DNA of 64,000 nucleotides from positions 38,258 through 102,257 of the forward strand of contig NZ_RJJD01000015.1 in NCBI RefSeq assembly GCF_003721515.1, in the 5' to 3' direction. Shown one piece after another: positions 1 to 64,000 of this stretch; the first letter of the stretch is position 1, and each line of letters starts with the position of its first letter. Below the pieces are notes generated by a model. It ran no database searches. It was not told where the DNA came from and worked only from the letters and a program-made list of their open reading frames with translations. The stretch is from Rufibacter latericius. GTDB lineage: Bacteria > Bacteroidota > Bacteroidia > Cytophagales > Hymenobacteraceae. The translations under genes and the position numbers were made by a program.

Positions 1-557
1 GTTTCGGCTATGCTGTGACCTGCCTTGAGGTACTTGATTACTTTGGGGTGCTGCTTTAACAAGTCCTTTGTGGTGCCCTCTTTCCTGCCCAGTTTCTTGC
101 CTTTCCTTTTGGCCTCTTCTAACCCGCTGTGAATCCGCTCCACCAGCAACCCCCGCTCCATGTCTGCCAGGTCTGCCAATATGGTAAGAATCAGGTTGGC
201 AACCGGGTTCACCTTGCCTTCAGGCGTTAGGGTCTCTATGCCATGGTTCCTTATCACAACACTAACCTTGTGGGCGTGTAGGACCTCCAGAGTTTTCAGG
301 ACCTGCAATGTTTTGCGGCCTAACCTTGAAACCTCATGCACCACCAGCTTATTGATTTTCTTTTCTTCTGCCAGCTTCAAGACTTCCTGAAGTATGGGGC
401 GGTCCTCGTTCTGCTTGGTTCCGCTGATCACCTCTTCAAAGGTTTGCACTGTCTCCCAACCCTGTGAGGTGGCGTACTCCGTCAGCTCACTGATTTGGCG
501 GTCTGTGCTTTGGGTTCTGGTAGAGACTCTGGCAAGTAAGGCTACCTTGTTTTTCAT
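1..557 (-). CDS. Serine recombinase (resolvase/invertase family), 3' end cut by window edge
   Basis: The reverse-strand frame opens at an ATG at 557 and runs off the left edge (185 codons visible). The N-terminus has the ARVST motif of serine recombinases, with the presumed nucleophile Ser12, followed by the resolvase fold (ISGTK, VHEVSRLGR, DLADMERGLLVERI). A GRKEG linker leads into the start of a C-terminal helix-turn-helix. Family members cut and rejoin DNA through a phosphoserine intermediate, for resolution or inversion. It lies inside the integrative element and could resolve or invert part of it. A TACCTTTG box about 28 bp upstream suits a Bacteroidota promoter. The family is clear; the precise role is not. 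Confidence 0.88.
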   Translation of the reverse strand, partial: MKNKVALLARVSTRTQSTDRQISELTEYATSQGWETVQTFEEVISGTKQNEDRPILQEVLKLAEEKKINKLVVHEVSRLGRKTLQVLKTLEVLHAHKVSVVIRNHGIETLTPEGKVNPVANLILTILADLADMERGLLVERIHSGLEEAKRKGKKLGRKEGTTKDLLKQHPKVIKYLKAGHSIAE

Positions 558-584
558 GGGTTAGGGTTGGGTCTTTGTACGTCA

Positions 585-592
585 CAAAGGTA
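585..592 (-). promoter_or_regulatory. Putative -7 box (TACCTTTG) of the serine recombinase
   Basis: On the minus strand this reads TACCTTTG, matching the Bacteroidota TAnnTTTG -7 box, 28 bp before the recombinase ATG. No convincing TTTG -33 box is present; only a weak TTTA lies at roughly the right distance. Confidence 0.4.
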
Positions 593-743
593 GCAGCATT
601 ATTCAATTAATTAAATGTTTTTGTGAATAAACCTAAAGAAAGATTCAATGCCTGTTTGCAGCAACTAGGAGGAGGTTTTCTGAATAACCTTTTTTTGAAT
701 AAGGTACATCTCAGTTGAGCCTCCGATTGCATGACTATTCAGG

Positions 744-992
744 ATGTTGAACACCCCCGGCCATGGCCTGCCAAGTGTATCAGGTCATGCGAGGAAGAGA
801 GAGAGACTTGCTGTAATGGAAGAGTGCCTGAGGGTGCTTGTATCCATTGGCCTGAAAATTCAGGTCAATGAAATTGAGGAGGGAGTATTTGGGAATAAGG
901 CCCCGGCACATGCTGTCAAGGGTACCAGGTTATATCGGGAGAGAGGAAAAATTACAGTGTTTGGAGAGACCCTAAAAATTGCTTTATATTGA
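744..992 (+). CDS. Small hypothetical protein of the integrative element
   Basis: An 82-codon reading frame. The second half (from about codon 25) has codon use that looks coding and gives a charged polypeptide with EIEEGVFGNKAPAHAVKG. The first 24 codons are less protein-like, so translation may begin at the internal ATG at 816. An alternative frame from an ATG at 731 overlaps it and cannot be excluded. I do not recognise the family. It lies between the serine recombinase and the TerB-like gene. Confidence 0.35.
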   Translation: MLNTPGHGLPSVSGHARKRERLAVMEECLRVLVSIGLKIQVNEIEEGVFGNKAPAHAVKGTRLYRERGKITVFGETLKIALY

Positions 993-1191
993 TTGAAAAT
1001 AGTGTATTAGGCAGTACAGTTCCTTTGATTCAACTAACGGCAGCCAAATAACCGGATACTTGTCTCTGGAAGTAGGTCCAATAATGGAGGCTAATTAAAT
1101 GGATTAATATTTAATTGGTAGTTTATTAATAAAAAACGACCTAATTATTAAATAGTAAAAATAAATCTTAACCATTATTAATATAATTAAT

Positions 1192-1629
1192 ATGTTCAAT
1201 CTATTCAACAAAAAACAGGAAGAAAATCCCTTAAAAGAGGTTTTTGGAAACTTAACCGAAAACCAAAGAATGTCTGTCATGAACTTGCTGATGACCATCG
1301 GAGCATGTGACGAAGAAGAACTGTCTGATAAAGAAATGCAGTACCTTAATGTCTATGCTAAAATTCTGGATGTTAAAAGCAATGAGAAATGCATGTCTTA
1401 CTTTGAATTAGAGGAGCATGCGGGGATAATAAAGGACTTGAGACCTGTTACTGAAAAACAAAAAAAGTTCTTAGTTGTTGCGGCTTGGGAAATGATTGTA
1501 TCTGATGGAAGACCAAATGAAACGGAGCTATCAGTTGCAAGTTCTTTGTTTGAAGAGATCGGTGTTAGTAACGAAGAATTTTCTAAGACAATAAAAGCGA
1601 GCCTAAAGGCAACAAATAATCTATTATGA
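1192..1629 (+). CDS. TerB-like helical domain protein
   Basis: A 145-residue cytosolic protein. Residues about 85-140 carry an acidic helical pattern (AAWEMIVSDGRPNETELSVASS) typical of TerB-like domains, where a D-G-x3-x-E motif sits between helices. An earlier GACDEEELSDKEMQYL stretch looks like a first repeat of the same fold. TerB-like domains occur in tellurite-resistance modules and in phage or stress-associated genes; their biochemical role is poorly defined. The gene is AT-rich compared with the chromosome to its right, matching the rest of the element. A strongly AT-rich leader precedes the ATG. Family assignment is by pattern only. Confidence 0.55.
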   Translation: MFNLFNKKQEENPLKEVFGNLTENQRMSVMNLLMTIGACDEEELSDKEMQYLNVYAKILDVKSNEKCMSYFELEEHAGIIKDLRPVTEKQKKFLVVAAWEMIVSDGRPNETELSVASSLFEEIGVSNEEFSKTIKASLKATNNLL

Positions 1630-1704
1630 TGATAGATGTTGATTTGAATTATAACCAAGTATTTATTTTATTATAACTCACCTCTTAGAATGTGTTTTTA
1701 ATTT

Positions 1705-1944
1705 ATGACTTCTTATGCCGAAATAGAATTTAACTACCCACAAAATAATGGAGTAGTTAAGCGGAGCTCTTCGCTCATATTAACTGTTGAAGGTGATATT
1801 AATATCAAAGCTGATAATATTTTTAATAATCTGACTAACCTTGGCGATAGAGTGAAGGCAGCAGAGCTAGATAGGCTTGAACAAAATGGTGAGATTGTTA
1901 TTATTGACAAATCTACAGATAGAGTAAAGTATAAAATTTTGTAA
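1705..1944 (+). CDS. Hypothetical protein, 79 aa
   Basis: A short cytosolic protein with alternating hydrophobic residues (SLILTVEG, GEIVIIDKSTDRVKYKIL) suggesting a small beta-rich fold. There is no signal peptide or membrane segment. It starts 75 bp after the TerB-like gene on the same strand and may be co-transcribed. Codon use is AT-rich like its neighbour. I do not recognise a family. Confidence 0.5.
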   Translation: MTSYAEIEFNYPQNNGVVKRSSSLILTVEGDINIKADNIFNNLTNLGDRVKAAELDRLEQNGEIVIIDKSTDRVKYKIL

Positions 1945-2348
1945 TACTCTAAAAGTGCGATTATGATGTAGTGTGCTCTCTATTGGGTTAGGCCATGCAA
2001 AAGTTCAGAGACAGCCTTGCACATACCTATGGTTTCAAGGTTTTTATAGGTTCTCCCCATTTTTATGGGAGAGTTATTAATCAGGTGTGATGACTATGAC
2101 ATAGCAAAAAAACTTGTTCTTTAACCTTTGAGCGAGTTTTTTGCTATGATTTAGTATGCTTATGAAAGGCGACAGTTAATTCCTCCTAGATAGGTGCTTT
2201 CATTAATAAATGGACTGTGAATGATTAGCTGCCCCTCAAATCTGTATTAAATTCTGATTAGGGAATCTACTTAATATGAATTAAGGTCAAGTTACGTAAT
2301 ATAAGAAGCTACAATAACCGCCACCATCTTTTCTTGTTCTCCCTCTTC
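1945..2348 (+). other. Gene-free stretch in the integrative element
   Basis: No convincing coding frame. It contains a short hairpin near 2052-2073 (TCTCCC / GGGAGA arms) and the longer inverted repeat annotated separately. The convergent genes on either side probably end here. Confidence 0.5.
2100..2148. repeat. Inverted repeat with CATAGCAAAAAA arms
   Basis: Arms at 2100-2115 and 2133-2148 pair over CATAGCAAAAAA / TTTTTTGCTATG with a 17-base spacer. There is no T-tract after the right arm, so it is not a standard terminator. It could be a protein-binding site or a bidirectional transcription stop. Confidence 0.5.
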
Positions 2349-2933
2349 TTAATTGTTCTTTTTTTTCTCCCAAAAATTATCAAGCTGACTTTTGGGATAA
2401 TAAAGCAACTTTCCTCCCCTCTTTAGCGGCTGAAGAAGTTTTTTGTGATTATAATAGTACATGGTACTCTTTTCAACTTTCAAATACTTTGCAGCTTCAT
2501 CAATATCCAACAATTCATCATTTGGGTCAATTCTGTCATTAGGTAAATCCAGTTTCCCCAATACTTTCTGTCGTTCCAGGATATCTTTCACACCCCTCTC
2601 CAAAAGCTTAACTTTTTCAGGAATCATCTCTACTAGTACAGCGAACTGCTCTGATAAATCTTTTAAGTGAATTAAAAACAAATCCCTTGGGGAAGGCTCA
2701 TCTACTCCTTTCTTAGCTTGCTGGACAAGAAAACTTGGAGGTGCCTCATGGTTAAACCTATTCTCTAACATTTGCTCAATCCTACCACTACCATATTCAA
2801 TTTGAATATACTTTAGAAAGGAAATCCTTTCTATAACATCTAATTGAAATAGTAAATCATCCAACTTCCAAGTTAGGCTAATATCTTCACGCACCAACTG
2901 CCACAGCAGTAAATCATATTTTTTAAAATCCAT
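2349..2933 (-). CDS. Helix-turn-helix (excisionase/MerR-like) domain protein
   Basis: The C-terminal 50 residues hold LLDIDEAAKYLKVEKSTMYYYNHKKLL followed by a YYPKSQLDNFWE wing, the pattern of the HTH_17 excisionase-like DNA-binding domain common on Bacteroidota mobile elements. The N-terminal 140 residues are helical and unrecognised. The ATG at 2933 is preferred over one at 2978, which would overlap the integrase stop by 20 bases. The gene lies 25 bp downstream of the integrase on the same strand, so it probably works with it as an excision or directionality factor or regulator. That role is inferred from position and domain. Confidence 0.72.
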   Translation of the reverse strand: MDFKKYDLLLWQLVREDISLTWKLDDLLFQLDVIERISFLKYIQIEYGSGRIEQMLENRFNHEAPPSFLVQQAKKGVDEPSPRDLFLIHLKDLSEQFAVLVEMIPEKVKLLERGVKDILERQKVLGKLDLPNDRIDPNDELLDIDEAAKYLKVEKSTMYYYNHKKLLQPLKRGGKLLYYPKSQLDNFWEKKKNN

Positions 2934-2958
2934 TATGTAAAGATTGTTTCTGCAATGG

Positions 2959-4020
2959 TTAGTTGTCCATGCTCTCAAAGGCTTCTACTAGAGTCCTACC
3001 AAGCAATTGAGCATATATCTCTGTTGTATGGATATTTGAATGCCCCAACCCTTCTTTCACTGCTTTTAAATTACCTGTTTTTAAAAGCATCAAAGTCGCA
3101 CAGGTATGTCTACCTGTATGCCAGGTAACATTAGTAGTGATACCAGCCTGCCTAACCCAATCTCTTATTATGTCATACCTATTACCATCCCCTTGAAAGG
3201 GCCAAGGGAAAACATTTTCAGAAGGCTCTCCTCTTTCTCCCATATAGAATTGTGCATTTTTATTTAATGGGACAACATGAATCTTTTTAGGTGTCTTTAC
3301 CGGCCGGAAAGTTAGTCTACCATCCTTGACGTTGCTCCATTTGATTTCCTTTAAATCAGATATACGCAACCCAGTATAACAGCCAAACAAGAACATTCTT
3401 TTTATAACATCATATTTACAGGGGGCTTTCTTAAGACTCTCCAATTCCTCTTCCGATAAAAATACTCTTTGGGGAACATGCTCTTTAATGGGAGGTACAT
3501 CAAGAGTAGGGTCAATATCAATAATACCTTTTTTGTGAAGAGTAATAATGAATTGCTTAAACTTCAAAAAGCAGGTCTTAGCAAAATTTTGGCTAAGGTT
3601 CTTCAATAAATAATCCCGAAACCCTTCAGCCACTTCAGTTGAAAGTTCCTTCATCATCATAGAGCCTCCGCAAAATTTTGAGAAATGCTTGTAAGAGCAA
3701 TATGTGTTACTCCTAGGTCCTCGGATTTGGAATTGCTTATCTGAAAATTCTTTAAAGCTCTTGAGGAAGTCTTTATTTCCCTTATCAACGTTAGCAAAAC
3801 TCAACCTATGATTCAAGAGTTCCACAACTCTTCCAGCAACTATCTTTTCAACTTCAGCATCAACTAGCTTATTAAAAGCTTTCTCCTCAGCAGTTGTTGG
3901 CTTTGCATACCTGTACAAGTCTTCCAAGAACTCATACTTCCGCTTCTTGTCTTTGTAGATGTCCAGATAAATGCTTTGCTTGTTATCTTTCCTGTCTTTA
4001 TAACGAACTTTTACTCCCAT
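2959..4020 (-). CDS. Tyrosine recombinase / phage-type integrase
   Basis: A 353-residue site-specific recombinase. A SAM-like core-binding domain (about residues 70-180) precedes the catalytic domain. The catalytic set is visible: Arg in TGLRISDLK (about 218), His-x-x-Arg in HTGRHT (about 301-304), His in GLGHSNIHTT, and the nucleophilic Tyr in EIYAQLL (about 335). The start at 4020 is chosen because a strong AAAGGAGGT lies 4-12 bases upstream; a longer frame to 4119 lacks such support. It reads away from the junction inside comM, and the spacing is typical of an integrase next to its own attachment site. It very likely integrates the element. Confidence 0.9.
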   Translation of the reverse strand: MGVKVRYKDRKDNKQSIYLDIYKDKKRKYEFLEDLYRYAKPTTAEEKAFNKLVDAEVEKIVAGRVVELLNHRLSFANVDKGNKDFLKSFKEFSDKQFQIRGPRSNTYCSYKHFSKFCGGSMMMKELSTEVAEGFRDYLLKNLSQNFAKTCFLKFKQFIITLHKKGIIDIDPTLDVPPIKEHVPQRVFLSEEELESLKKAPCKYDVIKRMFLFGCYTGLRISDLKEIKWSNVKDGRLTFRPVKTPKKIHVVPLNKNAQFYMGERGEPSENVFPWPFQGDGNRYDIIRDWVRQAGITTNVTWHTGRHTCATLMLLKTGNLKAVKEGLGHSNIHTTEIYAQLLGRTLVEAFESMDN

Positions 4021-4023
4021 GTT

Positions 4024-4032
4024 ACCTCCTTT
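4024..4032 (-). promoter_or_regulatory. Strong ribosome-binding site deciding the integrase start
   Basis: Minus-strand AAAGGAGGT sits just before the ATG at 4020. Such strong Shine-Dalgarno sites are uncommon in the chromosomal part of this window, consistent with a foreign origin of the element. Confidence 0.75.
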
Positions 4033-4100
4033 GTTATTGTTGTTACTAATTGATTTCTGCAAACGTATCGTAACATTTTCAGTAACGCAAGCCCCCCCAA

Positions 4101-4140
4101 ACAACTCAAAAGACTTCAAACAACTTCAAAGCATTTCAAA
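4101..4140. repeat. Four tandem 10-bp repeats ending in TCAAA upstream of the integrase
   Basis: Consecutive decamers ACAACTCAAA, AGACTTCAAA, CAACTTCAAA and GCATTTCAAA repeat with an exact 10-bp period. Two looser copies (ATTCAAAC, ACTTCAAC) follow near 4196-4214 at the junction. One-turn phasing between the integrase gene and the attachment junction fits arm-type integrase or excisionase binding sites; this is inference. Confidence 0.65.
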
Positions 4141-4189
4141 GTATAATTATTTGACCACCAATTACTTAACCCTATTTTCACCCCCTATT

Positions 4190-4217
4190 TAAAGGATTCA
4201 AACACTACTTCAACCTT
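4190..4217. other. Right junction (att site) of the integrative element in comM
   Basis: From about 4212 rightward the sequence encodes the conserved comM motif (Asn-x-Cys-Pro-Cys-Gly) and continues in frame as ComM. To the left the frame loses similarity and reaches a stop at 4167. The exact crossover cannot be fixed without the left junction, which lies outside the window. Only the codon after Asn (Leu where Pro is usual) departs from the motif. Confidence 0.65.
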
Positions 4218-4703
4218 TGTCCTTGTGGCTTTTACAACGATCCAAGCAAAGATTGTGTCTGCGGACCGGGCGTGGTGCAGCGGTACCTGAACAAGGTGAG
4301 CGGTCCCTTGCTGGACCGCATTGACCTGCACGTAGAGGTAACCCCGGTTTCCTTTGACCAAATGACCGAGACCCGCAAAACCGAAACCAGCTCAGACATA
4401 CGGGAGCGGGTAGAACGCGCCCGGCAATGGCAGGCAGATCGGTTCAAAGACTTCCCAGACATCCACTCCAACGCCATGATGCCGCCGCAGATGGTCAAAG
4501 ACCTGTGCCGTATCAACGAGCCTGGTCGCCTGCTGCTAAAAGCCGCCATGGAAAAACTAGGGTTATCGGCCCGTGCCTATGACCGCATCTTAAAGGTAAG
4601 CCGCACCATCGCTGACTTAGCCGGTTCTGAAGCCATTAAAATAGAACACCTCGCGGAGGCCATCCAGTACCGCAGCCTGGACCGCGAAGGTTGGGCCGGC
4701 TAA
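4212..4703 (+). pseudogene. comM: ComM/YifB Mg-chelatase-like ATPase, 3' part only, interrupted by the element
   Basis: The frame opens with NLCPCGFYND, corresponding to the NPCPCGYY motif of ComM/YifB, then GPGVVQRYLNKVSGPLLDRIDLHVEV and the C-terminal Mg_chelatase_C helical domain ending in AEAIQYRSLDR. Family members are about 510 residues; only about the last 163 remain here. The ATP-binding Walker A part must lie left of the element. ComM is a hexameric helicase aiding branch migration during natural transformation in other bacteria. A GTG at 4272 could start a truncated product, but without the Walker region it should be inactive. Confidence 0.85.
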
Positions 4704-5096
4704 TAAACCGAAGCCTTTCTTTCTCACTTCCCTTGCTCCCTCTTTTGGCCTGCTTTTCCTGAAAGCAGGCCAAAAGAGGGATTTCTTCGTGTTTTATTTC
4801 CTGAAGGATAGGGGTAATTAGATATATCCCTGTCTAGTAGGGGAAGGCTGATAATGGCGGTCCTTTCAAGTGAATCGCTTTATTTTCTTCGCTCCTGCCT
4901 GGGCAGGAAAAAGGTAGATAAAGCATGTTTTAAACTTAACATTTGCTCAGTATGCTAACTAAAATCGGACTTTCATTATCAGGCTGGCTCCAGGGCTTTC
5001 TACCTACGCCTAAGTATAGACTAGCGCCTATATTGCTACTCACTAGAAGAAAAAATTTTTAATCACCTATTCATACCAAACCTTAAAAAAAACTTC
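4704..5096 (+). other. Intergenic region between the comM remnant and the first barrel gene
   Basis: It contains a perfect palindrome just after the comM stop (annotated separately) and otherwise non-coding AT-rich sequence leading to the barrel gene. No small gene or RNA is recognised. Confidence 0.5.
4738..4780. repeat. Dispersed 3'-end palindrome, copy 1 (after comM)
   Basis: A perfect 19-bp stem (arm core CTTTTGGCCTGCTTT, loop TCCTG) 34 bp after the comM stop. This is one of the best-paired copies of the family. Its position shows that the comM 3' flank is native chromosome. Confidence 0.85.
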
Positions 5097-5729
5097 ATGA
5101 AAAAGCTAGTATTCTTTGTTGCCGCATTGTTCACCACCTATTTTGCTCAAGCCCAGGAGGGAATCAAATTGGGTTTAAAAGCAGGTGGCAACTTCTCTAA
5201 CTTAACTGGTAAAGACGCGGATGATGATTCTGAATATGTATTTGGTTTCCATGGTGGAGCTTTCTTAGATTATGGAATATCTGACATGGTTTCCATCAGA
5301 CCTGAACTTCTGTATACCTTAAAAGGAGCAAAAGGAGAGATAAAAGAGGATGATATGGATTACACAGAAAAATTAAGAATGCATTATCTCGAACTTCCTC
5401 TTCTGGTTAGAATCAATACAGGCTCACCCGGTTTGTTCTTTGAAGCTGGCCCAACATTCTCTTATTTGTTAACCGCCAAAGCAACTGCTGAAGGAGAAAT
5501 TGACGGAGAAGAGATTGATGAAAGTGAAACAGTGACTGAAACTTTTAAGAAACTTGATATTGGCTATGCAGCTGGTCTTGGTTATCAATTAGGTAGCGGT
5601 TTAGGACTTGGCTTACGCTATGTAGGTGGCTTAAGCAAGATTATTGATGCAGATGATGAGGATGACAGTCCTAAAATCAACAATTCAGTTTTTCAACTTT
5701 CTCTTAGCTACACTCTAGGTGCGAGATAA
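5097..5729 (+). CDS. PorT-family outer-membrane beta-barrel protein (tandem copy 1)
   Basis: A 210-residue protein with a signal peptide ending in FAQAQ. It is followed by the pattern of the OMP_b-brl_2/PorT-like family: GLKAGGNFSNLTG, SIRPELLYTLKGAKG, YLELPLLVRI, LFFEAGPTFSYLL, and a last strand FQLSLSYTLG. It probably forms an eight-stranded barrel in the outer membrane. Its long extracellular loop is very acidic (EIDGEEIDESETVTE; DADDEDD). It is the first of three tandem paralogues, is more AT-rich than the next two, and ends with its own terminator. The family is clear; the specific function is unknown. Confidence 0.85.
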   Translation: MKKLVFFVAALFTTYFAQAQEGIKLGLKAGGNFSNLTGKDADDDSEYVFGFHGGAFLDYGISDMVSIRPELLYTLKGAKGEIKEDDMDYTEKLRMHYLELPLLVRINTGSPGLFFEAGPTFSYLLTAKATAEGEIDGEEIDESETVTETFKKLDIGYAAGLGYQLGSGLGLGLRYVGGLSKIIDADDEDDSPKINNSVFQLSLSYTLGAR

Positions 5730-5751
5730 ATTATAAAGTTTCTAGACTCTG

Positions 5752-5780
5752 AAAAGGGCTCCTCTGGGAGCCCTTTTTTT
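5752..5780 (+). terminator. Rho-independent terminator of barrel copy 1
   Basis: The hairpin GGGCTCC / GGAGCCC with a TCTG loop is flanked by AAAA and a run of eight T. Confidence 0.9.
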
Positions 5781-5837
5781 ATGTGGGTGCAGGTAAACAG
5801 CTCTCTTTAGACAACAAACTGCTGTTTGATTCACTAG

Positions 5838-5873
5838 TGTTTTCCGCCTCTCTTCATGAAAACAGGCAAAAAG
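5838..5873. repeat. Dispersed palindrome, copy 2 (degenerate)
   Basis: An imperfect copy: TTTTCCGCCT on the left, GAAAACAGGCAAAAAG on the right, centred on TTCATGAA. Confidence 0.5.
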
Positions 5874-6127
5874 AATAAATACGCATTTTTGTTTTCGAGC
5901 ACTAAACGGGCTTAAAGTAAAAAGGGCTAATCAGTCTTAATTACCTGAGAAACAACCTCTCTAATACCTATTCTTATCTTTTTCTAAGTTGATTAAATAC
6001 GTACCTGCTCCCTGCCTGTGGGAAACTTCCTACCAAAAACAAGAACATTTTCTTTCCACGGCGTATAAGGGAAGGTTTTACAAGGGTTCATCAGACAAAC
6101 AACCCAGTACTTAATTTAAATACCACT

Positions 6128-6781
6128 ATGAAGAAGATTGTATTATTTGTAGCAGCCGTGCTTTCCTTTGGTGTAGCGCAGGCGCAAACAGGTCCACGTT
6201 TCGGAATCAAGGCGGGAGCAAACTACTCCAACATCTCTGGGAAGGAACTGGCCAACGAAAATATCTATCAAAATAAACTGGGGTTTGTAGGTGGTGTAAC
6301 CGCCAACTTTGACCTGAGCGGTGATGGATTCCTGTCTGTGCAGCCAGAGCTTCTGTTCTCACAGCGCGGCTACCAGTACCGTGACGAGAAGTTCACTAGG
6401 AACAACGTAGAGTATAAACGCAAAGGCGACGTTAACTACAATTACCTGGATTTGCCGGTTCTCCTGAGAATAAACGCCGGAGGGCTTTTCTTTGAAGGTG
6501 GTCCGCAAGCGTCTTATCTGTTAGGCATCAAAGACAACACCGAAGAGCAAATTGGCTCAGGAAAGTTTGAACGCTCTACAAAGGTAGAGAAAGACAATCT
6601 TTCTGAACTTGAAATTGGGTACGCGGCTGGTTTAGGATATCAGGCCCAAAATGGTCTTAGCTTAGGCCTTCGCTACACCGGCGGTATCAATGCCCTAGCC
6701 AAAGAAGACAGCGATGAATTGACCAATGCACGTCATTCTGCTTTCCAACTTACCTTAGGCTACGTATTCGGTGGCCGCTAA
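6128..6781 (+). CDS. PorT-family outer-membrane beta-barrel protein (tandem copy 2)
   Basis: 217 residues with a signal peptide ending in AQAQ. It has the same landmarks as copies 1 and 3 (FGIKAGANYSNISG, VQPELLFSQRGYQY, YLDLPVLLRI, LFFEGGPQASYLLG, EIGYAAGLGYQ, LGLRYTGGIN, FQLTLGYVFG). It is closer to copy 3 than to copy 1, sharing the YKY/YEG-type long turn and the NARHS motif before the last strand. It ends in its own terminator, so the three genes look separately transcribed. The specific function is unknown. Confidence 0.87.
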   Translation: MKKIVLFVAAVLSFGVAQAQTGPRFGIKAGANYSNISGKELANENIYQNKLGFVGGVTANFDLSGDGFLSVQPELLFSQRGYQYRDEKFTRNNVEYKRKGDVNYNYLDLPVLLRINAGGLFFEGGPQASYLLGIKDNTEEQIGSGKFERSTKVEKDNLSELEIGYAAGLGYQAQNGLSLGLRYTGGINALAKEDSDELTNARHSAFQLTLGYVFGGR

Positions 6782-6803
6782 TAAGATCAGATTTTAATTT
6801 TTG

Positions 6804-6838
6804 AAAAGAGGAGCCGCAAATGCAGCTCCTCTTTTTTT
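6804..6838 (+). terminator. Rho-independent terminator of barrel copy 2
   Basis: AAAAGAGGAGC pairs with GCTCCTCTTTT across a CGCAAATGCA loop, followed by a T-tract. Confidence 0.9.
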
Positions 6839-6968
6839 GTCTTCATTTTCAGCCCTTTATTCAGAAACCATTTCCAAAACAGCTTTGGTATCTGCCCCTT
6901 TCATGATTTAGGCACAGTGTTTGATTAAATACTCACAAACAAGGGAACTAAATCAAACTTTTAAAATC

Positions 6969-7619
6969 ATGAAAAAATTCGTCTTCTTATTTGTGGCCAT
7001 AGTAGCTTCTTATGCTGCTCAAGCCCAGTCTTCCTTCGGGATAAAAGGTGGTCTTAACTACTCAAACCTTTCCGGCGATTTACAGAACCAGGAAAGATTC
7101 AACAACAAAGTGGGTTTCAACGCCGGGGTTTACTTCAACGCGCCCATCATCGGGGACTTCTTCTCTATTCAGCCGGAAGTGCTGTATTCCAACAAAGGCT
7201 ACAAGTACGATGATAAAGTAGAAACCACTTTGCTAGGCGTTGAAAATAGATACGAAGGAACCGCCAATTTCAATTACATTGACGTTCCGGTTTTGGCCCG
7301 CATAAAAGCCAGCAGTTTGTTCTTTGAGGCTGGTCCGCAGGTTTCTTACCTTGTGAGCGTGAACGACAAAACCAAACACTTCAGAGATGGCGAATTAGTG
7401 AACCGCGAGATAAGTCAGAAAAGCAAAGCTGGTTACTCAGACTTTGAAGTAGGCTACGCCGCCGGAGTTGGTTTTGCCACCGCTAACGGCATCAGTTTGG
7501 GTCTGCGTTACAACGGCGCCTTCACCGACTTAACCGATGATTCTCCGGCCAGAGGCGAGATCAAGAATGCCCGCCATTCTTCCTTCCAGTTGTCACTGGG
7601 CTTCCCGCTGAGCAGATAA
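6969..7619 (+). CDS. PorT-family outer-membrane beta-barrel protein (tandem copy 3)
   Basis: 216 residues from the ATG at 6969. The longer frame from 6921 adds 16 residues ahead of a perfect signal peptide (MKKFVFLFVAIVASYAAQAQ) and is rejected. The strand pattern matches copies 1 and 2: FGIKGGLNYSNLSG, IQPEVLYSNKGYKY, YIDVPVLARI, LFFEAGPQVSYLV, EVGYAAGVGF, LGLRYNGAF, and the final SFQLSLGFPL. Differences cluster in the loops, as expected of surface-exposed duplicates. Confidence 0.87.
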   Translation: MKKFVFLFVAIVASYAAQAQSSFGIKGGLNYSNLSGDLQNQERFNNKVGFNAGVYFNAPIIGDFFSIQPEVLYSNKGYKYDDKVETTLLGVENRYEGTANFNYIDVPVLARIKASSLFFEAGPQVSYLVSVNDKTKHFRDGELVNREISQKSKAGYSDFEVGYAAGVGFATANGISLGLRYNGAFTDLTDDSPARGEIKNARHSSFQLSLGFPLSR

Positions 7620-7633
7620 TCAGTACCTTTTAT

Positions 7634-7673
7634 AAACAGAAAGCCCCGCTAAGTTTAGCGGGGCTTTCTGTTT
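7634..7673. terminator. Bidirectional terminator between barrel copy 3 and the M20 dipeptidase
   Basis: A long stem, AAACAGAAAGCCCCGCTAA paired with TTAGCGGGGCTTTCTGTTT, lies between two converging genes and can serve both. Confidence 0.9.
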
Positions 7674-7706
7674 ATAGGCCCTTTTCAGAAAAGAAGGCGA
7701 AAAAAA
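7671..7706. repeat. Dispersed palindrome, copy 3 (after the dipeptidase stop)
   Basis: TTTATAGGCCCTTTTC, AG centre, then AAAAGAAGGCGAAAA. It begins 3 bp past the dipeptidase stop (minus strand), between that stop and the terminator. Confidence 0.6.
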
Positions 7707-7709
7707 GAA

Positions 7710-9080
7710 TTAAGCTTGTGGCGCGTGCAAGGAAGCAAAATGTTGGTAAAACAACGGAATGGTCTCAATGCCTTTCATGAAGTTGAACACCCCAAAATGC
7801 TCGTTGGGCGAATGGATGGCATCAGAATCAAGCCCGAAGCCCATGAGCACGGTGTCGGTTTCCAGCACAGACTTGAACATGGCCACGATTGGGATACTGC
7901 CTCCGCTGCGTACCGGCACCGGTTTCTTGCCAAATGTATCTTCCATGGCGCGGGCTGCCGCCTGGTAACCTGCCGAAGTGGTAGGCGTCACCACCGGCTC
8001 TCCGCCGTGGTGCGGTTTTACCACTACTTTCACACTAGGCGGCGCGATAGACTCAAAATGCTTCTGGAACAGCTCAGTGATTTCTTCTGAGGTCTGGTGC
8101 GGCACCAGGCGCATAGAGATCTTCGCGAAAGCCTTGGAAGGAATCACGGTTTTAGCGCCTTCGCCGGTGTAACCACCCCAAATGCCGTTCACATCTAAAG
8201 TTGGTCTAATGGAATTACGCTCCATAGTAGAGTACCCGGTCTCGCCGTGTACATCAGAAAGATCAAGGGCTTGCTTGTAGGCCTCCAGGCTGAAAGGTGC
8301 CCGGCCCATCTCGGCGCGTTCTTCCGGGCTCAGTTCCTCTACGTTGTCATAGAACCCCGGAATGGTGATGTGGTTGTTCTCATCGTGCAGAGACGCAATC
8401 ATCTTGCATAGGATGTTTATAGGGTTGGCTACCGCGCCGCCGTACAAGCCCGAGTGCAGGTCGCGGTTAGGGCCGGTTACCTCTACCTCGTGGTAGCTGA
8501 GTCCGCGTAGGCCGGTCGTCACCGAGGGCACGTCGTTGGCCAGCATGCCAGTATCCGAAATCACGATGATGTCGGCTTTGAGGCGCTCTTTGTTTTCTTT
8601 CACGAAGGTGGCCAGGTTCACCGAGCCCACTTCCTCTTCGCCCTCAATCATGAATTTCACGTTGCAGGGCAAGGCCTGTTGCTGCATCATGGTTTCAAAC
8701 GCCTTTACGTGCATGTAGGTCTGGCCTTTGTCATCACAGGCACCGCGGGCGTAGATTTTCTCGTCTTTGATCACCGGCTCAAACGGCGGCGAGTTCCAGA
8801 GTTCATAGGGGTCGGCGGGTTGCACGTCATAGTGGCCGTACACCAGCACCGTTGGCAAAGCCGGGTCAATGATCTTATCGGCGTACACAATGGGGTTGCC
8901 TTCGGTCTGGAACAACTGGGCATTGTCGGCACCGGCTTCCTGTAACTTTTCCCGCAGAAATTCAGCCGCCCGCATCACGTCTCCCTTAAAAGAAAGGTCT
9001 GCACTTACAGATGGAATGCGCAACAACTCCAGCAACTCTTGCAGAAACCGGTCTTTGTTCTCTTCAATATAGGCTTTCAT
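7710..9080 (-). CDS. M20-family zinc dipeptidase
   Basis: 456 residues from the ATG at 9080 (MKAYIEENKDRF); an in-frame extension to 9143 adds residues with no family match. Metal-site motifs are in order: VYGHYDVQPADP (His), GACDDKGQ (bridging Asp), EGEEEVGS (catalytic Glu and metal Glu), DTGM (Asp) and IHSPNEHF (His). A dimerisation lid domain lies between about residues 190 and 350. The family hydrolyses dipeptides in the cytoplasm using two zinc ions. It lies downstream of plsY on the same strand, separated by one palindrome. Confidence 0.93.
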   Translation of the reverse strand: MKAYIEENKDRFLQELLELLRIPSVSADLSFKGDVMRAAEFLREKLQEAGADNAQLFQTEGNPIVYADKIIDPALPTVLVYGHYDVQPADPYELWNSPPFEPVIKDEKIYARGACDDKGQTYMHVKAFETMMQQQALPCNVKFMIEGEEEVGSVNLATFVKENKERLKADIIVISDTGMLANDVPSVTTGLRGLSYHEVEVTGPNRDLHSGLYGGAVANPINILCKMIASLHDENNHITIPGFYDNVEELSPEERAEMGRAPFSLEAYKQALDLSDVHGETGYSTMERNSIRPTLDVNGIWGGYTGEGAKTVIPSKAFAKISMRLVPHQTSEEITELFQKHFESIAPPSVKVVVKPHHGGEPVVTPTTSAGYQAAARAMEDTFGKKPVPVRSGGSIPIVAMFKSVLETDTVLMGFGLDSDAIHSPNEHFGVFNFMKGIETIPLFYQHFASLHAPQA

Positions 9081-9194
9081 AGTATCAGGTTGATGATGGG
9101 TGAAGTTAAAACAAAAAGTGCCCTTCTCCTTCCAGAAAGACACTTCTTCAGTTGATTTTACTTTTCAGAACGGTTCAAAGCAGCAGTTACCCCA

Positions 9195-9232
9195 CGTTTT
9201 AAGGCCGATTTCCGGAAAAACCCTCTAAAACG
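9195..9232. repeat. Dispersed palindrome, copy 4 (after plsY)
   Basis: CGTTTTAAGGCCGATTTC / GGAAAAACCCTCTAAAACG, 21 bp past the plsY stop. The outer arms CGTTTTA / TAAAACG are perfect, the inner part is mismatched. Confidence 0.75.
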
Positions 9233-9253
9233 GAAAATCCGCTGAATTCAACC

Positions 9254-9898
9254 TTACTTACTTTTAAACGGGTTGATGTTGGCTTTGCTTTCCACGCCTT
9301 GCATGAGGCGGGTGATGTTCTTTTTGTGCGTTAACACCACCATCACCGCAATGAACACCCCGAAGATGGGCAGAAGCAGGTTGTCTGGCTTGAACATAGG
9401 CAACAACAACAGCAACGGAAACGAGATAGCCGCCAGCATGGAACTCAGAGACACGTATTTGGTCAAGAGCAGCACCACCACAAAGATTCCCAGGCAGATC
9501 AAGGCTACCGGCAGATGTACCGCCAGCACCATGCCCATGACCGTAGCCACGCCTTTGCCTCCTTTAAAACCCACATACACCGGGAAAATATGCCCGATGA
9601 CGGCTACCACCCCCAGAATCAGTTTGAACATAATCAGCTGCTGCGGCTCAATCACGTCCCAGTTCAGGAGCAGATTCGCCAGTGAGGTAGCAGCCCAGCC
9701 TTTAAGAATGTCTACGGCCATCACAATGGAACCCGGTTTCTTTCCCAGCACCCGGAAGGTATTAGTGGCCCCGGCGTTGCCGCTGCCGTGCTGGCGTACG
9801 TCAATGCCATAGAATTTTTTGCCCACCCATACCGCCGTAGGGATAGAACCAATCAGATAAGCCAACAAGATAATTCCGCCAATAATGACTATCTCCAT
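9254..9898 (-). CDS. plsY: Acyl-phosphate:glycerol-3-phosphate acyltransferase PlsY
   Basis: 214 residues from the ATG at 9898, the usual PlsY length; upstream in-frame residues are not family-like. The three PlsY motifs are visible: GSIPTAVWVGK, GSGNAGATNTFRVLG and FKGGKGVATVMG, within five or six membrane spans. It transfers an acyl group from acyl-phosphate to glycerol-3-phosphate, the first committed step of phospholipid synthesis, at the inner membrane. It lies downstream of the giant secreted protein gene and upstream of the dipeptidase, all on the minus strand. Confidence 0.95.
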   Translation of the reverse strand: MEIVIIGGIILLAYLIGSIPTAVWVGKKFYGIDVRQHGSGNAGATNTFRVLGKKPGSIVMAVDILKGWAATSLANLLLNWDVIEPQQLIMFKLILGVVAVIGHIFPVYVGFKGGKGVATVMGMVLAVHLPVALICLGIFVVVLLLTKYVSLSSMLAAISFPLLLLLPMFKPDNLLLPIFGVFIAVMVVLTHKKNITRLMQGVESKANINPFKSK

Positions 9899-10026
9899 GT
9901 GTATACCGGGTTTTGTAGATCTTTTCTTAGATACGGCTGCCGCCGATAGGGTTCCAAAAATATATTTCTTCAAATATAGACAAACCCCACCCACGACCCA
10001 ACACTGCCCCCAACAGGTCTTAAACG

Positions 10027-10080
10027 AAGCATCCCGTTTAGGGGCGGTTTCTGGAAAACCTGCCCTAAAACGGGATGCTT
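10027..10080. repeat. Dispersed palindrome, copy 5 (after the giant gene), with extended stem
   Basis: The stem extends outward: AAGCATCCCGTTTAGG pairs with CCTAAAACGGGATGCTT around the usual GGTTTCTGGAAAACC centre. It lies 23 bp past the giant gene stop and is the longest copy. Confidence 0.85.
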
Positions 10081-10103
10081 GAAAAAGAACAGCTGCTTAC
10101 TGC

Positions 10104-13100
10104 CTAGTTGCCAACCGGCGGAATGTCGGGTTGGGTTTCCCCGGCTTTCTTCTTCTTGTCCTTTTTCTTTTTGCCGGAAGCGTCTTCCTGCTCAGTCACC
10201 GGTGTCTCAAAACCTGAGGGCACGATATCAACCGCTTCCTCTTTCTTTTTCTTCTTGTCTTTCTCCTTGGAGGCTTCTGGTTTTGCTACTGGCGTCTCAA
10301 AGCCGGCTGGTACGGCGTCACCCTCGGCTTCTTTCTTTTTCTTCTTGCCTTTGGCTTCCTCGGCCTGGGCCGGAGCCTCAAACCCGGCCGGAATAGCACC
10401 CGTATCCACTTCCTCCCCTTTCTTTTTCTTCTTGCTCTTCTTGTCGGTGTCTTCTTCCATGGCGGTGTCAAAGGTGTTGTACACTGGTTGCGGAGCCGCT
10501 TTCAAGGCCTCTTTGCCCAGGTACGTCTTCCGGAAGTAGTTCACGAACTCCATTCTGTCAAGGTCTTCCAGCGGATAGAAGGTGTAATCCCCCCCGGCCA
10601 CTGTTCTCCCTTTTGATTTGGAAGCCACTTCCCCGTTAAACTGAGGATCTGAAGACGTCATACCTAGTCCACCTTCATAGAAGTTGAAGTAGTACCACAC
10701 ATACGGGTTCACCTCCAGGTACATTCCTACGGCATCACCGGCAGGTCCGGCTTTGATCTCAATGTGTCCGGTGATTTTGGCGTTCACGTCGGTTTTGTCA
10801 ATCCCGGCAATGCTGATAGGACCCACGCTGTACCAGGCCTTATTCTTTGGAGACCACTTCAGGTTTACCTGGTTCAGCACCAACGTGTGAATAAGTTTAG
10901 GCGAGATCTTTGAGAAAGGAACGTATCCTTTGGAGGTGGCAGCAGTAAAATCGGCTACGCCTTTGTCTCCTATGAATGCAGCTAACTTGAACGGAAGGGT
11001 AGCGTTGTTTAATTCCACTCCTTCCGGAAGGCCTGCTACATCTTTCGCTACTTTCGCGCCCATGCTCTCAATCGCCTTAGAAGGGGCATCGAAGTCAAAC
11101 GCCATAAAGGTATCTAACTCGTAGCGGCTGCTGTCGGTGCGGCCAGTGCCGGTACCCACAGTGGTGAGTTTGAACCCTTTCACCGGCCTGATCAGATTGA
11201 ACTGTCCGTCGTACTTGGCCTCTTTGGTGACGTCGTTGTACTGGAGCATATTGCCGCTGTAGGAGTTTCCGTAGGCCCGGCCTTCATCGCCCAGTTTGTA
11301 CATCTTTTCTTCCTTATTGAAAGAAAGCAGGCCCTGCACTTCAAACACATCAATGTCATCTTCAAACTGCTTCTTGGAGACAAAGGTGTTGTAGATTTTT
11401 CCGGAAGTGGTGTTCACGTGGATACCGGTTTTCAAAGGCGTGCCATCGGCTAGGGCCGGGTTCTTGATTTCCAGGCGCACATCTTCTGGGTTTACGCCGT
11501 CGCGTTTGTACGGGAACCAGTCTGAGCTCTCGTTTCCGCTGAACAGCATCTTGGCAAACCCGTCGAAATTCAGGATCTTCTTATTGGAAACCACGCCTAC
11601 GTTGCCGTGGTACCGCACTTTAGGCATGATAAACAAAGTGTCCTTCTCTTTGACGGTTCCTTCGGCCAGGAAGAAGTTGGGCGCTTTAGGCTCGTCTTTC
11701 TTGCCGCCCTCCGGCTTTTGCCAGGTGAACTTGTCCATCTTTATTTTGTAGGCCTCTCCGCCGGCATTGGCAAACGTGTACAGGGCGTTACCTGTTAAAC
11801 CGAAGCGGTTGTCAATGTGCAACTCACCCTTCACCATCTGGTGGAACTTCTGCACAGAGTCCATGGCCAGGCTGGCTTTCTGGAAGGTCTTCAGCTCAGC
11901 GTCTTTCAGGAACTGCACCCTGTTGCTGTCTGGGATGAGGTAACTGTCCCCTACCGGAATGTACGGCACACCCGAGGCCACCAACGTATAGTTGCTGAAG
12001 TCGTAGGTGGCACTTTTCGCTTTGAAGGCCAGCGAGTCATCGCCTGATTTCATGGAATAGAAGTATGACTCAGCGCCGTCTGTATTGCCGCTGGAAAGGG
12101 TAAGTTTCCTTGATTTGAAATCCCATTTACCGGCCGCCAACGATGATTTGTACTGGGCAAACGGGAACTCCGTGGTGGCTTTCCCTTTGGTTTCGGCCCC
12201 GTATTCTGCGTAACCGGCATCCATGTGGAAGTCCAGGAATATATCATACGTGGTGAGGGCCGGTATCTTTTTATCAGCGGAGGCGACTTCCATGCCGGCC
12301 TTGTTCCCGTGAATGAGTCCTTTCTTGAACACAAACAGCGGCGATTTCATGGCGACTTCTTTGTTCTCCACAACCCCATTCCCGAACAGAGAGGACGGTG
12401 TGAAGCCCAACATGCCTTTATAGGTAAACCGATCGTTGAAAATGCTCATCAGCTCCCGGCCCACGGTATGCACCTGTAGGGTGTCCTGGTACGGGTGCCA
12501 GTTCATCTTAAATGCCTTAAAAGTACCGCTCGGGTAAGAGCCCTGTGCCACGGTTCCCTCCTTGAAGCTTCCTTTCTTCCCTACCTCAGTGATGGCGGAA
12601 TCCAGGAAGAATACGAAAGCGGGCGAGTGCATGGTGGCGGTCTGGTAGCTCAGTACGCCTTTTCCTCTCAAACCCTTGGTATCCATGGTGAGGGTATCGG
12701 TGAAGCGTCCTTTGCCCCCGTACACCGCGAACCCCGCCTTAGGAACCGGGTACGAAAAGCCCAGTGCCCCGTCTGGCTGAATGGCCAGCTTGGTTTCAAA
12801 CGGCGGAAAAATACCCCCTGAGTTAAACGTTCCCTTGAACCCGATGACGTTGTTCTTGGTACTGGCCATGCTGTCAATCTTAAACGGCGGAATGTTGAAA
12901 TACACGCTGGTATCATACACGCCACCCAGGATCTCGGGCTTATTGAAGTACACCGTCATGCCTGAGATCGCATCCAGAGCCGGATACCCTCCTGATTTCT
13001 TTTTCCCTGATTTATTGTCCGGACGGTTGAGGTACAGTTTGGCCTGGCCTTTTCCACCGCGGTTCACCAGTGTGAAAGGCGTTTCTTTCTCCTTGCCGTC

Positions 13101-15311
13101 TTTGCCTTTGGTTTTGGTCGTCAACACCGTTGAGTCGATTTTGGCCAGATCTATGAAAAAGCCATCATAATCGAAGAGAAACTCCTTGCCCCGGAAAGAA
13201 AAGTCAGTGGATTTCACCTTTCCGTTAAACAAGATGTTCCGGTTTTTCTGGATTCGCACCATCTGGCTGTCTGGCGTGGCAATCACCGATGAATCTCTGT
13301 GGAAAGCGAACGATTCTACTCCGCGCAAGATCAGATCACCGGAGGCCAGGTTCAGCGTGGCGTTCTTGCCGGCCGGAGAAAGCGCATTCAAGTGGATGTA
13401 GTCGTAATCCTTTTTGTTCCGGGAGGCATCTACGTAATGGTAGGCTTTCTCGCGCAGGCGCACAAACCCGGTAGCTGCGTCATAATCAAGAAAGTTGCCC
13501 TGAGAAAGCGTGGTGAGCGCATGGTGCAGAACCTCTTTCTTGATCTTGGTATCCTCGGCCATTTGGGCCAGGTAGAAGGTCTTGGACCCTATCTTGGCCC
13601 CATAACCTACCGTGGTATACAGCGGATGGAAATTGGAGATGGTTTTAATCTGTTGGAAGCGGGACTCAGTAAAATACTCTTTTGAGTTTACCTGCGCCGG
13701 CACTTCGTTCTTGGCCGTCAGGATAGAGAAATCAATGCTAGGTTCCTTGATGTTCCAGGCCGCCATATCTGTGGTGAGCTCAATCTGGTGGTAGGAATGG
13801 TAATACGGCGTCAGTTTGTAGAGCCCCTCGGGATTGATGAGCACCAACCGTTTTCCCTCCTTGTTGTACTTGAACTTCACACCCGGGTGGGTGATGGAAT
13901 CTTTGCCCTGGAAAAGCGCAATACCAGCTTCAGGAGCGGTGATGATACTATCATTAATGGTGTAGTTCCGGGAAGTTGCCCTGAACTTCTGTTCTCCGCT
14001 CTCCGATACCCAGATAGTGGAGGGGCTGCCATCCAGGGCGGCACTCATTACGGTACTGCCCGCCAGGGAAAGACCGCCCAGGTACTTGATGTCAGAGCCA
14101 AACCGTTTGATTTTAGCGTTGTTAGTATGCGAGATGAACTTAGGAAATCCGTTGTCACCGTTGGCTTTGGCGCGGGTAAGACGGTATTCCAGGTTCCCGT
14201 GGATGGTGTTTTCCAGCACGGCCGGATAGGTCAAGGTCACGTCTTCGGCTTTGAAGGCAGGTTTGGCTACCTCAAACGACAGGTTCTTGAACTCAGCCGT
14301 AGCATCGCCGCCCAATTGGTTCCAGACCAGTTTTCCACCGGTACCCGCGTACATTCCGTTGGCCAGCGACACAGCGCCCGTGGCTTCTTTGATGGTCACA
14401 GAGTCATACGCCGAGGTAAACAACAGGTCTGCTTTCTGCACTACCACCACCGGACCGGCCAACACCGGCAACGGTGCCGACACATACTCCTGCACCAAGA
14501 CAGGCACCGGTTCAGCTTCCACCGGCTCTGGGGTTTCCTTTTTAGCGATGGCAGACTTGGTGACTGTCTTTTTAGAGCTGCTTGCAGCCTTGGCAGCTTT
14601 GGGTTTGGTCACCTTCTTAGGAGTATCCCAGGCTGCCCATGGGTCTTCTTCTACAGGCTTGGCTACTTTTTTGGGAGCTGGTTTAGGGGCCGGAGCTGCG
14701 GTTTTAGTTGCAGAAGCTGGTGTAGTAGCCTTAGCAACGGGAGCCGGTGTAGCCGGAGCGGCAGGTTCTTCGGTTCCCCAACCAGAATCAGTGGCAGGAG
14801 TGATCGTTCCTTCGCGGTACTCAAAGGCAAAGGCGCCGCCCTGGGCCTGTAAGCTATTGGTAGGGCCTTTGTAGAGCGTTTTGTCGGCTAGAAACTTTTG
14901 GGTGTTTACCAGAAACTTCTCATACACTTTGAGGTCTTGCTTCTGAAGCGTTTGCTCTATCACGTTCAGCAATTGGTCCAGGTTAGCGCCGGTGTACTGG
15001 TGCAGGTTTACGCTGGCCCCCACGGTACCCAGAAAATTTTCAAAGTGCGGCCGAGACTTCAGCTTTTTCTTGAGCATCTGCTGGGCCAGGTCCATCACCT
15101 TTCTTTGCTGGGTAGAACTCAGGCGGCCGCTGCTCCAGGCCTGCTCAAAGCTGGTGCCCGTTTGTACCGCCGCCGCGTTCTTGGTGCCGGCCATGAGCGC
15201 GCGTATGTCCAGGGCGAACTGCGCCGGATCATCGGCAGAAATCTTATAGGACTGCGCATGGCTGGCCAGCCCACTCAATAAAAAAATCAGGAGGAGATAG
15301 AAATGCTTCAT
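10104..15311 (-). CDS. Giant secreted protein of unknown function, 1735 aa
   Basis: A signal peptide (MKHFYLLLIFLLSGLASHAQ) is followed by a helical region to about residue 165. An Ala/Pro/Lys-rich linker spans about 175-275. About 1300 residues of beta-rich sequence follow, with recurring LxF/GxLxY patterns (for example GELHIDNRFGLTGNALYTF, VQGLLSFNKEEKMYKLGDEG). The C-terminal 120 residues are a low-complexity tail with poly-Lys runs alternating with four PAGFETPV-like units. No catalytic motif or membrane anchor was recognised. The beta-repeat texture recalls long periplasmic or envelope proteins, but I cannot name a family. The start is 15 bp after the prmA stop, so the two may be co-transcribed. 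Confidence 0.85.
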   Translation of the reverse strand: MKHFYLLLIFLLSGLASHAQSYKISADDPAQFALDIRALMAGTKNAAAVQTGTSFEQAWSSGRLSSTQQRKVMDLAQQMLKKKLKSRPHFENFLGTVGASVNLHQYTGANLDQLLNVIEQTLQKQDLKVYEKFLVNTQKFLADKTLYKGPTNSLQAQGGAFAFEYREGTITPATDSGWGTEEPAAPATPAPVAKATTPASATKTAAPAPKPAPKKVAKPVEEDPWAAWDTPKKVTKPKAAKAASSSKKTVTKSAIAKKETPEPVEAEPVPVLVQEYVSAPLPVLAGPVVVVQKADLLFTSAYDSVTIKEATGAVSLANGMYAGTGGKLVWNQLGGDATAEFKNLSFEVAKPAFKAEDVTLTYPAVLENTIHGNLEYRLTRAKANGDNGFPKFISHTNNAKIKRFGSDIKYLGGLSLAGSTVMSAALDGSPSTIWVSESGEQKFRATSRNYTINDSIITAPEAGIALFQGKDSITHPGVKFKYNKEGKRLVLINPEGLYKLTPYYHSYHQIELTTDMAAWNIKEPSIDFSILTAKNEVPAQVNSKEYFTESRFQQIKTISNFHPLYTTVGYGAKIGSKTFYLAQMAEDTKIKKEVLHHALTTLSQGNFLDYDAATGFVRLREKAYHYVDASRNKKDYDYIHLNALSPAGKNATLNLASGDLILRGVESFAFHRDSSVIATPDSQMVRIQKNRNILFNGKVKSTDFSFRGKEFLFDYDGFFIDLAKIDSTVLTTKTKGKDGKEKETPFTLVNRGGKGQAKLYLNRPDNKSGKKKSGGYPALDAISGMTVYFNKPEILGGVYDTSVYFNIPPFKIDSMASTKNNVIGFKGTFNSGGIFPPFETKLAIQPDGALGFSYPVPKAGFAVYGGKGRFTDTLTMDTKGLRGKGVLSYQTATMHSPAFVFFLDSAITEVGKKGSFKEGTVAQGSYPSGTFKAFKMNWHPYQDTLQVHTVGRELMSIFNDRFTYKGMLGFTPSSLFGNGVVENKEVAMKSPLFVFKKGLIHGNKAGMEVASADKKIPALTTYDIFLDFHMDAGYAEYGAETKGKATTEFPFAQYKSSLAAGKWDFKSRKLTLSSGNTDGAESYFYSMKSGDDSLAFKAKSATYDFSNYTLVASGVPYIPVGDSYLIPDSNRVQFLKDAELKTFQKASLAMDSVQKFHQMVKGELHIDNRFGLTGNALYTFANAGGEAYKIKMDKFTWQKPEGGKKDEPKAPNFFLAEGTVKEKDTLFIMPKVRYHGNVGVVSNKKILNFDGFAKMLFSGNESSDWFPYKRDGVNPEDVRLEIKNPALADGTPLKTGIHVNTTSGKIYNTFVSKKQFEDDIDVFEVQGLLSFNKEEKMYKLGDEGRAYGNSYSGNMLQYNDVTKEAKYDGQFNLIRPVKGFKLTTVGTGTGRTDSSRYELDTFMAFDFDAPSKAIESMGAKVAKDVAGLPEGVELNNATLPFKLAAFIGDKGVADFTAATSKGYVPFSKISPKLIHTLVLNQVNLKWSPKNKAWYSVGPISIAGIDKTDVNAKITGHIEIKAGPAGDAVGMYLEVNPYVWYYFNFYEGGLGMTSSDPQFNGEVASKSKGRTVAGGDYTFYPLEDLDRMEFVNYFRKTYLGKEALKAAPQPVYNTFDTAMEEDTDKKSKKKKKGEEVDTGAIPAGFEAPAQAEEAKGKKKKKEAEGDAVPAGFETPVAKPEASKEKDKKKKKEEAVDIVPSGFETPVTEQEDASGKKKKDKKKKAGETQPDIPPVGN

Positions 15312-15326
15312 AAGGTACGATGCGGT

Positions 15327-16166
15327 CTATTTAGTGGCTGTTTTCCGGAAAATGGCCGAAACCCAGTTATTCTTGTTTCTGGAGGTCTCAAAAATGAGGC
15401 CAAGCTCTGCGGCCCGCTCCTGCAGGATAGGTAGGTCTTCGGTGTAAAATCCGCTGAGTACCAAGGGCTCACCATCCAGGAGCAATTGGCTGTAGACCGG
15501 CATATCTTCCAGCAGCACGTTGCGGTTGATGTTGGCCAGGATGAGGTCAAAAGGAGCTTCGCCCTGCAGCACGGCGGCATCGCCCAGGCGCACTTCCAAG
15601 GTAGTGCAGTTGTTGCGCTCGGCGTTTTCGCGGGCGTTTTCCACGGTCCAGTCTTCAATGTCTACGGCCAGCACCTGGCGGGCACCCAGTTGTTCGGCCA
15701 TGATGGCCAGAATACCCGTGCCGCAGCCCATGTCCAGCACGCGCTTCCCGGCGTGGTCTAGGGTAAGCTGGTTTTCAATCATGAGCGTGGTGGTCTCGTG
15801 GTGACCCGTTCCGAAGGACATTTTAGGCGTGATCACGATGTCGTACTCAATTCCTTCGGGCTTGGGGTGGAAATCGGCGCGTACAGATACTTTTTCAGCG
15901 ATGAGTAGCGGTTCAAAGTTCTTCTCCCACTCCTCGTTCCAGTTCTGCTTAGCAATGCTTTTGGTTTGGTACGGGAACTCGCCGGCAAAACTGTAGCGCT
16001 CCAATACTTCCTGCAAGGCATCCTCAGAAAACCGCTCCTCTTCAATGTACCCCTGAAACCCGTTGTCGGTGTCTTGGAAGGTATCAAACCCTAATTCGCC
16101 CAGTTCAGCGATCAGGATTTCTGCGTACTCAGGCGAGGCGGTAACCGTTACTTCAATAAAACTCAT
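15327..16166 (-). CDS. prmA: Ribosomal protein L11 methyltransferase PrmA
   Basis: 279 residues from the ATG at 16166 (MSFIEVTVTASPEYAEIL); a frame to 16274 adds unlikely residues. The N-terminal substrate-binding domain spans about residues 1-100. The Rossmann methyltransferase domain follows, with VLDMGCGTGILAIMAEQLGA (SAM site) and the NIN motif in LILANINRN. The family trimethylates ribosomal protein L11. The last codons (FRKTATK) lie inside a copy of the dispersed palindrome, so the repeat forms part of the coding tail. Confidence 0.95.
   Translation of the reverse strand: MSFIEVTVTASPEYAEILIAELGELGFDTFQDTDNGFQGYIEEERFSEDALQEVLERYSFAGEFPYQTKSIAKQNWNEEWEKNFEPLLIAEKVSVRADFHPKPEGIEYDIVITPKMSFGTGHHETTTLMIENQLTLDHAGKRVLDMGCGTGILAIMAEQLGARQVLAVDIEDWTVENARENAERNNCTTLEVRLGDAAVLQGEAPFDLILANINRNVLLEDMPVYSQLLLDGEPLVLSGFYTEDLPILQERAAELGLIFETSRNKNNWVSAIFRKTATK
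15330..15361. repeat. Dispersed palindrome, copy 6, inside the prmA coding end
   Basis: TTTAGTGGCTGTTTTC / GGAAAATGGCCGAAA. It is translated as the last residues of PrmA and ends 19 bp before the giant gene start. Confidence 0.65.
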
Positions 16167-16338
16167 AAACGTTTTTATAAAAATTCTGCCATACAGCAGA
16201 AGACTAGGTAAATATTTTAACGAAAATAAGAGGAATATCTTGCGTTTTAGTCTTATTTCTAGAGAAGGAGGCAAAAAGCATGAAATTACTTTTTGTCATG
16301 GTTTATAGGATGATTGCCAAGAGGTTGGCTTGAAAGCA

Positions 16339-16372
16339 TTTCGGGCCTGTTTTCTGCAAAACAGGCCCGAAA
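16339..16372. repeat. Dispersed palindrome, copy 7 (after tpiA)
   Basis: A perfect stem TTTCGGGCCTGTTTT / AAAACAGGCCCGAAA with a CTGC centre. It lies between tpiA and prmA, both on the minus strand. GGGCC/GGCCC replaces the AGGCC/GGCCT of other copies, with pairing kept. Confidence 0.88.
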
Positions 16373-16432
16373 CATACGGCAATTACTATATAAAAATTCA
16401 AACTAGCTCTGCGGCTTTTTCAACCGCTGAAA

Positions 16433-17197
16433 CTAGAAAGATTTGATGATATCGGTGAAGTCTCTGGACTTGAGGGAAGCCCCGCCAATTAGACCACCGT
16501 CTACATCTGGCTGTGAGAACAACTCCTTAGCGTTCCCTGGGTTGGCGCTGCCGCCATACAGGATAGTTTTGTTGTAAGCCGCCTCGGCGTCAAAGATCCG
16601 GGAAAGCTCTTCCCTGATGTAGGCGTGCATTTCCTGCGCCTGCGCGCTGCTGGCGGTTTTACCCGTCCCGATGGCCCAGATGGGCTCGTAGGCAATCACA
16701 ATCTGGTCGAACTCCTCGTTGCTCAGGTGCGCCACGGTGTCCCGCAGTTGCTGGCCTACGTACTTGAAATGGTCTTCGGCCTCGCGCACCTCCAAGGGCT
16801 CGCCGCAGCAGAAGATTGGCTTGATGCCCTGACCTAACGCTGCTTTCATTTTCTTCAACAGCAGGTCTGCATCTTCATTGTGGTATTGACGCCGCTCTGA
16901 GTGGCCCACCAAAACGTACTCCACCCCCACGGATTTCAGCATGCTCGCTGATACCTCGCCGGTGTACGCGCCGCTTTCGTGGGCACTTACGTCCTGCGCT
17001 GCCAGGTGCATGCGTTGGTTTCCTTGGATTAGTTTGCTGATGGAGTGCAGGAACGGAAACGGCGGTGTGACAATCACCTCCACGTTGTCTCCGGAGACCT
17101 CGTCTTTCACCATGTTGTCAATCTCGCTGACCAGTGCCTGGGCATCCTGGTAGGTTTTGTTCATTTTCCAGTTGCCGGCAACAATGTTCTTTCTCAT
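16433..17197 (-). CDS. tpiA: Triosephosphate isomerase
   Basis: 254 residues from MRKNIVAGNWKMN; an ATG two codons earlier (17203) is also possible. Catalytic residues are visible: Lys in NWKMN, His in VGHSERR, Glu in AYEPIWAIGTGK, and the phosphate loop GGSANPGNA with GGASL near the end. It interconverts dihydroxyacetone phosphate and glyceraldehyde-3-phosphate in glycolysis and gluconeogenesis, as a cytoplasmic dimer. It reads toward prmA. Confidence 0.97.
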   Translation of the reverse strand: MRKNIVAGNWKMNKTYQDAQALVSEIDNMVKDEVSGDNVEVIVTPPFPFLHSISKLIQGNQRMHLAAQDVSAHESGAYTGEVSASMLKSVGVEYVLVGHSERRQYHNEDADLLLKKMKAALGQGIKPIFCCGEPLEVREAEDHFKYVGQQLRDTVAHLSNEEFDQIVIAYEPIWAIGTGKTASSAQAQEMHAYIREELSRIFDAEAAYNKTILYGGSANPGNAKELFSQPDVDGGLIGGASLKSRDFTDIIKSF

Positions 17198-17245
17198 AGC
17201 CATGAATTTGGTGGTTGGCAGAAGCGGCGGTTGTGCGCAGCCCCG

Positions 17246-17282
17246 CGTTTTTAGGTTCTTTTTCTGAAAACAGCTCTAAAAG
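17246..17282. repeat. Dispersed palindrome, copy 8 (upstream of tpiA)
   Basis: CGTTTTTAGGTTCTTTTTC, TG centre, GAAAACAGCTCTAAAAGG. It lies between crtY and tpiA, 49 bp upstream of the tpiA start. Confidence 0.65.
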
Positions 17283-17371
17283 GTCTTCCAACCGGAAGGA
17301 CCCAAGTCGCTGTTGGGCCGCTAAGTTAATGATTTGTGGTTTACGAGCGCTCCCCTACCCTGGAAGATGTG

Positions 17372-18523
17372 CTACCTGCGCCACCCTAACCTAAGGGCCG
17401 CCCAAAGAAAGGTTTTCTGGTCCACGGCATTCATAATCCGGAGGTCTTCTAACAGAGAGGTCTCTTCGTTCAGGAACTTGAGGATGAGGCTGGCGGGCAG
17501 TTTGCTGAACATGTCATGGAAAACCTCCCAGGGTTCCTGCTTTTTCTCCAGCAACACCCGCAGGAACACGCTATCATAAAAAGCGAATTTATCAATGGCT
17601 TTCGCGGAGCCCTCTAATGGTTCTCTCCCCTTTGCGAGATTCCGGGCGATGGCTGCGCACTGCCGCTGGATAAAGCTGAAGGTGTAGCCCGTGGAGGCTT
17701 TGGTGGCGCCGCCCGCCGTCCCGATGTTGATGACCTGCTCGCTTATGCCCTTGGAGAAAGGCGCATCGGTCATGGGAATGATCCCGAATTCTTCGTGGGT
17801 GATCTCGTACTGGGTGAGCTGCAGGAAGTCGCGGAGGTAGGCTCTCAGTTCAAGGTCATATTCTTCCTGCGGCAACGCCGATTCAGAGAAACCGGTGTAC
17901 TCCACCAGCGCCTCGTGCGCGTTGACAGGCAAGACGTACATAAACCGACAGTCTTGGTGCTGCGCTACCCTGAAATCCATGAGCGTGGGTTCCTCGGGTT
18001 TAAAGACCGCCGAGGCCGTTTTGATGAAAATGCCCTTAAAATGCTGCACCAGGTAATGCTTCTTCGGCAGTTTGGGAATCTGGAAGAGCACGCTGTTGAA
18101 AACGTAATCTGCCTGGTATTCCGCTTTTTTGCCTTTGAGGATTCCGTTCGCTTCCAACGACACAATCTCGTCTTGCCGGAACTCCACGTTAGGAAACCGC
18201 TCCACCAAACTTAAACAATACTGATAGAACGAAAGGCTGTCCAGCATTTTGTACCGGTACGGGCTGATGTCCAGCAAAGCCGAGAAATGGGGGGAATGGA
18301 AATGCAGCTTAGACCATTTGCTTTTGAGGCAGCTCTCGAAGGGACTTTCGTCCGTTTCCCAGAAGCACCAGGTGCGGTCATTGGTTTGTTTCAGGTCGCG
18401 GTCCAGCAGCAGAATGCGTTTATTTTGCAGGCTTTCATGGCCCAACATGTGACAAACCAGGCTCAAGCCGGCTGCTCCAGCCCCCGCAATGATGTAATCG
18501 TAGGTGAGGGCTTTATCGGGCAT
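17372..18523 (-). CDS. crtY: Lycopene cyclase family protein (CrtY type)
   Basis: 383 residues from the ATG at 18523. The N-terminal Rossmann dinucleotide site DYIIAGAGAAGLSL is followed by DRDLKQTNDRTWCFWE, a signature of CrtY-type flavoprotein cyclases, and GGATKASTGYTF in the C-terminal third. The enzyme closes beta-ionone rings on lycopene-type carotenoids at the membrane. Its start overlaps the upstream cruF stop by 11 bp (TATGCCCGATAA), indicating translational coupling. Together they point to a monocyclic carotenoid such as flexixanthin; the end product is inferred. Confidence 0.9.
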   Translation of the reverse strand: MPDKALTYDYIIAGAGAAGLSLVCHMLGHESLQNKRILLLDRDLKQTNDRTWCFWETDESPFESCLKSKWSKLHFHSPHFSALLDISPYRYKMLDSLSFYQYCLSLVERFPNVEFRQDEIVSLEANGILKGKKAEYQADYVFNSVLFQIPKLPKKHYLVQHFKGIFIKTASAVFKPEEPTLMDFRVAQHQDCRFMYVLPVNAHEALVEYTGFSESALPQEEYDLELRAYLRDFLQLTQYEITHEEFGIIPMTDAPFSKGISEQVINIGTAGGATKASTGYTFSFIQRQCAAIARNLAKGREPLEGSAKAIDKFAFYDSVFLRVLLEKKQEPWEVFHDMFSKLPASLILKFLNEETSLLEDLRIMNAVDQKTFLWAALRLGWRR

Positions 18524-19178
18524 ACACCAATTCCGCCAGGTTGAGCAACAGGAAAAAAACGAACTGCACCAGCAGGAAATAAGGCGCAAACAGGTTTCTA
18601 GAATTCTTCAGCAAAGGAATGAGCACCAACGCGAACAGGAAACTGAAGCCGTACCAAGCCAGGTAGTTTTGCAAGGGCGGTGTGTGGTTGTCCCAGTACC
18701 AGAAATCGAAGGTCTCACAGACCTGCTCAATCAGAAAATCTATGCTCACCGGAATGGCCGCCGCCACCGCTGCCTTTTCTAAATAAGACTTCTTCCATTG
18801 GTTCACCACTGCCACCGCTGCAAAACAAAGGGCGGCCCAGTTCATGCCAATCACCAGCGGCACCGCCATGAATTTTGGCCCGAAGGCCTCGCCGTAGTGG
18901 TAGGCGCCAAACACCTTCCCCGTCGCTACGCCAATGATCTCGGCCGTTAGTCCTACCAGAAACACGGCTACCGCACCTACGACCATCTTTACCGTGAGCC
19001 CCTGGTGGTTCCAGAGCAGCAATCCGGTGGCCAGGATCAGGTTCAGCGGCGTGTTGCTCAGAAACCAATCCCGGAAAGGCGTATAGAACCCAATGAGCCC
19101 GCACACGTGGAACAGGCAGATAACACCCACGGAGAGCTGGAGTTTGTTGATGGAAAGAGGAGCGGTGAGTTCCTTCAT
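18513..19178 (-). CDS. cruF: Carotenoid hydratase CruF-like membrane protein
   Basis: 221 residues with about seven membrane spans. It matches the CruF / carotenoid 1,2-hydratase family (DUF422), with GVATGKVFGAYHYGEAFGPKFMAVPLVIGMNW and IDFLIEQVCETFDFWYW as recognisable conserved blocks. The family hydrates the acyclic psi end group of gamma-carotene-type carotenoids. It is first of a two-gene operon with crtY. The remaining pathway genes (crtB, crtI and others) are not in this window. Confidence 0.85.
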   Translation of the reverse strand: MKELTAPLSINKLQLSVGVICLFHVCGLIGFYTPFRDWFLSNTPLNLILATGLLLWNHQGLTVKMVVGAVAVFLVGLTAEIIGVATGKVFGAYHYGEAFGPKFMAVPLVIGMNWAALCFAAVAVVNQWKKSYLEKAAVAAAIPVSIDFLIEQVCETFDFWYWDNHTPPLQNYLAWYGFSFLFALVLIPLLKNSRNLFAPYFLLVQFVFFLLLNLAELVYAR

Positions 19179-19402
19179 TCAGATCTGGACTTGGTTTGAA
19201 GTTGGCACAAAAGCGGCTATACGCTACATCGGCAATATAGTCAACCAGAATGAGAAGGAATTGTTGTAGAAAGATTTTCTAGGGCAAGATTAGAATCTAC
19301 CGTTTTAAACCCGTTTCCTAAAAAATTAAGTCAAATAAGGACTTATAGTTAAGCTGTAAATCTGATGATCATGGGGAAAAATCGCTTCAATTTATAAATG
19401 CT

Positions 19403-19588
19403 TTAAAAAGCAGAAATCATCATAAATAAGCCAAATGTCAATGAAAGAATTATACCAAAGATCATTTTGATATTTCCTGTGTATAGCCAATCACCGTTCT
19501 TGATTTTAAAATAAGTTGCCTTGATCAAGATCAATAAAAAACCCGTGAGGAATAAGGCCATACCCAAGATAAATTTAACCCAATCCAT
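19403..19588 (-). CDS. Small two-span membrane protein, 61 aa
   Basis: Two hydrophobic helices (WVKFILGMALFLTGFLLILIKA and MIFGIILSLTFGLFMMISAF) are separated by a basic loop KIKNGDWLYTGNIK. No family is recognised. It stands alone in an AT-rich gap and has its own ATG after an AT-rich leader. It may be a genuine small membrane protein, but evidence is limited to composition. Confidence 0.45.
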   Translation of the reverse strand: MDWVKFILGMALFLTGFLLILIKATYFKIKNGDWLYTGNIKMIFGIILSLTFGLFMMISAF

Positions 19589-19707
19589 ATTAAATTTTAA
19601 AGAATAAAAGGCCTACTTACCTGTTTAGAGACAGTAAATTAAACACATTTATGCCTTGCCTTAAAATAGACAACATACCATATTTTACAATGCACTTCTA
19701 AACTTAT

Positions 19708-19742
19708 AAAGCCCTATGAACATAAACAGCTCATAGGGCTTA
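19708..19742 (-). terminator. Putative terminator of the DUF5694-like gene
   Basis: AAGCCCTATGA pairs with TCATAGGGCTT across an 11-base loop, 129 bp past the stop. TTTATAAG follows on the minus strand, a short imperfect T-tract. Confidence 0.5.
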
Positions 19743-19870
19743 AACTTAATACTTCATTTCCAAACCAACTTTTCAAGAACAACCTCTAAACAGCTCCACA
19801 TCTACTGATTTAGCACCGCTCGGCGTAGTTGTCTTCCTAATTTCACCAAAACCTGCTTTGCTGATGAGTG

Positions 19871-20974
19871 CTACTTGGTTTGCATGCTGGTAAGGCTGGT
19901 AGGTTCTGGGAGGTCATTGTAGTACAGCAACTTTACGGTGGGGTAAGTGGCCAGAATATCATTCATGATTTTGCGGTGCGAGGCACCCACGGCTACTATT
20001 ACCCGCTTTGCTTTATGTGCCCGTGCTAGGCTTACCAAGTTCTGGCACATGCCCTCGTTGCGGAGCTGCCAAAAATGGTACATGTCTTTGATGGCCTGGG
20101 TGGGAAAGCCGGGCAGGTCATACAAGATTGAGCCTCCGTAGAAGTTGTAGGCTGCATCCATTTGGGCGTAGGTCTCTGAGTTGTTGATTTGGTAGCTGGT
20201 CATCTTGCTTTCCTTAATCTTCTGCCCCATCTCGGCGTAGAAGCGGTCACGGGTTTTCACCACCAAGGCTGCCGGCGAGGTGGAATCCTGTTTGGCGGTG
20301 GCTTCCATGGCCTCAATGGCCACTTTGGCCTTGTACCAGGCTTCGCTCCAAACGTCGTCGTATTTTTGGCAGTCCATGGGGTAGATACGAGGCATTCCCA
20401 GTTCATACACCAGCGGGAAGATAATCTGGTGGTACTCCGTTTTAGGTCTTATCAGTTTAAGCGCTATCAAAGTGTCTACACTCAGGAACGCCTTCTCAAA
20501 TACGTTTCTCTCCCCTTCGCCAAACTTAGACGCCATCTTGTTCTGCAGTACCCAAAGTTGGTACTCGGCGTTGCCGCGGTCAAAGTTCAGGACATGGTGC
20601 TGGGCTAAGGTCATCCTGGCCTGGTGCAGAAACTGGAAACGAGCCAGCGCTTCTTCGGTCTGTTTTATTTTACGGGGCAGCATAGCAGGTTTCACGGGTT
20701 TGCTGCGCTGCGCGATGAAGTCGTGCTTGGGTTTGAACCCTACCGCGTTGTAGCTGTCAGGAGGCAGTGCTTTCAGGTCTGCGGGGGAAAGGTATTCGCC
20801 GAAGACCATGTCGGGTTGAAGGGCTTTCAGTTTCCCGATGATCTTGCTGTAATCACCGGGGGTGTTCTGGTGGGAGGTGCCCAGCACCAGTATCTCCAGG
20901 GTGTCTGATTGGGCAGCCGCGCTCAGGGCAGATAAGAAGAACAGACACAGGAAAAGGCGTAGTTTTGAAAACAT
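19871..20974 (-). CDS. Secreted DUF5694-like protein
   Basis: 367 residues with a signal peptide (to about AAAQ). It opens with EILVLGTSHQNTPGDYSKIIGKLKALQPDMVFGEYL and ends with KRVIVAVGASHRKIMNDIL. The paired G-T/A-S-H motifs and the central acidic GEYL recall the TraB/GumN-like and DUF5694 proteins, which are thought to be metal-dependent hydrolase-like. Function is unproven. It probably acts in the periplasm. It lies on the same strand as the downstream small membrane protein but is separated from it by about 280 bp and a hairpin. Confidence 0.65.
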   Translation of the reverse strand: MFSKLRLFLCLFFLSALSAAAQSDTLEILVLGTSHQNTPGDYSKIIGKLKALQPDMVFGEYLSPADLKALPPDSYNAVGFKPKHDFIAQRSKPVKPAMLPRKIKQTEEALARFQFLHQARMTLAQHHVLNFDRGNAEYQLWVLQNKMASKFGEGERNVFEKAFLSVDTLIALKLIRPKTEYHQIIFPLVYELGMPRIYPMDCQKYDDVWSEAWYKAKVAIEAMEATAKQDSTSPAALVVKTRDRFYAEMGQKIKESKMTSYQINNSETYAQMDAAYNFYGGSILYDLPGFPTQAIKDMYHFWQLRNEGMCQNLVSLARAHKAKRVIVAVGASHRKIMNDILATYPTVKLLYYNDLPEPTSLTSMQTK

Positions 20975-21121
20975 GGCTATAAAACAGTTAGAAGTATAAA
21001 ATCACAATAAGGGTAGGAAAAGGAAATAAGCATCTGGTCCGGAGCCGATGCCCCCAGAAGGATTTTAAGAAAGTAGCGGTCTTTCTTATGCTATGAATAG
21101 TTGATGACGGCAGGAAGCAGA

Positions 21122-21865
21122 TTACAGCATCCGTCCTTCCGTGAGTTCCCGAATGCTCTCGCGGTAGCGCGTGCCAATGGGCACCTGCACCTGATTAATC
21201 ATCTCAATGTTGTTCCCCTGGATAACCTTGATAGCCGATTTCCGAATGATGTAGGACCGATTCACCCGCAGGAAATCTGAGGACAGCAACTCTTCCATTT
21301 TAGTCATAGTCATGTGCGTAATGATGACCTTGCCAGTTGTATGAACTTTGAGGTAGTCTTTCATGCCCTCCACCAAAAGCACCTGGTCTTGGGGTACGTT
21401 CAGGAACTTCTTATTTTCCTTGATCAGCAGCATGGGCTTGTCTGCGGTACTGGCTGATAGAGGAACAATTGGTTTCTCGACTTGCAGATGCTGGGCGTAC
21501 GCAATCTTCTCTTTCACCTTATGGACGGCCTTTACAAAGCGGTCAAAAGTGATGGGTTTCAACAGGAAATCTGCCACGTCATGGTCAAAGCCTTGCACGG
21601 CATATTCAGAGTAGGCGGTGGTGAGTATAACGTGCGGTTTAAGGCCGTTGAATGTGTTCAGGTATTCCAGGCCAGTCATCTCGGGCATGTTCACATCCAG
21701 AAACAACAGTTGGGGACGGGAACCGGTGGCTCCTTCCAGTGCTTGCAGGGCATTGTCATAGACGGCCACCAGATCAAGGTAGCCCAGCCGCCCTACGTAC
21801 TTCCTGAGTAGTTCCTGCCCAAGGGGCTCATCGTCAATGATCACGCACGCAATTCTTTCTTCCAT
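21122..21865 (-). CDS. LytTR-family response regulator
   Basis: 247 residues from the ATG at 21865 (MEERIACVIIDDEPLGQELL). The receiver domain has the acidic pocket IIDDE, the phospho-acceptor Asp in LLFLDVNMPEMTG and the Lys in LLKPITF. A LytTR DNA-binding domain occupies the last 100 residues (FLRVNRSYIIRKSAIKVIQGNNIEM). It starts 1 bp after the histidine kinase stop, so the two form a coupled operon. The target genes cannot be told from the sequence. Confidence 0.93.
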   Translation of the reverse strand: MEERIACVIIDDEPLGQELLRKYVGRLGYLDLVAVYDNALQALEGATGSRPQLLFLDVNMPEMTGLEYLNTFNGLKPHVILTTAYSEYAVQGFDHDVADFLLKPITFDRFVKAVHKVKEKIAYAQHLQVEKPIVPLSASTADKPMLLIKENKKFLNVPQDQVLLVEGMKDYLKVHTTGKVIITHMTMTKMEELLSSDFLRVNRSYIIRKSAIKVIQGNNIEMINQVQVPIGTRYRESIRELTEGRML

Positions 21866-21866
21866 T

Positions 21867-23048
21867 TCACCAGATTTTAAGCAGAACACTGAATTCTTCC
21901 TCGGCCTGCCGGATGTCCAGGGAATGCCTGCCGGGATACAGCAAATCAAGGCGACGGCGCGTATTGGCCATGCCGATTCCTTCAGAAGTGGCCCGGGTTT
22001 TACCGGATGGCAGCGTGTTGCGCACCTCAAAGCAAAACATCTGTTCTGGGTTGCGATAGGCCTTGATGGTCACACAGGATTGGTTCACATACTTGCCCAC
22101 GCCGTGTTTTATGGCGTTTTCCACAAAAGTGAGCAATAAAAGCGGCGGAATAAGCTGGTGTCCCACTTGCGCTGGAATATCCCATTGGATGACCAGCCGC
22201 CGGCTATGCCGTACTTTCTGAATATCCAGATAATTCCGGATGGTCTCCAGTTCTTTTTCTACCGGCACCTCCAGGGTATTGGCATCATACAAGGCAAACC
22301 GCATGATGTTGGAAAGGGAATAAATCACCGAAGCAGCCGTCTGGTCTTTGTCTTCCACCAAAGCATACACACTGTTGAGCGTGTTAAAGAGAAAGTGCGG
22401 ATTGATCTGTGACCGCAGGAAATCCAGTTCCAGCTTCAGGTTATCTTTTTCCAGGGTCATGCTTCTGTATCTTGATTGAAAAACCACCCGCAATCCTTTG
22501 GCCAGCAGCGGCACCAGTACTCCCAAGAATAGTTGCTGCACATGGAAGTAAAACACGTCTGGGTTCTGCAGAAAGGTCCATCGGCCCGCCGTGGATACAC
22601 TCTTGGCCAGGATCTTCACATACCCCGGAACCTCTGGATAGGTAGCACTCAGATACGTATAAGTGGCGTGCATTGCCAAGCCATAAACCACGTAGGCTCC
22701 TGTGAAAAGCAACACCACCGCCCCTGCTTTGGGCAGCCCGGCCATCTTTTTGCCCATGAGGTAAGAGAACGCATAAAAGAAAGCCATGGAGAAAGCCATT
22801 TTCCCGGTGGCCACCAGCAGCGTCATCTTCGGATAAGCTTCGCCCAATACCCAATTGGCCTGCTGAACAAACCACCAGGAAGCCATCGCCCAGAAAACTA
22901 CGTGTAGCATTATCCTGGCACGTTGGTTTGTATTGGTACCCGCTAACAGAGCCGCTAAACGGAGGGGAAGTGTTTCCTGCTTTTCCTTTTCTGATGCCTC
23001 GGTTAGCAGTGTATGCGCAGCATTCAAGGGCAAGGCCTCCCCTTCCAT
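21867..23048 (-). CDS. LytS-like sensor histidine kinase (His_kinase family)
   Basis: 393 residues from the ATG at 23048, chosen because GAGGTGAAAA precedes it; an ATG at 23192 would add 48 basic residues. Four predicted membrane helices (about 50-170) carry the sensor. The kinase core shows FLRSQINPHFLFNTLNSVYAL (phospho-acceptor His) and PPLLLLTFVENAIKHG (N box), then GIGMANTRRRLDLLY (G box). It has the short ATPase typical of LytS/YehU kinases and phosphorylates the adjacent LytTR regulator. The signal sensed is unknown. Confidence 0.9.
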   Translation of the reverse strand: MEGEALPLNAAHTLLTEASEKEKQETLPLRLAALLAGTNTNQRARIMLHVVFWAMASWWFVQQANWVLGEAYPKMTLLVATGKMAFSMAFFYAFSYLMGKKMAGLPKAGAVVLLFTGAYVVYGLAMHATYTYLSATYPEVPGYVKILAKSVSTAGRWTFLQNPDVFYFHVQQLFLGVLVPLLAKGLRVVFQSRYRSMTLEKDNLKLELDFLRSQINPHFLFNTLNSVYALVEDKDQTAASVIYSLSNIMRFALYDANTLEVPVEKELETIRNYLDIQKVRHSRRLVIQWDIPAQVGHQLIPPLLLLTFVENAIKHGVGKYVNQSCVTIKAYRNPEQMFCFEVRNTLPSGKTRATSEGIGMANTRRRLDLLYPGRHSLDIRQAEEEFSVLLKIW

Positions 23049-23191
23049 GCTTGGTGTTTTCACCTCAACGTTTTCTTTCCTGTCTGCTTTGAGAGACCTG
23101 TACACTTCCCGTTTTCTTTGTGTTTTAAAGGATTTATGCCCTAAGTAAACCGATAAAACCGGGTGCAGGAAATTTATTCGACCAATGTCCA

Positions 23192-23220
23192 AGCTTTTTG
23201 GACGTTTAGACCAAAAAGCT
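23192..23220. repeat. Inverted repeat upstream of the histidine kinase
   Basis: AGCTTTTTGG (23192-23201) pairs with CCAAAAAGCT (23211-23220) across 9 bases. It lies about 145 bp upstream of the preferred kinase start and could be an operator; a longer kinase start would place it at the first codon. Confidence 0.5.
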
Positions 23221-23277
23221 GCTTTGTTAGGCTCAAGGTCTTACGCTTTGGTACATGCTCATAAAAAAGCCCTGTAA

Positions 23278-23299
23278 AGTCTTGAAACCTTACAGGGCT
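23278..23299 (-). terminator. Terminator of uvrA
   Basis: AGCCCTGTAA / TTACAGGGCT stem. On the minus strand the hairpin is followed by TTTTTTAT. Confidence 0.8.
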
Positions 23300-23314
23300 A
23301 AATCATCAACTATT

Positions 23315-23351
23315 GTTTTTAGGCCCTTTTTATCAAAACAGCACCTAAAAA
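23315..23351. repeat. Dispersed palindrome, copy 9 (after uvrA)
   Basis: GTTTTTAGGCCCTTTTT, ATC centre, AAAACAGCACCTAAAAA. It starts 3 bp after the uvrA stop and precedes the uvrA terminator. Confidence 0.7.
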
Positions 23352-23354
23352 GAT

Positions 23355-26171
23355 TTATAACTTTGGCTTCAGGTATTTGGCGGTGTGGTTGTCTTCCTGT
23401 TTCACCAAATCCTCCGGGGTGCCTTCAAACAGCAGGTGACCACCATTGGTACCGCCCTCGGGGCCGAGGTCAATGATCCAGTCGGCGCACTTGATGATGT
23501 CCATGTTGTGCTCAATCACCAACACCGTGTTGCCATTTTCCACCAGGGCATTCAGGGCCGTTAACAGCTTGCTGATGTCATGGAAGTGGAGACCGGTGCT
23601 GGGCTCATCAAAAATGAACAGGATGTTGCCGTTGTGCGGTGTGGCGCCTTTTGTCAGGAAGGAAGCCAGTTTAACGCGCTGCGCCTCACCACCAGATAAC
23701 GTATTGCTGGACTGCCCCAACCGGATGTACCCCAAGCCCACATCTTGCAGCGGCTTCAGTTTCTCCAGAATCTTAGGCTGATCTTTGAAGAAAATCAAGC
23801 TGTCATCAATGGTCATATCCAGAACTTCGGAAATGTTTTTCTTGTGGTACTGAATGTCCAGAATGTCTTGTTTGAATTTCTGTCCACCGCAGGCCTCACA
23901 GGTCAGGTAAATATCAGCCATGAACTGCATCTCAATCTTTACCTGACCTTCGCCCTGGCACACTTCGCATCGACCGCCTTCAATGTTGAAAGAGAAGTGC
24001 GACGGTTTGAACCCGCGGGCTTTCGCCAAAGGCTGGTCGGCGTACATGGTCCGGATGGCATCGTAGGCTTTCACGTAGGTCACCGGGTTGGAGCGCGAGG
24101 ACTTGCCAATAGGGTTCTGGTCCACAAACTCCACGTGGCTCACCTTGTTGATGTCGCCGGTGAGTTTGTCGAATTTACCCGTGGCATCAGCGTGGCCACC
24201 CAACGCTTTAATCAGCGATGGAGCCAGAATCTTCTTCACCAGCGTAGATTTACCGGAACCACTCACGCCTGTTACTACCGTCATCACGTCCAGCGGGAAC
24301 TTAGCCGATACGTTTTTGAGGTTGTTCTCGCGGGCCCCGTGCACCTCCACGCAGTTGCGCCACGGCCGGCGCTGCGTAGGCACGGGCACTTCCATGCGGC
24401 CGCTCAGGTAACGGCCGGTATAGGTATCGCTTTTCAGGAGTTCGTTGAAAGTACCCTGAAACATGAGGTTTCCGCCACCAGAACCCGCCTCCGGACCGAT
24501 GTCCAGCACCTGGTCAGCGACTTCCATCATGCCTTCCTCGTGCTCCACCACAATCACGGTATTTCCCATCTGCTGCAAGGTGCGGAGCACGCCAATCAGT
24601 TGGTCAGCGTCTTTGGGGTGCAACCCGATGCTGGGTTCATCCAGGATGTACATCGAACCCACCAGGGCGCTACCCAGCGAAGTTGCCAAGTTGATGCGTT
24701 GGCTCTCGCCTCCGGATAAAGTATTAGAAAGACGATTCAAAGTCAGGTAGCCCAGGCCCACGCGGGTAAGATAACTCAGACGATTGGTTACCTCAGTCAC
24801 CAGCCTATGGGCTACGGCCATATCATGCTCGCTAAGGCTTAGGTTCTGGAAGAAGTCCAGGGTCTTGGTCACGGGCATCAGCACCAGGTCGGTGATGCTT
24901 TTTCCGTCTACTTTCACATAACTGGCATCTTTCCGCAGGCGTGAGCCTTTGCAGTCCGGGCAGGCGGTGCGGCCACGGTAGCGGCTCAGCAGCACGCGGT
25001 ACTGGATTTTGTGCGTTTGCGCCGAGATGTGCTTGAAGAAATCGGTGAGGCCGCCGAAGTATTTGTTACCGGTCCAGAGCAATTCCTGCTCAGCCTCGGT
25101 GAGTTCGTTGTACGGGCGATGGATGGGAAAATCGAAGCGCACACCGTTTTTGAGCAAGGGCTGCAGCCACTCGTTCTGCTTCTCGGTGCGCCACGGCGCG
25201 ATGGCTCCTTCGTACACCGTCAGGCTTTTGTCTGGGATGACCAGGTCAGGGTCGATGCCCAAGACGCTGCCCCAGCCTTCGCAGGTCTGGCAGGCGCCGT
25301 ACGGGTTGTTAAAAGAGAAGAAGTTCACGTTGGGCTCCTCGAACACCATGCCGTCCAGCTCAAAGCGGTTGGAGAACACGCGGGTCTCGTCGCCGATTTG
25401 GATGTGGCACTCGTCATGACCTTCGTAGAAAGCGGTCTGCACCGAATCCGCGAGGCGCATCTGCAGACTTTCGTCTTCTTCGCCCTGCTTGATCACCGTA
25501 CGGTCAATCAAAATAGACACCGTGCCTTTGGGTTCTTTCTGGCCTTCGGCAATGAGTTCCTCAATAAAGGATACCTCACCGTTGTAGAGCACGCGGGAAT
25601 AGCCTTTTTGCAGGAGCAGGTCCAGTTCTTTGCTCAGTTTGCGGTCTTTGCTTTGGTGAAGCGGCGCCAGAATCATGATGCGGGTACCGTCCTCCAAAGT
25701 CATCAGGAAATCGACCACACTAGAAACGGTGTCTTTTTTCACTTCCTGCCCCGAAACGGGAGAAATGGTCTTCCCGATGCGGGCGTACAGCAACTTAAGA
25801 TAATCGTAAATCTCGGTGCTGGTGCCTACCGTGGAACGGTTGTTACGGATGCTCACCTTCTGCTCAATAGCAATGGCCGGACTGATGCCTCGGATGTAAT
25901 CCACATCAGGCTTATCCATGCGGCCCAGGAACTGGCGTGCGTAGGAGCTCAAGCTCTCCACGTACATGCGCTGCCCCTCGGCATAAAGCGTGTCAAAAGC
26001 CAGGGATGATTTACCGGAACCGGAAAGGCCGGTCACCACTATGAACTGGTTGCGCGGCAAGGCCACGCTTAAATTCTTTAAATTATGGACGCGGGCCCGT
26101 TTGATGATGATGTGCTCGCGGGCGTCCAGCGCGTCCAGGTCGGTATCTTGTTGGATGAGATCTTCTGTCAT
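23355..26171 (-). CDS. uvrA: Excinuclease ABC subunit A (UvrA)
   Basis: 938 residues, full length. Two ABC modules each have a Walker A (GLSGSGKSSLAF near residue 50; GVSGSGKSTLVK near 640) and an LSGGE signature. Zinc-finger cysteines are at CQTCEGWG, CPDCKGSR and CEVCQGEG with CEACGGQK. It is the DNA-damage recognition ATPase of nucleotide excision repair and loads UvrB. A TACCTTTG box lies about 85 bp upstream. The 3' end carries the stop-palindrome-terminator arrangement seen elsewhere in the window. Confidence 0.97.
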   Translation of the reverse strand: MTEDLIQQDTDLDALDAREHIIIKRARVHNLKNLSVALPRNQFIVVTGLSGSGKSSLAFDTLYAEGQRMYVESLSSYARQFLGRMDKPDVDYIRGISPAIAIEQKVSIRNNRSTVGTSTEIYDYLKLLYARIGKTISPVSGQEVKKDTVSSVVDFLMTLEDGTRIMILAPLHQSKDRKLSKELDLLLQKGYSRVLYNGEVSFIEELIAEGQKEPKGTVSILIDRTVIKQGEEDESLQMRLADSVQTAFYEGHDECHIQIGDETRVFSNRFELDGMVFEEPNVNFFSFNNPYGACQTCEGWGSVLGIDPDLVIPDKSLTVYEGAIAPWRTEKQNEWLQPLLKNGVRFDFPIHRPYNELTEAEQELLWTGNKYFGGLTDFFKHISAQTHKIQYRVLLSRYRGRTACPDCKGSRLRKDASYVKVDGKSITDLVLMPVTKTLDFFQNLSLSEHDMAVAHRLVTEVTNRLSYLTRVGLGYLTLNRLSNTLSGGESQRINLATSLGSALVGSMYILDEPSIGLHPKDADQLIGVLRTLQQMGNTVIVVEHEEGMMEVADQVLDIGPEAGSGGGNLMFQGTFNELLKSDTYTGRYLSGRMEVPVPTQRRPWRNCVEVHGARENNLKNVSAKFPLDVMTVVTGVSGSGKSTLVKKILAPSLIKALGGHADATGKFDKLTGDINKVSHVEFVDQNPIGKSSRSNPVTYVKAYDAIRTMYADQPLAKARGFKPSHFSFNIEGGRCEVCQGEGQVKIEMQFMADIYLTCEACGGQKFKQDILDIQYHKKNISEVLDMTIDDSLIFFKDQPKILEKLKPLQDVGLGYIRLGQSSNTLSGGEAQRVKLASFLTKGATPHNGNILFIFDEPSTGLHFHDISKLLTALNALVENGNTVLVIEHNMDIIKCADWIIDLGPEGGTNGGHLLFEGTPEDLVKQEDNHTAKYLKPKL

Positions 26172-26255
26172 ATGGAATTATAGCCTCTCTAGAACAACAA
26201 CCGCAGCAGAATAATTCTGTTTAGGCGGGTTTTAAACAAGCGGGAGGCCAAACCG

Positions 26256-26263
26256 CAAAGGTA
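26256..26263 (-). promoter_or_regulatory. Putative -7 box (TACCTTTG) of uvrA
   Basis: A perfect TAnnTTTG match on the minus strand about 85 bp upstream of uvrA. No clear -33 box is seen. Confidence 0.35.
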
Positions 26264-26302
26264 GGCATACGCATTGGTTTTTAGAAGGATGGAGGCATAG
26301 AT

Positions 26303-26339
26303 CGTTTCAGGGCTACTTTCTGAAAACCAGGCCTCAAAC
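26303..26339. repeat. Dispersed palindrome, copy 10
   Basis: CGTTTCAGGGCTACTTTC, TG centre, AAAACCAGGCCTCAAAC. It lies between the divergent uvrA and THX genes, one of few copies not next to a stop codon. Confidence 0.6.
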
Positions 26340-26449
26340 CCCTAAAGAAACTTGCGCTTATTTCACCTACTTTGTAACTTTCTCTTCCTGACTCTCGCAC
26401 AAGAGAACTTGTCACCCAATGTTTCAATCTATAACCAACTACATTCACC

Positions 26450-26578
26450 ATGGGAAAAGGAGATAAAAAAAGCAAAAAAGGCAAAATCAGCAAAGGTTCT
26501 TACGGTAACAGCCGCCCCCAAAAACCTAAAAACGAGGCTACCAAAGCCGCCAAGCTCACTGTAACCGGCAAAGCATAG
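26450..26578 (+). CDS. Small ribosomal subunit protein bTHX, 42 aa
   Basis: The product is MGKGDKKSKKGKISKGSYGN followed by SRPQKPKNEATKAA and so on. It is very basic and matches the THX family of the 30S subunit, first known from Thermus and common in Bacteroidota, where it sits in the head of the small subunit. The frame fits a 43-codon gene with a stop at 26576. A larger overlapping frame on the same strand (26352-26564) is rejected. A 19-bp terminator follows 12 bp after the stop. Confidence 0.92.
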   Translation: MGKGDKKSKKGKISKGSYGNSRPQKPKNEATKAAKLTVTGKA

Positions 26579-26590
26579 TCCATGACTACC

Positions 26591-26633
26591 AGCAGTGAGG
26601 CCCGCCAGAAAAAATCTGGCGGGCCTCACTGCT
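26591..26633 (+). terminator. Terminator of the THX gene
   Basis: A perfect 19-bp stem (AGCAGTGAGGCCCGCCAGA and its complement) with an AAAAA loop. The T-tract is short (TTT), but the stem is among the strongest in the window. Confidence 0.85.
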
Positions 26634-26666
26634 TTAGGGCTTTTTTCAAAAAATCAGGCCAAAAGC
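26631..26666. repeat. Dispersed palindrome, copy 11
   Basis: GCTTTAGGGCTTTTTTC, AA centre, AAAATCAGGCCAAAAGC. It abuts the THX terminator. Confidence 0.65.
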
Positions 26667-26800
26667 AGGAACAGGTTCTTTCAAGGTCCAGAAGCCTAAC
26701 CGCCACTCAACCAGAAGACACTCCGCACCACAAACGCCTTTTTGTTTCTCCTCCTTCCGGCATTCTTTTTATATTTGCCCGTAGAACCTCCTTCCCTGTT

Positions 26801-27184
26801 GTGAAAGTCAGAGTTATCTTCTTTGCGGTTTACCTCTTTCTGGGCTCCCTGCTGCCCAACTCTGATTTGCACGAACTGTCCAAAATCTCGAACCTGCTGC
26901 AGCACTACCAGACGCACATCGCCCTGAACGATCAGCTGAGTTTCACAGCGTTTCTGGACATGCACTATCAGGGTTCAGAGAACACCCCATCAGAAAACCA
27001 CGACCGGCTCCCGCTCAAACAGATGGGCAACTCGGCCTACGATTTCTTTGTAGCCATGCCGTTGCTGCAGCCTTTTTTCCAGGTACACGAAGCACAGGAG
27101 CCACAGCAATTCACCTCACATCCCCAATCCCGGGTTCCCGAGGCCTTTACCGGCAGTATCTGGCAGCCTCCGCAGGCAGCCTGA
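26801..27184 (+). CDS. Small exported protein of the heavy-metal efflux locus
   Basis: 127 residues from a GTG at 26801, where a hydrophobic leader VKVRVIFFAVYLFLGSLLP begins; the open frame further upstream crosses a palindrome and a terminator and is rejected as coding. The mature part contains LHELSKISNLLQHYQTHIALNDQLSFTAFLDMHYQGSEN with scattered histidines. Similar small proteins commonly precede CzcA/CusA genes in Bacteroidota. A periplasmic accessory or metal-handling role is inference from position and histidines. Confidence 0.7.
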   Translation: MKVRVIFFAVYLFLGSLLPNSDLHELSKISNLLQHYQTHIALNDQLSFTAFLDMHYQGSENTPSENHDRLPLKQMGNSAYDFFVAMPLLQPFFQVHEAQEPQQFTSHPQSRVPEAFTGSIWQPPQAA

Positions 27185-27240
27185 TTCCTTTTTGTGGCAG
27201 CACGGGCTTTTCATGCCTGAGTAGAGTTTTTCTCTACAAC

Positions 27241-27278
27241 CGTTTACGGTCTGTTTTTCAGAAAACAGCCTAAGAACG
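27241..27278. repeat. Dispersed palindrome, copy 12
   Basis: CGTTTACGGTCTGTTTTTC, then AGAAAACAGCC and TAAGAACG. It lies 56 bp past the small exported gene and ahead of the efflux pump. Confidence 0.7.
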
Positions 27279-27446
27279 CCGCTATCCCATTTGCTGTCCC
27301 CAACATCTTATTTTCTTTCCAGAATTGCCTTAGGCTTTCTCCCAGAACCGTCAGGACGGCTACAGACCAGACGTTCTCCGGCATGGCTGTTTTTCGCCTG
27401 ATTTCTTAGGAATCGGTGAAAAGCCGCTTCATCACATATCAAGAAC

Positions 27447-30400
27447 ATGTTACAGAAGATTATAGAGTTTTCCATCAAGAACAAGCTGGTGATTGGCTTG
27501 CTCACGGTGGCGTTGGTGGCGTGGGGCGTGTACAACGTGCAGCGCCTGCCCATTGATGCCGTGCCCGACATCACCAACAACCAGGTCCAGGTCATCACGG
27601 TGTCGCCCTCGCTGGGGGCGCAGGAAGTGGAGCGGCTCATCTCGTTCCCCGTGGAATTGTCGGTGGCCAGCGTGCCAGGCATCACGGAGATAAGGTCGTT
27701 TTCCCGCTTCGGGCTGTCATTGGTGACGGTGGTCTTTGACGAGGACCGCGATATTTACTGGGCCCGCCAGCAGATCACCGAGAAACTGAAGGAAGCCGAG
27801 GAGCAGATCCCCGAAGGCATGGGTTCACCCACCTTGGCGCCGGTTTCCACCGGTCTGGGTGAGATTTACCAGTACGAGCTGCACCCCGCGCCCGGCTTTG
27901 AGCACAAGTACAACGCCACCGAGTTACGCTCCATCCAGGACTGGATTGTGCGGCGACAACTATTGGGCACGCCCGGCGTGGCCGAGGTCAGCAGTTTTGG
28001 CGGCAAGCTGAAGCAGTACGAGGTAGCCATCAACCCTGAGAAGCTCCGCAGCTTCAACCTCACCATCACCCAAGTATTCGACGCGCTGGAGAAGAACAAT
28101 GCCAACGCAGGCGGCGCTTACATTGAGAAAGATCCCAACGCCTACTTCATCCGCACCGAAGGGCTGGTGAAAACCCAGGAAGACATCGGACGCATTGTGG
28201 TCACCATCACCTCCGGCGGTGCGCCCGTACTCATCAGAGATCTGGCCGAGGTGCGCGAAGGGTCGGCCATCCGTTATGGGGCAATGGTGAACGAGCACGG
28301 CGAGGTGGCCGGCGGCATTGTGATGATGCTCAAAGGCGAAAACTCATCTCAGGTGATTCAGCGGGTGAAAGACAAAGTAGCCGAGATCCGTAAAACGTTG
28401 CCCGAAGGCGTAGTGCTGGAGCCATTCCTGGACCGCACCAAACTGGTGAACCGCGCCATCAGCACGGTAGAGAAAAACCTGGCCGAGGGCGCTTTGATTG
28501 TAGTCTTCGTGCTGGTGCTGCTGTTGGGCAACCTGCGGGCGGGGCTGCTGGTGGCCTCGGTGATTCCGCTGGCCATGCTGTTTGCCATCTCGCTCATGAA
28601 CGTGTTTGGTGTATCCGGTAACCTCATGAGTTTGGGCGCGCTGGATTTCGGGTTGATTGTGGATGGGGCTGTGATCATTGTGGAGAGCGTGATCCACAAC
28701 ATCCAAACCAGCAATTACCACCAACAAGGCTTGATAAAACTCTCGCGCAAGCAGATGGACGAGGAAGTGCAGGGCTCGGCCAGCAAAATGATGGGCTTCG
28801 CCTCGTTCGGGCAGATCATCATCTTAATTGTGTACCTGCCTATTCTGGCGCTGGTGGGTATTGAGGGTAAGATGTTCAAACCCATGGCGCAGACCGTTTC
28901 CTTCGCAATTCTGGGCGCGTTCCTGCTGTCGCTCACCTACGTGCCCATGATGTCGTCGCTGGTCTTGAGCCGCAAAACCTTGCACAAAGACAACATCTCA
29001 GACAAAATCATGAACGCCATTAATCGGGCGTACCAGCCGCTGCTCAACTTTGCCTTGCGGGCGAAAGCCTTGGTGCTGGGAGTGGCTTTGGGGCTGTTCG
29101 CGCTGAGTTTAGTCTTGTTCACGCAAATGGGCGGCGAGTTTATCCCGTCTTTGGACGAAGGCGATTTCGCCATTGAAACCCGCGTGCTCACCGGCAGTTC
29201 GCTCAACGAGACCATCAAAGTGGTGCAGAAAGCCTCTGAAGTTCTCAAAAAAACCTTCCCCGAGGTTGAGAAAGTAGTCACCAAGATCGGCTCCGCCGAA
29301 GTGCCCACTGAACCCAACCCCGTGGAACTGGGCGACATGATTGTGGTGCTGAAAGAACGCTCTGAGTGGACCAGCGCCAGCTCGCGCGTGGAACTGGCCA
29401 ACAAGATGTCTGAGGTACTGCACCAGAACCTTCCGCAGGCGTCTTTCGGGGTGCAGCAGCCTATCCAGATGCGCTTCAACGAGTTGATGACCGGCGCCCG
29501 GCAAGACGTGGTACTCAAAATCTATGGCGAGGATGTGGACCAACTTGCCAAAAGTGCCCAGAAAATACGCAAGCTCATCCAGCCCATTGAAGGCGCGCAG
29601 GACCTGTACATTGAGGAAATGAGCGGTCTGCCGCAGGTAGTGGTGGAATATGACCGCGAGAGCATGGCGCGTTACGGCCTCACCGTGGAAGACGTGAACC
29701 GCACCGTCACCGCCGGGTTCGCGGGCGAGATTGCCGGCCAGGTGTACGAGGGCGAGAAACGCTTTGACCTGGTGGTGCGCCTGAACCAGCAGAACCGGCG
29801 CGATATCTCTGATGTGCAGCGCCTCTACGTGAGCAACGCCAACGGCCTGCAGATTCCGCTGGAGCACATTGCCAAAGTGGAGATGAAAGAAGGTCCCAAC
29901 CAAATTCAGCGCGATGGGACCCGCCGCCGCATCACCATTGGGTTCAACGTGCGTAACCGCGATGTGCAGAGTATTGTCACCGAGATTCAGCAGAAAATAG
30001 AGGGCAAGATCAAGCTGCCACCGGGCTACTCCATTACCTACGGCGGCGAGTTCCAGAACCTGATAGAAGCCAAGAAACGCCTTTCGGTGGCAGTGCCGCT
30101 GGCGTTGGCGCTCATCTTTGTGCTGCTGTTTTTCGCTTTTAGGTCTGTTAAGCAGTCTATCCTCATCTTCACGGCCATTCCGCTCTCGGCCATTGGCGGC
30201 ATCTTTGCTTTGCTTTTGCGCGACATGCCGTTCAGCATCTCGGCGGGCGTGGGCTTTATTGCCCTGTTTGGCGTGGCCGTGCTCAACGGGATTGTGATGA
30301 TCGGGTATTTCAACCAACTCAAAGCTGGCGGCATGACCAACTTGGAACAGGTCATCCGGGAAGGCACGGCGGCGCGTTTGCGGCCCATCGTGATGACCGC

Positions 30401-31841
30401 CACGGTGGCCTCGCTAGGGTTCCTGCCCATGGCCCTGTCTTCCTCGGCGGGCGCCGAAGTCCAGAAACCACTGGCTACCGTGGTGATCGGCGGACTGCTA
30501 TCGGCTACGCTGCTCACGTTGGTGGTACTGCCCATCATCTACTATTTCTCTGAGAAAGGCGTGGGCGGACTGAAAAACTCGGGCAAGGGTATGAAGAAAC
30601 TGAAGAAAGAAGCCGCCTTGGGCTTGGTGTTGTTCTTTCTGGCTTTGCCGAAGGTAGGTCAAGCCCAAACGCCGCAAACCCTTTCTCTGGCTCAGGTCCT
30701 AGAGTTGGCGCAACAGAACAACAAACAGCTACGCAGCGCGACGCTGGAAGTGGAAATACGCGGGGCTTTGCAGAAAACTGCCGTGGATATTCCCAAAACC
30801 GAGATGACCTACAGCCAGGGCGAAATCAACAGCCCCGTGACCGATGACCGCATTGGGGTGAGCCAGACCATTCCGTTCCCTAGCACCTGGAAAGCACAGA
30901 GCAAACTGTTGCAGGAGCAGAAAAACCTGAGCCAACAGCAACTGAACCTGCAGCAGCACGATCTGGCTTACCAGGTGAAACAGTCGTATGCACGCCTTGC
31001 GTTTCTGCACGGCACGGCTCAACTGTTGCAACGGCAAGACAGCATCTTCCAGGTGTTGGAACGGGCGGCCGAGGTACGGTTCAGAACCGGCGAAACCGGC
31101 CTGCTGGAGAAAACCACCGCTACCACCCAACGCCTGGAACTCACCGACCGGATACGGCAGAACCAAACGGCTTTGGCGGTGGCGCAGGCGCAGCTGAACG
31201 CGCTCATCCAAGCCCCGGAGCCACTGATGATCACCCCTGAACCGTTGCGGGTAGACAGCACCACTATCGGCGCAGCCGCTTCTGGAAACCACCCGCTGCT
31301 TTCTGTGTACCAACAGCAAATCACCGTGGCCGACCGCGAGCAACAGGCAGAGAAAAGCAAATTGGCCCCTGATATTACCTTGGGCTACTTCAACCAGTCG
31401 TTGATTGGCACTTATGACATCAATGGACGCATTGAAACGGCAGCGGACCGGGGCCGACGGTTCCAGGGCGTGGAAGCGGGATTGACGGTACCGCTGTGGC
31501 AGGGACCGCAACGGGCGCGGGTAAAAGCCGCGGCGTTTGGCAAACAGGCTGCCGAGGCCACGCTGCAAAACCAACAGCACCTGCTCCAGAACGAGTGGCA
31601 GGCCGCCCAGGCCACCCATCAGCAGTTGCGCCAGAGCCTGCAGTTCTACCAGCGGCAAGTGCTGGGGAATGCCCGCCTGGCCCTTACCCAAGCCGACAAA
31701 GCCTACCGCAGCGGCGAGGCCAGTTACCTGAGTTACCTGCAAGCCGCCGACCAACAGCTGCGCACCCAACAAAACTACCTTCAGCTCCTGCTGGACTACC
31801 AATTAAACGTCTTTCAACTCCAATATTTAGGAGGCAACTAA
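27447..31841 (+). CDS. CzcA-type heavy-metal RND pump fused to a TolC-like outer-membrane channel
   Basis: 1464 residues. Residues 1 to about 1040 are an RND permease (MLQKIIEFSIKNKLVIGLLTVAL; GLIVDGAVIIVES near 400-415). The DFG-x3-DGA pattern resembles divalent-cation (Co/Zn/Cd) pumps more than copper CusA. Residues from about 1050 are a TolC/CusC-type efflux channel with long coiled-coil segments. At the join sits MKKLKKEAALGLVLFFLALP ending KVGQAQ, an intact signal-peptide-like sequence starting at 30591. The adaptor gene starts 2 bp after the stop. Such fusions are known in Bacteroidota; how the two halves separate is not clear. Confidence 0.93.
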   Translation: MLQKIIEFSIKNKLVIGLLTVALVAWGVYNVQRLPIDAVPDITNNQVQVITVSPSLGAQEVERLISFPVELSVASVPGITEIRSFSRFGLSLVTVVFDEDRDIYWARQQITEKLKEAEEQIPEGMGSPTLAPVSTGLGEIYQYELHPAPGFEHKYNATELRSIQDWIVRRQLLGTPGVAEVSSFGGKLKQYEVAINPEKLRSFNLTITQVFDALEKNNANAGGAYIEKDPNAYFIRTEGLVKTQEDIGRIVVTITSGGAPVLIRDLAEVREGSAIRYGAMVNEHGEVAGGIVMMLKGENSSQVIQRVKDKVAEIRKTLPEGVVLEPFLDRTKLVNRAISTVEKNLAEGALIVVFVLVLLLGNLRAGLLVASVIPLAMLFAISLMNVFGVSGNLMSLGALDFGLIVDGAVIIVESVIHNIQTSNYHQQGLIKLSRKQMDEEVQGSASKMMGFASFGQIIILIVYLPILALVGIEGKMFKPMAQTVSFAILGAFLLSLTYVPMMSSLVLSRKTLHKDNISDKIMNAINRAYQPLLNFALRAKALVLGVALGLFALSLVLFTQMGGEFIPSLDEGDFAIETRVLTGSSLNETIKVVQKASEVLKKTFPEVEKVVTKIGSAEVPTEPNPVELGDMIVVLKERSEWTSASSRVELANKMSEVLHQNLPQASFGVQQPIQMRFNELMTGARQDVVLKIYGEDVDQLAKSAQKIRKLIQPIEGAQDLYIEEMSGLPQVVVEYDRESMARYGLTVEDVNRTVTAGFAGEIAGQVYEGEKRFDLVVRLNQQNRRDISDVQRLYVSNANGLQIPLEHIAKVEMKEGPNQIQRDGTRRRITIGFNVRNRDVQSIVTEIQQKIEGKIKLPPGYSITYGGEFQNLIEAKKRLSVAVPLALALIFVLLFFAFRSVKQSILIFTAIPLSAIGGIFALLLRDMPFSISAGVGFIALFGVAVLNGIVMIGYFNQLKAGGMTNLEQVIREGTAARLRPIVMTATVASLGFLPMALSSSAGAEVQKPLATVVIGGLLSATLLTLVVLPIIYYFSEKGVGGLKNSGKGMKKLKKEAALGLVLFFLALPKVGQAQTPQTLSLAQVLELAQQNNKQLRSATLEVEIRGALQKTAVDIPKTEMTYSQGEINSPVTDDRIGVSQTIPFPSTWKAQSKLLQEQKNLSQQQLNLQQHDLAYQVKQSYARLAFLHGTAQLLQRQDSIFQVLERAAEVRFRTGETGLLEKTTATTQRLELTDRIRQNQTALAVAQAQLNALIQAPEPLMITPEPLRVDSTTIGAAASGNHPLLSVYQQQITVADREQQAEKSKLAPDITLGYFNQSLIGTYDINGRIETAADRGRRFQGVEAGLTVPLWQGPQRARVKAAAFGKQAAEATLQNQQHLLQNEWQAAQATHQQLRQSLQFYQRQVLGNARLALTQADKAYRSGEASYLSYLQAADQQLRTQQNYLQLLLDYQLNVFQLQYLGGN
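31829..31834 (+). promoter_or_regulatory. Ribosome-binding site of the efflux adaptor gene
   Basis: AGGAGG lies 9 bases before the ATG at 31844, inside the 3' end of the pump gene. It supports that start over the much longer open frame. Confidence 0.75.
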
Positions 31842-31843
31842 CC

Positions 31844-33001
31844 ATGAGAACATCTTTTTTCACGTATAGCCTGGCTGGGCTCATCCTCTTTTCGGCCTGT
31901 TCTGAGAAAAACACCCCCGAAACGCCTAGTCCCGAGGCCGCGGCTACGCCAGTAGAAACGCCTGAGCTCATTACCCTTACCCATCAGCAGATGCAGAACG
32001 CCGGGGTAGAGCTGGGCTCGCCCACGCAACAGAAACTGGGCAACACACTGCAGCTTTCCGGCGAGATTGACGTGCCGCCTACTAGTTTGATCAGCGTCTC
32101 GGTTCCGTACGGCGGATTTGTGAAAACCATGAACCTGCTGCCGGGCCAGCACATCCGGAAAGGCCAAATTCTGGCCACCCTCCAACACCCCGACTACGTG
32201 CAACTGCAGCAGGACTACCTGGATACCCGCGCGCGTCTGCAACTGGCCAACCTGGAGTATCAGCGCCAGCAGGAACTCACTGAGGAGAAAGTGAGCGCCC
32301 TTAAGAACCTGCAGCAAATCAAAACCGAGCGTGAGGTGCTACAGAACAGCCTGGCCGCCCTGCGGGAGAAACTGCTCATGATCAACATCAACCCGGCGCG
32401 CCTGCAGAACGGCAAAATCAGCCGGAGCATCAACATCACCTCGCCCATCAACGGCTTCGTGAAAAACACGCTGGTGAACGTGGGCAAAATGGTCAACGCC
32501 TCTGATGTGCTGTTTGAACTGGTGAACACCGATGACCTGCACCTTAAACTTAACGCCTTCGAGAAAGACGTGCCCTACCTGAGCCCCGGCCAGCGCCTCA
32601 CCTACACCCTCCCCAATGATCCCGCGCCCCGCACCGCCGAGATCATCCTAGTAGGCCACAGCGTAGAGGGCGACAAAACCGTTCCTATCCACGCTCATCT
32701 TGACCACCACGACGAGCACAAACTGCTGCCCGGCATGTACGTGACCGCCACCGTCCAGACCACCGACCGCACTGTTACAGCTCTCCCCGAAAGCGCCGTG
32801 GTTCAGTTTGATGGCTCGCCCTACGTGTACGCCAGCCCCGGCAACCGTCAGTTCAAACGGGTAGAAGTAAAAACCGGCCTCAAAGGCAACGGCTACGTGG
32901 AAGTGCAACTCCCGGCGGAACTGCAAACCACCACCAGCATTGCCGTGAAAGGCGCGCACAACCTGCTGGCCATGCAGGAGAATAAGGAGGAAGAGGAGTA
33001 G
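31844..33001 (+). CDS. Periplasmic adaptor lipoprotein of the heavy-metal RND pump (CzcB/CusB type)
   Basis: 385 residues from the ATG at 31844. A lipoprotein signal ends in LILFSAC, so Cys23 or nearby is the lipidation site. The membrane-fusion-protein layout is visible: barrel-sandwich strands (SVPYGGFVKTMNLLPGQHIRKGQILATLQHPDYVQLQ), a helical hairpin (about 120-190), return lipoyl strands (ITSPINGFVKNTLVNVGKMV), then beta-barrel domains. It bridges the inner-membrane pump and the channel part of the fused partner. The C-terminus is acidic (ENKEEEE). It is cotranscribed with the pump. Confidence 0.92.
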   Translation: MRTSFFTYSLAGLILFSACSEKNTPETPSPEAAATPVETPELITLTHQQMQNAGVELGSPTQQKLGNTLQLSGEIDVPPTSLISVSVPYGGFVKTMNLLPGQHIRKGQILATLQHPDYVQLQQDYLDTRARLQLANLEYQRQQELTEEKVSALKNLQQIKTEREVLQNSLAALREKLLMININPARLQNGKISRSINITSPINGFVKNTLVNVGKMVNASDVLFELVNTDDLHLKLNAFEKDVPYLSPGQRLTYTLPNDPAPRTAEIILVGHSVEGDKTVPIHAHLDHHDEHKLLPGMYVTATVQTTDRTVTALPESAVVQFDGSPYVYASPGNRQFKRVEVKTGLKGNGYVEVQLPAELQTTTSIAVKGAHNLLAMQENKEEEE

Positions 33002-33064
33002 TTGGCACAGACGCTCGCACCAATTATTCCTGAGTCTTGAGTTCTGAGTCCTGAATAGGGAATA

Positions 33065-33102
33065 TGTTTTAGGGTTAGTTTGGGAGAAAGAGGCCAAAAA
33101 CG
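33065..33102. repeat. Dispersed palindrome, copy 13 (degenerate)
   Basis: TGTTTTAGGGTTAGTTTG and GAAAGAGGCCAAAAACG. It lies 63 bp past the adaptor stop. Confidence 0.5.
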
Positions 33103-33140
33103 CTAAACCTGTGAGGTTTTGAAAACCTCACAGGTTTAGC
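33102..33140. terminator. Perfect palindromic hairpin (CTAAACCTGTGAGGTTTT arms)
   Basis: CTAAACCTGTGAGGTTTT and its exact complement, almost loopless. A bidirectional stop between convergent genes is likely. Similar AAACCTGT-AGG palindromes are, from memory, frequent in Bacteroidota intergenic regions. Confidence 0.65.
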
Positions 33141-33171
33141 CACCCACCACGCAGCAGACCTCCGCTCCAAA

Positions 33172-33208
33172 GACCTCGTAGCGTCTGGAGGACCTGCGAG
33201 CGTCTCCG
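33172..33208. repeat. Two 18-bp direct repeats, 19-bp period
   Basis: GACCTCGTAGCGTCTGGA and GACCTGCGAGCGTCTCCG lie side by side, sharing 13 of 18 positions. GC-rich and non-coding. Confidence 0.5.
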
Positions 33209-33290
33209 CCAACTGCCTTCGCCGCCGCACATGAATTTTCTATCAGGCAAATAGAGCCCTTCCGCAGACCCATTCCATAACAAAGCCCCT

Positions 33291-33325
33291 GCTTTTGACC
33301 TGATTTCTGAAAACAGGTCAAAAGC
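33291..33325. repeat. Dispersed palindrome, copy 14 (after the MFS gene)
   Basis: A perfect outer stem GCTTTTGACCTG / CAGGTCAAAAGC with TTTCTGAAAA centre, 22 bp past the MFS stop. GAC/GTC replaces the usual GGC/GCC with pairing kept. Confidence 0.85.
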
Positions 33326-33347
33326 AAGGGCTTCACTTTTAAAGCTA

Positions 33348-34607
33348 CTACAAACTCAGTTTCCGCAGTTTGTCTGCTTTCCAGGCGGTAAAGGACACAA
33401 TGAGGATGGTCATGGTTCCACCGAATACCACTGAGGGCACTACGCCCAGCAGCTTCGCGGCGAGGCCGGATTCAAAAGACCCAATCTCGTTGCTGGAGCC
33501 CACAAAGATGTTGTTCACGGAGGAGACACGGCCTTTCATGTGCTCGGGCGTGAGCGTGTGGATCAACGTGGACCGGATAATCACCGAGACGCTGTCCAGC
33601 ACACCGCTCAGCAGCAGCATCCCAAACGAGAGCCAGAACAGCTCTGACAAGCCAAACACAATGATGCACGCCCCAAAACCTGCCACCGCCCACAGCATTT
33701 TCTTCCCGGCGTTGAAAGTAATCGGCCGATAGGCCATGAACAAGGCCATGGTCACCGAGCCGATGGCCGGTGCCGAGCGCAACAAGCCCAGGCCCTGCGG
33801 CCCGATTTTGAGGATATCGGAGGCAAAAACCGGCAGCAGGATCACGGCTCCGCCGAAGAGCACCGCAAACATATCCAGGGCCAGTGCACTCAGGATGATC
33901 TGGTTCCCGAACACGAACCGGAGTCCGGTTTGCAGGCTTTCCTTGATCTTGAGTTTCGGACCTTCACTCACCGGCAGGGGCTTAGCGGCAATGAACGTGT
34001 ACAGCAGCAGCGATAGCAGCACCAGCGAGGCATCTACCCCAAACGCGGCCGTTACCCCACCGAAGGCATACACCAAACCACCAATGCCTGGCCCGGCCAC
34101 GGAGCCCGCCTGCCAGGTAGTACTGCTCCAGGTAATGGCGTTGGCGTACAGTTTCCGGTCTGGCAGCAGCTGTGGCATGAAGGCGAACACGGCTGGCCCC
34201 ATGAACCCACGCGCAATTCCGCTTAGGAAAATCACGGAATAAATGGGCAGCGTGCCAAACGTGTGCAGGATTTTACCAACATCCAGGGTGTAGAACAAGA
34301 GCGCCAAAGAACAGAAAAGCAGCACGCTCAGCACGGTGATGATGATGCGCTTACGCGGGATGATGTCGGCGACATGGCCTGCGTACAGCGCCACTGTGAT
34401 AGACGGAATCGCCTCTACCAAACCAATGAGCCCCAGCGAAAAAGGGTCTTTGGTAATGTCGTAGATCTGCCAGCCTACCACTACGGCCTGTATTTGCATG
34501 GCTAGCGTGATGCAGAAACGGGCGGAAACGAAAAGTCTGAACTCGGGAATCCGGAGGACGGCGTAGGGGTCGTGCCGTTCTTCGGGGATTGGGGTAGGTG
34601 TTGTCAC
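33348..34607 (-). CDS. MFS transporter (EntS-like)
   Basis: 419 residues with about 12 membrane spans. The MFS loop signature between helices 2 and 3 is GHVADIIPRKRIIIT. The N-terminal ALRIPEFRLF-type opening (here AVLRIPEFRLFVSARF) is typical of the EntS/major facilitator drug-exporter branch. The substrate is unknown. It stands alone, convergent with the efflux operon. A TACCTTTG box sits 20 bp upstream of its ATG. Confidence 0.88.
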   Translation of the reverse strand: MTTPTPIPEERHDPYAVLRIPEFRLFVSARFCITLAMQIQAVVVGWQIYDITKDPFSLGLIGLVEAIPSITVALYAGHVADIIPRKRIIITVLSVLLFCSLALLFYTLDVGKILHTFGTLPIYSVIFLSGIARGFMGPAVFAFMPQLLPDRKLYANAITWSSTTWQAGSVAGPGIGGLVYAFGGVTAAFGVDASLVLLSLLLYTFIAAKPLPVSEGPKLKIKESLQTGLRFVFGNQIILSALALDMFAVLFGGAVILLPVFASDILKIGPQGLGLLRSAPAIGSVTMALFMAYRPITFNAGKKMLWAVAGFGACIIVFGLSELFWLSFGMLLLSGVLDSVSVIIRSTLIHTLTPEHMKGRVSSVNNIFVGSSNEIGSFESGLAAKLLGVVPSVVFGGTMTILIVSFTAWKADKLRKLSL

Positions 34608-34626
34608 AGGTTAAAAATCAGGATGG

Positions 34627-34634
34627 CAAAGGTA
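34627..34634 (-). promoter_or_regulatory. Putative -7 box (TACCTTTG) of the MFS gene
   Basis: A perfect TAnnTTTG match on the minus strand 20 bp before the start codon; -33 box unclear. Confidence 0.4.
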
Positions 34635-34792
34635 TTGCATTTTTCTACGGAATTGGTTTATAATTGCTCAGGAACGAACGTTAAATAAAACATAGCTGTT
34701 TGCTATATTCTGGGTCTACCCATAATTTAACATGGTTAATAGACTTGGTTGTGCGTAATGTTTGTAAGTTTACCTCACTAAACGTCTCCCCT

Positions 34793-35227
34793 ATGTCTCC
34801 ATTATTTTTAGATGCCATTGCGCTGACTCACCGTCCAGACCTGGACGTGTTGTTTCTGCGTTGGCCCCAACCGGTGTATGCCTTCACCGCGCGTGAGGTC
34901 TACCAACAGGTATTGGAGCTAGCCAAAGATACCCAAGCCCGTTATTGGTTGTTTGACATCAGGAGCCGAGGCCCGCTTTCCTTAGAGGATATGGCTTGGC
35001 TGAAGGAATCGTTTTACCCTACCCTGCACGGCCAAATGGGACATATCACCCACGTAGCCTACCTGATGTCTCCGGCCCATACCAAAGACCCAGAGACGAA
35101 GGCCCTAGCCGCAGATATGCGCAAACAGCCCTGGTACGGCCAAGGAGCTGATTTTGAAGGATTCACCTCCGAAACAGAAGCCCTGCGCTGGCTTAAAAAA
35201 TGCCAATTGATTGAAGTAGAGCAATAA
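34793..35227 (+). CDS. Hypothetical STAS/SpoIIAA-like protein
   Basis: 144 residues from the ATG at 34793; an upstream in-frame ATG at 34700 adds 31 residues of no evident quality. The alternating strand and helix pattern (LDVLFLRWPQPVYAFTAREVYQQVLELAKDTQARYWLFDIRSRGPLS) is like the SpoIIAA-like (STAS) proteins common in Cytophagales. No catalytic motif. It is a single gene divergent from the MFS transporter and ends in a strong terminator. Confidence 0.6.
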   Translation: MSPLFLDAIALTHRPDLDVLFLRWPQPVYAFTAREVYQQVLELAKDTQARYWLFDIRSRGPLSLEDMAWLKESFYPTLHGQMGHITHVAYLMSPAHTKDPETKALAADMRKQPWYGQGADFEGFTSETEALRWLKKCQLIEVEQ

Positions 35228-35235
35228 TCTCTCTC

Positions 35236-35294
35236 GTAAAAAAACAGAATCGGCTTGGCGGAGGAAGTTTCCGCCAAGCCGATTCTGTTTTTAC
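35236..35294. terminator. Bidirectional terminator between the STAS-like gene and cydB
   Basis: GTAAAAAAACAGAATCGG and CTTGGCGGA pair with the mirror sequence, giving about 26 bp of stem with A and T tracts on both sides. Confidence 0.9.
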
Positions 35295-35310
35295 CAACCG
35301 ACGAATTTCT

Positions 35311-35346
35311 GTTTCAGGGCCATTTTCATGAAACCAGCCCTGAAAC
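35311..35346. repeat. Dispersed palindrome, copy 15 (after cydB)
   Basis: A perfect outer stem GTTTCAGGGC / GCCCTGAAAC around CATTTTCATGAAACCA. It lies 4 bp after the cydB stop and before the terminator. Confidence 0.85.
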
Positions 35347-35350
35347 GGCC

Positions 35351-36367
35351 TTACACCTCAAAGTCGTGGATGGGCTTTTTCTGGAAACTGTAAAACAGGT
35401 AGAAGAGCGCCGGCAGAATAAACACGCTGCCCAGCACCAAAGCCCAGCCCAGGGCATTGATCGTGGCAGCTGGCGCTTGGGTCTCCAACAGCGAGAGATG
35501 GGCCCCCCCTTGCAGCAAAATAAAATCGGGGAAATGGGCCCAACTGATGGCCAGCAAGATCATGGTCACCTGAAAGCCAGCCAACAGTCGCAACACTTTT
35601 CCCTGACCGCGCCCAAGCAGCACCCACAGCAACACCAGCGACAACGTAGCCAGCACAATCGAAGTGAAACTCACCGCATTCCCGAAGAGCCATTCCAGCA
35701 GCGGCACGCCTTCCAGTTGGGCAGCCCCAAACACCAAAGCCCCGCAGATGACCGCCACAATATTGATAATCCTGGCTTTCTCCACGAACCGGCGCCGGTC
35801 CTGTTCCTCGGCTTCGCCGATAAGGTAAATAGCGGCCAAAAATCCGCAGAGGGCCACAGTGAAGAAACCCACAGACACTGAGAACCAGTGCAGCCAGCTG
35901 AAGATGTAGGCCTCGGCAAACGTGGCGGCGTTTACGTCAATACGGCCCGAGACCACACTTCCGGCAATGATGCCCAGGAACAGCGGCGTCAGGAAGCTGG
36001 AATACACGAAGATATTGTTGTAGACCACCTGCATCTCATCCAGCACCGCATCATAGTGCCGAAACACGAAGGCCGTTCCCCGCGCAATAATGCCGATGAG
36101 CAGAATCACCAGCGGAATGTGCAGGTACACTGACATGGTGGCGTAAATCCTGGGGAAGCCCACGAACAGAATCACAATGGCGATGATGAGCCACATGTGA
36201 TTGGCCTCCCAGATAGGTCCGATGGCGTGGTACATGGTGGTACGGGTACGGCGAATGTTTCGGCGATGCGTGAACAGTTCTATGATTCCGGCCCCGAAGT
36301 CGGCGCCGCCCAACAGGAAGTACAGCAAAATACCCAGGCAGAGAAAAGCGATGACAACGTAAAGCAT
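35351..36367 (-). CDS. cydB: Cytochrome bd ubiquinol oxidase subunit II
   Basis: 338 residues with about eight or nine membrane spans. It begins MLYVVIAFLCLGILLYFLLG GADFGAGI (the family's conserved GGADFG). It continues with GPIWEANHMWLIIAIVILFVGFPRIYA and RGTAFVFRHYDAV, characteristic of CydB. It is the smaller partner of the quinol oxidase that reduces O2 to water with high affinity. The start is 9 bp after the cydA stop, so the two form an operon. Confidence 0.96.
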   Translation of the reverse strand: MLYVVIAFLCLGILLYFLLGGADFGAGIIELFTHRRNIRRTRTTMYHAIGPIWEANHMWLIIAIVILFVGFPRIYATMSVYLHIPLVILLIGIIARGTAFVFRHYDAVLDEMQVVYNNIFVYSSFLTPLFLGIIAGSVVSGRIDVNAATFAEAYIFSWLHWFSVSVGFFTVALCGFLAAIYLIGEAEEQDRRRFVEKARIINIVAVICGALVFGAAQLEGVPLLEWLFGNAVSFTSIVLATLSLVLLWVLLGRGQGKVLRLLAGFQVTMILLAISWAHFPDFILLQGGAHLSLLETQAPAATINALGWALVLGSVFILPALFYLFYSFQKKPIHDFEV

Positions 36368-36376
36368 GGCCTTGAA

Positions 36377-37711
36377 TTAATGGGTTGCGTGCGCCGGTTC
36401 AGGCGTGATATCATAGAGTGTGGGCACAGCCTTTATCTGGCGATACAGCAGGTACACCACCACCAAGCTCAAGGACAAGTAAATGCCCGTGAACAGGTAA
36501 AAAGAATACGCAATGCCCGGCATGGGCGTCACGGCGTCTTCGGTGCGCATGATACCGTAGATAATCCAGGGTTGCCGGCCTACCTCGGTCACGGTCCAGC
36601 CGGCTTCAATGGCGATAAAACCCAGCGGAATAGCCAGCACGAACAGCCGAAGCAGCCACGTACTGTAAAGCCATTTCTTTTTCTTCCAGAGCGCCAGCAG
36701 GTACAGAAAGGAAACCAGCATCAGAAACGAGCCAAGCCCTACCATCACCTGAAACGCGATGTGCGTCACCAACACCGGAGGCTGGTCCCGCTCAGGAATC
36801 CTGTCCAGGCCGGTGACTTCCTGCTCAAAATTGCCATGGGCCAGAAAACTCAGCATACCCGGAATCTTGATGGCATAGTTCACCTTTTTAGCATCCTCAT
36901 CGGGTAGACCGCCCAGCACCAGCGCCGCAGATTTCTCGGTATGGAAATGTGCTTCCATGGCTGCTAGTTTGGCGGGTTGCCGTTGAGCTACGTCCTTGGC
37001 CGAGAGATCGCCGGAGATGGGTTGCAGAAGGGCGGCTACGGCTCCAAAGATGGCCGCAATCTTGAAGGCCTTCGCATGAAACACCACGTTGCGCTTCTTC
37101 AGGATCATAAGCGCGTGCAGACCCGCCACCGCAAAACCCGTTGCCGCAAAAGCCGCCAGCGTCATGTGCAGGGCTTGCGTAAACCAGGCATCGTTGAACA
37201 TGGCTTTGAGGGGATCGATGTTCAGGTACTGGCCATTCACGTAATCAAACCCCGCAGGGCTGTTCATCCAGGCATTGGCGGCTACCACCAGAATGCCCGA
37301 GGCCAGTCCGCTCAAGCCTACCACTACGCCGGTAAACCAATGGAACCACGGATTGAACCGGCCCCAGCCGTACAGGAAAAAGCCCAAGGCAATCGCCTCG
37401 ATAAAGAAAGCAGTCCCTTCCAGTGAGAAAGGCATCCCGAAGATAGGCCCGGCGTGTTCCATGAACCTGGGCCACAGCAGCCCCAACTCAAAGGACAACA
37501 TGGTACCAGAAACTGCGCCCGTCGCGAAGAAGATGGCCACGCCTTTGCTCCACGCTTTCGTGAGGCGCTTGTAGACATCTTGTTTAGTGGTGAGGTAACG
37601 GTAGTGCGAGACCGCCATGAAGAACGGCATGACCATGCCAATGCAGGCGTAGATGATATGAAAACCCAGCGACAGCGCCATCTGCGACCGGGCGGCAAAC
37701 AGGTCATCCAT
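36377..37711 (-). CDS. cydA: Cytochrome bd ubiquinol oxidase subunit I
   Basis: 444 residues from the ATG at 37711 (MDDLFAARSQMALSLGFHIIYACIGM). The haem-ligand region GFHII (axial His), FALG-like GTAFFIEAIALGFFLYGWGRF and the GRQPWIIYGIMRTEDAVTP block are diagnostic of CydA. The Q-loop is short, as in the many shorter CydA proteins. It contains haems b558, b595 and d and oxidises quinol. An in-frame extension to 37822 is rejected. It is first gene of cydAB and divergent from a truncated haemoglobin, suggesting shared response to low oxygen or nitric oxide. Confidence 0.96.
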   Translation of the reverse strand: MDDLFAARSQMALSLGFHIIYACIGMVMPFFMAVSHYRYLTTKQDVYKRLTKAWSKGVAIFFATGAVSGTMLSFELGLLWPRFMEHAGPIFGMPFSLEGTAFFIEAIALGFFLYGWGRFNPWFHWFTGVVVGLSGLASGILVVAANAWMNSPAGFDYVNGQYLNIDPLKAMFNDAWFTQALHMTLAAFAATGFAVAGLHALMILKKRNVVFHAKAFKIAAIFGAVAALLQPISGDLSAKDVAQRQPAKLAAMEAHFHTEKSAALVLGGLPDEDAKKVNYAIKIPGMLSFLAHGNFEQEVTGLDRIPERDQPPVLVTHIAFQVMVGLGSFLMLVSFLYLLALWKKKKWLYSTWLLRLFVLAIPLGFIAIEAGWTVTEVGRQPWIIYGIMRTEDAVTPMPGIAYSFYLFTGIYLSLSLVVVYLLYRQIKAVPTLYDITPEPAHATH

Positions 37712-38017
37712 GACAAATAAAGGTAAGTGGATACTCCGTCTAAAGTGCCGGTAAGGTAAGACAGGATTGCATAGCAGGACAGGAAAAAAGCAGATTTCTT
37801 CTAAAGGCCATTCCTGTTCCATCCAGCTTTCCGATAAGGAAGGGCACCATGAGGAAGCACATTTAGATGACCTTCCGCCACCTTGACCCCACTACCAAGT
37901 GCCATTTTCAGCTTGTTTTTCAGAAAAGAGGCTAAAAATGACCGATATCATTTCAGAGGTGGGCACCTATCCTTATCCTTGTGGTGTTTAACAAGAAGCA
38001 AAAAGCGTTAGAAGGAG
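37712..38017 (+). other. Divergent promoter region of cydA and the truncated haemoglobin
   Basis: It contains one dispersed palindrome and presumably both promoters. No clear Fnr or NO-regulator half-sites were found by eye. A TATCCTTG (one mismatch to TAnnTTTG) lies near 37970-37980. Confidence 0.45.
37905..37942. repeat. Dispersed palindrome, copy 16
   Basis: CATTTTCAGCTTGTTTTTC, then AGAAAAGAGGCTAAAAATG. It lies between the divergent cydA and haemoglobin genes, so it is not in a 3' position. Confidence 0.65.
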
Positions 38018-38410
38018 ATGGAAGAGACCAAACCAGATTTACAGACCGAGGCAGATATAAAGGTATTAGTTGATACTTTCTATGACCACGTAAACCAGGA
38101 CGAGTTGCTAGCCCCGGTGTTCAACGAGTTTGCCAAAGTAGAGTGGGAACACCATTTGCCTAAAATGTATGCCTTCTGGAGTACGGTGCTTTTCGGATCG
38201 GTGGCGTATAAAGGCCAGCCTTTCCCCAAGCATCTGGCTATGCCCATTGACCGCCCCCATTTCACCCGCTGGATTGCCTTGTTCACCCAAACCGTAGATG
38301 AACTGTTTGAAGGTTCCATGGCCGAGCAGGCCAAACAGAAAGCTGCCAGTATTGCCAATATCTTCCAGATGAAAATGGGCCTATGGGCTACGCCCCTGGC
38401 AAAGCCCTAA
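38018..38410 (+). CDS. Group III truncated haemoglobin
   Basis: 130 residues. The pattern VLVDTFYDHVNQDELLAPVF, EHHLPKMYAFWSTVLFG and RPHFTRWIALFTQTVDELFEG matches group III 2-on-2 globins; the proximal His is in the PHFTRW block. These cytoplasmic haem proteins are linked to oxygen or nitric oxide chemistry. GAAGGAG directly abuts the ATG. It is divergent from cydAB, and similar pairing with terminal oxidases suggests a common role under low oxygen. That link is inferred. Confidence 0.92.
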   Translation: MEETKPDLQTEADIKVLVDTFYDHVNQDELLAPVFNEFAKVEWEHHLPKMYAFWSTVLFGSVAYKGQPFPKHLAMPIDRPHFTRWIALFTQTVDELFEGSMAEQAKQKAASIANIFQMKMGLWATPLAKP

Positions 38411-38413
38411 CCT

Positions 38414-38449
38414 CTTTTAAGCCTGTTTTCCCAAAACAAGGTTAGAAAC
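38414..38449. repeat. Dispersed palindrome, copy 17 (after the haemoglobin gene)
   Basis: CTTTTAAGCCTGTTTTC, CC centre, AAAACAAGGTTAGAAAC. It starts 3 bp after the stop and precedes a long terminator. Confidence 0.7.
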
Positions 38450-38488
38450 CCCAGGATTGCTGGCATGACGGCCGAAGATTTGAATACA

Positions 38489-38548
38489 ACCTGTATAAAG
38501 CAGAAGCGGAAGCCTGATGGGGCTTCCGCTTCTGCTTTATACAGGTTG
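38489..38548. terminator. Terminator after the haemoglobin gene
   Basis: A 27-bp perfect stem starting AACCTGTATAAAGCAGAAGC around a TGATGG loop. No long T-tract, but very stable in either direction. Confidence 0.8.
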
Positions 38549-38703
38549 ATATATGGCTAGATGGCAGCAGTTCCACATGACTACCATTCGGAAAGAGAAA
38601 AGAAAAAGAAGTGGGCGGATTTGCATTCCAACAACACCCTCTCGTACGACCGCCGCACTCCTTTATTTCATATATAATACAATTTACTTCTTCATCAAAA
38701 GCC

Positions 38704-39099
38704 TTATTGCGGGCTTATCTTCATGGCAACGGATTTCTCGGCTTTCAACAAGGCCAGCATCTGTTTTGCTGGTATATACGCCTCGCGCTTGCGCTGAATC
38801 AAAGCCCGTTTCTGAGCGAACTTCCGGTACCCTATTGCTCCAATAATCACGCCCAAGGGTATGATTGTGGCCGCAATCCACATAGAAGCCGCTGTATTAA
38901 AGAACTGGTGTAAGGAAACGCCTGCAATGATCAGCGAAAGAGAAGTCCTTAGATACGCCAGAAACGTGCGCTCATTCGCGAAGGAGGTACGTTCAATGGC
39001 CAAGGTATCTTTGATTTCGGCATTGGCTTTCTCCTTCACCTTCAGGTCTTTCTTGACCTCTTTCTCAAACTCAGGCGTCATGCAAAATTCATATTCCAT
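38704..39099 (-). CDS. DUF202 (YidH-like) membrane protein
   Basis: 131 residues from the ATG at 39099; an ATG at 39081 is also possible. The family signature LAIERTSFANERTFLAYLRTSLSLIIAGVSL begins at about residue 34, followed by two membrane helices and a basic tail. The ERT-x-L-A-x-x-R-T pattern is diagnostic of DUF202. Function is unknown in the family. It stands alone. Confidence 0.85.
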   Translation of the reverse strand: MEYEFCMTPEFEKEVKKDLKVKEKANAEIKDTLAIERTSFANERTFLAYLRTSLSLIIAGVSLHQFFNTAASMWIAATIIPLGVIIGAIGYRKFAQKRALIQRKREAYIPAKQMLALLKAEKSVAMKISPQ

Positions 39100-39273
39100 A
39101 CACTGGTTTATACGCCCCTTATTTCCGGAAAGATTTGGCAAAAATTAAACTTTACAAAGAACCTTTCTGCATCTTTCAGTTAACCGCAGAAAGGAAGGTG
39201 TTTTCTGCAAATTTCACTTCAATCATCTAGATAGCTAATCCCGTATATAAAGGCAGACTTAAAAAGTACTCTC

Positions 39274-39906
39274 ATGAAAAGAATTGCGCTCTACGGTTTT
39301 CTCTTTATTGTTATTATTCTTAGCTCTGCCCATGCCTCTCTGGCCCAACAGACCTCAGATTCCCTTCTCACGCAAGCCAATATAAAAGACAACACCATTT
39401 TCTGGAAGCAGGACAAACTGGTGCAGCACCGGGGCGGCAAACTCTATGAAGTGCAGGAACCGGTACAATACAGCAATGGCACCATTGTCTCTCCCACCGG
39501 CCAGGTACGCCTGCCAGACGGCAAGAACTACACCTTAAAACAGAAGAACGCGGTGAACCCGCAGGGCAGGGTAGTATTGGTAGCCGATGATATTTTCACG
39601 CACCACACCATTGTAGAGCACGAAAAGAAAGTAGTGGGCGATACGGAGGTGCGCATTGTAACGGTAGATGGCCAGATGGTGTCAGCGGGCAACCAGAAAC
39701 GGAAATATACTTACTCGCTGGCGCAGGAGAAGAAAATAAAGCTGTTGGAGCAGTTGGTGAAGGTACAGGAGCAGCGTGCCGCTCTGCTGGAAGGTAAACT
39801 CACAGCCTCTGAGCAGAAAAGCATTGAGGCCCACTTCAACGGCTTGAACAAGCAGCTCTCCACAATAAACCAGCTATTGCAGACCTTATCTTCCTCTGTT
39901 AAGTAA
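39274..39906 (+). CDS. Secreted DUF6799-like protein
   Basis: 210 residues with a signal peptide ending in LAQQ. Residues 35-110 contain short repeating units with D-G-K turns (QHRGGKLYEVQEPVQYSNGTIVSPTGQVRLPDGKNYTLKQ), like the DUF6799 repeats of Bacteroidota. The C-terminal 60 residues are a coiled-coil-like helix (LAQEKKIKLLEQLVKVQEQR). Probably periplasmic. No function can be assigned. The next gene, YitT-like, starts 18 bp later. Confidence 0.6.
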   Translation: MKRIALYGFLFIVIILSSAHASLAQQTSDSLLTQANIKDNTIFWKQDKLVQHRGGKLYEVQEPVQYSNGTIVSPTGQVRLPDGKNYTLKQKNAVNPQGRVVLVADDIFTHHTIVEHEKKVVGDTEVRIVTVDGQMVSAGNQKRKYTYSLAQEKKIKLLEQLVKVQEQRAALLEGKLTASEQKSIEAHFNGLNKQLSTINQLLQTLSSSVK

Positions 39907-39924
39907 GCTTTAAGCCTTCTTTTT

Positions 39925-40812
39925 GTGAATCCGCCACAATCTACTATCCCCGCCGCTTTAAAAGTAAAACGTCCGTGGGGCAGGGCCCGTGACGCCGTTC
40001 TGATTACGTGTGGCATCTGCTCTGCGGGCTTGGGCCTGAAGGGGTTCCTCATCCCTAACCATTTCATTGACGGCGGTGTCACCGGACTTTCCATGCTTTT
40101 ATCCAAGAGCACCGGGGCCCCGCTGTCTCTGCTGATTTTGTTTATCAACGCCCCGTTCCTCATTGCCGGCTACACCCAAGTGGCCCGATCATTCGCGCTC
40201 AAGAGCCTGCTAGCCGTGATGGGTTTGGCGCTACTGTTGCTTACCATCGATTTCCCCACCATCACCGATGACAAGTTGCTGACGGCTGTCTTCGGCGGCT
40301 TTTTCCTGGGAGCGGGCATTGGGCTTTCCATCAGGGGTGGCTGCGTGCTGGACGGTACAGAGATCCTTGCCTTGCTTTTAAGCAAACGCACCAGCCTTAC
40401 CATTGGCGACGTGATCCTGGTCATCAACGTGTTCTTGTTTATGGGAGCGGCCTTTCTCTTGGGGGCCAGCCCGGCCATGTACTCGGTGCTCACGTATCTT
40501 ACCGCCTCCAAAACCATAGACTTTATCATCAACGGGATTGAGGAATACACCGGGGTCACCATTGTCTCGGTGCACAGCAACACCATGCGGCAGGCCATCT
40601 TAACGCAATTAGGCCGGGCGGTGACTATTTACAAAGGACAACGGGGCTTCACGGGCGAGGAGGTGGACATTCTTTACTGCGTGGTGACCCGCCTGGAGGT
40701 GCAGCGGCTCAAAACCCTCATCACCGACCTGGACCCCGGCGCTTTCATCATCACGCACAGCATCAACGATACCTCAGGCGGCATGATCAAAAAGCGACCG
40801 CTCTCCCATTGA
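39925..40812 (+). CDS. YitT family membrane protein (DUF161 + DUF2179)
   Basis: 295 residues from a GTG at 39925. Five or six membrane helices are followed by a C-terminal cytosolic DUF2179 domain (TGVTIVSVHSNTMRQAILTQLGRAVTIYKGQRGFTGEEVDILYCVVTRLEVQRLKTLI). The GLGLKGFLIPNHFIDGGVTGLSML opening is a YitT landmark. The biochemical role of the family is not established. It may be co-transcribed with the preceding secreted protein. Confidence 0.88.
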   Translation: MNPPQSTIPAALKVKRPWGRARDAVLITCGICSAGLGLKGFLIPNHFIDGGVTGLSMLLSKSTGAPLSLLILFINAPFLIAGYTQVARSFALKSLLAVMGLALLLLTIDFPTITDDKLLTAVFGGFFLGAGIGLSIRGGCVLDGTEILALLLSKRTSLTIGDVILVINVFLFMGAAFLLGASPAMYSVLTYLTASKTIDFIINGIEEYTGVTIVSVHSNTMRQAILTQLGRAVTIYKGQRGFTGEEVDILYCVVTRLEVQRLKTLITDLDPGAFIITHSINDTSGGMIKKRPLSH

Positions 40813-41071
40813 CTTTCAATTCTCCTTTTTCTGTTACGGCACTTTTTGGCTAGCAAGACCCGCATAGACGCACCTTGCTAGCCATTTTCTTTTTGTGCGC
40901 TCACTTGCAGCCACTTAGCCAGACAGAACAGAATCTTTTACTTGATTTTCTTTTTTTCTGGGCCAAAAAACAGAAGATTTGCTTTCATTTGCAGATCAGA
41001 AAGAAGTAAATTTAGGATCTGATCATGTGTACTGGTGTGATATTTGAGGGTATTTGGTTTTCTGCGCTTGT

Positions 41072-41107
41072 GCTTTAAAGGCAAGTTTCCGAAATCAGGC
41101 CTTAAAC
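41072..41107. repeat. Dispersed palindrome, copy 18
   Basis: GCTTTAAAGGCAAGTTTC, CG centre, AAATCAGGCCTTAAAC. It lies just upstream of the sigma-factor promoter. Confidence 0.6.
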
Positions 41108-41141
41108 CCGGAAAAAAAATATTTTTAAGAAGTTTTCACCC

Positions 41142-41173
41142 GTTGCATTTCGATCTTCTATTTTCTATATTTG
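41142..41173 (+). promoter_or_regulatory. Bacteroidota-type promoter of the sigma-factor gene
   Basis: A GTTG -33-like box (41142-41145) and a TATATTTG -7 box (41166-41173), about 20 bp apart, fit the TTTG-n19-21-TAnnTTTG consensus. The start codon lies 82 bp downstream. Confidence 0.65.
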
Positions 41174-41255
41174 GTAATCAGATAAAAACCCAATCTTAAA
41201 AACCTAACCTCACAATATGGCATAAACCTCTACGTTACTTTAATTGTAGATTTAG

Positions 41256-41855
41256 ATGAATACAGTACAGCTAAATGATTCGGCGTTAGTAACGTCGTAT
41301 ATCGCTGGTAACGAGAGCGCATTTGAGGAATTGGTTAGCCGCCACAAAAGCAAGGTGTATACCACCATTCTGCTTATAGTGAAAGATACCTACACAGCCG
41401 AAGACCTGCTACAGGAGACGTTTGTGAAGGCTATCCACACCATGAAAAGCGGTCGTTACAACGAAGAAGGCAAATTTTCATCCTGGATCTGCCGTATCGC
41501 CCATAACTTGGCTATTGATTACTTCCGCCGGGAGAAACGGAGCCCAATGATTACTTTGGAAGACGGCAGCAATGTGTTCAACACGTTAAGCTTCTCTGAG
41601 GAATCAGTGGAATCCATCCGGATCAAAGAGGAAACCCATGCCCGCCTGCGAGACTTGATCCAGCAGTTGCCGGCCGCGCAGAAAGAGGTGCTGATCATGC
41701 GCCACTACGCTGACATGAGTTTTCAGGAGATCGCAGAGGCAACCGGGGTTAGCATTAACACGGCTTTGGGCAGAATGAGATACGCATTAATTAACCTGCG
41801 GAAAAAAATGTCCAATGATAAATCAGCCTATGACCAAAACCTTTACTCATCATGA
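41256..41855 (+). CDS. ECF-type RNA polymerase sigma factor
   Basis: 199 residues. Region 2 (EDLLQETFVKAIHTMKSGRY, SWICRIAHNLAIDYFRREKR) binds core polymerase and the -10 element. Region 4 (QQLPAAQKEVLIMRHYADMSFQEIAEATGVSINTALGRMRYALINLRKKM) binds -35. The sequence is of a type well conserved among Cytophagales. Its last codons overlap a small downstream gene that may act as its partner. The regulon is unknown. Confidence 0.92.
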   Translation: MNTVQLNDSALVTSYIAGNESAFEELVSRHKSKVYTTILLIVKDTYTAEDLLQETFVKAIHTMKSGRYNEEGKFSSWICRIAHNLAIDYFRREKRSPMITLEDGSNVFNTLSFSEESVESIRIKEETHARLRDLIQQLPAAQKEVLIMRHYADMSFQEIAEATGVSINTALGRMRYALINLRKKMSNDKSAYDQNLYSS

Positions 41856-42060
41856 TCTAGTACGGTACCTTTACAACGAATTGCCTAAACCGCAACGCCT
41901 GGCCCTGGAAGAAGCCTTAATGGTAGACCAGGAACTAGCCGAAGCCTGTGCTGATCTGCTCCTCACCCAGCTTAGCTTGGAGGAAGCGCTCACCCAACCA
42001 AGCGAGCGGGTCACCGACGCTATCATTAGCTACTCAAAAACAGTAAGTTTACATCCGTAA
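41815..42060 (+). CDS. Small protein overlapping the sigma factor, possible regulator
   Basis: 81 residues, overlapping the sigma-factor end by 41 bp. An ATG at 41830 would still overlap by 26. The sequence (HHDLVRYLYNELPKPQRLALEEALMVDQELAEACADLLLTQLSLEEAL) is helical. It resembles the N-terminal part of zinc-finger anti-sigma factors without the Cys ligands; a single Cys and two His remain. The tight coupling suggests it modulates the sigma factor, but this is inferred. It ends before a clear terminator. Confidence 0.65.
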   Translation: MINQPMTKTFTHHDLVRYLYNELPKPQRLALEEALMVDQELAEACADLLLTQLSLEEALTQPSERVTDAIISYSKTVSLHP

Positions 42061-42081
42061 AGGATGAGATTCACCTAAACT

Positions 42082-42120
42082 AACAGAGCCCCGATGACCA
42101 ATGGTGATCAGGGCTCTGTT
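42082..42120 (+). terminator. Terminator of the sigma-factor operon
   Basis: AACAGAGCCC pairs with GGGCTCTGTT with partial pairing inside the loop; GGTTTT follows. Confidence 0.75.
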
Positions 42121-42203
42121 GGTTTTAGCCATGTCCAAACGCCCCCCTTCCGCTATAGCTCTTTAAGAAACGCAGTGCAGTAGAATTAATCTTTTCAAAG
42201 CCG

Positions 42204-42211
42204 TACCTTTA
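42204..42211 (+). promoter_or_regulatory. Possible -7 box (TACCTTTA) of nth
   Basis: TACCTTTA differs from TAnnTTTG at one position, 22 bp before the nth ATG. Confidence 0.3.
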
Positions 42212-42233
42212 TTGGCAGAAAGAATGCTTACCT

Positions 42234-42911
42234 ATGCGCAAACCAGAGCGGTACCGTCACCTCATCTCCTATTTCACCCAGAACTTCCCCGAGGCTGAGA
42301 CCGAGCTCGACTACCGTAATCCGTATGAGCTGCTGGTGGCCGTTGTCCTGAGTGCCCAATGCACCGACAAGCGGGTAAACCTGGTGACACCGCCTTTGTT
42401 TGAAGCGTATCCAACGCCCGAGATGCTGGGTTCAGCTTCTGCCGAGGATATTTTCCCCTACATCAAAAGCATCTCGTACCCCAACAACAAAGCCAAGCAC
42501 CTGGCCGGCTTGGGCAAAATGCTGACCGAACGGTTTGGGGGCGAAGTGCCGTCTTCCATTGAGGAACTCCAACTGCTGCCCGGCGTAGGGCGTAAGACAG
42601 CCAACGTGATTGCCTCGGTGATTTTCAACATGCCAGCCATGGCCGTTGATACGCACGTGTTCCGGGTCTCTAAACGGTTAGGCTTGGTGAGTAGTAAAGC
42701 CAAAACGCCGCTGGAAGTAGAGAAAGAACTGCTGAAACACATTCCGGTAGACTTAGTCCCCAAAGCCCATCACTGGCTTATTCTGCATGGCCGTTATATC
42801 TGCCTGGCCCGCACCCCGCAGTGCGAACGCTGTCCTCTCACCCATTTTTGCGCCTATTTTGAGAAAAACTGGCCAAACAAGCCCGATGATCCACAGAATA
42901 AATTAGGGTAG
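42234..42911 (+). CDS. nth: Endonuclease III
   Basis: 225 residues. The HhH-GPD motif is LLPGVGRKTANVIASVIFNMPAMAVDTHVFRVSKRLGL, with catalytic Lys (RKTAN) and Asp (VDTHV). The C-terminal 4Fe-4S site shows C-x6-C-x2-C-x5-C at CLARTPQCERCPLTHFC. The enzyme removes oxidised pyrimidines from DNA and nicks abasic sites in base-excision repair. It is a single gene with a dispersed palindrome 6 bp after its stop. Confidence 0.97.
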   Translation: MRKPERYRHLISYFTQNFPEAETELDYRNPYELLVAVVLSAQCTDKRVNLVTPPLFEAYPTPEMLGSASAEDIFPYIKSISYPNNKAKHLAGLGKMLTERFGGEVPSSIEELQLLPGVGRKTANVIASVIFNMPAMAVDTHVFRVSKRLGLVSSKAKTPLEVEKELLKHIPVDLVPKAHHWLILHGRYICLARTPQCERCPLTHFCAYFEKNWPNKPDDPQNKLG

Positions 42912-42917
42912 CCCAAA

Positions 42918-42955
42918 CGTTTTAGGTCTGTTTTCAACAAAATAAGGCCAAAACC
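42918..42955. repeat. Dispersed palindrome, copy 19 (after nth)
   Basis: CGTTTTAGGTCTGTTTTC, then AACAAAATAAGGCCAAAACC, 6 bp after the nth stop. Confidence 0.75.
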
Positions 42956-43180
42956 TTTCCGCTAATTCATCACCTGAAGAAGGAACAATCAAGCTAGTTT
43001 CGGCACAGATAAATTCATCAACCAATTTTACTTGCTCTTTCCTGAAACCGGCTTTTAAATAGTTGCCACTAAAATATTCACGCATTCGCCTCAGGAAAAG
43101 GGGGTAAAAGAGCTTTTGCCTGTCTCTTTTCTATCAGAGCTTTGGATGCCATTGCTTCAATCAAGAATAGACTTAAGGTG

Positions 43181-44689
43181 ATGACTACTGCCCTAAATTG
43201 CCAGATACTGCTCCTGCTCCTCTCCTTCTTTTCAGTTCCGTTCATAAGTAAGGCACAGGAACCCGCCTCCTCAGACCTGTACAAGGCCATCATGCGGCAA
43301 GACAGCCTGCTGTTCAATGTGGGGTTCAATACCTGTAACATCGGTCAGTTCGAGAGCCTGCTCAGCAATGATTTCGAGTTTTACCATGATAAGGGCGGCA
43401 TCACGTCTTCCAAAGCAGAGTTTATCGCAGGCTTTAAGAATGGGCTGTGTAAATCACCTTCCACGTACCAGTCGCGGCGCGAATTGGTGACTGGCAGCAC
43501 CGAGGTTTTCCCGCTGTACAAGAACAAGGAGCTGTACGGCGCCATCCAGACGGGGCGGCATCGGTTCTATGAGAAAGAGGCAGCCAAGGCCGAGACCTTC
43601 GCCAGCACCGCCCGCTTCTCGCATGTGTGGCAACTGGAAAACGGAAACTGGAAATTCCTGCGGGGATTAAGCTATGACCACCTGAGTTCCTCTTTCCCAG
43701 ACAAAGGTGCCCCAGTGTTCAACAACGATGCCGACTTGGAAGCCTGGCTCACCGACAATAAATTTCCCGCTCTGGCCATGGGTATCATCAACGACGGAAA
43801 ACTGCAGCAGATCAAGGTCTTCGGTGAGCTGAAAAAAGGCACTCCTGCTCCGTACAACACCATCTTCAACGTGGCTTCTCTGGCAAAACCCGTTACCGCC
43901 TTGGTAACCATGAAGCTGGTGGACGCCGGGAAATGGAAACTGGATGAGCCGCTAGCCAAATACTGGACCGATCCAGACATCGCCCATGACCCCAGAAGCA
44001 AGAAACTCACCACCCGCCATGTCCTTACGCACCAAACCGGTTTCCCTAATTGGCGCTGGATGAATGAATCCAAGAGGCTGGCTTTCCAATTCGATCCCGG
44101 GGCCAAGTACCAGTATTCTGGCGAAGGCATGGAGTACCTGCGAAAGGCCCTGGAAAAGAAATTCAACCGCACCCTGGACCAACTCGCCGATTCCTTGCTT
44201 TTCAAACCACTAGGCATGAAAGACACCCGGTTCTACTGGGATAAAAAGGTAGATGAAAGTCGGTTCGCGCTTTGGCACGATACGAAAGGCGGCCTGTACG
44301 AAACCTACAAAAACACTAGCGCCAACGCCGCCGATGACCTTTTAACCACCGTGGAAGATTACAGCAAGCTTCTGATTTCAATAATGAACGGGGCTGGACT
44401 TTCCCAAAAGACGTTCACCGAAATGGTGTCGCACCAGCATAAAACAAAAGAAGGGCTCTACTTTGGGTTGGGCTTTGAGGTGTTTGACTTAGGCAACGGA
44501 GAATACGCCCTGTCGCACGGCGGATCAGACAAAGGCACTTCGGCTATTTTCTTTGCTTTCCCGAAATCCAAAAAAGGGTTCATCATCTTCACCAACGTAG
44601 ACGATGGCTACCGCTCCTATGACAAACTGATCAAGACCTACTTGGGTGACAGGGGCCAGAAACTCGTGAACATCGCCCTACAGGAATAG
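43181..44689 (+). CDS. Secreted serine hydrolase (class C beta-lactamase-like) with N-terminal DUF4440 domain
   Basis: 502 residues from the ATG at 43181, which starts a signal peptide ending in SKAQ; an ATG at 43142 would add 13 residues. Residues about 30-165 form a SnoaL/DUF4440-like cone fold (RQDSLLFNVGFNTCNIGQFESLLSNDFEFYHDKGG). The serine-hydrolase domain shows S-x-x-K in ASLAKPVT (nucleophile), Y-S-G in KYQYSGEGM and HGG in SHGGSDKG. These enzymes are beta-lactamase- or esterase-like; substrate unknown. The domain pairing is recurrent in Bacteroidota. Probably periplasmic. Confidence 0.88.
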   Translation: MTTALNCQILLLLLSFFSVPFISKAQEPASSDLYKAIMRQDSLLFNVGFNTCNIGQFESLLSNDFEFYHDKGGITSSKAEFIAGFKNGLCKSPSTYQSRRELVTGSTEVFPLYKNKELYGAIQTGRHRFYEKEAAKAETFASTARFSHVWQLENGNWKFLRGLSYDHLSSSFPDKGAPVFNNDADLEAWLTDNKFPALAMGIINDGKLQQIKVFGELKKGTPAPYNTIFNVASLAKPVTALVTMKLVDAGKWKLDEPLAKYWTDPDIAHDPRSKKLTTRHVLTHQTGFPNWRWMNESKRLAFQFDPGAKYQYSGEGMEYLRKALEKKFNRTLDQLADSLLFKPLGMKDTRFYWDKKVDESRFALWHDTKGGLYETYKNTSANAADDLLTTVEDYSKLLISIMNGAGLSQKTFTEMVSHQHKTKEGLYFGLGFEVFDLGNGEYALSHGGSDKGTSAIFFAFPKSKKGFIIFTNVDDGYRSYDKLIKTYLGDRGQKLVNIALQE

Positions 44690-44698
44690 CTCGCCTTG

Positions 44699-45898
44699 TT
44701 ACCTGTTTTGAGCCACTTTCTCGAAAATAGCCTCTAAAGCGGGTACCATTTGTAGACGGTCAAACTGGGAACGGGCCACCTGGGCGGCGCTCGCCCGCAT
44801 GGCTGTCATTTCATTGGGCTGGCTCAGGCGCTTCCTCAAGGAATTTGCCAATGCTTGTGCATCTCCGGCGGGCACGTACCAGCCACAGCCCTGCGTTTCT
44901 ACCAGGGTCTTGGTCCAACCGGGATTGGTCACTACCACGGGAGTTCCTACGGCCAGGCTGTCAAAAAGCTTCCCTGGCGAGTTCACCTCCAGTACCGGCA
45001 AATCGATAAATGACACCACTGATACCACGGCAATAGAGAACAAGGAGAAGATTTCATGCCTGGGCAGCGGGGGTAATAGCCTGATATTAGTTTGCTGTTT
45101 TGTGGCTGTTTCCAGTAAAGGAGCATCAAATCCCTGCCCGGTGAATACAAAGCAAATGTCTGGCTGGCCTTTCAACAGTTCAGCGGCCTTTACCAACAGA
45201 GGCAAATCGTTCGCTCTTCCATAGGTTCCGGCATACAGCACCACTTTTTTACCTTGCAGCCCTAGTCTTTCCCGCAGAATTTCCTGCTCTGCTAGAGAGA
45301 TAGATTGCTGTGGGATTTCGGTACCGTTGACTAGCGTGGTGATTTTCCCAGGGGAAATGCCCTGTTGCACGATGTATTTTTCCATACCCGGCGAAAGAGG
45401 AATGATGTGCGCGGCCTTTCGGTACAGAGAAGCTTCCATTTTGTAGAGGCCTTTCTGGGCCACTTTTGACGGAACGGCTCCCATCTGGATAGGGAAAGAA
45501 GGCCAAAGGTCCTGTACCTCAAACACCCAAGGCACCCCTCTGACCCTGGAAACCTGCGCCGCGGCCCAGGCGGTGGTCAATGGCGTGGAAACGCCCCAGA
45601 TGACATCGGGTTTGGGAAGGCGAAGGCCTTTGATTAGGGCATGGGTGGCAAAGGAGCTGAACGCCTGTAGCCGCTGCACCACACCCATCTTGTTTGAATA
45701 CGGCACGTCTACAGACACCAGCTCTACCCCAGGCGGCACCCAATCATACAATTGCGTGAGGCGTTTGCTTTCCCAGGCATTGGACGTAATGAGCGTAATT
45801 TGGTGCCGTTTCACCAGCTCAGCCATAAACGTATAGTGCCGGCACGTGGCTGGGCAGTCTGGGTTATGGTGGTACTGGTGAAACAGCGCGATGTGCAT
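44699..45898 (-). CDS. Glycosyltransferase family 4 protein
   Basis: 399 residues from the ATG at 45898 (MHIALFHQYHHNPDCPATCRHYTF); an ATG two codons upstream is possible. The GT-B architecture is visible: an N-terminal Rossmann domain with KPDVIWGVSTPLTT, and a C-terminal donor domain with KKVVLYAGTYGRANDLPLLVKAAELL and EVNSPGKLFDSLAVGTPVVV. It resembles WbuB-like sugar transferases of polysaccharide synthesis. No polysaccharide cluster is present nearby. It lies downstream of gldB on the same strand. Confidence 0.88.
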   Translation of the reverse strand: MHIALFHQYHHNPDCPATCRHYTFMAELVKRHQITLITSNAWESKRLTQLYDWVPPGVELVSVDVPYSNKMGVVQRLQAFSSFATHALIKGLRLPKPDVIWGVSTPLTTAWAAAQVSRVRGVPWVFEVQDLWPSFPIQMGAVPSKVAQKGLYKMEASLYRKAAHIIPLSPGMEKYIVQQGISPGKITTLVNGTEIPQQSISLAEQEILRERLGLQGKKVVLYAGTYGRANDLPLLVKAAELLKGQPDICFVFTGQGFDAPLLETATKQQTNIRLLPPLPRHEIFSLFSIAVVSVVSFIDLPVLEVNSPGKLFDSLAVGTPVVVTNPGWTKTLVETQGCGWYVPAGDAQALANSLRKRLSQPNEMTAMRASAAQVARSQFDRLQMVPALEAIFEKVAQNR

Positions 45899-45915
45899 GA
45901 ACACAGGAAGAAGTG

Positions 45916-45953
45916 CGCTTTAGGCCTGCTTTTCTTAAAACAAGCCTAAAGCG
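45916..45953. repeat. Dispersed palindrome, copy 20 (after gldB)
   Basis: CGCTTTAGGCCTGCTTTT / AAAACAAGCCTAAAGCG, one of the best copies, 8 bp past the gldB stop. Confidence 0.85.
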
Positions 45954-45961
45954 AGTGAAAG

Positions 45962-46957
45962 TTATTTTTTCTGCGGCTTGTATTTAGATCGCTCCAGAAT
46001 CTTGCGGGCGTCTTTCTCTTCCATGAGTTGCTGCAGCGTCACCTCTGGGTTATTCTCCATGTACTTGCGCACAATCTGCCAACCTACCCAGGTAGCCACC
46101 CGGCCCGGGCAACGTTCACTGATCTCGGGCACGTTGGGCCGCTCACCGATGTATTTCCTGATGATGAACTGGCTGGTCTCATACAACAGACCTTTCTCCA
46201 CCAGGTGCGCCCAGATTTTGCCTTCGTTGTAGTTCACATCGGCTAGTTCCTGGCCAGAGTACCAGATGATCAAAGAGTCTGGCGTGCAGGGCAGCACCTT
46301 TTGGGTGAAGTAATACGATTTGCCGTAGTCTATTATCTCATCCAACATCTCCTTGTTCACGAAATCGGTTTTGTTGAATTTGTTCGAGACCAGCAGCATG
46401 ACAGACGGTACCAGGTTCTCTTTCTCGTAGCGCTCCAGTATGTACTGCGGCGCCTGCGGCCGATATGATGCCTTCTTCCCAATAAAGTAATCCAGGCCCA
46501 ACACCACCAGGCTGTCGCTCACCAGCAGGTCACGGCTGAGGCCCGAAATAAAGGTCTGTACTTTGGGCACCTGAAAGGATGGAAAATAATGTTTCACGTG
46601 CTTGAACCCGTTCTCCATATCTTGGGTGACGTCTTTCATGTCCCCGAAACGCGCATCGCTCTGCTGGGCCAGTTTATGGATGCTGGTATCGGTGGCCAGA
46701 CGGAGCAGGTTCTGCGCCATGAGTTCTTCTGAGGGATAGCGGTCGCGCAGCAGGAATTTGTCTCTTAAGAGCGGCTCCTCGTTCAGAAAAGCCTGCATCT
46801 CTGGCACAGTTTTTATCTTGAAGAAGCGGCTCTCCAGCCGATCAATTTTGAGGTCTACCGGAATACGGGATACTTCTTCCGGGATTTCACACGTTTCCTT
46901 TTTTGAACAACCAAAAAACACCACAACAGTAAACAGCAGCAATAAATAGCCTCGCAT
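45962..46957 (-). CDS. gldB: Gliding motility lipoprotein GldB
   Basis: 331 residues from the ATG at 46957. The lipobox is FFGC, so the mature protein begins at Cys. Family landmarks include RLESRFFKI, the AQNLLRLATDTSIHKL region, KHYFPSFQVPKVQTFISGLSRDLLV, DYFIGKKASYRPQAPQYILERY, NEGKIWAHLVEKGLLY and RVATWVGWQIVRKYM. GldB is one of the Bacteroidota gliding/type IX secretion-associated proteins. It is divergent from a PorT-like barrel, with 62 bp between. Confidence 0.93.
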   Translation of the reverse strand: MRGYLLLLFTVVVFFGCSKKETCEIPEEVSRIPVDLKIDRLESRFFKIKTVPEMQAFLNEEPLLRDKFLLRDRYPSEELMAQNLLRLATDTSIHKLAQQSDARFGDMKDVTQDMENGFKHVKHYFPSFQVPKVQTFISGLSRDLLVSDSLVVLGLDYFIGKKASYRPQAPQYILERYEKENLVPSVMLLVSNKFNKTDFVNKEMLDEIIDYGKSYYFTQKVLPCTPDSLIIWYSGQELADVNYNEGKIWAHLVEKGLLYETSQFIIRKYIGERPNVPEISERCPGRVATWVGWQIVRKYMENNPEVTLQQLMEEKDARKILERSKYKPQKK

Positions 46958-46981
46958 CCTTATTCTTCCTTTATCTTTAAG

Positions 46982-46989
46982 CAAATTTA
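46982..46989 (-). promoter_or_regulatory. Putative -7 box (TAAATTTG) of gldB
   Basis: A TAnnTTTG match 24 bp upstream of the gldB ATG, in the divergent gap. Confidence 0.45.
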
Positions 46990-47019
46990 ACGTACTAATC
47001 CTTAATACCCTCTTACCCT

Positions 47020-47712
47020 ATGAAGATGATTCGATTTACTCCCCTTATTCTGGTGCTGGCCGCTTTTTTATCCTTCTCGCAGGAAGCATCCGCCCAAATA
47101 GAAATTGGGGTGAAAGTATCGCCCTCTGTTACTTCTACCCGCACCATTGCCAAAGACCAGTATAACTTCAAGAATGAAGGCGCAGGCATTGGGTTTGGAA
47201 TGGGGGTGATCGGCGATTATTTCTTCGGGGCGAACTACGCCTTCAGCACCGGTCTGCTCTACAACGTAAAAGGCGGCGAAGTATCGTATGATTACCGCCA
47301 AATGAACGGCACCGCCGAAACCCGTATCACCGGTTCAGACGATATCAACCTGCAGTACCTGGAGATTCCTATCTCACTGAAGCTCTTCACTAACGAGGTA
47401 GCCACCGATACCCGCCTGTACTTTCAGGCAGGCACGTCTTTGAACACCATGCTGGCAGCCAAGGTCAACGACAAGAAAGTAGACACTGAAGGCGACAAGT
47501 ACACCAAGCGTTTCAACACCTTTGAGATTGGGGCCGTGTTAGGCGCCGGCGCCGAGTGGCAACTGGGCCAGAGCACCAAAGTTTTCGGGGGTATATCATA
47601 CCACCGCGGCCTCACCGATGTAGACGATGACTACTATGCCGGTACCTTCAGCGACAACAAGGTGGAACTGAAGAATAACTCTTTCGCCCTTGATTTCGGG
47701 ATTAAGTTCTAA
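47020..47712 (+). CDS. PorT-family outer-membrane beta-barrel protein
   Basis: 230 residues with a signal peptide ending in ASAQ. The pattern is IGVKVSPSVTSTRT, FSTGLLYNVKGGEVSYDY, YLEIPISLKLFT, RLYFQAGTSLNTML, FEIGAVLGAGAEWQ and the final SFALDFGIKF. It is a more distant relative of the three tandem barrels at 5-7.6 kb. It is divergent from gldB and may be involved in the cell-envelope machinery, but there is no direct evidence. Confidence 0.85.
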   Translation: MKMIRFTPLILVLAAFLSFSQEASAQIEIGVKVSPSVTSTRTIAKDQYNFKNEGAGIGFGMGVIGDYFFGANYAFSTGLLYNVKGGEVSYDYRQMNGTAETRITGSDDINLQYLEIPISLKLFTNEVATDTRLYFQAGTSLNTMLAAKVNDKKVDTEGDKYTKRFNTFEIGAVLGAGAEWQLGQSTKVFGGISYHRGLTDVDDDYYAGTFSDNKVELKNNSFALDFGIKF

Positions 47713-47714
47713 TC

Positions 47715-47753
47715 CTGTTTTCGCCTTGGTTTTGCCAAAGAAGGCCTGAAACA
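47715..47753. repeat. Dispersed palindrome, copy 21 (degenerate, after the barrel gene)
   Basis: TGTTTTCGCCTTGGTTTTG and CCAAAGAAGGCCTGAAACA. It starts 2 bp after the stop and precedes a terminator. Confidence 0.55.
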
Positions 47754-47767
47754 GAAACCCCATTCAC

Positions 47768-47800
47768 GAAAAAGCCCCCGTTTCACAACGGGGGCTTTTC
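47768..47800. terminator. Terminator between the barrel gene and rng
   Basis: GAAAAAGCCCCCGT pairs with ACGGGGGCTTTTC, with A- and T-runs either side, serving both convergent genes. Confidence 0.9.
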
Positions 47801-47826
47801 TTTTATATCGCAGGCAATTAGAAACG

Positions 47827-49431
47827 TTACTCTGTCTCTACTGCGCGGTCTTGTAACCCATTTACTTCAGTGTAAGCCGATTTCAGCTCAATTTCGTCGC
47901 CGTGTTCATCCATCACCTTGAATTCTGTGAGGGCCAGGGCCGTATCTTTCATCACGTTCACCCGCTTGAAGTGCTTCAGGAACCATCTCCGCTGTTTGGA
48001 TAAGATTCCTTTGGTGTAGTACGCGTGCAAGAACGGATGCACATACAGCGTAATGTTTTTCTGATTCTGGCGAGTCAACAGATCTTCAATGGTCTGATCT
48101 ATTTCATCGGTTACCAGAATACTGGCGGATATTTTGCCGCTGCCTCCGCAGGTAGGGCATACCTCGCCGGTTACAATGTTCTGCTCAGGCCGTACGCGCT
48201 GGCGGGTGATCTGCATGAGGCCGAATTTGGAAATAGGAAGTACCGTGTACTTAGACCGGTCTTTCTTCATTTCCTCCTTCACTACATCCTGCACTTTTTG
48301 CCGGTTCTCGGCCGACTTCATGTCAATGAAATCCACTACAATGATTCCACCCAGGTCCCGAAGGCGCATCTGACGCGCTACCTCTTTTGCCGCAGTAAGA
48401 TTCACATTCAACGCGGTCGCTTCCTGGTCCGTCTCGGAGTTGGATTTGTTTCCGCTGTTCACATCTACCACGTGCAGGGCCTCGGTGTGTTCAATTACCA
48501 GGTACCCCCCGCCGGGGATGCTCACTGTCTTCCCGAAGAGGGATTTCAGTTGCTTTTCAATGTTAAACTGTTCAAAGGTTTTCACCTTTCCCGAGTAATG
48601 CTTCAGAATCTTCAGCTTATCCGGGGCTATGGTTTCAATGTACGTCTTGATTTCGTCGTGCAGCTTGGCGTCATCCACCACAATGCTGTCAAAACTTTCA
48701 TTCAAGATGTCTCTCAACATGGAGGAGGAGCGTCCTAGCTCCCCAATTACCTTGTCGCGTTCCTTGGCGGTACGCAACTTGGCAATGCCTTCTTCCCAGG
48801 TAGCCAGCATGGTGCGGAGGTCTTTGTCTAATTCCGCCACTTCACGGCCTTCGGCCACGGTACGGATGATCACCCCAAAGTTTTCCGGTTTAATGGAAGT
48901 GATGAGGCGCTTTAGACGCGTACGTTCCTCTTTGCTTACAATCTTCTTTGACACGCTTACCGTGTTAGAGAAGGGTACAAGCACCAGGTAGCGGCCCGCC
49001 AGGGAAATCTCACAAGAAAGCCGGGGCCCCTTGGTAGATATTGGCTCTTTTACAATCTGAACTAAGACTTGCTGCCCTTTTTTGAGGACATCGGCCATTT
49101 TGCCCAGTTTGTCTATTTCGGGCTCAAACTTCACAGGCCCAAGCTTGGCGGTGGTGTTTTTCTGGGTCTGCACCGCTTTCACGTATTTGTTCAGAGTCTT
49201 GATGTTCTCTCCCAAATCATGGTAGTGCAGAAATGCGTCTTTGGTGTAGCCAATGTCAATGAACGCTGCGTTCAGACCGGGCATCACCTTTTTCACGGTT
49301 CCCAGGAAAATGTCTCCTACTGAGTAGTTCGTATCATTCCGGTCGAAGTGATACTCTACCAATCGCTTGTCCTGAAGAAGGGCTATTCGTTCTCCATCTT
49401 GAGTAGAATTAATAATTAATTCGTTACTCAA
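47827..49431 (-). CDS. rng: Ribonuclease G/E
   Basis: 534 residues. The S1 domain is at residues 38-130 (VGDIFLGTVKKVMPGLNAAFIDIGYTKDAFLHYHD). The RNase H-like catalytic core holds metal-binding aspartates in HVVDVNSGNKS and IIVVDFIDM. The zinc-link CPTCGGSGK sits near residue 430. It is a single-strand-specific endoribonuclease processing rRNA and decaying mRNA. In this Bacteroidota order it lies downstream of the small COX24-like, TPR and HU genes, all on the minus strand. Confidence 0.96.
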   Translation of the reverse strand: MSNELIINSTQDGERIALLQDKRLVEYHFDRNDTNYSVGDIFLGTVKKVMPGLNAAFIDIGYTKDAFLHYHDLGENIKTLNKYVKAVQTQKNTTAKLGPVKFEPEIDKLGKMADVLKKGQQVLVQIVKEPISTKGPRLSCEISLAGRYLVLVPFSNTVSVSKKIVSKEERTRLKRLITSIKPENFGVIIRTVAEGREVAELDKDLRTMLATWEEGIAKLRTAKERDKVIGELGRSSSMLRDILNESFDSIVVDDAKLHDEIKTYIETIAPDKLKILKHYSGKVKTFEQFNIEKQLKSLFGKTVSIPGGGYLVIEHTEALHVVDVNSGNKSNSETDQEATALNVNLTAAKEVARQMRLRDLGGIIVVDFIDMKSAENRQKVQDVVKEEMKKDRSKYTVLPISKFGLMQITRQRVRPEQNIVTGEVCPTCGGSGKISASILVTDEIDQTIEDLLTRQNQKNITLYVHPFLHAYYTKGILSKQRRWFLKHFKRVNVMKDTALALTEFKVMDEHGDEIELKSAYTEVNGLQDRAVETE

Positions 49432-49518
49432 TGTATTAGATGCTTAGGTGGAAGAATATACCAAAGCCCATCATTACCTGAATTGGTAATGTGGGCTCTC
49501 AGAATCAAAGGCTAGGCC

Positions 49519-49608
49519 TTATTTTTTCTTATGTCTATTCTTACGAAGACGCTTCTTTCTTTTGTGAGTAGAGATCTTATGTCTTTTTCTTTTCTTACCG
49601 CAAGGCAT
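49519..49608 (-). CDS. AURKAIP1/COX24-domain small basic protein, 29 aa
   Basis: The product starts MPCGKKRKRHKISTHKRKKR and ends RKNRHKKK; 19 of 29 residues are Lys or Arg or His. It matches the AURKAIP1/COX24 domain, shared with mitochondrial mS38 and small bacterial ribosome-bound peptides. It probably binds rRNA in the small subunit. It lies between the TPR gene and rng. The first codon at 49608 and the TAA at 49519-49521 are clear; the gene is too short for most gene finders. Confidence 0.85.
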   Translation of the reverse strand: MPCGKKRKRHKISTHKRKKRLRKNRHKKK

Positions 49609-49648
49609 AGTGTTGATTTTTTATGTGTGAAAAATTCTTTAACTCTTC

Positions 49649-50533
49649 TTATTGTGCGCTGTTCAGGCGCTGCAGGTAACTGTCTACCGAGGCCTGCACC
49701 TCTGGGTCTTTGCTGATCTGCTTGACCTTTAGGAAGTTTTTCTGGGCTTCTGCCTTCTTCCCTGTTTCAGACAACGCCACGCCCATGTAAAAGGTGCCCT
49801 CTACGTGGTTGGGGTTCACTGCCAACAGTTCCTGGAAACGCTCTACCGCCTTGTCATACTGATTTGACTGGATAGACAGAACACCCAGGTTGAACAGGGC
49901 CTTCTCGTTTTTAGGATCTGCGGAAATGACCTCGCGTAGCAGGGTGATTCCTCGCATAGGGGTGCTGCTGGAGATGTAGGTCATGGCCAGGTTGGTTTTG
50001 GCATCCAGGTTGGTGGGGTTGTTTTTCAGCACTTGCTCATACAACCCTTGCGCTTTGCCTCCCAGCTCCTGCGAGCGTTCCTGCGTGGCGGCAAAGGTGA
50101 ATGCCTCAAAATACTGATCGGCCGCCTTCTGGAAGCTTTTCTCGCCTGGTTTCACCTGCGCTACCTGCTCGTAGTAATACCCGGCGCTGTCATGTTTGGC
50201 AACGGCCGCGTATTTCTGCGCCAGTTCATCTGCCAGTTTGCCTTTGGCCTGCGGATTGCTCTCCCGGTTGAATTTGTTGCGCAAATCGGCAATTTCTTTC
50301 ACCTGGGCGGGGGTAGCTACCACGTGCGCAGCGGCAGGAGTAGCATTTTCAGCGGCATGGTCTTCATGGCCTTCATGGTTGGGGTCATGGGTAGACTGGC
50401 CTTGATTGGCAGCGGCTCCGTTAGCAGCAAACTCGCCTTTCTTATCTTTATTGATAATCACTTTCGGTAACAGCGCCATCAAAACGGCCAGCACCACGGC
50501 AGAAAGAATGAGGGCTATCCGACCTTTTGTCAT
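49649..50533 (-). CDS. Membrane-anchored tetratricopeptide repeat protein
   Basis: 294 residues. An N-terminal helix (IALILSAVVLAVLMALLPKVII) anchors it in the inner membrane. A His/Asp-rich low-complexity linker (HDPNHEGHEDHAAENATPAAAH) follows, then about five TPR units (e.g. DAKTNLAMTYISSSTPMRGITLLREVISADP; KALFNLGVLSIQSNQYDKAVERFQELLAVNP). It is presumably a scaffold facing the periplasm. It lies between HU and the COX24-like gene. A TACCTTTG box lies 46 bp upstream. Confidence 0.85.
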   Translation of the reverse strand: MTKGRIALILSAVVLAVLMALLPKVIINKDKKGEFAANGAAANQGQSTHDPNHEGHEDHAAENATPAAAHVVATPAQVKEIADLRNKFNRESNPQAKGKLADELAQKYAAVAKHDSAGYYYEQVAQVKPGEKSFQKAADQYFEAFTFAATQERSQELGGKAQGLYEQVLKNNPTNLDAKTNLAMTYISSSTPMRGITLLREVISADPKNEKALFNLGVLSIQSNQYDKAVERFQELLAVNPNHVEGTFYMGVALSETGKKAEAQKNFLKVKQISKDPEVQASVDSYLQRLNSAQ

Positions 50534-50578
50534 ACGCTTGTTATCCGGAAATTATTATGAAGCAAATAGTTAAGGCTG

Positions 50579-50586
50579 CAAAGGTA
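50579..50586 (-). promoter_or_regulatory. Putative -7 box (TACCTTTG) of the TPR gene
   Basis: A TAnnTTTG match on the minus strand, 46 bp before the TPR start, in the gap after the HU gene. Confidence 0.4.
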
Positions 50587-50593
50587 CAAAAAA

Positions 50594-50899
50594 CTAAGAA
50601 ACTACGGTTTCTTTGATCTTCTTGCTGTTTTTGATCTTAGAGACAAACGTCTTAGACGGCTTGAAAGAGGGGATAAAATGCTCGTCAATGATGATAGACG
50701 TGTTTTTGGAAATATTACGGGCCACTTTCTTTGCGCGCTTCTTGTTTACAAAGCTTCCAAAGCCACGCACGTAAATGTTATTACCATCGGCCATGGAATC
50801 TTTTACCACTTTGAAGAACGCTTCAACGGTGGCCGCAACATCAGATTTCTCAATCCCTGTCTTATCCGCAATTTCTGATATAACTTCTGCTTTAGTCAC
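50594..50899 (-). CDS. HU-family DNA-binding protein
   Basis: 101 residues from a GTG at 50899 (VTKAEVISEIADKTGIEKSDVAATVEAFFKVVKDSM), which matches the HU start better than the longer frame. The DNA-binding arm is VYVRGFGSFVNKKRAKKVARN-like (here NIYVRGFGSFVNKKRAKK) and the beta-arm IDEHFIPSFKPSKTF. It bends DNA and compacts the nucleoid. A promoter-like TACCTTTG lies upstream. The C-terminal tail is Lys/Ser-rich. Confidence 0.93.
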   Translation of the reverse strand: MTKAEVISEIADKTGIEKSDVAATVEAFFKVVKDSMADGNNIYVRGFGSFVNKKRAKKVARNISKNTSIIIDEHFIPSFKPSKTFVSKIKNSKKIKETVVS

Positions 50900-50989
50900 T
50901 TGTTTAACCTGTTTAAGTAATTGAGTAAAGATGAATATGTTTGTACAAACGTTATGCCGTACTGCTACGGCACCCCTGAAATCGGGGCA

Positions 50990-50997
50990 CAAAGGTA
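50990..50997 (-). promoter_or_regulatory. Putative -7 box (TACCTTTG) of the HU gene
   Basis: A TAnnTTTG match 90 bp upstream of the GTG start on the minus strand. An imperfect TTGT/TTTT -33-like stretch lies about 20-23 bp further. Confidence 0.4.
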
Positions 50998-51091
50998 GTG
51001 GGCCTTTTCGGAAAGTAAAACAATTTATGTAAAAAATCTGTTCTCCTCAGCGTTGCATAAGAACAGCAAACCAATACGTTAAAGCCTTTTC

Positions 51092-52165
51092 ATGGCCAGC
51101 ACCCCTTCTTCATTTAGTAATACTCTCATAGATTGGTATCACCGTCACCAGCGTCCGTTGCCTTGGCGCGAGACTACTAATCCATACGCAATCTGGCTTT
51201 CTGAGATCATTCTTCAGCAAACGCGGGTACGCCAGGGCCTGCCGTATTACCTCAAATTCATAGAGCGGTTCCCTACCGTGCAGGACTTGGCTAACGCCCC
51301 AGAAGATGAAGTATTGCGTCTCTGGCAAGGCCTGGGCTATTACTCCCGGGCTAGAAACCTGCACTTTACGGCTAAACAGGTGGTGACAGAGTTTGGCGGC
51401 GAGTTCCCCAGGAGTTACGCCGGTCTGCTCCAACTGAAGGGAGTGGGTTCCTACACTGCCGCAGCCATCGCCTCCTTTGCGTACCGTGAACCCGTGGCCG
51501 TACTGGACGGAAACGTGTACCGGGTACTGGCCCGGGTCTTCGGGCGGCACGAGAACATCGCCGCTCCGGCCAGCAAGAAAATTTTTGAGGAAATCGCCAA
51601 CCAACAGATTTCTTTGGACCACCCGGACACCTACAACCAGGCGATCATGGAATTCGGGGCCATCCAGTGTACGCCCGTGGCACCCGACTGCCTGTTCTGC
51701 CCCTTGCAGCAGGAGTGTTTTGCCTTTCAGCACGGCCTGGTCAATGTATTACCTGTCAAGGAGAAGGCTAAAAGCAGCCGACACAGGTTCTTCCACTACC
51801 TGGTTTTGCAGTACGAAAATAAGCTGTATTTGAGAAAACGGCCCGGAAACGACATCTGGCAAGGCCTCTACGATTTTTTCTCCCTGGAGACAGACACCCT
51901 TCTTCCTGATCCTGCCCTGTTTCAGGGCCAGATTTCTGAAACTCTGCAGATTCCAGCGGTTCCTTTCAGCTTCACCGGAAGGGTGTACAAACACATTCTG
52001 AGTCATCAGAAAATCTCCGCCCAATTTCATCTGGTTACGCTTCCTTTTCGTTTAAGGGAGGAAACAGAAGAAAGCATTGGATTACAGCTATATTCCATAG
52101 ATGAAATAGAAGAACTTCCTAAGCCAATTCTGATCCATTCATTTTTAAATGAGCATTTTTTTTAA
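51092..52165 (+). CDS. mutY: A/G-specific adenine glycosylase
   Basis: 357 residues. The HhH-GPD domain has LLQLKGVGSYTAAAIASFAYREPVAVLDGNVYRVLARVFG (catalytic Asp in LDGNV). The iron-sulphur cysteines are at CTPVAPDCLFCPLQQEC. The C-terminal NUDIX-like domain (VLQYENKLYLRKRPGNDIWQGLYDFFSLE) recognises 8-oxoguanine. It removes adenine mispaired with oxidised guanine. It is divergent from HU and heads a run mutY-ssb-gldE-gldD typical of the group. Confidence 0.96.
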   Translation: MASTPSSFSNTLIDWYHRHQRPLPWRETTNPYAIWLSEIILQQTRVRQGLPYYLKFIERFPTVQDLANAPEDEVLRLWQGLGYYSRARNLHFTAKQVVTEFGGEFPRSYAGLLQLKGVGSYTAAAIASFAYREPVAVLDGNVYRVLARVFGRHENIAAPASKKIFEEIANQQISLDHPDTYNQAIMEFGAIQCTPVAPDCLFCPLQQECFAFQHGLVNVLPVKEKAKSSRHRFFHYLVLQYENKLYLRKRPGNDIWQGLYDFFSLETDTLLPDPALFQGQISETLQIPAVPFSFTGRVYKHILSHQKISAQFHLVTLPFRLREETEESIGLQLYSIDEIEELPKPILIHSFLNEHFF

Positions 52166-52210
52166 TATTTTTATAAGCTAAATCAACTATAAACCACCAG
52201 ATTTCAATCT

Positions 52211-52687
52211 ATGGCAAGCATTAATAAAGTTATCTTAATCGGCAACCTTGGCAAAGACCCGGAAGTGCGCCATCTAGAAGGCGGTGTGGCAGTAGCCCGT
52301 TTCCCCTTGGCTACTTCTGAGACGTTCAAAGACAAGAACGGCGAACGCCAGGAGCGCACCGAGTGGCATAACATTGTGGTATGGCGCGGCCTGGCAGAGG
52401 TGGCTGAAAAATATCTAAAAAAAGGCCAGTCTGTCTACATTGAAGGCAGAATCAGGACGAACAGCTATCAGGACAAGGATGGTGTGCAGCGGTACAGCAC
52501 CGAGATTGTAGCCGATAACATGACCATGCTGGGCGGACGCCCTGAAGGTGGGTCGCAGGGAGGCGGAAGCTTCAGCAACGAACCCTCTTCTGCCAGCGTA
52601 AATACTACTGCCAGCAGTGGCCAAAGCAAAGGCGGAAGCCCCAAGTCTGTAGCCTACGACGAAGAGCCAGACGATCTGCCTTTCTAA
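52211..52687 (+). CDS. ssb: Single-stranded DNA-binding protein
   Basis: 158 residues with an N-terminal OB-fold ([32 protein letters not shown]), a Gly/Ser/Gln-rich linker ([12 protein letters not shown]) and the acidic DDLPF tail that binds partner proteins. It coats single-stranded DNA during replication and repair. It lies 45 bp after mutY and about 100 bp before gldE. Confidence 0.97.
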
Positions 52688-52785
52688 CCTATTGTTGAAC
52701 CAACCATTGACTTTTGGAAAGTATACCTCCATTAGGAGAGCCCTCCAGTTGGGGCTCTCTCTTAATTTTCTCCCCTCCCTCTTTC

Positions 52786-54075
52786 ATGGGGGTGGATTGG
52801 GTTCTACCTGCCGCCCTTTTTGTGCTGCTTTTGGGCAGCAACCTGCTTATTACGGCTTCTTTGGCCGCTTTTCAGCAATTTCTTAGCAACACCACTTCTC
52901 TAACTCAGGCCCAAAAGGCGGCCGCTTTACCCGCCAACCTTTACAATGACCCAGAGCGGGTGGTACTGGCCGGGGTTTTCCTCGCAACCATGCTTTACCT
53001 ATTGGCTGGGGTAGATGGTTACTGGCTCCTGACGCTTCTTTTCACTCCCACTACTGCAAACCCGTGGCTAACTGCCGGATTGTGCCTGGTAGGGTTGGTA
53101 GCTGCTTTGACGTTAATGCGGGCGTATGCGGCCCACCAAGGCAAAAGAAGTCAGGCGACCTCATCCTCCCCCATTCTGATTTCGGTCCTGAAAACGGTAA
53201 ATACCTTGGGAGCGCCGCTTGCTTCCCTGCTTTTGCCGCTTCAGCAGATAGTAGGCCGTACGCGGGTGGTGTTTGGTGCTCCATCCCCTTCTGAAGAACT
53301 CTCGCTTTCCCTTGACCAGGCACCCACTGAACCAATTTCCCCGCAGGAAAAGGGATTGCTGAAAGCCATTGTCAACTTCAGCTCCATCACGGTGAAACAG
53401 ATCATGCGGTCCCGGACCGATGTGGTTGCCCTCCACCGTCGGTTGCCTTTTTTGGCGCTGCTGAAACAGGTGCATCAGTGTGGCTATTCGCGTATTCCGG
53501 TCTATTCACAGGGGGTAAACAAGCTGGATGGCATCCTGTATGTGAAAGACTTGCTTCCTTACCTGAACGCCCCCGTTGATTTTGTCTGGCAAAACCTGAT
53601 CAGAACCCCTTACTTTGTACCGGAAAACAAGCAAATAGACGAACTCCTGCGCGAGTTCCAGGAGCGAAGGGTGCACATGGCCATTGTGGTGAATGAGTTC
53701 GGAGAAACCACCGGGCTGATTACCTTAGAGGATGTAATTGAGGAGATTGTGGGCGAGATCCACGACGAACTAGACGAGGAAGAAGACCACTACTATACGC
53801 AACTAGACGAACACACGTTCCTGTTTGAAGGACGCACCACGTTGCACGATTTTTGCAAAGTTGTTGACCCACCTTCAGAACTTTTCAAAGAAATCAAGGG
53901 AGATGTGGAATCGGTGGCGGGCTTGGTTCTTCGGCTGTTTTCCCGTATTCCGCATATCGGCGAAGAAATCCAATTCGGCCCATACCTCTTCCGGATTGAA
54001 GCCGCCGACAGTAAAAAGATAAAGAAAGTACGAGTGCACGAAGCAGTACCCCACCCTCATAATGAAAAAGAATAA
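52786..54075 (+). CDS. gldE: Gliding motility-associated protein GldE (CorC/HlyC-type)
   Basis: 429 residues from the ATG at 52786; a frame to 52714 is rejected because the residues are not family-like. Three or four membrane helices (DUF21-type) come first. Two CBS domains follow (VKQIMRSRTDVVALHRRLPFLALLKQVHQCGYSRIPVYSQ; EFQERRVHMAIVVNEFGETTGLITLEDVIEEIVGEIHDE), then a CorC_HlyC C-terminal domain. GldE is associated with gliding/type IX secretion in Bacteroidota. It overlaps the gldD start by 14 bp. Confidence 0.93.
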   Translation: MGVDWVLPAALFVLLLGSNLLITASLAAFQQFLSNTTSLTQAQKAAALPANLYNDPERVVLAGVFLATMLYLLAGVDGYWLLTLLFTPTTANPWLTAGLCLVGLVAALTLMRAYAAHQGKRSQATSSSPILISVLKTVNTLGAPLASLLLPLQQIVGRTRVVFGAPSPSEELSLSLDQAPTEPISPQEKGLLKAIVNFSSITVKQIMRSRTDVVALHRRLPFLALLKQVHQCGYSRIPVYSQGVNKLDGILYVKDLLPYLNAPVDFVWQNLIRTPYFVPENKQIDELLREFQERRVHMAIVVNEFGETTGLITLEDVIEEIVGEIHDELDEEEDHYYTQLDEHTFLFEGRTTLHDFCKVVDPPSELFKEIKGDVESVAGLVLRLFSRIPHIGEEIQFGPYLFRIEAADSKKIKKVRVHEAVPHPHNEKE

Positions 54076-54661
54076 CCTCTTCTCTTTGGCAGCCCTGCTG
54101 GCCTTTTTTGTGGTATTGACAGGCTGCGCCGAGGACTATACCCCCAAACCAAAGGGCTTTAACCGCATTGACTTACCTGACCCGCAGTACACCCAATTAC
54201 AGGAGCAGCACCCTTACACGTTTGAGCATTCAGTGTATGCCAAAATCCTCCGTGATTCTTCTCGTATAGCCGAACCTCACTGGATAGACATCTACTATCC
54301 GCGTTTTAAGGCCAATATTCAGATAACGTACAAAAACTTCAACCAGGACCCCAAGATGTTCAACGGCTTGGTGGAAGACGCGCGCAAGCTTACCTCACGG
54401 CACCAGATCAAGGCCTACGCCATTGAGGAAAGCCAGATCAAAACGCCTACCGGTATCACTGCCAGCGTGTTTGAACTAGAAGGTGAAGTACCCAGCCAGT
54501 TCCAGTTTTATCTCACTGACAGCAGCAAGCACTTTTTTCGGGGAGCTTTGTATTTCAGAACGGCTACTTCCAATGACTCTCTCGCACCCGTGATTGAATA
54601 CCTGAAGAAAGACGCCGTACACCTGCTCAACACCTTACACTGGACGGCACAGGTAAAATAA
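54062..54661 (+). CDS. gldD: Gliding motility lipoprotein GldD
   Basis: 199 residues with a lipoprotein signal ending in VVLTGCAED (Cys lipidation). Family blocks are PKPKGFNRIDLPDPQYTQL, WIDIYYPRFKANIQITYK and FYLTDSSKHFFRGALYFRT. GldD is one of the core lipoproteins of the Bacteroidota gliding machinery. It is translationally coupled to gldE. The 3' end carries the palindrome-then-terminator arrangement. Confidence 0.94.
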   Translation: MKKNNLFSLAALLAFFVVLTGCAEDYTPKPKGFNRIDLPDPQYTQLQEQHPYTFEHSVYAKILRDSSRIAEPHWIDIYYPRFKANIQITYKNFNQDPKMFNGLVEDARKLTSRHQIKAYAIEESQIKTPTGITASVFELEGEVPSQFQFYLTDSSKHFFRGALYFRTATSNDSLAPVIEYLKKDAVHLLNTLHWTAQVK

Positions 54662-54665
54662 CCAA

Positions 54666-54704
54666 GCGTTTAGAGGCTGTTTTTGGAAAAGCAGGCCCAA
54701 AACG
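54666..54704. repeat. Dispersed palindrome, copy 22 (after gldD)
   Basis: GCGTTTAGAGGCTGTTTTT, GG centre, AAAAGCAGGCCCAAAACG. It lies 4 bp after the gldD stop and before its terminator. Confidence 0.75.
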
Positions 54705-54732
54705 AAACAGGCTTGTTACTTCTTAAAGTGAC

Positions 54733-54777
54733 AAAGGGCTTGCTTGAGACGTTAATCACTTCTCAGGCAAGCCTTTC
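54733..54777. terminator. Terminator between gldD and xth
   Basis: AAAGGGCTTGCTTGAG / CTCAGGCAAGCCTTT stem with a 13-base loop, in the gap of two convergent genes. Confidence 0.85.
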
Positions 54778-54794
54778 TGTTTAGCGACCGTTTT

Positions 54795-55568
54795 TCAGAT
54801 ATTCAGCTCAATCCAGACCGGCCCGTGGTCACTTGATTTCTCCCATCCTCTCACTTCACGATCTACTCCGGCGGAAACCAAACTGTTGGTAAGCTTGGGG
54901 CTGAGGAGTAAGTGATCAATCCGGAGGCCGGCATTTCGGCCGTAGGCGTTGCGGAAGTAATCCCAGAAGGTATAGATGGTTTCGGCTGGATAAAGGTGCC
55001 GAAGCGCATCGGTCCAGCCCTGGTCTTTCAGGTCCTCGAACGCAGCCCGAGACTCGGGCCGGAACAAGGCATCTTCCACCCATCGCTCGGGCTTGTAGGC
55101 GTCTTGTTCGGTGGGAATCACGTTGTAGTCTCCCGCCAGCACCACCGGAGCATCTGAGGCAAGAAGCTCTTTGGCGCGGGTCTTAAACCGATCGAACCAA
55201 CGCAGTTTGTAGTCGAATTTAGGTCCGGGGGCCGGATTGCCGTTGGGCAGGTACAGACATCCTATCAACACGCCGTTCACCATGGCTTCCAGGTAGCGGC
55301 TTTGGTCATCTTCTGGGTCACCCGCCAGACCTCGGCCAACTTCCTCGGGTTTCTGTCCTTTGGCCAGGATTGCTACGCCGTTCCAGCTTTTCTGTCCGTG
55401 CCAGACGGCCTGGTAGCCGATATCCAGCAGCGCCTGTTCCGGAAACTTTTCCTGCGGGGTCTTCAATTCCTGCAAGCAAGCCACATCTGGCGCAGTTTCC
55501 TCCAACCAGCGGAGCAGAACCGGCAGGCGGGCGTGGATTCCATTTACGTTGTAAGTTGCTATTTTCAT
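54795..55568 (-). CDS. xth: Exodeoxyribonuclease III
   Basis: 257 residues of the endonuclease/exonuclease/phosphatase fold. Catalytic blocks are TYNVNGI, CLQELKTP (Glu), LAGDYNVIPTEQD (Asp, Asn), GLRIDHLLLSP and SSDHGPVW (Asp-His). It removes 3' phosphates and acts as the main abasic-site endonuclease. A single gene, convergent with gldD. It complements nth and mutY as another DNA-repair gene here. Confidence 0.95.
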   Translation of the reverse strand: MKIATYNVNGIHARLPVLLRWLEETAPDVACLQELKTPQEKFPEQALLDIGYQAVWHGQKSWNGVAILAKGQKPEEVGRGLAGDPEDDQSRYLEAMVNGVLIGCLYLPNGNPAPGPKFDYKLRWFDRFKTRAKELLASDAPVVLAGDYNVIPTEQDAYKPERWVEDALFRPESRAAFEDLKDQGWTDALRHLYPAETIYTFWDYFRNAYGRNAGLRIDHLLLSPKLTNSLVSAGVDREVRGWEKSSDHGPVWIELNI

Positions 55569-55772
55569 GGTTTAGGTAGTTCTAAGAGCGGTGCTTTATT
55601 GGGAAACTTCCAGTAACATACGGCTTCCGCTTTCCTAAGGCCATGCCGCAATCAGGGAAAGACTTGCCTGCCTCAGACCTTATGGTTAGCTTCAACCCCG
55701 CAATGCCGCAAAAGACAGACAGGCTTTCATTCTGCTCTTCCCAAGACTGACCAGACAATTTACTACACCAAG

Positions 55773-56306
55773 ATGACCTCCCAATCATACCTCATCAGAA
55801 ACGCAGATCCAAGCGAATTTACAGCGCTAGGCCAACTCATGGTGCGGGTGTATTCCCAATTGGAAGGCTTCCCGAAGCCCGATGAACAGCCGGCCTATTA
55901 CCAGATGCTCTCCAACATCGGGGATTTCACTCAGCACCCGGATGTAGAGATTTTGGTGGCAGTTTCTGAAAAAGGCACGATAAACGGAGGGGTGGTTTTC
56001 TTCCGTGACCTGCAGTCCTACGGCTCGGGCGGAACGGCCACCCAAGAGAAAAACGCCGCCGGCTTCCGGCTTTTGGCGGTTCCCCCCGAGGCCAGAGGGC
56101 TGGGCATCGGCAAGGCTTTGACCCAGGAATGCATCCAACGAGCGAAAGACCTCCAGCTATCCCAGGTCATCATCCACAGCACCAAAGCCATGCAGACCGC
56201 CTGGAAAATGTACGAAAAGCTGGGTTTCAGAAGATCTGAGGACCTGGACTTCTTGCAGGGCGATTTACCGGTGTTTGGGTTCAGGCTGCATTTGAAGAAG
56301 CCCTAA
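55773..56306 (+). CDS. GNAT-family N-acetyltransferase
   Basis: 177 residues. The acetyl-CoA-binding pattern is FRLLAVPPEARGLGIGKALTQECIQRAKDL (residues about 95-125). The final strand is AWKMYEKLGFRRSEDLDF. It has the fold of ribosomal-protein or small-molecule acetyltransferases; the substrate is unknown. It is divergent from xth. The sequence between them (55569-55772) shows no gene. Confidence 0.88.
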   Translation: MTSQSYLIRNADPSEFTALGQLMVRVYSQLEGFPKPDEQPAYYQMLSNIGDFTQHPDVEILVAVSEKGTINGGVVFFRDLQSYGSGGTATQEKNAAGFRLLAVPPEARGLGIGKALTQECIQRAKDLQLSQVIIHSTKAMQTAWKMYEKLGFRRSEDLDFLQGDLPVFGFRLHLKKP

Positions 56307-56430
56307 TCTGGGCTGCTCAAGTTTTATGGCAAGACGGTTTGAGGTAGAACCAAGCACATTTTTTAGGTGGCCTCAAAAGAGTGGTTTCTGAGAAAGCGCA
56401 GCACGTGGTAGGGCAACAAAACCAATCTTC

Positions 56431-56469
56431 CGCTTTTAGCCTGGTTTCAGGAAAACAACCCTTAAACGG
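56431..56469. repeat. Dispersed palindrome, copy 23
   Basis: CGCTTTTAGCCTGGTTTC, AG centre, GAAAACAACCCTTAAACGG. It lies in the gap between the GNAT and Crp-like genes. Confidence 0.65.
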
Positions 56470-56546
56470 CTTTGTCTAGCTCTTGGTAAAACAAGCACCT
56501 GGGAAAGCGGTTAGTGGAAGAAAACCTCTTTCTACTTTCTTGCAGC

Positions 56547-57116
56547 ATGTACCAACGGTTAAGAGACTACATTACCGCCAGAGTGCCTACAGATGACCAC
56601 ACGCTGGATGCTATCTGCGCGCATTTTACGCCTCTCAAGACCAAGCGCAACCAACTGCTGCTCCAGTATGGCGAGACCTGCCAGCAGTATTATTTTGTCA
56701 ACAAAGGATGCATCAGGCTTTTCACCTTGAACAAAGACGGGGTAGAGACGTCACGGTTCTTCGCGTTTGAAGGAGGCTTTGGCACCGCTCTTCCCAGTTT
56801 CATTGAACACACCCCCGCCACTGAGTACATGCAAACCATTGAGAAGTCTGAGCTGCTGCAAATCTCCAGAACAGATTTCTATCATTTAGTAGATACTGTG
56901 CCGGCGTTCGGGTTCATCTACCGGCAGATTCTGGAGTTGGGTTTTATCACCGCCCAGAAGAGAATCTACGGCTTTCAGGGGTTTGACGCGCTGGAGAAGG
57001 TACAATGGGTCATCCAATACCAGCCAGATTTTCTGCTACGGGTCTCCAACAAGATGGCGGCCTCGTACCTGGGCCTCACTCCCAGCACTTTAAGCAGGAT
57101 AAAAGCCAGGCTTTGA
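56547..57116 (+). CDS. Crp/Fnr-family transcriptional regulator
   Basis: 189 residues from the ATG at 56547 (MYQRLRDYITARVPTDDHT); an ATG at 56514 adds 11 residues. The cyclic-nucleotide-binding domain (LQYGETCQQYYFVNKGCIRLFTLNKDGVETSRFFAFEGG) is followed by a short helix-turn-helix (NKMAASYLGLTPSTLSRIKAR). No Fnr-type cysteine cluster is visible. It lies just upstream of the GlcG/HbpS-like and hydroxyisourate hydrolase genes and may control them; that is inferred. Confidence 0.88.
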   Translation: MYQRLRDYITARVPTDDHTLDAICAHFTPLKTKRNQLLLQYGETCQQYYFVNKGCIRLFTLNKDGVETSRFFAFEGGFGTALPSFIEHTPATEYMQTIEKSELLQISRTDFYHLVDTVPAFGFIYRQILELGFITAQKRIYGFQGFDALEKVQWVIQYQPDFLLRVSNKMAASYLGLTPSTLSRIKARL

Positions 57117-57157
57117 AAACGTTGCCCTAGGTCAATGTTTAGCGGTGTAGCTCCCGG

Positions 57158-57165
57158 TACCTTTG
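57158..57165 (+). promoter_or_regulatory. Putative -7 box (TACCTTTG) of the GlcG-like gene
   Basis: A TAnnTTTG match 17 bp before the ATG at 57183. It implies a promoter after the Crp-like gene. Confidence 0.45.
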
Positions 57166-57182
57166 CAGAAAGAGCTACCCGC

Positions 57183-57737
57183 ATGAAAAATATTGCCGTT
57201 CTATTGCTTCTGCTTATCCCAAGCCTGCTGTTGGCGCAGGTGGCAGCCTCCAAGAAAAATACCTCGTCAGCCAAACAAGCCTCTGAAACTTCCTTAGACC
57301 GAAAGGAGTTCACCGTAGCGGCTCACCAACTCACCCTGGCAGCGGCCTTGCAGATGCACCGCCAAGCCGTAACCCAAGCGGGCTCCTTGCAAAAGGAAAT
57401 CGCCTTTGCGGTGGTGGATGCCTCGGGGCAGACCATTTTACTTCTCAAAGGCGATAGGGTGGGACCGCATAACACTGAAGCAGCCCGCCGGAAAGCCTTT
57501 ACCGCCCTATCCACCAAAACCGCGACCCTTCTCCTGGGCAGGAACGCCAAGACCAATCCTGACACGCAGAACCTAGCCCACTTGCCAGAGCTTTTACTGT
57601 TGGGCGGCGGCATTCCCCTTTGGTACCAAGGACAGGTCATCGGGGCAGTGGGCGTGGCTGGGGGCGGAGGACCGGAACAGGATGACCTCATTGCCAAAGC
57701 CGCCACCCTTAAAGAAGCCGGAATTACAACTCATTAA
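57183..57737 (+). CDS. Exported GlcG/HbpS-family haem-binding-like protein
   Basis: 184 residues from the ATG at 57183, with a signal peptide ending in LLAQ. The DUF336/HbpS fold runs through LAAALQMHRQAVTQAGSLQKEIAFAVVDASGQTILLLKGDRVGPHNTEAARRKAFTAL and ends with GGGIPLWYQGQVIGAVGVAGGGGPEQD, the family's glycine-rich loop. Homologues bind haem or are of unknown function. It starts 66 bp after the Crp-like gene and 21 bp before the next gene, so it is likely in one transcript with the hydroxyisourate hydrolase. Confidence 0.82.
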   Translation: MKNIAVLLLLLIPSLLLAQVAASKKNTSSAKQASETSLDRKEFTVAAHQLTLAAALQMHRQAVTQAGSLQKEIAFAVVDASGQTILLLKGDRVGPHNTEAARRKAFTALSTKTATLLLGRNAKTNPDTQNLAHLPELLLLGGGIPLWYQGQVIGAVGVAGGGGPEQDDLIAKAATLKEAGITTH

Positions 57738-57758
57738 TTTTCAACCTAAGAACAAGCC

Positions 57759-58166
57759 ATGAAAAAGATTCTTTTCAGCTTCCTGCTGAGCGTACTCACC
57801 ACCATGACGTTTGCCCAAACGCAAACCCACCAACTCTCCAGCCATATTCTGGACATCTCCACAGGCAAGCCTGCGGTGGGCGTTCCTGTGAAACTAGAGA
57901 AGCTAAACGAGCAGACCAAAACCTGGTCACAGGTAGAGGTTAAAACCACGGACGGGAACGGCCGCATCAAAGACTTTCTGGATTACCAAAAATCGGAGAA
58001 AGGCATTTACCGGCTCACCTTTCTTGTAGCCGATTATTTCAAAGCCCAGAAAGTGGACAGCTTTTACCCGTTTATAGAAGTGGTGTTTCAAATCAAAGAC
58101 AAGGACCATTACCACGTGCCCATCACCCTGTCTCCCTATGGGTACAGCACTTATCGGGGAAATTAG
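57759..58166 (+). CDS. Exported 5-hydroxyisourate hydrolase (transthyretin-like)
   Basis: 135 residues with a signal peptide ending in FAQTQ. The transthyretin-like fold has LSSHILDISTGKPAVGVPVKL (active-site His at the conserved SHILD), RLTFLVADYF and HYHVPITLSPYGYSTYRGN, near the C-terminal YRGS signature (Ser replaced by Asn). It hydrolyses 5-hydroxyisourate in uric-acid breakdown. Export to the periplasm is unusual but known. No uricase or OHCU decarboxylase gene is nearby, so the substrate source is unclear. Confidence 0.88.
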   Translation: MKKILFSFLLSVLTTMTFAQTQTHQLSSHILDISTGKPAVGVPVKLEKLNEQTKTWSQVEVKTTDGNGRIKDFLDYQKSEKGIYRLTFLVADYFKAQKVDSFYPFIEVVFQIKDKDHYHVPITLSPYGYSTYRGN

Positions 58167-58251
58167 GCGCTCCTGAAGAGGCGTACTGCCCGCAAGAGGA
58201 ACTCCCGCATTGGGGTTCTTCTTGCTGTTTGCGTCTAGGACGGGAAGACTG

Positions 58252-58285
58252 TTTATGAGCCGATTTCCAGAAAACAGGCAAAAAA
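58252..58285. repeat. Dispersed palindrome, copy 24 (degenerate)
   Basis: TTTATGAGCCGATTTC, CA centre, GAAAACAGGCAAAAAA. It lies 85 bp after the hydroxyisourate hydrolase stop. Confidence 0.5.
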
Positions 58286-58306
58286 AGCCCCGGCGTACAC
58301 CGAGGC
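58281..58306 (-). terminator. Orphan minus-strand terminator
   Basis: On the minus strand AGCCTCGG pairs with CCGGGGCT (one G-U pair) and is followed by TTTTTTT. No minus-strand gene ends here, so it may mark the end of an unannotated RNA. Confidence 0.5.
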
Positions 58307-58595
58307 TCCTCACTTGCCACTCCATGGCTTAACGCTCGCCCAGCGTGATAGGTGCTTACCATTAACCAGTAACAGCCTAGCACAGATGTTAGCTCCTTTC
58401 TTTAGTGAATAGATATAGCTACATACGAAATCCCCTATACTTGGGTACATGTAGAAACACCTAATTCCACCTTGCTCCGGAAAAATTTCAACATGGGTGG
58501 CCAGACAAGTGCTGTTCTTTAACATTGCCACAAAACCGGCTAATCTCATTAGCCTGCCTCCCATCTTTTGTGTAATTTTACAGGGCGGCTTCCTT

Positions 58596-58637
58596 CCGTT
58601 TCCGGGCCTATTTCCGGAAAACAGGTTCAAAACACGG
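58596..58637. repeat. Dispersed palindrome, copy 25 (upstream of recG)
   Basis: CCGTTTCCGGGCCTATTTC, CG centre, GAAAACAGGTTCAAAACACGG. It ends 15 bp before the recG start codon. Confidence 0.65.
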
Positions 58638-58652
58638 CTGTTTCTCCTATCA

Positions 58653-60749
58653 GTGTCATCAGGCTTTTTCCATACCAAAATTGAGTTCTTGAAAGGGGTA
58701 GGTCCGCAGCGCGCCACGCTGTTGCAGACTGAGCTGGGTATCTTCACCTACGGCGACCTCATCCAGCATTACCCGTTCCGGTACATGGACCGTACGCAGT
58801 TCCACGACATCGCGGACCTGAACGAAGACATGCAGTACGTGCAGATCAAAGGCCGTATTCTGGAGAAAAACCTTTTGGGCGAAGGCCGCAAACAGCGCCT
58901 TTCGGCGATCATCCGAGACGCGTCCGGCGAGATGGAGCTGGTCTGGTTCAAAGGGGTGAAGTGGCTGAACGTGCAACTGAAGGTTAACCAGGAATACATC
59001 GCCTTTGGGAAGCCCAGCCTGTTCAACGGCAAATTCAACATGGCCCACCCAGAGTTGGAGGAAGCCACCGAGGTAAAGCAAGGCCAGAGTTTTCTGCAGC
59101 CCGTCTATAACACCACCGAGAAACTCAAAAACCACCGGGTAGACAGCAAGGTCATCGGGAAGATGATGGCTGATCTGCTGAAGCAATCCCCTACGCACCT
59201 CTCAGAAACGCTTACCCCTGAGTTGGTGGATCACTACCGCATGGTGTCCAAACGCGAGGCCATGCTGCAGGTGCATTTCCCTACCAACTGGGATACTTTG
59301 CAGGCCGCACGCTTCCGCCTGAAGTTCGAGGAGCTTTTCTACACCCAACTGAAGTTGCTGCGCACCCGCACCAAACGCAAAGCCGAGCTGGCCGGTCAGG
59401 TCTTCAGCAAGACGCCCACGCTCACCGAGTTCTACAAAAACCACCTACCTTTTGATCTCACCAACGCCCAGAAACGGGTGGTGCGTGAGATTTACCAGGA
59501 TGTGACCGCGGGCAAGCAGATGAATCGACTGTTACAAGGCGATGTAGGCAGCGGCAAGACCATCGTAGCCTTCGTGACCATGCTCCTGGCTACCGACAAC
59601 CGTGCCCAAGCCTGTATCATGGCCCCGACCGAAATCCTAGCCGACCAGCATTACCAGGGCCTGAAAAAATACGCCGATGCCCTGGGAATCCTGCTGGGCA
59701 AACTTACCGGTTCCACTAAAAAGGCTGACCGCCGCGTGTTGCACGAGCAACTGCGCAACGGCGAGATGAAGATGATTGTGGGCACGCACGCCTTACTGGA
59801 GGACGAGGTACAGTTCCAGAACCTGGGCTTATGCATTGTGGACGAGCAGCACCGTTTTGGCGTGGCTCAGCGGTCTAAACTCTGGCAGAAGAACCCACGC
59901 ATCATCCCGCACGTGCTGGTCATGACGGCCACCCCAATCCCCCGCACACTGGCCATGACTTTATATGGCGATCTTGAGGTATCCGTGATTGATGAACTAC
60001 CCGCTGGCCGCAAGGAGATCATCACGGTGCACCGCTATGACAGCAACCGCCTGAAGGTGTTCGGGTTCATCAGAGAGCAGATCAAACTGGGGCGACAGGT
60101 GTACATTGTGTATCCTTTGATTGAAGAATCTGAAGGCCTGGAGTACAAAGACTTGATGGACGGCTACGAGAGCGTGACCCGCGCTTTTCCGGAGTACCGC
60201 GTGAGCATGGTCCACGGCAAAATGAAACCGCAGGACAAGGATTTTGAGATGCAGCGCTTTGTGAAGCATGAAACGCACATCATGGTGGCCACCACCGTGA
60301 TAGAGGTAGGCGTCAATGTGCCCAATGCCAGCGTGATGGTAATTGAGAATGCAGAGCGTTTCGGGTTGGCTCAGTTGCACCAGCTGCGCGGCCGCGTGGG
60401 CCGGGGAGCCGACCAGAGTTACTGCATCCTGATGACGGGGTACAAGCTCAGCAAAGAAGGCAAGACCCGGATTGAGACCATGGTGCGCACAAACAACGGC
60501 TTCGAGATCGCCGATATTGACCTGAAACTACGCGGTCCGGGTGATTTGATGGGAACCCAGCAAAGCGGGGTGCTGGACCTTTTAATAGCCGATTTGGCGA
60601 AAGATGCTAAAATCCTGAAGGAGAGCCGCCATGCAGCCCTGCAGATCATAGAAAAAGATCCGGACTTAAGTCTTCCGGAGCATGCCAACCTGTTGCGGCA
60701 CATCCGGTCGCTGAGTGCCAACGCCGTGAACTGGAGTCGTATCAGCTAG
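58653..60749 (+). CDS. recG: ATP-dependent DNA helicase RecG
   Basis: 698 residues from a GTG at 58653, where the family-like start (SSGFFHTKIEFLKGVGPQRATLLQTELGI) begins; the longer frame to 58497 runs through a palindrome. The wedge domain is at about 1-250. The helicase motifs follow: GDVGSGKTIVA (Walker A), DEQHRFGVAQR (DEQH box), MTATPIPRTLAMTLYGD (motif III) and QLRGRVGRG (motif VI). It drives fork reversal and branch migration. The GTG start and the palindrome in its leader may lower expression; this is inference. Confidence 0.95.
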   Translation: MSSGFFHTKIEFLKGVGPQRATLLQTELGIFTYGDLIQHYPFRYMDRTQFHDIADLNEDMQYVQIKGRILEKNLLGEGRKQRLSAIIRDASGEMELVWFKGVKWLNVQLKVNQEYIAFGKPSLFNGKFNMAHPELEEATEVKQGQSFLQPVYNTTEKLKNHRVDSKVIGKMMADLLKQSPTHLSETLTPELVDHYRMVSKREAMLQVHFPTNWDTLQAARFRLKFEELFYTQLKLLRTRTKRKAELAGQVFSKTPTLTEFYKNHLPFDLTNAQKRVVREIYQDVTAGKQMNRLLQGDVGSGKTIVAFVTMLLATDNRAQACIMAPTEILADQHYQGLKKYADALGILLGKLTGSTKKADRRVLHEQLRNGEMKMIVGTHALLEDEVQFQNLGLCIVDEQHRFGVAQRSKLWQKNPRIIPHVLVMTATPIPRTLAMTLYGDLEVSVIDELPAGRKEIITVHRYDSNRLKVFGFIREQIKLGRQVYIVYPLIEESEGLEYKDLMDGYESVTRAFPEYRVSMVHGKMKPQDKDFEMQRFVKHETHIMVATTVIEVGVNVPNASVMVIENAERFGLAQLHQLRGRVGRGADQSYCILMTGYKLSKEGKTRIETMVRTNNGFEIADIDLKLRGPGDLMGTQQSGVLDLLIADLAKDAKILKESRHAALQIIEKDPDLSLPEHANLLRHIRSLSANAVNWSRIS

Positions 60750-60777
60750 ACCTGAGTCTGGATCTTTAGGAACTGGA

Positions 60778-61008
60778 TTAATTTAATGAGTAAGTAGCTG
60801 TTTCTGCCGTATTTTCTCCTTTTCTGATTGTTACTTCTGTACTCTTTGTCTGGTGGGTGAAAGGTATCCTTTCCTGGAGGTTCATTGAATAAATATCTTC
60901 AGTGGGGGAATTCTCCTTTTTGCTGATTTCTGCTGTTGTACTTTCTTTCAAAAACTTCCCAACTAGAATCATGCCCACCAAAACAAGCATCTTAAAAATA
61001 AATTTCAT
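60778..61008 (-). CDS. Small hypothetical protein with N-terminal hydrophobic segment
   Basis: 76 residues. The start MKFIFKMLVLVGMILVGKFL suggests a membrane anchor or uncleaved signal. The rest is polar with no cysteine (ESTTAEISKKENSPTEDIYSMNL). No family is recognised. It is convergent with recG, with 28 bp between the stops. A TAACTTTG box about 300 bp upstream (61306-61313) would give a long leader. Confidence 0.4.
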   Translation of the reverse strand: MKFIFKMLVLVGMILVGKFLKESTTAEISKKENSPTEDIYSMNLQERIPFTHQTKSTEVTIRKGENTAETATYSLN

Positions 61009-61448
61009 AAACGGACTATCAAATGTTTTTCAATAACTACACTAGCAAAATACGTGTCTCAATCACCAAGTACCATCAACGGAAAATCATGTTATTGTTA
61101 AATTTTCACTAACAGATTTCCAACGAAGCGTTCTTTTTGTCTTATCACAATTTTGACAAGCCTAGGGGTTTACGAGCAACTTATACTGAGGTTCACTTTC
61201 TGTCCTAAAAGTTATCCACATATGAATAATTGCACGTATTTCTATGTTTTAATATTTAAAAATTTAATTATTCTTTTGTCGGTCTGTGGCTTTTACAAGC
61301 GGGTGCAAAGTTAGGCATTAAATTCATAATTCAATTATTCCGTTAGACAATTACTTATAATTAAGTAATAACCCTAAGGTTCTGGTCTCCAATTAATGAC
61401 AGAAGCCGTTGAATGCGGTATATTGTCAAAAAATTCAATTCTACTTTT
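61009..61448 (+). other. AT-rich intergenic region with an isolated DnaA-box match
   Basis: 440 bp of low-GC sequence between a divergent pair, without coding frames or strong hairpins. It contains one TTATCCACA, one TTATCACAA and an A/T-only stretch of about 30 bp near 61245-61275. Confidence 0.5.
61212..61220 (+). other. DnaA-box-like sequence TTATCCACA
   Basis: An exact 9-mer match to the DnaA box. It is the only exact copy seen in this gap, so it may be chance. Confidence 0.3.
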
Positions 61449-62900
61449 ATGCGTATCAGTCCCCTGTTATCATCTTTTTTCTTACTCGTAACCCTGTTCT
61501 GCCAAATACCCCGGGCGCAGGCGCAGAAGATAAAGTCAGCAGCGTTCTCCTATGCCCCAGAGGCGGCCGGCGACCAGTACAACCAACGCATCCCCAAGAA
61601 GGCCTTCGCGGTAAGCCCCACGGATTTTGTGATCCTCAGCCGAAAAGCAGACAACTCGTATGCCCTCATCCGGTACGGTGCCGATTTGAAGGCATCTTGG
61701 ACCACCCCTGTTTCGTTGCTGGGCAGTGAAACCGTAGAGGCTTTCTCGCACAACAATCAGACCGTTTTACTTATTACGCACCGTGTTCAGGCCGAGCAAG
61801 GCAGCCAGGCGCTGTATGGACGGTTGTTTGACGTGAACACCGGCAAAGAGATAAGCCAGACCAAACTACTGGATGCCCCCAGCAAAAGCCGGCGCCTAGG
61901 CGTGGCCATCTCCGCAGACGGTTCCAAACTGGTGGCGTATCATTCCATTACCCGAAACGAGGAACTCCAATCCATTAAGGGTACGGTCTATGATGCCTCG
62001 CTTACCAAGATCAAAGACAGAACCTATGATTTTGCGGGAGCCGGACAGCAGGTGAGCGCCCAGATTCAGATAGACAACCACGGAAATCAGTTCGTGAGCA
62101 TCCTCACCAACAATTCCATGCGCCTGAGCGTGCGCCGCTACAACAACCGCGACAATGAGATCAAGGTCATGGAAGTGATGCTGGGCGGCGTATTTGACGG
62201 AGAGAAAGTGTACGTGATGGATACTCATTTTCAGTTGCACCAGGACAGCAGCCTGTACGCCGCGGTACTGGTGGCCGAAGAAAAGAAAGGCGAGTACCAC
62301 AGCCTGAAAATGGTTCGGTTTGACTACGCCGCGGGCAACATGCGCTTCGCGGATGAGTTCCGGTTTACGCCCGAGTTTACCGAAAAGCTCACCAAAGCTA
62401 CCGGCGCCAAACGAGTAGAAGACCTCTACCTCTCAGATATCCTGATCAGCACCGAAGGTCAGACCCTTATAATTGCTGAGAAAAAATACACCGAAGGCGG
62501 CGAGAACAGCGATTACCACGCCAAGGAGCTGCTGCTGTTTGCCTATGACGAGTACCTGCACCCTACCTGGAATTCCGTGATTTTGAAAAACCAGACAGCC
62601 CCCGCCGCCGAAGGGTTTGCCGGCATCTCTTACAACGCGCACCTTATTGGCAACCGCCTGCAACTGCTCACCCTGGAAACCATCAAAGGCAAAACCGATC
62701 TGTACACGCGCTCCATCCATCTGTTAACCGGCGCCTCTGAACCACCCAAAGCCGTAGGCCTCAATGTAGCCAATGATAAACAGGTAGCCTTTGTAAAAGA
62801 CTTCACCACGTGGTTAGACGAACGCACCATCACCGCCGTGAACAGTCCGTCCAAAGCCTCGGCAGGTTTACGCCTCAGCCGGATTACCTTCAAGAACTAA
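61449..62900 (+). CDS. Secreted protein of unknown function, 483 aa
   Basis: From the ATG at 61449 (MRISPLLSSFFLLVTLFCQ) a signal peptide ends in RAQAQ; an ATG at 61413 adds 12 residues. The mature part is rich in beta strands with repeated YxxxL and GxxVYD-like units (SKLVAYHSITRNEELQSIKGTVYDASL; QIDNHGNQFVSILTNNSMRLSVRRYN), suggesting a beta-propeller. No catalytic motif or anchor was found. It may be a secreted or periplasmic sensor-like protein. It ends with a palindrome followed by a terminator. Confidence 0.75.
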   Translation: MRISPLLSSFFLLVTLFCQIPRAQAQKIKSAAFSYAPEAAGDQYNQRIPKKAFAVSPTDFVILSRKADNSYALIRYGADLKASWTTPVSLLGSETVEAFSHNNQTVLLITHRVQAEQGSQALYGRLFDVNTGKEISQTKLLDAPSKSRRLGVAISADGSKLVAYHSITRNEELQSIKGTVYDASLTKIKDRTYDFAGAGQQVSAQIQIDNHGNQFVSILTNNSMRLSVRRYNNRDNEIKVMEVMLGGVFDGEKVYVMDTHFQLHQDSSLYAAVLVAEEKKGEYHSLKMVRFDYAAGNMRFADEFRFTPEFTEKLTKATGAKRVEDLYLSDILISTEGQTLIIAEKKYTEGGENSDYHAKELLLFAYDEYLHPTWNSVILKNQTAPAAEGFAGISYNAHLIGNRLQLLTLETIKGKTDLYTRSIHLLTGASEPPKAVGLNVANDKQVAFVKDFTTWLDERTITAVNSPSKASAGLRLSRITFKN

Positions 62901-62902
62901 TC

Positions 62903-62940
62903 TGTTTTAGGGCTGTTTTCAGGAAAAGCGGCTCAAAGCA
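62903..62940. repeat. Dispersed palindrome, copy 26 (after the secreted protein gene)
   Basis: TGTTTTAGGGCTGTTTTC, AG centre, GAAAAGCGGCTCAAAGCA. It starts 2 bp after the stop and precedes a terminator. Confidence 0.75.
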
Positions 62941-62952
62941 GTATTAGTTGAT

Positions 62953-62998
62953 AAAAGAAACACCCATGGAATTCTAGACTCCATGGGTGTTTCTTTTT
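62953..62998. terminator. Terminator between the secreted protein gene and the lipoprotein gene
   Basis: AAAAGAAACACCCATGGA and TCCATGGGTGTTTC with A and T tracts, between two convergent genes. Confidence 0.9.
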
Positions 62999-63019
62999 AT
63001 CTTAAATCACATCAGGCTT

Positions 63020-63475
63020 TTACTGGGGTACCGTGAAACTGACACTTGCCCGGGCAGGATATTGCTCCAATCCCTGATTGGCTACCCGCGCCTGGATGGA
63101 AAACGCACTTCCGGGAGCAATGCCAGCGGGAACCTGGTAATTGAACAAGAGCGAATCGGTGCGGGTGACTTTGCTGTAGGCGGGTTGATAAGGTGTTTCC
63201 CCGATTTTGGTTTCCTGTGTGCCCATGATCATGTAGAACTGAACATCCTTAATCTGCCCCTCAGACCAGTACCGCAAATCCATCGTCAGGTTAGTGCCGG
63301 GCGCTACCGCCGTTGAAGCAGGAGTAACAAGCCGAAAGGTGGCAATCTTAGGTACATAGCCCAGATCTTCTTTGATGATTTCTTCCAAGTCCTCGGTAGG
63401 GTCTTCATCACAGGCGCTGAACGTGCACGCGAAAGCCAGCAAAGCCAGGGAAAAGAGGTTAAGTATATTTTTCAT
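63020..63475 (-). CDS. Lipoprotein following a SusD homologue
   Basis: 151 residues. A lipoprotein signal ends in FACTFSAC (Cys about 22), followed by an acidic linker DEDPTEDLEEIIKED. The rest is Ig-like (RLVTPASTAVAPGTNLTMDLRYWSEGQIKDVQFYMI; SFSIQARVANQGLEQYPARASVSF-like strands). Such small surface lipoproteins often follow susD and contribute to glycan binding; that is inference. It starts 13 bp after the SusD stop. Confidence 0.75.
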   Translation of the reverse strand: MKNILNLFSLALLAFACTFSACDEDPTEDLEEIIKEDLGYVPKIATFRLVTPASTAVAPGTNLTMDLRYWSEGQIKDVQFYMIMGTQETKIGETPYQPAYSKVTRTDSLLFNYQVPAGIAPGSAFSIQARVANQGLEQYPARASVSFTVPQ

Positions 63476-63483
63476 ATTGAGCC

Positions 63484-63510
63484 CGTTTTTATTGAAACAG
63501 CCATAAAACG
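63484..63510. repeat. Dispersed palindrome, copy 27 (truncated, overlapping the susD stop)
   Basis: CGTTTTTATTGAAACAG then CCATAAAACG: the left arm is shortened. The SusD stop codon lies inside it. Confidence 0.45.
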
Positions 63511-64000
63511 CCCGTTTGGGTAACGCCCTCAGGCAAACAGGTATTCACACCCGGCTCCTCGTCAGCGAGGTTAGACCGCTGCACCCAGGGATTACCCGGA
63601 AGTTGATTGATGACCGGTTTTTGCAGGCCTACATATACGTTTGGGTCATATTGGTAGCGCCGCATATCGGTCCAAGTTTCCATCTGCATGTACAAGGCCA
63701 GGTACTTCTGCAGCATGATGTCCTGCAGCGTAAACGTAGCGGAACCCAAGGCAACGGCCGGGTTCGTGACATAAGCGGTAATCTCGGCTTCAGAAGTCCC
63801 CACTTTCCGCATGCTGGCCTCGATCCCCCTGAGGTAAGCCGCATACGCCTCCTCCCGGTTGGTGTTGAACAAGGCCTCGGCGATGATGAACTGTATTTCA
63901 GCATAGGTAATGAACAAAATAGGCGCCACGGCCCGGGTATGCCAGGAAGTTGGGGTCATGTTCACGTTGGCGGAGGGCTCTCCTATTAGTCTGCCTGGGG
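63489..64000 (-). CDS. SusD/RagB-type outer-membrane lipoprotein, C-terminal part (5' cut by window edge)
   Basis: At least 170 residues, reading off the right edge. The SusD-like_2 C-terminal block is visible: PILFITYAEIQFIIAEALF, EAYAAYLRGIEASMRKVG, LGSATFTLQDIMLQKYLALYMQMETWTDMRRYQYD. SusD-family lipoproteins cap a TonB-dependent (SusC) channel to bind glycans or peptides; that partner should lie to the right. The operon continues with the small lipoprotein. The last codons overlap a truncated dispersed palindrome. Confidence 0.88.
   Translation of the reverse strand, partial: PGRLIGEPSANVNMTPTSWHTRAVAPILFITYAEIQFIIAEALFNTNREEAYAAYLRGIEASMRKVGTSEAEITAYVTNPAVALGSATFTLQDIMLQKYLALYMQMETWTDMRRYQYDPNVYVGLQKPVINQLPGNPWVQRSNLADEEPGVNTCLPEGVTQTGVLWLFQ

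What the first reader, a model, noticed from the sequence alone, without database searches (positions are those of the whole stretch)
1..4217. Integrative element inserted in the comM/yifB gene at its NPCPCG motif
Coding sequence of the ComM ATPase starts abruptly at 4212 with the Asn-Leu-Cys-Pro-Cys-Gly block. Just left of it are a tyrosine integrase, a helix-turn-helix gene and other mobile-element genes. The left part is AT-rich and lacks the dispersed palindromes that appear from 4738 onward. This shows a recombination target within a conserved coding motif, which likely splits comM. Loss of ComM reduces natural transformation in other bacteria, so the element may limit DNA uptake by its host or competitors.
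Basis: partly seen in the sequence, partly recalled or inferred. Interest (0 to 1): 0.6.

Follow-up and report, generated by a model that had tools for sequence, protein, structure and literature searches.

The report
Mobile elements repeatedly split bacterial comM
A 21-kilobase mobile element has inserted inside the only comM gene of this Rufibacter-like bacterium, and surveyed relatives show that several unrelated kinds of mobile element cut the same gene at its conserved motifs, while four other conserved genes checked showed no such insertions.

Summary
Confirmed and extended. The window's genome has one comM (yifB), split at the NPCPCG codons: the 5' part (355 aa, ending ...MNPCPCG*) lies 20.9 kb left of the 3' part at window 4212-4703, on the same contig. 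Between them is a 38% GC element (host 51-54%) with one tyrosine integrase and an HTH gene at its right end. Its cargo includes a GAP1-N1/double-GTPase conflict system. A second Rufibacter species has the same insertion, but its integrase is 98% identical while the comM halves are only 84-85%, so the element moved separately.

The surprise is the pattern. In a 200-genome sample of the family, 16 genomes (own included) have comM cut by inserts. The cuts fall at four motifs: Walker A, upstream of Walker B, NPCPCG, ECVCG. In the first 100 genomes inserts were seen in comM in 8, in dprA, comEC, xseA and recA in none. Elsewhere in the phylum, large serine recombinases hit the same NPCPCG and Walker A motifs.

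comM-targeting by diverse elements is known in Gammaproteobacteria (AbaR/Tn6022, Tsy; Walker B). The recombinases, the NPCPCG site and the phylum appear new in the papers I could search. Loss of ComM activity and any benefit to the element are inferred.

The parts
1..4222 (.). right-hand 4.2 kb of a 20.9 kb integrated element (left end at contig C6 about 21595, some 16.7 kb left of the window)
4194..4229 (+). right junction (attR): element end GGATTCAAACACTACTTCAACCTTTGTCC running into comM codons NLCPCG; crossover probably in or next to TGTCC, 4218-4222
4212..4703 (+). 3' part of comM (163 aa), cut off from its 5' part
2959..4020 (-). tyrosine integrase, 353 aa (Arm-DNA-bind_5, Phage_int_SAM_5, Phage_integrase); a TTG start would extend it to 4119
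2349..2933 (-). HTH_17 protein, 194 aa from ATG (209 aa from TTG), next to the integrase; possible excisionase or regulator (weak PHROG match to an excisionase family; NCBIfam match to a defence HTH far below its cut-off)
1192..1629 (+). TerB-like protein, cargo
1705..1944 (+). 79 aa ORF, no Pfam family, cargo
3..557 (-). small resolvase (serine recombinase), runs off the window

Best explanation
The element is a site-specific integrative element. Its tyrosine integrase recombines the element's circular form with a target inside comM, at the codons for Asn-Pro-Cys-Pro-Cys-Gly, probably exchanging strands in or next to TGYCC (site shown, chemistry inferred). This splits the host's only comM (shown). 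The integrase belongs to a clade specialised on this site: six members with 28-99% pairwise identity all sit at NPCPCG (shown). In Bacteroidota comM is a repeated target: two tyrosine-integrase lineages, large serine recombinases and Tn7-like transposons cut it at a few conserved motifs (shown). The likely reasons are two: the motif codons are conserved across hosts, so the recognition site is found in many species; and a cell without ComM integrates foreign DNA less well by transformation, so it less often replaces the element with an empty site (both inferred). The cargo includes a GAP1-N1 GTPase conflict system that may act against other invaders (inferred).
For: Split comM, both parts on one contig, no second copy found. 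Empty site in the same genus (G012). G000 and G063: integrase DNA 98.3% identical, HTH gene 96.8%, comM halves 84.9% and 83.8%, so separate arrivals or a later swap. The six NPCPCG elements of the family each have one tyrosine integrase, at the right end, forming one clade, support 100/95. 16 of 200 family genomes, own included, are cut by inserts. Same first 100 genomes: inserts seen in comM 8, DprA 0, Exonuc_VII_L 0, ComEC 0, RecA 0; Fisher one-sided 8/100 against 0/400, p=2e-6; without the own genome, which is what led here, 7/99 against 0/396, p=1e-5; relatedness ignored. NPCPCG is also hit by large serine recombinases in five genomes of four other families. Walker A is hit by tyrosine integrases in the family and by large serine recombinases elsewhere. 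The eight split genomes among the first 100 have dprA and comEC frames of normal length without stops.
Against: No excision, circle or transformation was measured. The predicted circle junction (attP) gave no match in viral contigs. No insert was seen in dprA or comEC, so the pattern is special to comM rather than to competence as such. The protein is a YifB-family member that scores below the NCBIfam cut-off of NF007365 (463 against 530 bits), so its ComM function in this phylum rests on homology (PDB ComM entry 8rxd, E 3e-129) and on joint breakage with dprA and comEC in two genomes. The direct repeat is imperfect. The genomes compared are related, and the tests do not correct for it.
Confidence: 0.8

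Rival explanations
1. Neutral safe harbour: comM is dispensable and its motif codons are highly conserved, so integrases find it in every host at little cost. Loss of transformation is a by-product with no benefit to the element.
For: Inserts sit on conserved motifs. Close integrase relatives use another conserved coding motif, the FCIGK end of mnmE, apparently without breaking it. No insert seen in dprA or comEC.
Against: One other conserved gene that I take to be dispensable was not hit (xseA, 0 of 100). Several unrelated recombinase classes converge on the one gene. A disrupting site should cost the host more than a gene-end site such as mnmE (inference).
Confidence: 0.4
2. Competence was already lost, so comM is free to be interrupted.
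For: G046 and G088 have stops or frameshifts in comM, dprA and comEC together.
Against: The eight insert-split genomes among the first 100, own genome included, have dprA and comEC frames of normal length without stops.
Confidence: 0.08
3. The element is a Tsy or Tn6022-type transposon using TnsF.
For: Same gene; integrase and HTH gene present as in Tsy (PMC10293859).
Against: Only one tyrosine recombinase found in the element, no Tn7 genes among the proteins scanned, and the site is 48 codons downstream of Walker B.
Confidence: 0.02
4. Assembly artefact, or an old duplicate of comM.
For: None found.
Against: The Rufibacter sediminis assembly has the same structure; no second copy.
Confidence: 0.01

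Closest known systems
AbaR / Tn6022 (Tn7-like) islands and other MGEs in comM of Acinetobacter baumannii
   Same: Large elements with cargo split comM; 22% of the strains studied have comM inactivated, by AbaR and by many other diverse MGEs, often with defence systems, and transformation is lower (passages of PMC11472951 and PMC10293859). So targeting of comM by several kinds of element is already reported for that species.
   Different: Tn6022 uses a Tn7-type transposase with TnsF, target at Walker B. Here one tyrosine integrase, target at NPCPCG, in Bacteroidota. A Tn7-like insert also occurs in this family, upstream of Walker B (G101).
Tsy (ZooTsy)
   Same: Tyrosine recombinase plus HTH gene, comM target (section 13 of PMC10293859)
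   Different: Tsy needs two tyrosine recombinases, one being the zinc-finger TnsF, and targets Walker B; only one was found here.
MGEs in comM of Aggregatibacter, Mannheimia, Francisella, Pseudomonas (Croucher 2016, PMC4774983)
   Same: Repeated comM interruption, argued to protect the element from removal by transformation (passages)
   Different: In the passages seen, one integrase family at one orthologous place; here several recombinase classes and four motifs, in another phylum.
Bacteroidota tyrosine integrases at the mnmE 3' end
   Same: Integrase relatives in the order sample; 16 of 29 loci have the FCIGK end in the upstream stretch (named MnmE for the one locus scanned, L117)
   Different: Target is a gene end and appears preserved; the comM clade cuts inside a gene.
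GAP1-N1 GTPase-centric conflict systems (PMC7159879)
   Same: Cargo has GAP1-N1 with EAD1, GASH, DO-GTPase1, DO-GTPase2 and an EAD1-trypsin effector (passages)
   Different: A separate neighbouring NS-type endonuclease gene; here carried inside a comM element.

Membership tests
comM-interrupting mobile elements (general kind) | element flanked by the 5' and 3' parts of one comM | tested here: met
comM-interrupting mobile elements (general kind) | lowered natural transformation | not testable with these tools
   needs an assay in a strain of this family
Tsy transposon | second tyrosine recombinase (TnsF-like, zinc fingers) | tested here: not met
   profile search of stop-to-stop frames of 60 aa or more in the element finds one tyrosine recombinase at E 1e-4; the profile was made of integrases of this report, so a very distant one could be missed
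Tsy transposon | insertion at Walker B of comM | tested here: not met
   insertion at codons 350-355, NPCPCG; Walker B at 302-307
Tn6022 / Tn7-like | TnsA/B/C and TniQ or TnsF genes | tested here: not met
   none among the 20 proteins (18 of the element, 2 comM parts); present in G101 at another site
tyrosine-integrase genomic island | integrase at one end beside the attachment site | tested here: met
   integrase starts about 190 bp from the comM junction
tyrosine-integrase genomic island | direct repeat at both ends | tested here: inconclusive
   13 of 18 bases in the NPCPCG block match, exact run only TGTCC
tyrosine-integrase genomic island | excision as a circle | not testable with these tools
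   predicted circle junction not found in viral contigs, which does not settle it
GAP1-N1 conflict system | GAP1-N1, GASH and two DO-GTPase genes | tested here: met
   definition read in passages of PMC7159879
prophage | capsid, portal and terminase genes | tested here: not met
   none in Pfam (20 proteins) or PHROGs (10 proteins); only a baseplate-hub-like gene and an Rha-like gene

The most novel reading that the evidence does not exclude
comM of Bacteroidota is a convergent battlefield gene: tyrosine integrases, large serine recombinases and Tn7-like transposons have each independently evolved to cut it at the same few conserved motifs, because switching off ComM stops the cell from curing itself of mobile elements by transformation. 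The window's integrase clade would then have left a benign gene-end site (mnmE-like) for a disabling one; the tree is unrooted, so that direction is not shown.
Probability: 0.4. Interest if true: 0.8.

Novelty: new variant of a known kind. Interest (0 to 1): 0.6.

Why it matters
Whether mobile elements switch off transformation to protect themselves is an open question, argued in the papers seen here mostly from Streptococcus, Acinetobacter and Pasteurellaceae. A family in which 8% of the sampled species have comM cut, by unrelated enzymes, with dprA and comEC whole in the eight split genomes checked, gives natural comM-split and comM-intact pairs to test it. It also gives short conserved target sites and matching integrases of two chemistries for the same codons.

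Tried and rejected
An intact second comM: not found. Tsy/TnsF-type element: rejected. Assembly artefact: rejected (R. sediminis assembly). Frameshift or stop cases G046, G060, G088, G186 and G312 and the contig-edge case G197 were left out of the insert counts. G195 and G039 have no usable comM. Controls: G039 (78% complete) has no dprA or recA hit and only part of xseA; G195 has no recA hit; xseA gives two overlapping hits in one open frame in G002 and G045; comEC frames of G053 and G039 are short (581 and 558 aa); none of these was followed up. In RecA (200 genomes) G189, G191 and G199 have weaker, doubled hits that were not followed up, so recA is 0 of the first 100 but could be up to 3 of 200 (16/200 against 3/200, p=0.002; 15/199 against 3/199, p=0.003). 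A first Fisher test used 17 genomes; the recount is 16.

In the phylum sample the follow-up set of 18 was picked by eye. The weak rows G258, G272, G287, G464 and G587 (they look like missing comM), G249 (2.9e-89, where its family mostly gives about 1e-100) and most of the low-scoring family f30 were not followed, so the phylum count is a lower bound. G547 ends at a contig edge; G582, G535 and G450 are one-sided; all four are left out of the counts. Predicted attP not found in viral contigs; viral relatives of the integrase are 23-37% identical in their best segments and their sites were not examined. One row of the first tree (L131) was a wrong ORF; the tree was rebuilt without it. For L128, L129 and L133 the script found no integrase frame, so they are in neither the mnmE count nor the tree; L127 was too short for the tree.
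Full report
Setting. The window lies at C6:38258-102257 of a 5.67 Mb genome in 23 contigs. A same-genus genome, G063, has a contig of the same length (404,045 bp) as a Rufibacter sediminis contig, so I take the genus to be Rufibacter, family Hymenobacteraceae, order Cytophagales, phylum Bacteroidota; this naming is an inference.

The split gene. A Pfam search of the whole genome finds Mg_chelatase (PF01078) in two pieces on C6: positions 1-172 at C6:21115-21630 and positions 156-205 at C6:42466-42615; the only other hit is 21.1 bits over positions 98-159. The 5' open frame codes for 355 aa ending ...FMLVASMNPCPCG and then a stop. The 3' part starts at window 4212 with NLCPCGFYNDP. Against the intact 512 aa ComM of G012 (same genus), the pieces cover residues 1-355 and 350-512 at 90% and 94% identity. 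The 20.9 kb between them has 38% GC against 51-54% in the flanks.

The element. At its right end are a 353 aa tyrosine integrase and, inward of it, a 194 aa HTH_17 protein. Further in lie a TerB-like gene, a small resolvase, a baseplate-hub-like gene, an Rha-like regulator, an unnamed 552 aa protein and, at the left, genes matching the GAP1-N1 GTPase-centric conflict system: GAP1-N1 with EAD1, DO-GTPase1, DO-GTPase2, GASH and trypsin with EAD1, and beside them a DNA/RNA non-specific endonuclease. The gene set was compared with passages of PMC7159879. No capsid, portal or terminase family was seen among the proteins scanned.

Junctions. The empty site in G012 reads AACCCGTGTCCGTGCGGCTTC. The left junction in G000 is AACCCGTGTCCGTGCGGT then TGA; the right junction is TTCAACCTTTGTCCTTGTGGC. 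G063 has the same first bases at both element ends. Joining the ends on paper gives a circle junction with the inverted repeat TTCAACC/GGTTGAA, which would suit a tyrosine recombinase; this is inference, and the pattern was not found in viral contigs.

Separate arrivals. G000 and G063 differ by about 15-16% in the comM halves (84.9% and 83.8% identical), but only 1.7% in the integrase and 3.2% in the HTH gene; other shared stretches are 79-87% identical and part of the cargo is not shared.

Survey of the family. 200 genomes were scanned for PF01078. The 21 genomes, besides the own one, whose best hit was weak were searched again with two intact ones (23 in all), and DNA was fetched for 19 of the 21 (not G195 and G197) and for one intact genome. 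Inserts cut comM in 16 of 200 genomes, 17 inserts in all: at NPCPCG in G000, G063, G030, G052, G164 and G086; at Walker A in G066, G072, G169 and G086 (a second insert in the same gene); upstream of Walker B (GGGGNPQPG) in G101, G180, G172 and G190; at ECVCG in G075 and G115; and an odd case, G146, where residues 243-288 were not found. In G190 residues 212-284 were not found. In G169, G115, G172 and G146 the two parts lie on different contigs. The NPCPCG elements each have one tyrosine integrase at the right end, and three of the Walker A ones (G066, G072, G169) have a different one at the left end (56-95% identical to each other, about 23-26% to the first group); in the Walker A element of G086 the integrase is interrupted. 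G101 carries TnsA, a Mu/rve-type transposase, TniB and TniQ; similar ORF layouts in G180, G172, G190 and G146 were not scanned. In G075 and G115 the recombinase was not firmly identified; a 685 aa protein of G115 has only helix-turn-helix domains of transposase type, and its TniB-like neighbour is my reading of the sequence.

Controls. In the first 100 of these genomes (G000-G099, own genome included; the list starts with the own genus) comM is cut by inserts in 8 (G000, G030, G052, G063, G066, G072, G075, G086). For DprA, Exonuc_VII_L, ComEC and RecA (first 100 handles) I saw none; a few incomplete hits, mostly in the 78% complete G039, were not followed. G046 and G088 have stops or frameshifts in dprA, comEC and comM alike, with normal recA and xseA hits, which ties comM to competence in this family; the eight split genomes have dprA and comEC frames of normal length without stops. 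Fisher one-sided: 8/100 against 0/100, p=0.003; against 0/400 pooled, p=2e-6; without the own genome 7/99 against 0/99, p=0.007, and against 0/396, p=1e-5. The tests ignore relatedness.

Phylum. Of 392 genomes (G000 among them) 18 weak ones were followed, eight of them were searched again with whole ComM (with G190 and G146), and junctions were read for 12. Beyond G000 I count at least 12 with inserts: NPCPCG in G323, G368, G558, G245 (parts on two contigs) and G317 (one-sided); Walker A in G505, G423 and G274; the region before Walker B in G296, G420, G537 and G461. G296 rests on the Pfam pieces alone, on two contigs. The five NPCPCG cases carry large serine recombinases 55-82% identical to each other (Pfam domains checked in G368 and G323); in the four two-sided ones the junctions share TG of the first Cys codon, the same spot as the tyrosine elements. 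G423 and G274 also carry large serine recombinases, G505 none that I saw; G537 and G420 carry others (Pfam for G420), and G461 has a Tn7-like layout by ORF sizes.

Integrase history. A profile of the six NPCPCG integrases finds relatives at E 1e-40 in 44 of 291 genomes of the order, own included. Of 30 fetched loci, with about 1.5 kb on each side, only the window's own lies at comM. Of the other 29, 16 have FCIGK in the upstream stretch (three of the 29 could not be read by the script), and the one scanned is MnmE. In the tree the six comM integrases form one group, support 100/95; the Walker A ones form another (33 rows).

Literature. Passages seen: PMC4774983 (comM inserts in Gammaproteobacteria), PMC11472951 (comM inactivated in 22% of A. 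baumannii strains, by diverse elements; loss of ComM lowers transformation), PMC10293859 (Tn6022 and Tsy, TnsF, Walker B; section 13 read whole), PMC7159879. The listings of searches showed no paper on comM inserts in Bacteroidota or on NPCPCG as a target; only open-licence PMC papers are held, only the listed rows were seen, and no paper that merely lists integrase sites was read.

Judgement. Insertion into comM at NPCPCG: about 0.97. comM as a hot spot in the family: about 0.9. Selection for loss of ComM as a cause: about 0.4-0.5, the safe-harbour reading being close behind.

Noticed in passing
L004:2836-11392 (left of the window): Cargo operon of a GAP1-N1 GTPase-centric conflict system with EAD1-trypsin, and a neighbouring non-specific endonuclease gene; the PADLOC scan matched only its protease domain.
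   Followed up: partly
L004:11609-13267: 552 aa protein; a 560 aa ORF lies in the matching part of the Rufibacter sediminis element. By eye it has a polymerase-like HDS motif, but no family, PDB or fold support.
   Followed up: partly
window 5097-7619: Three tandem paralogous outer-membrane beta-barrel genes just downstream of the comM 3' part (by eye, from the translations); R. sediminis has four at the same place.
   Followed up: no
G046 and G088 (family sample): comM, dprA and comEC all broken by stops or frameshifts: apparent loss of the competence pathway.
   Followed up: partly
G086, L049-L050: One comM cut by two different elements, at Walker A and at NPCPCG; the Walker A integrase is interrupted.
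   Followed up: partly
L041:15055-16296 (R. sediminis element): 413 aa protein with a PADLOC match to LmuB (E 7.5e-19), a possible defence gene in the sister element.
   Followed up: no
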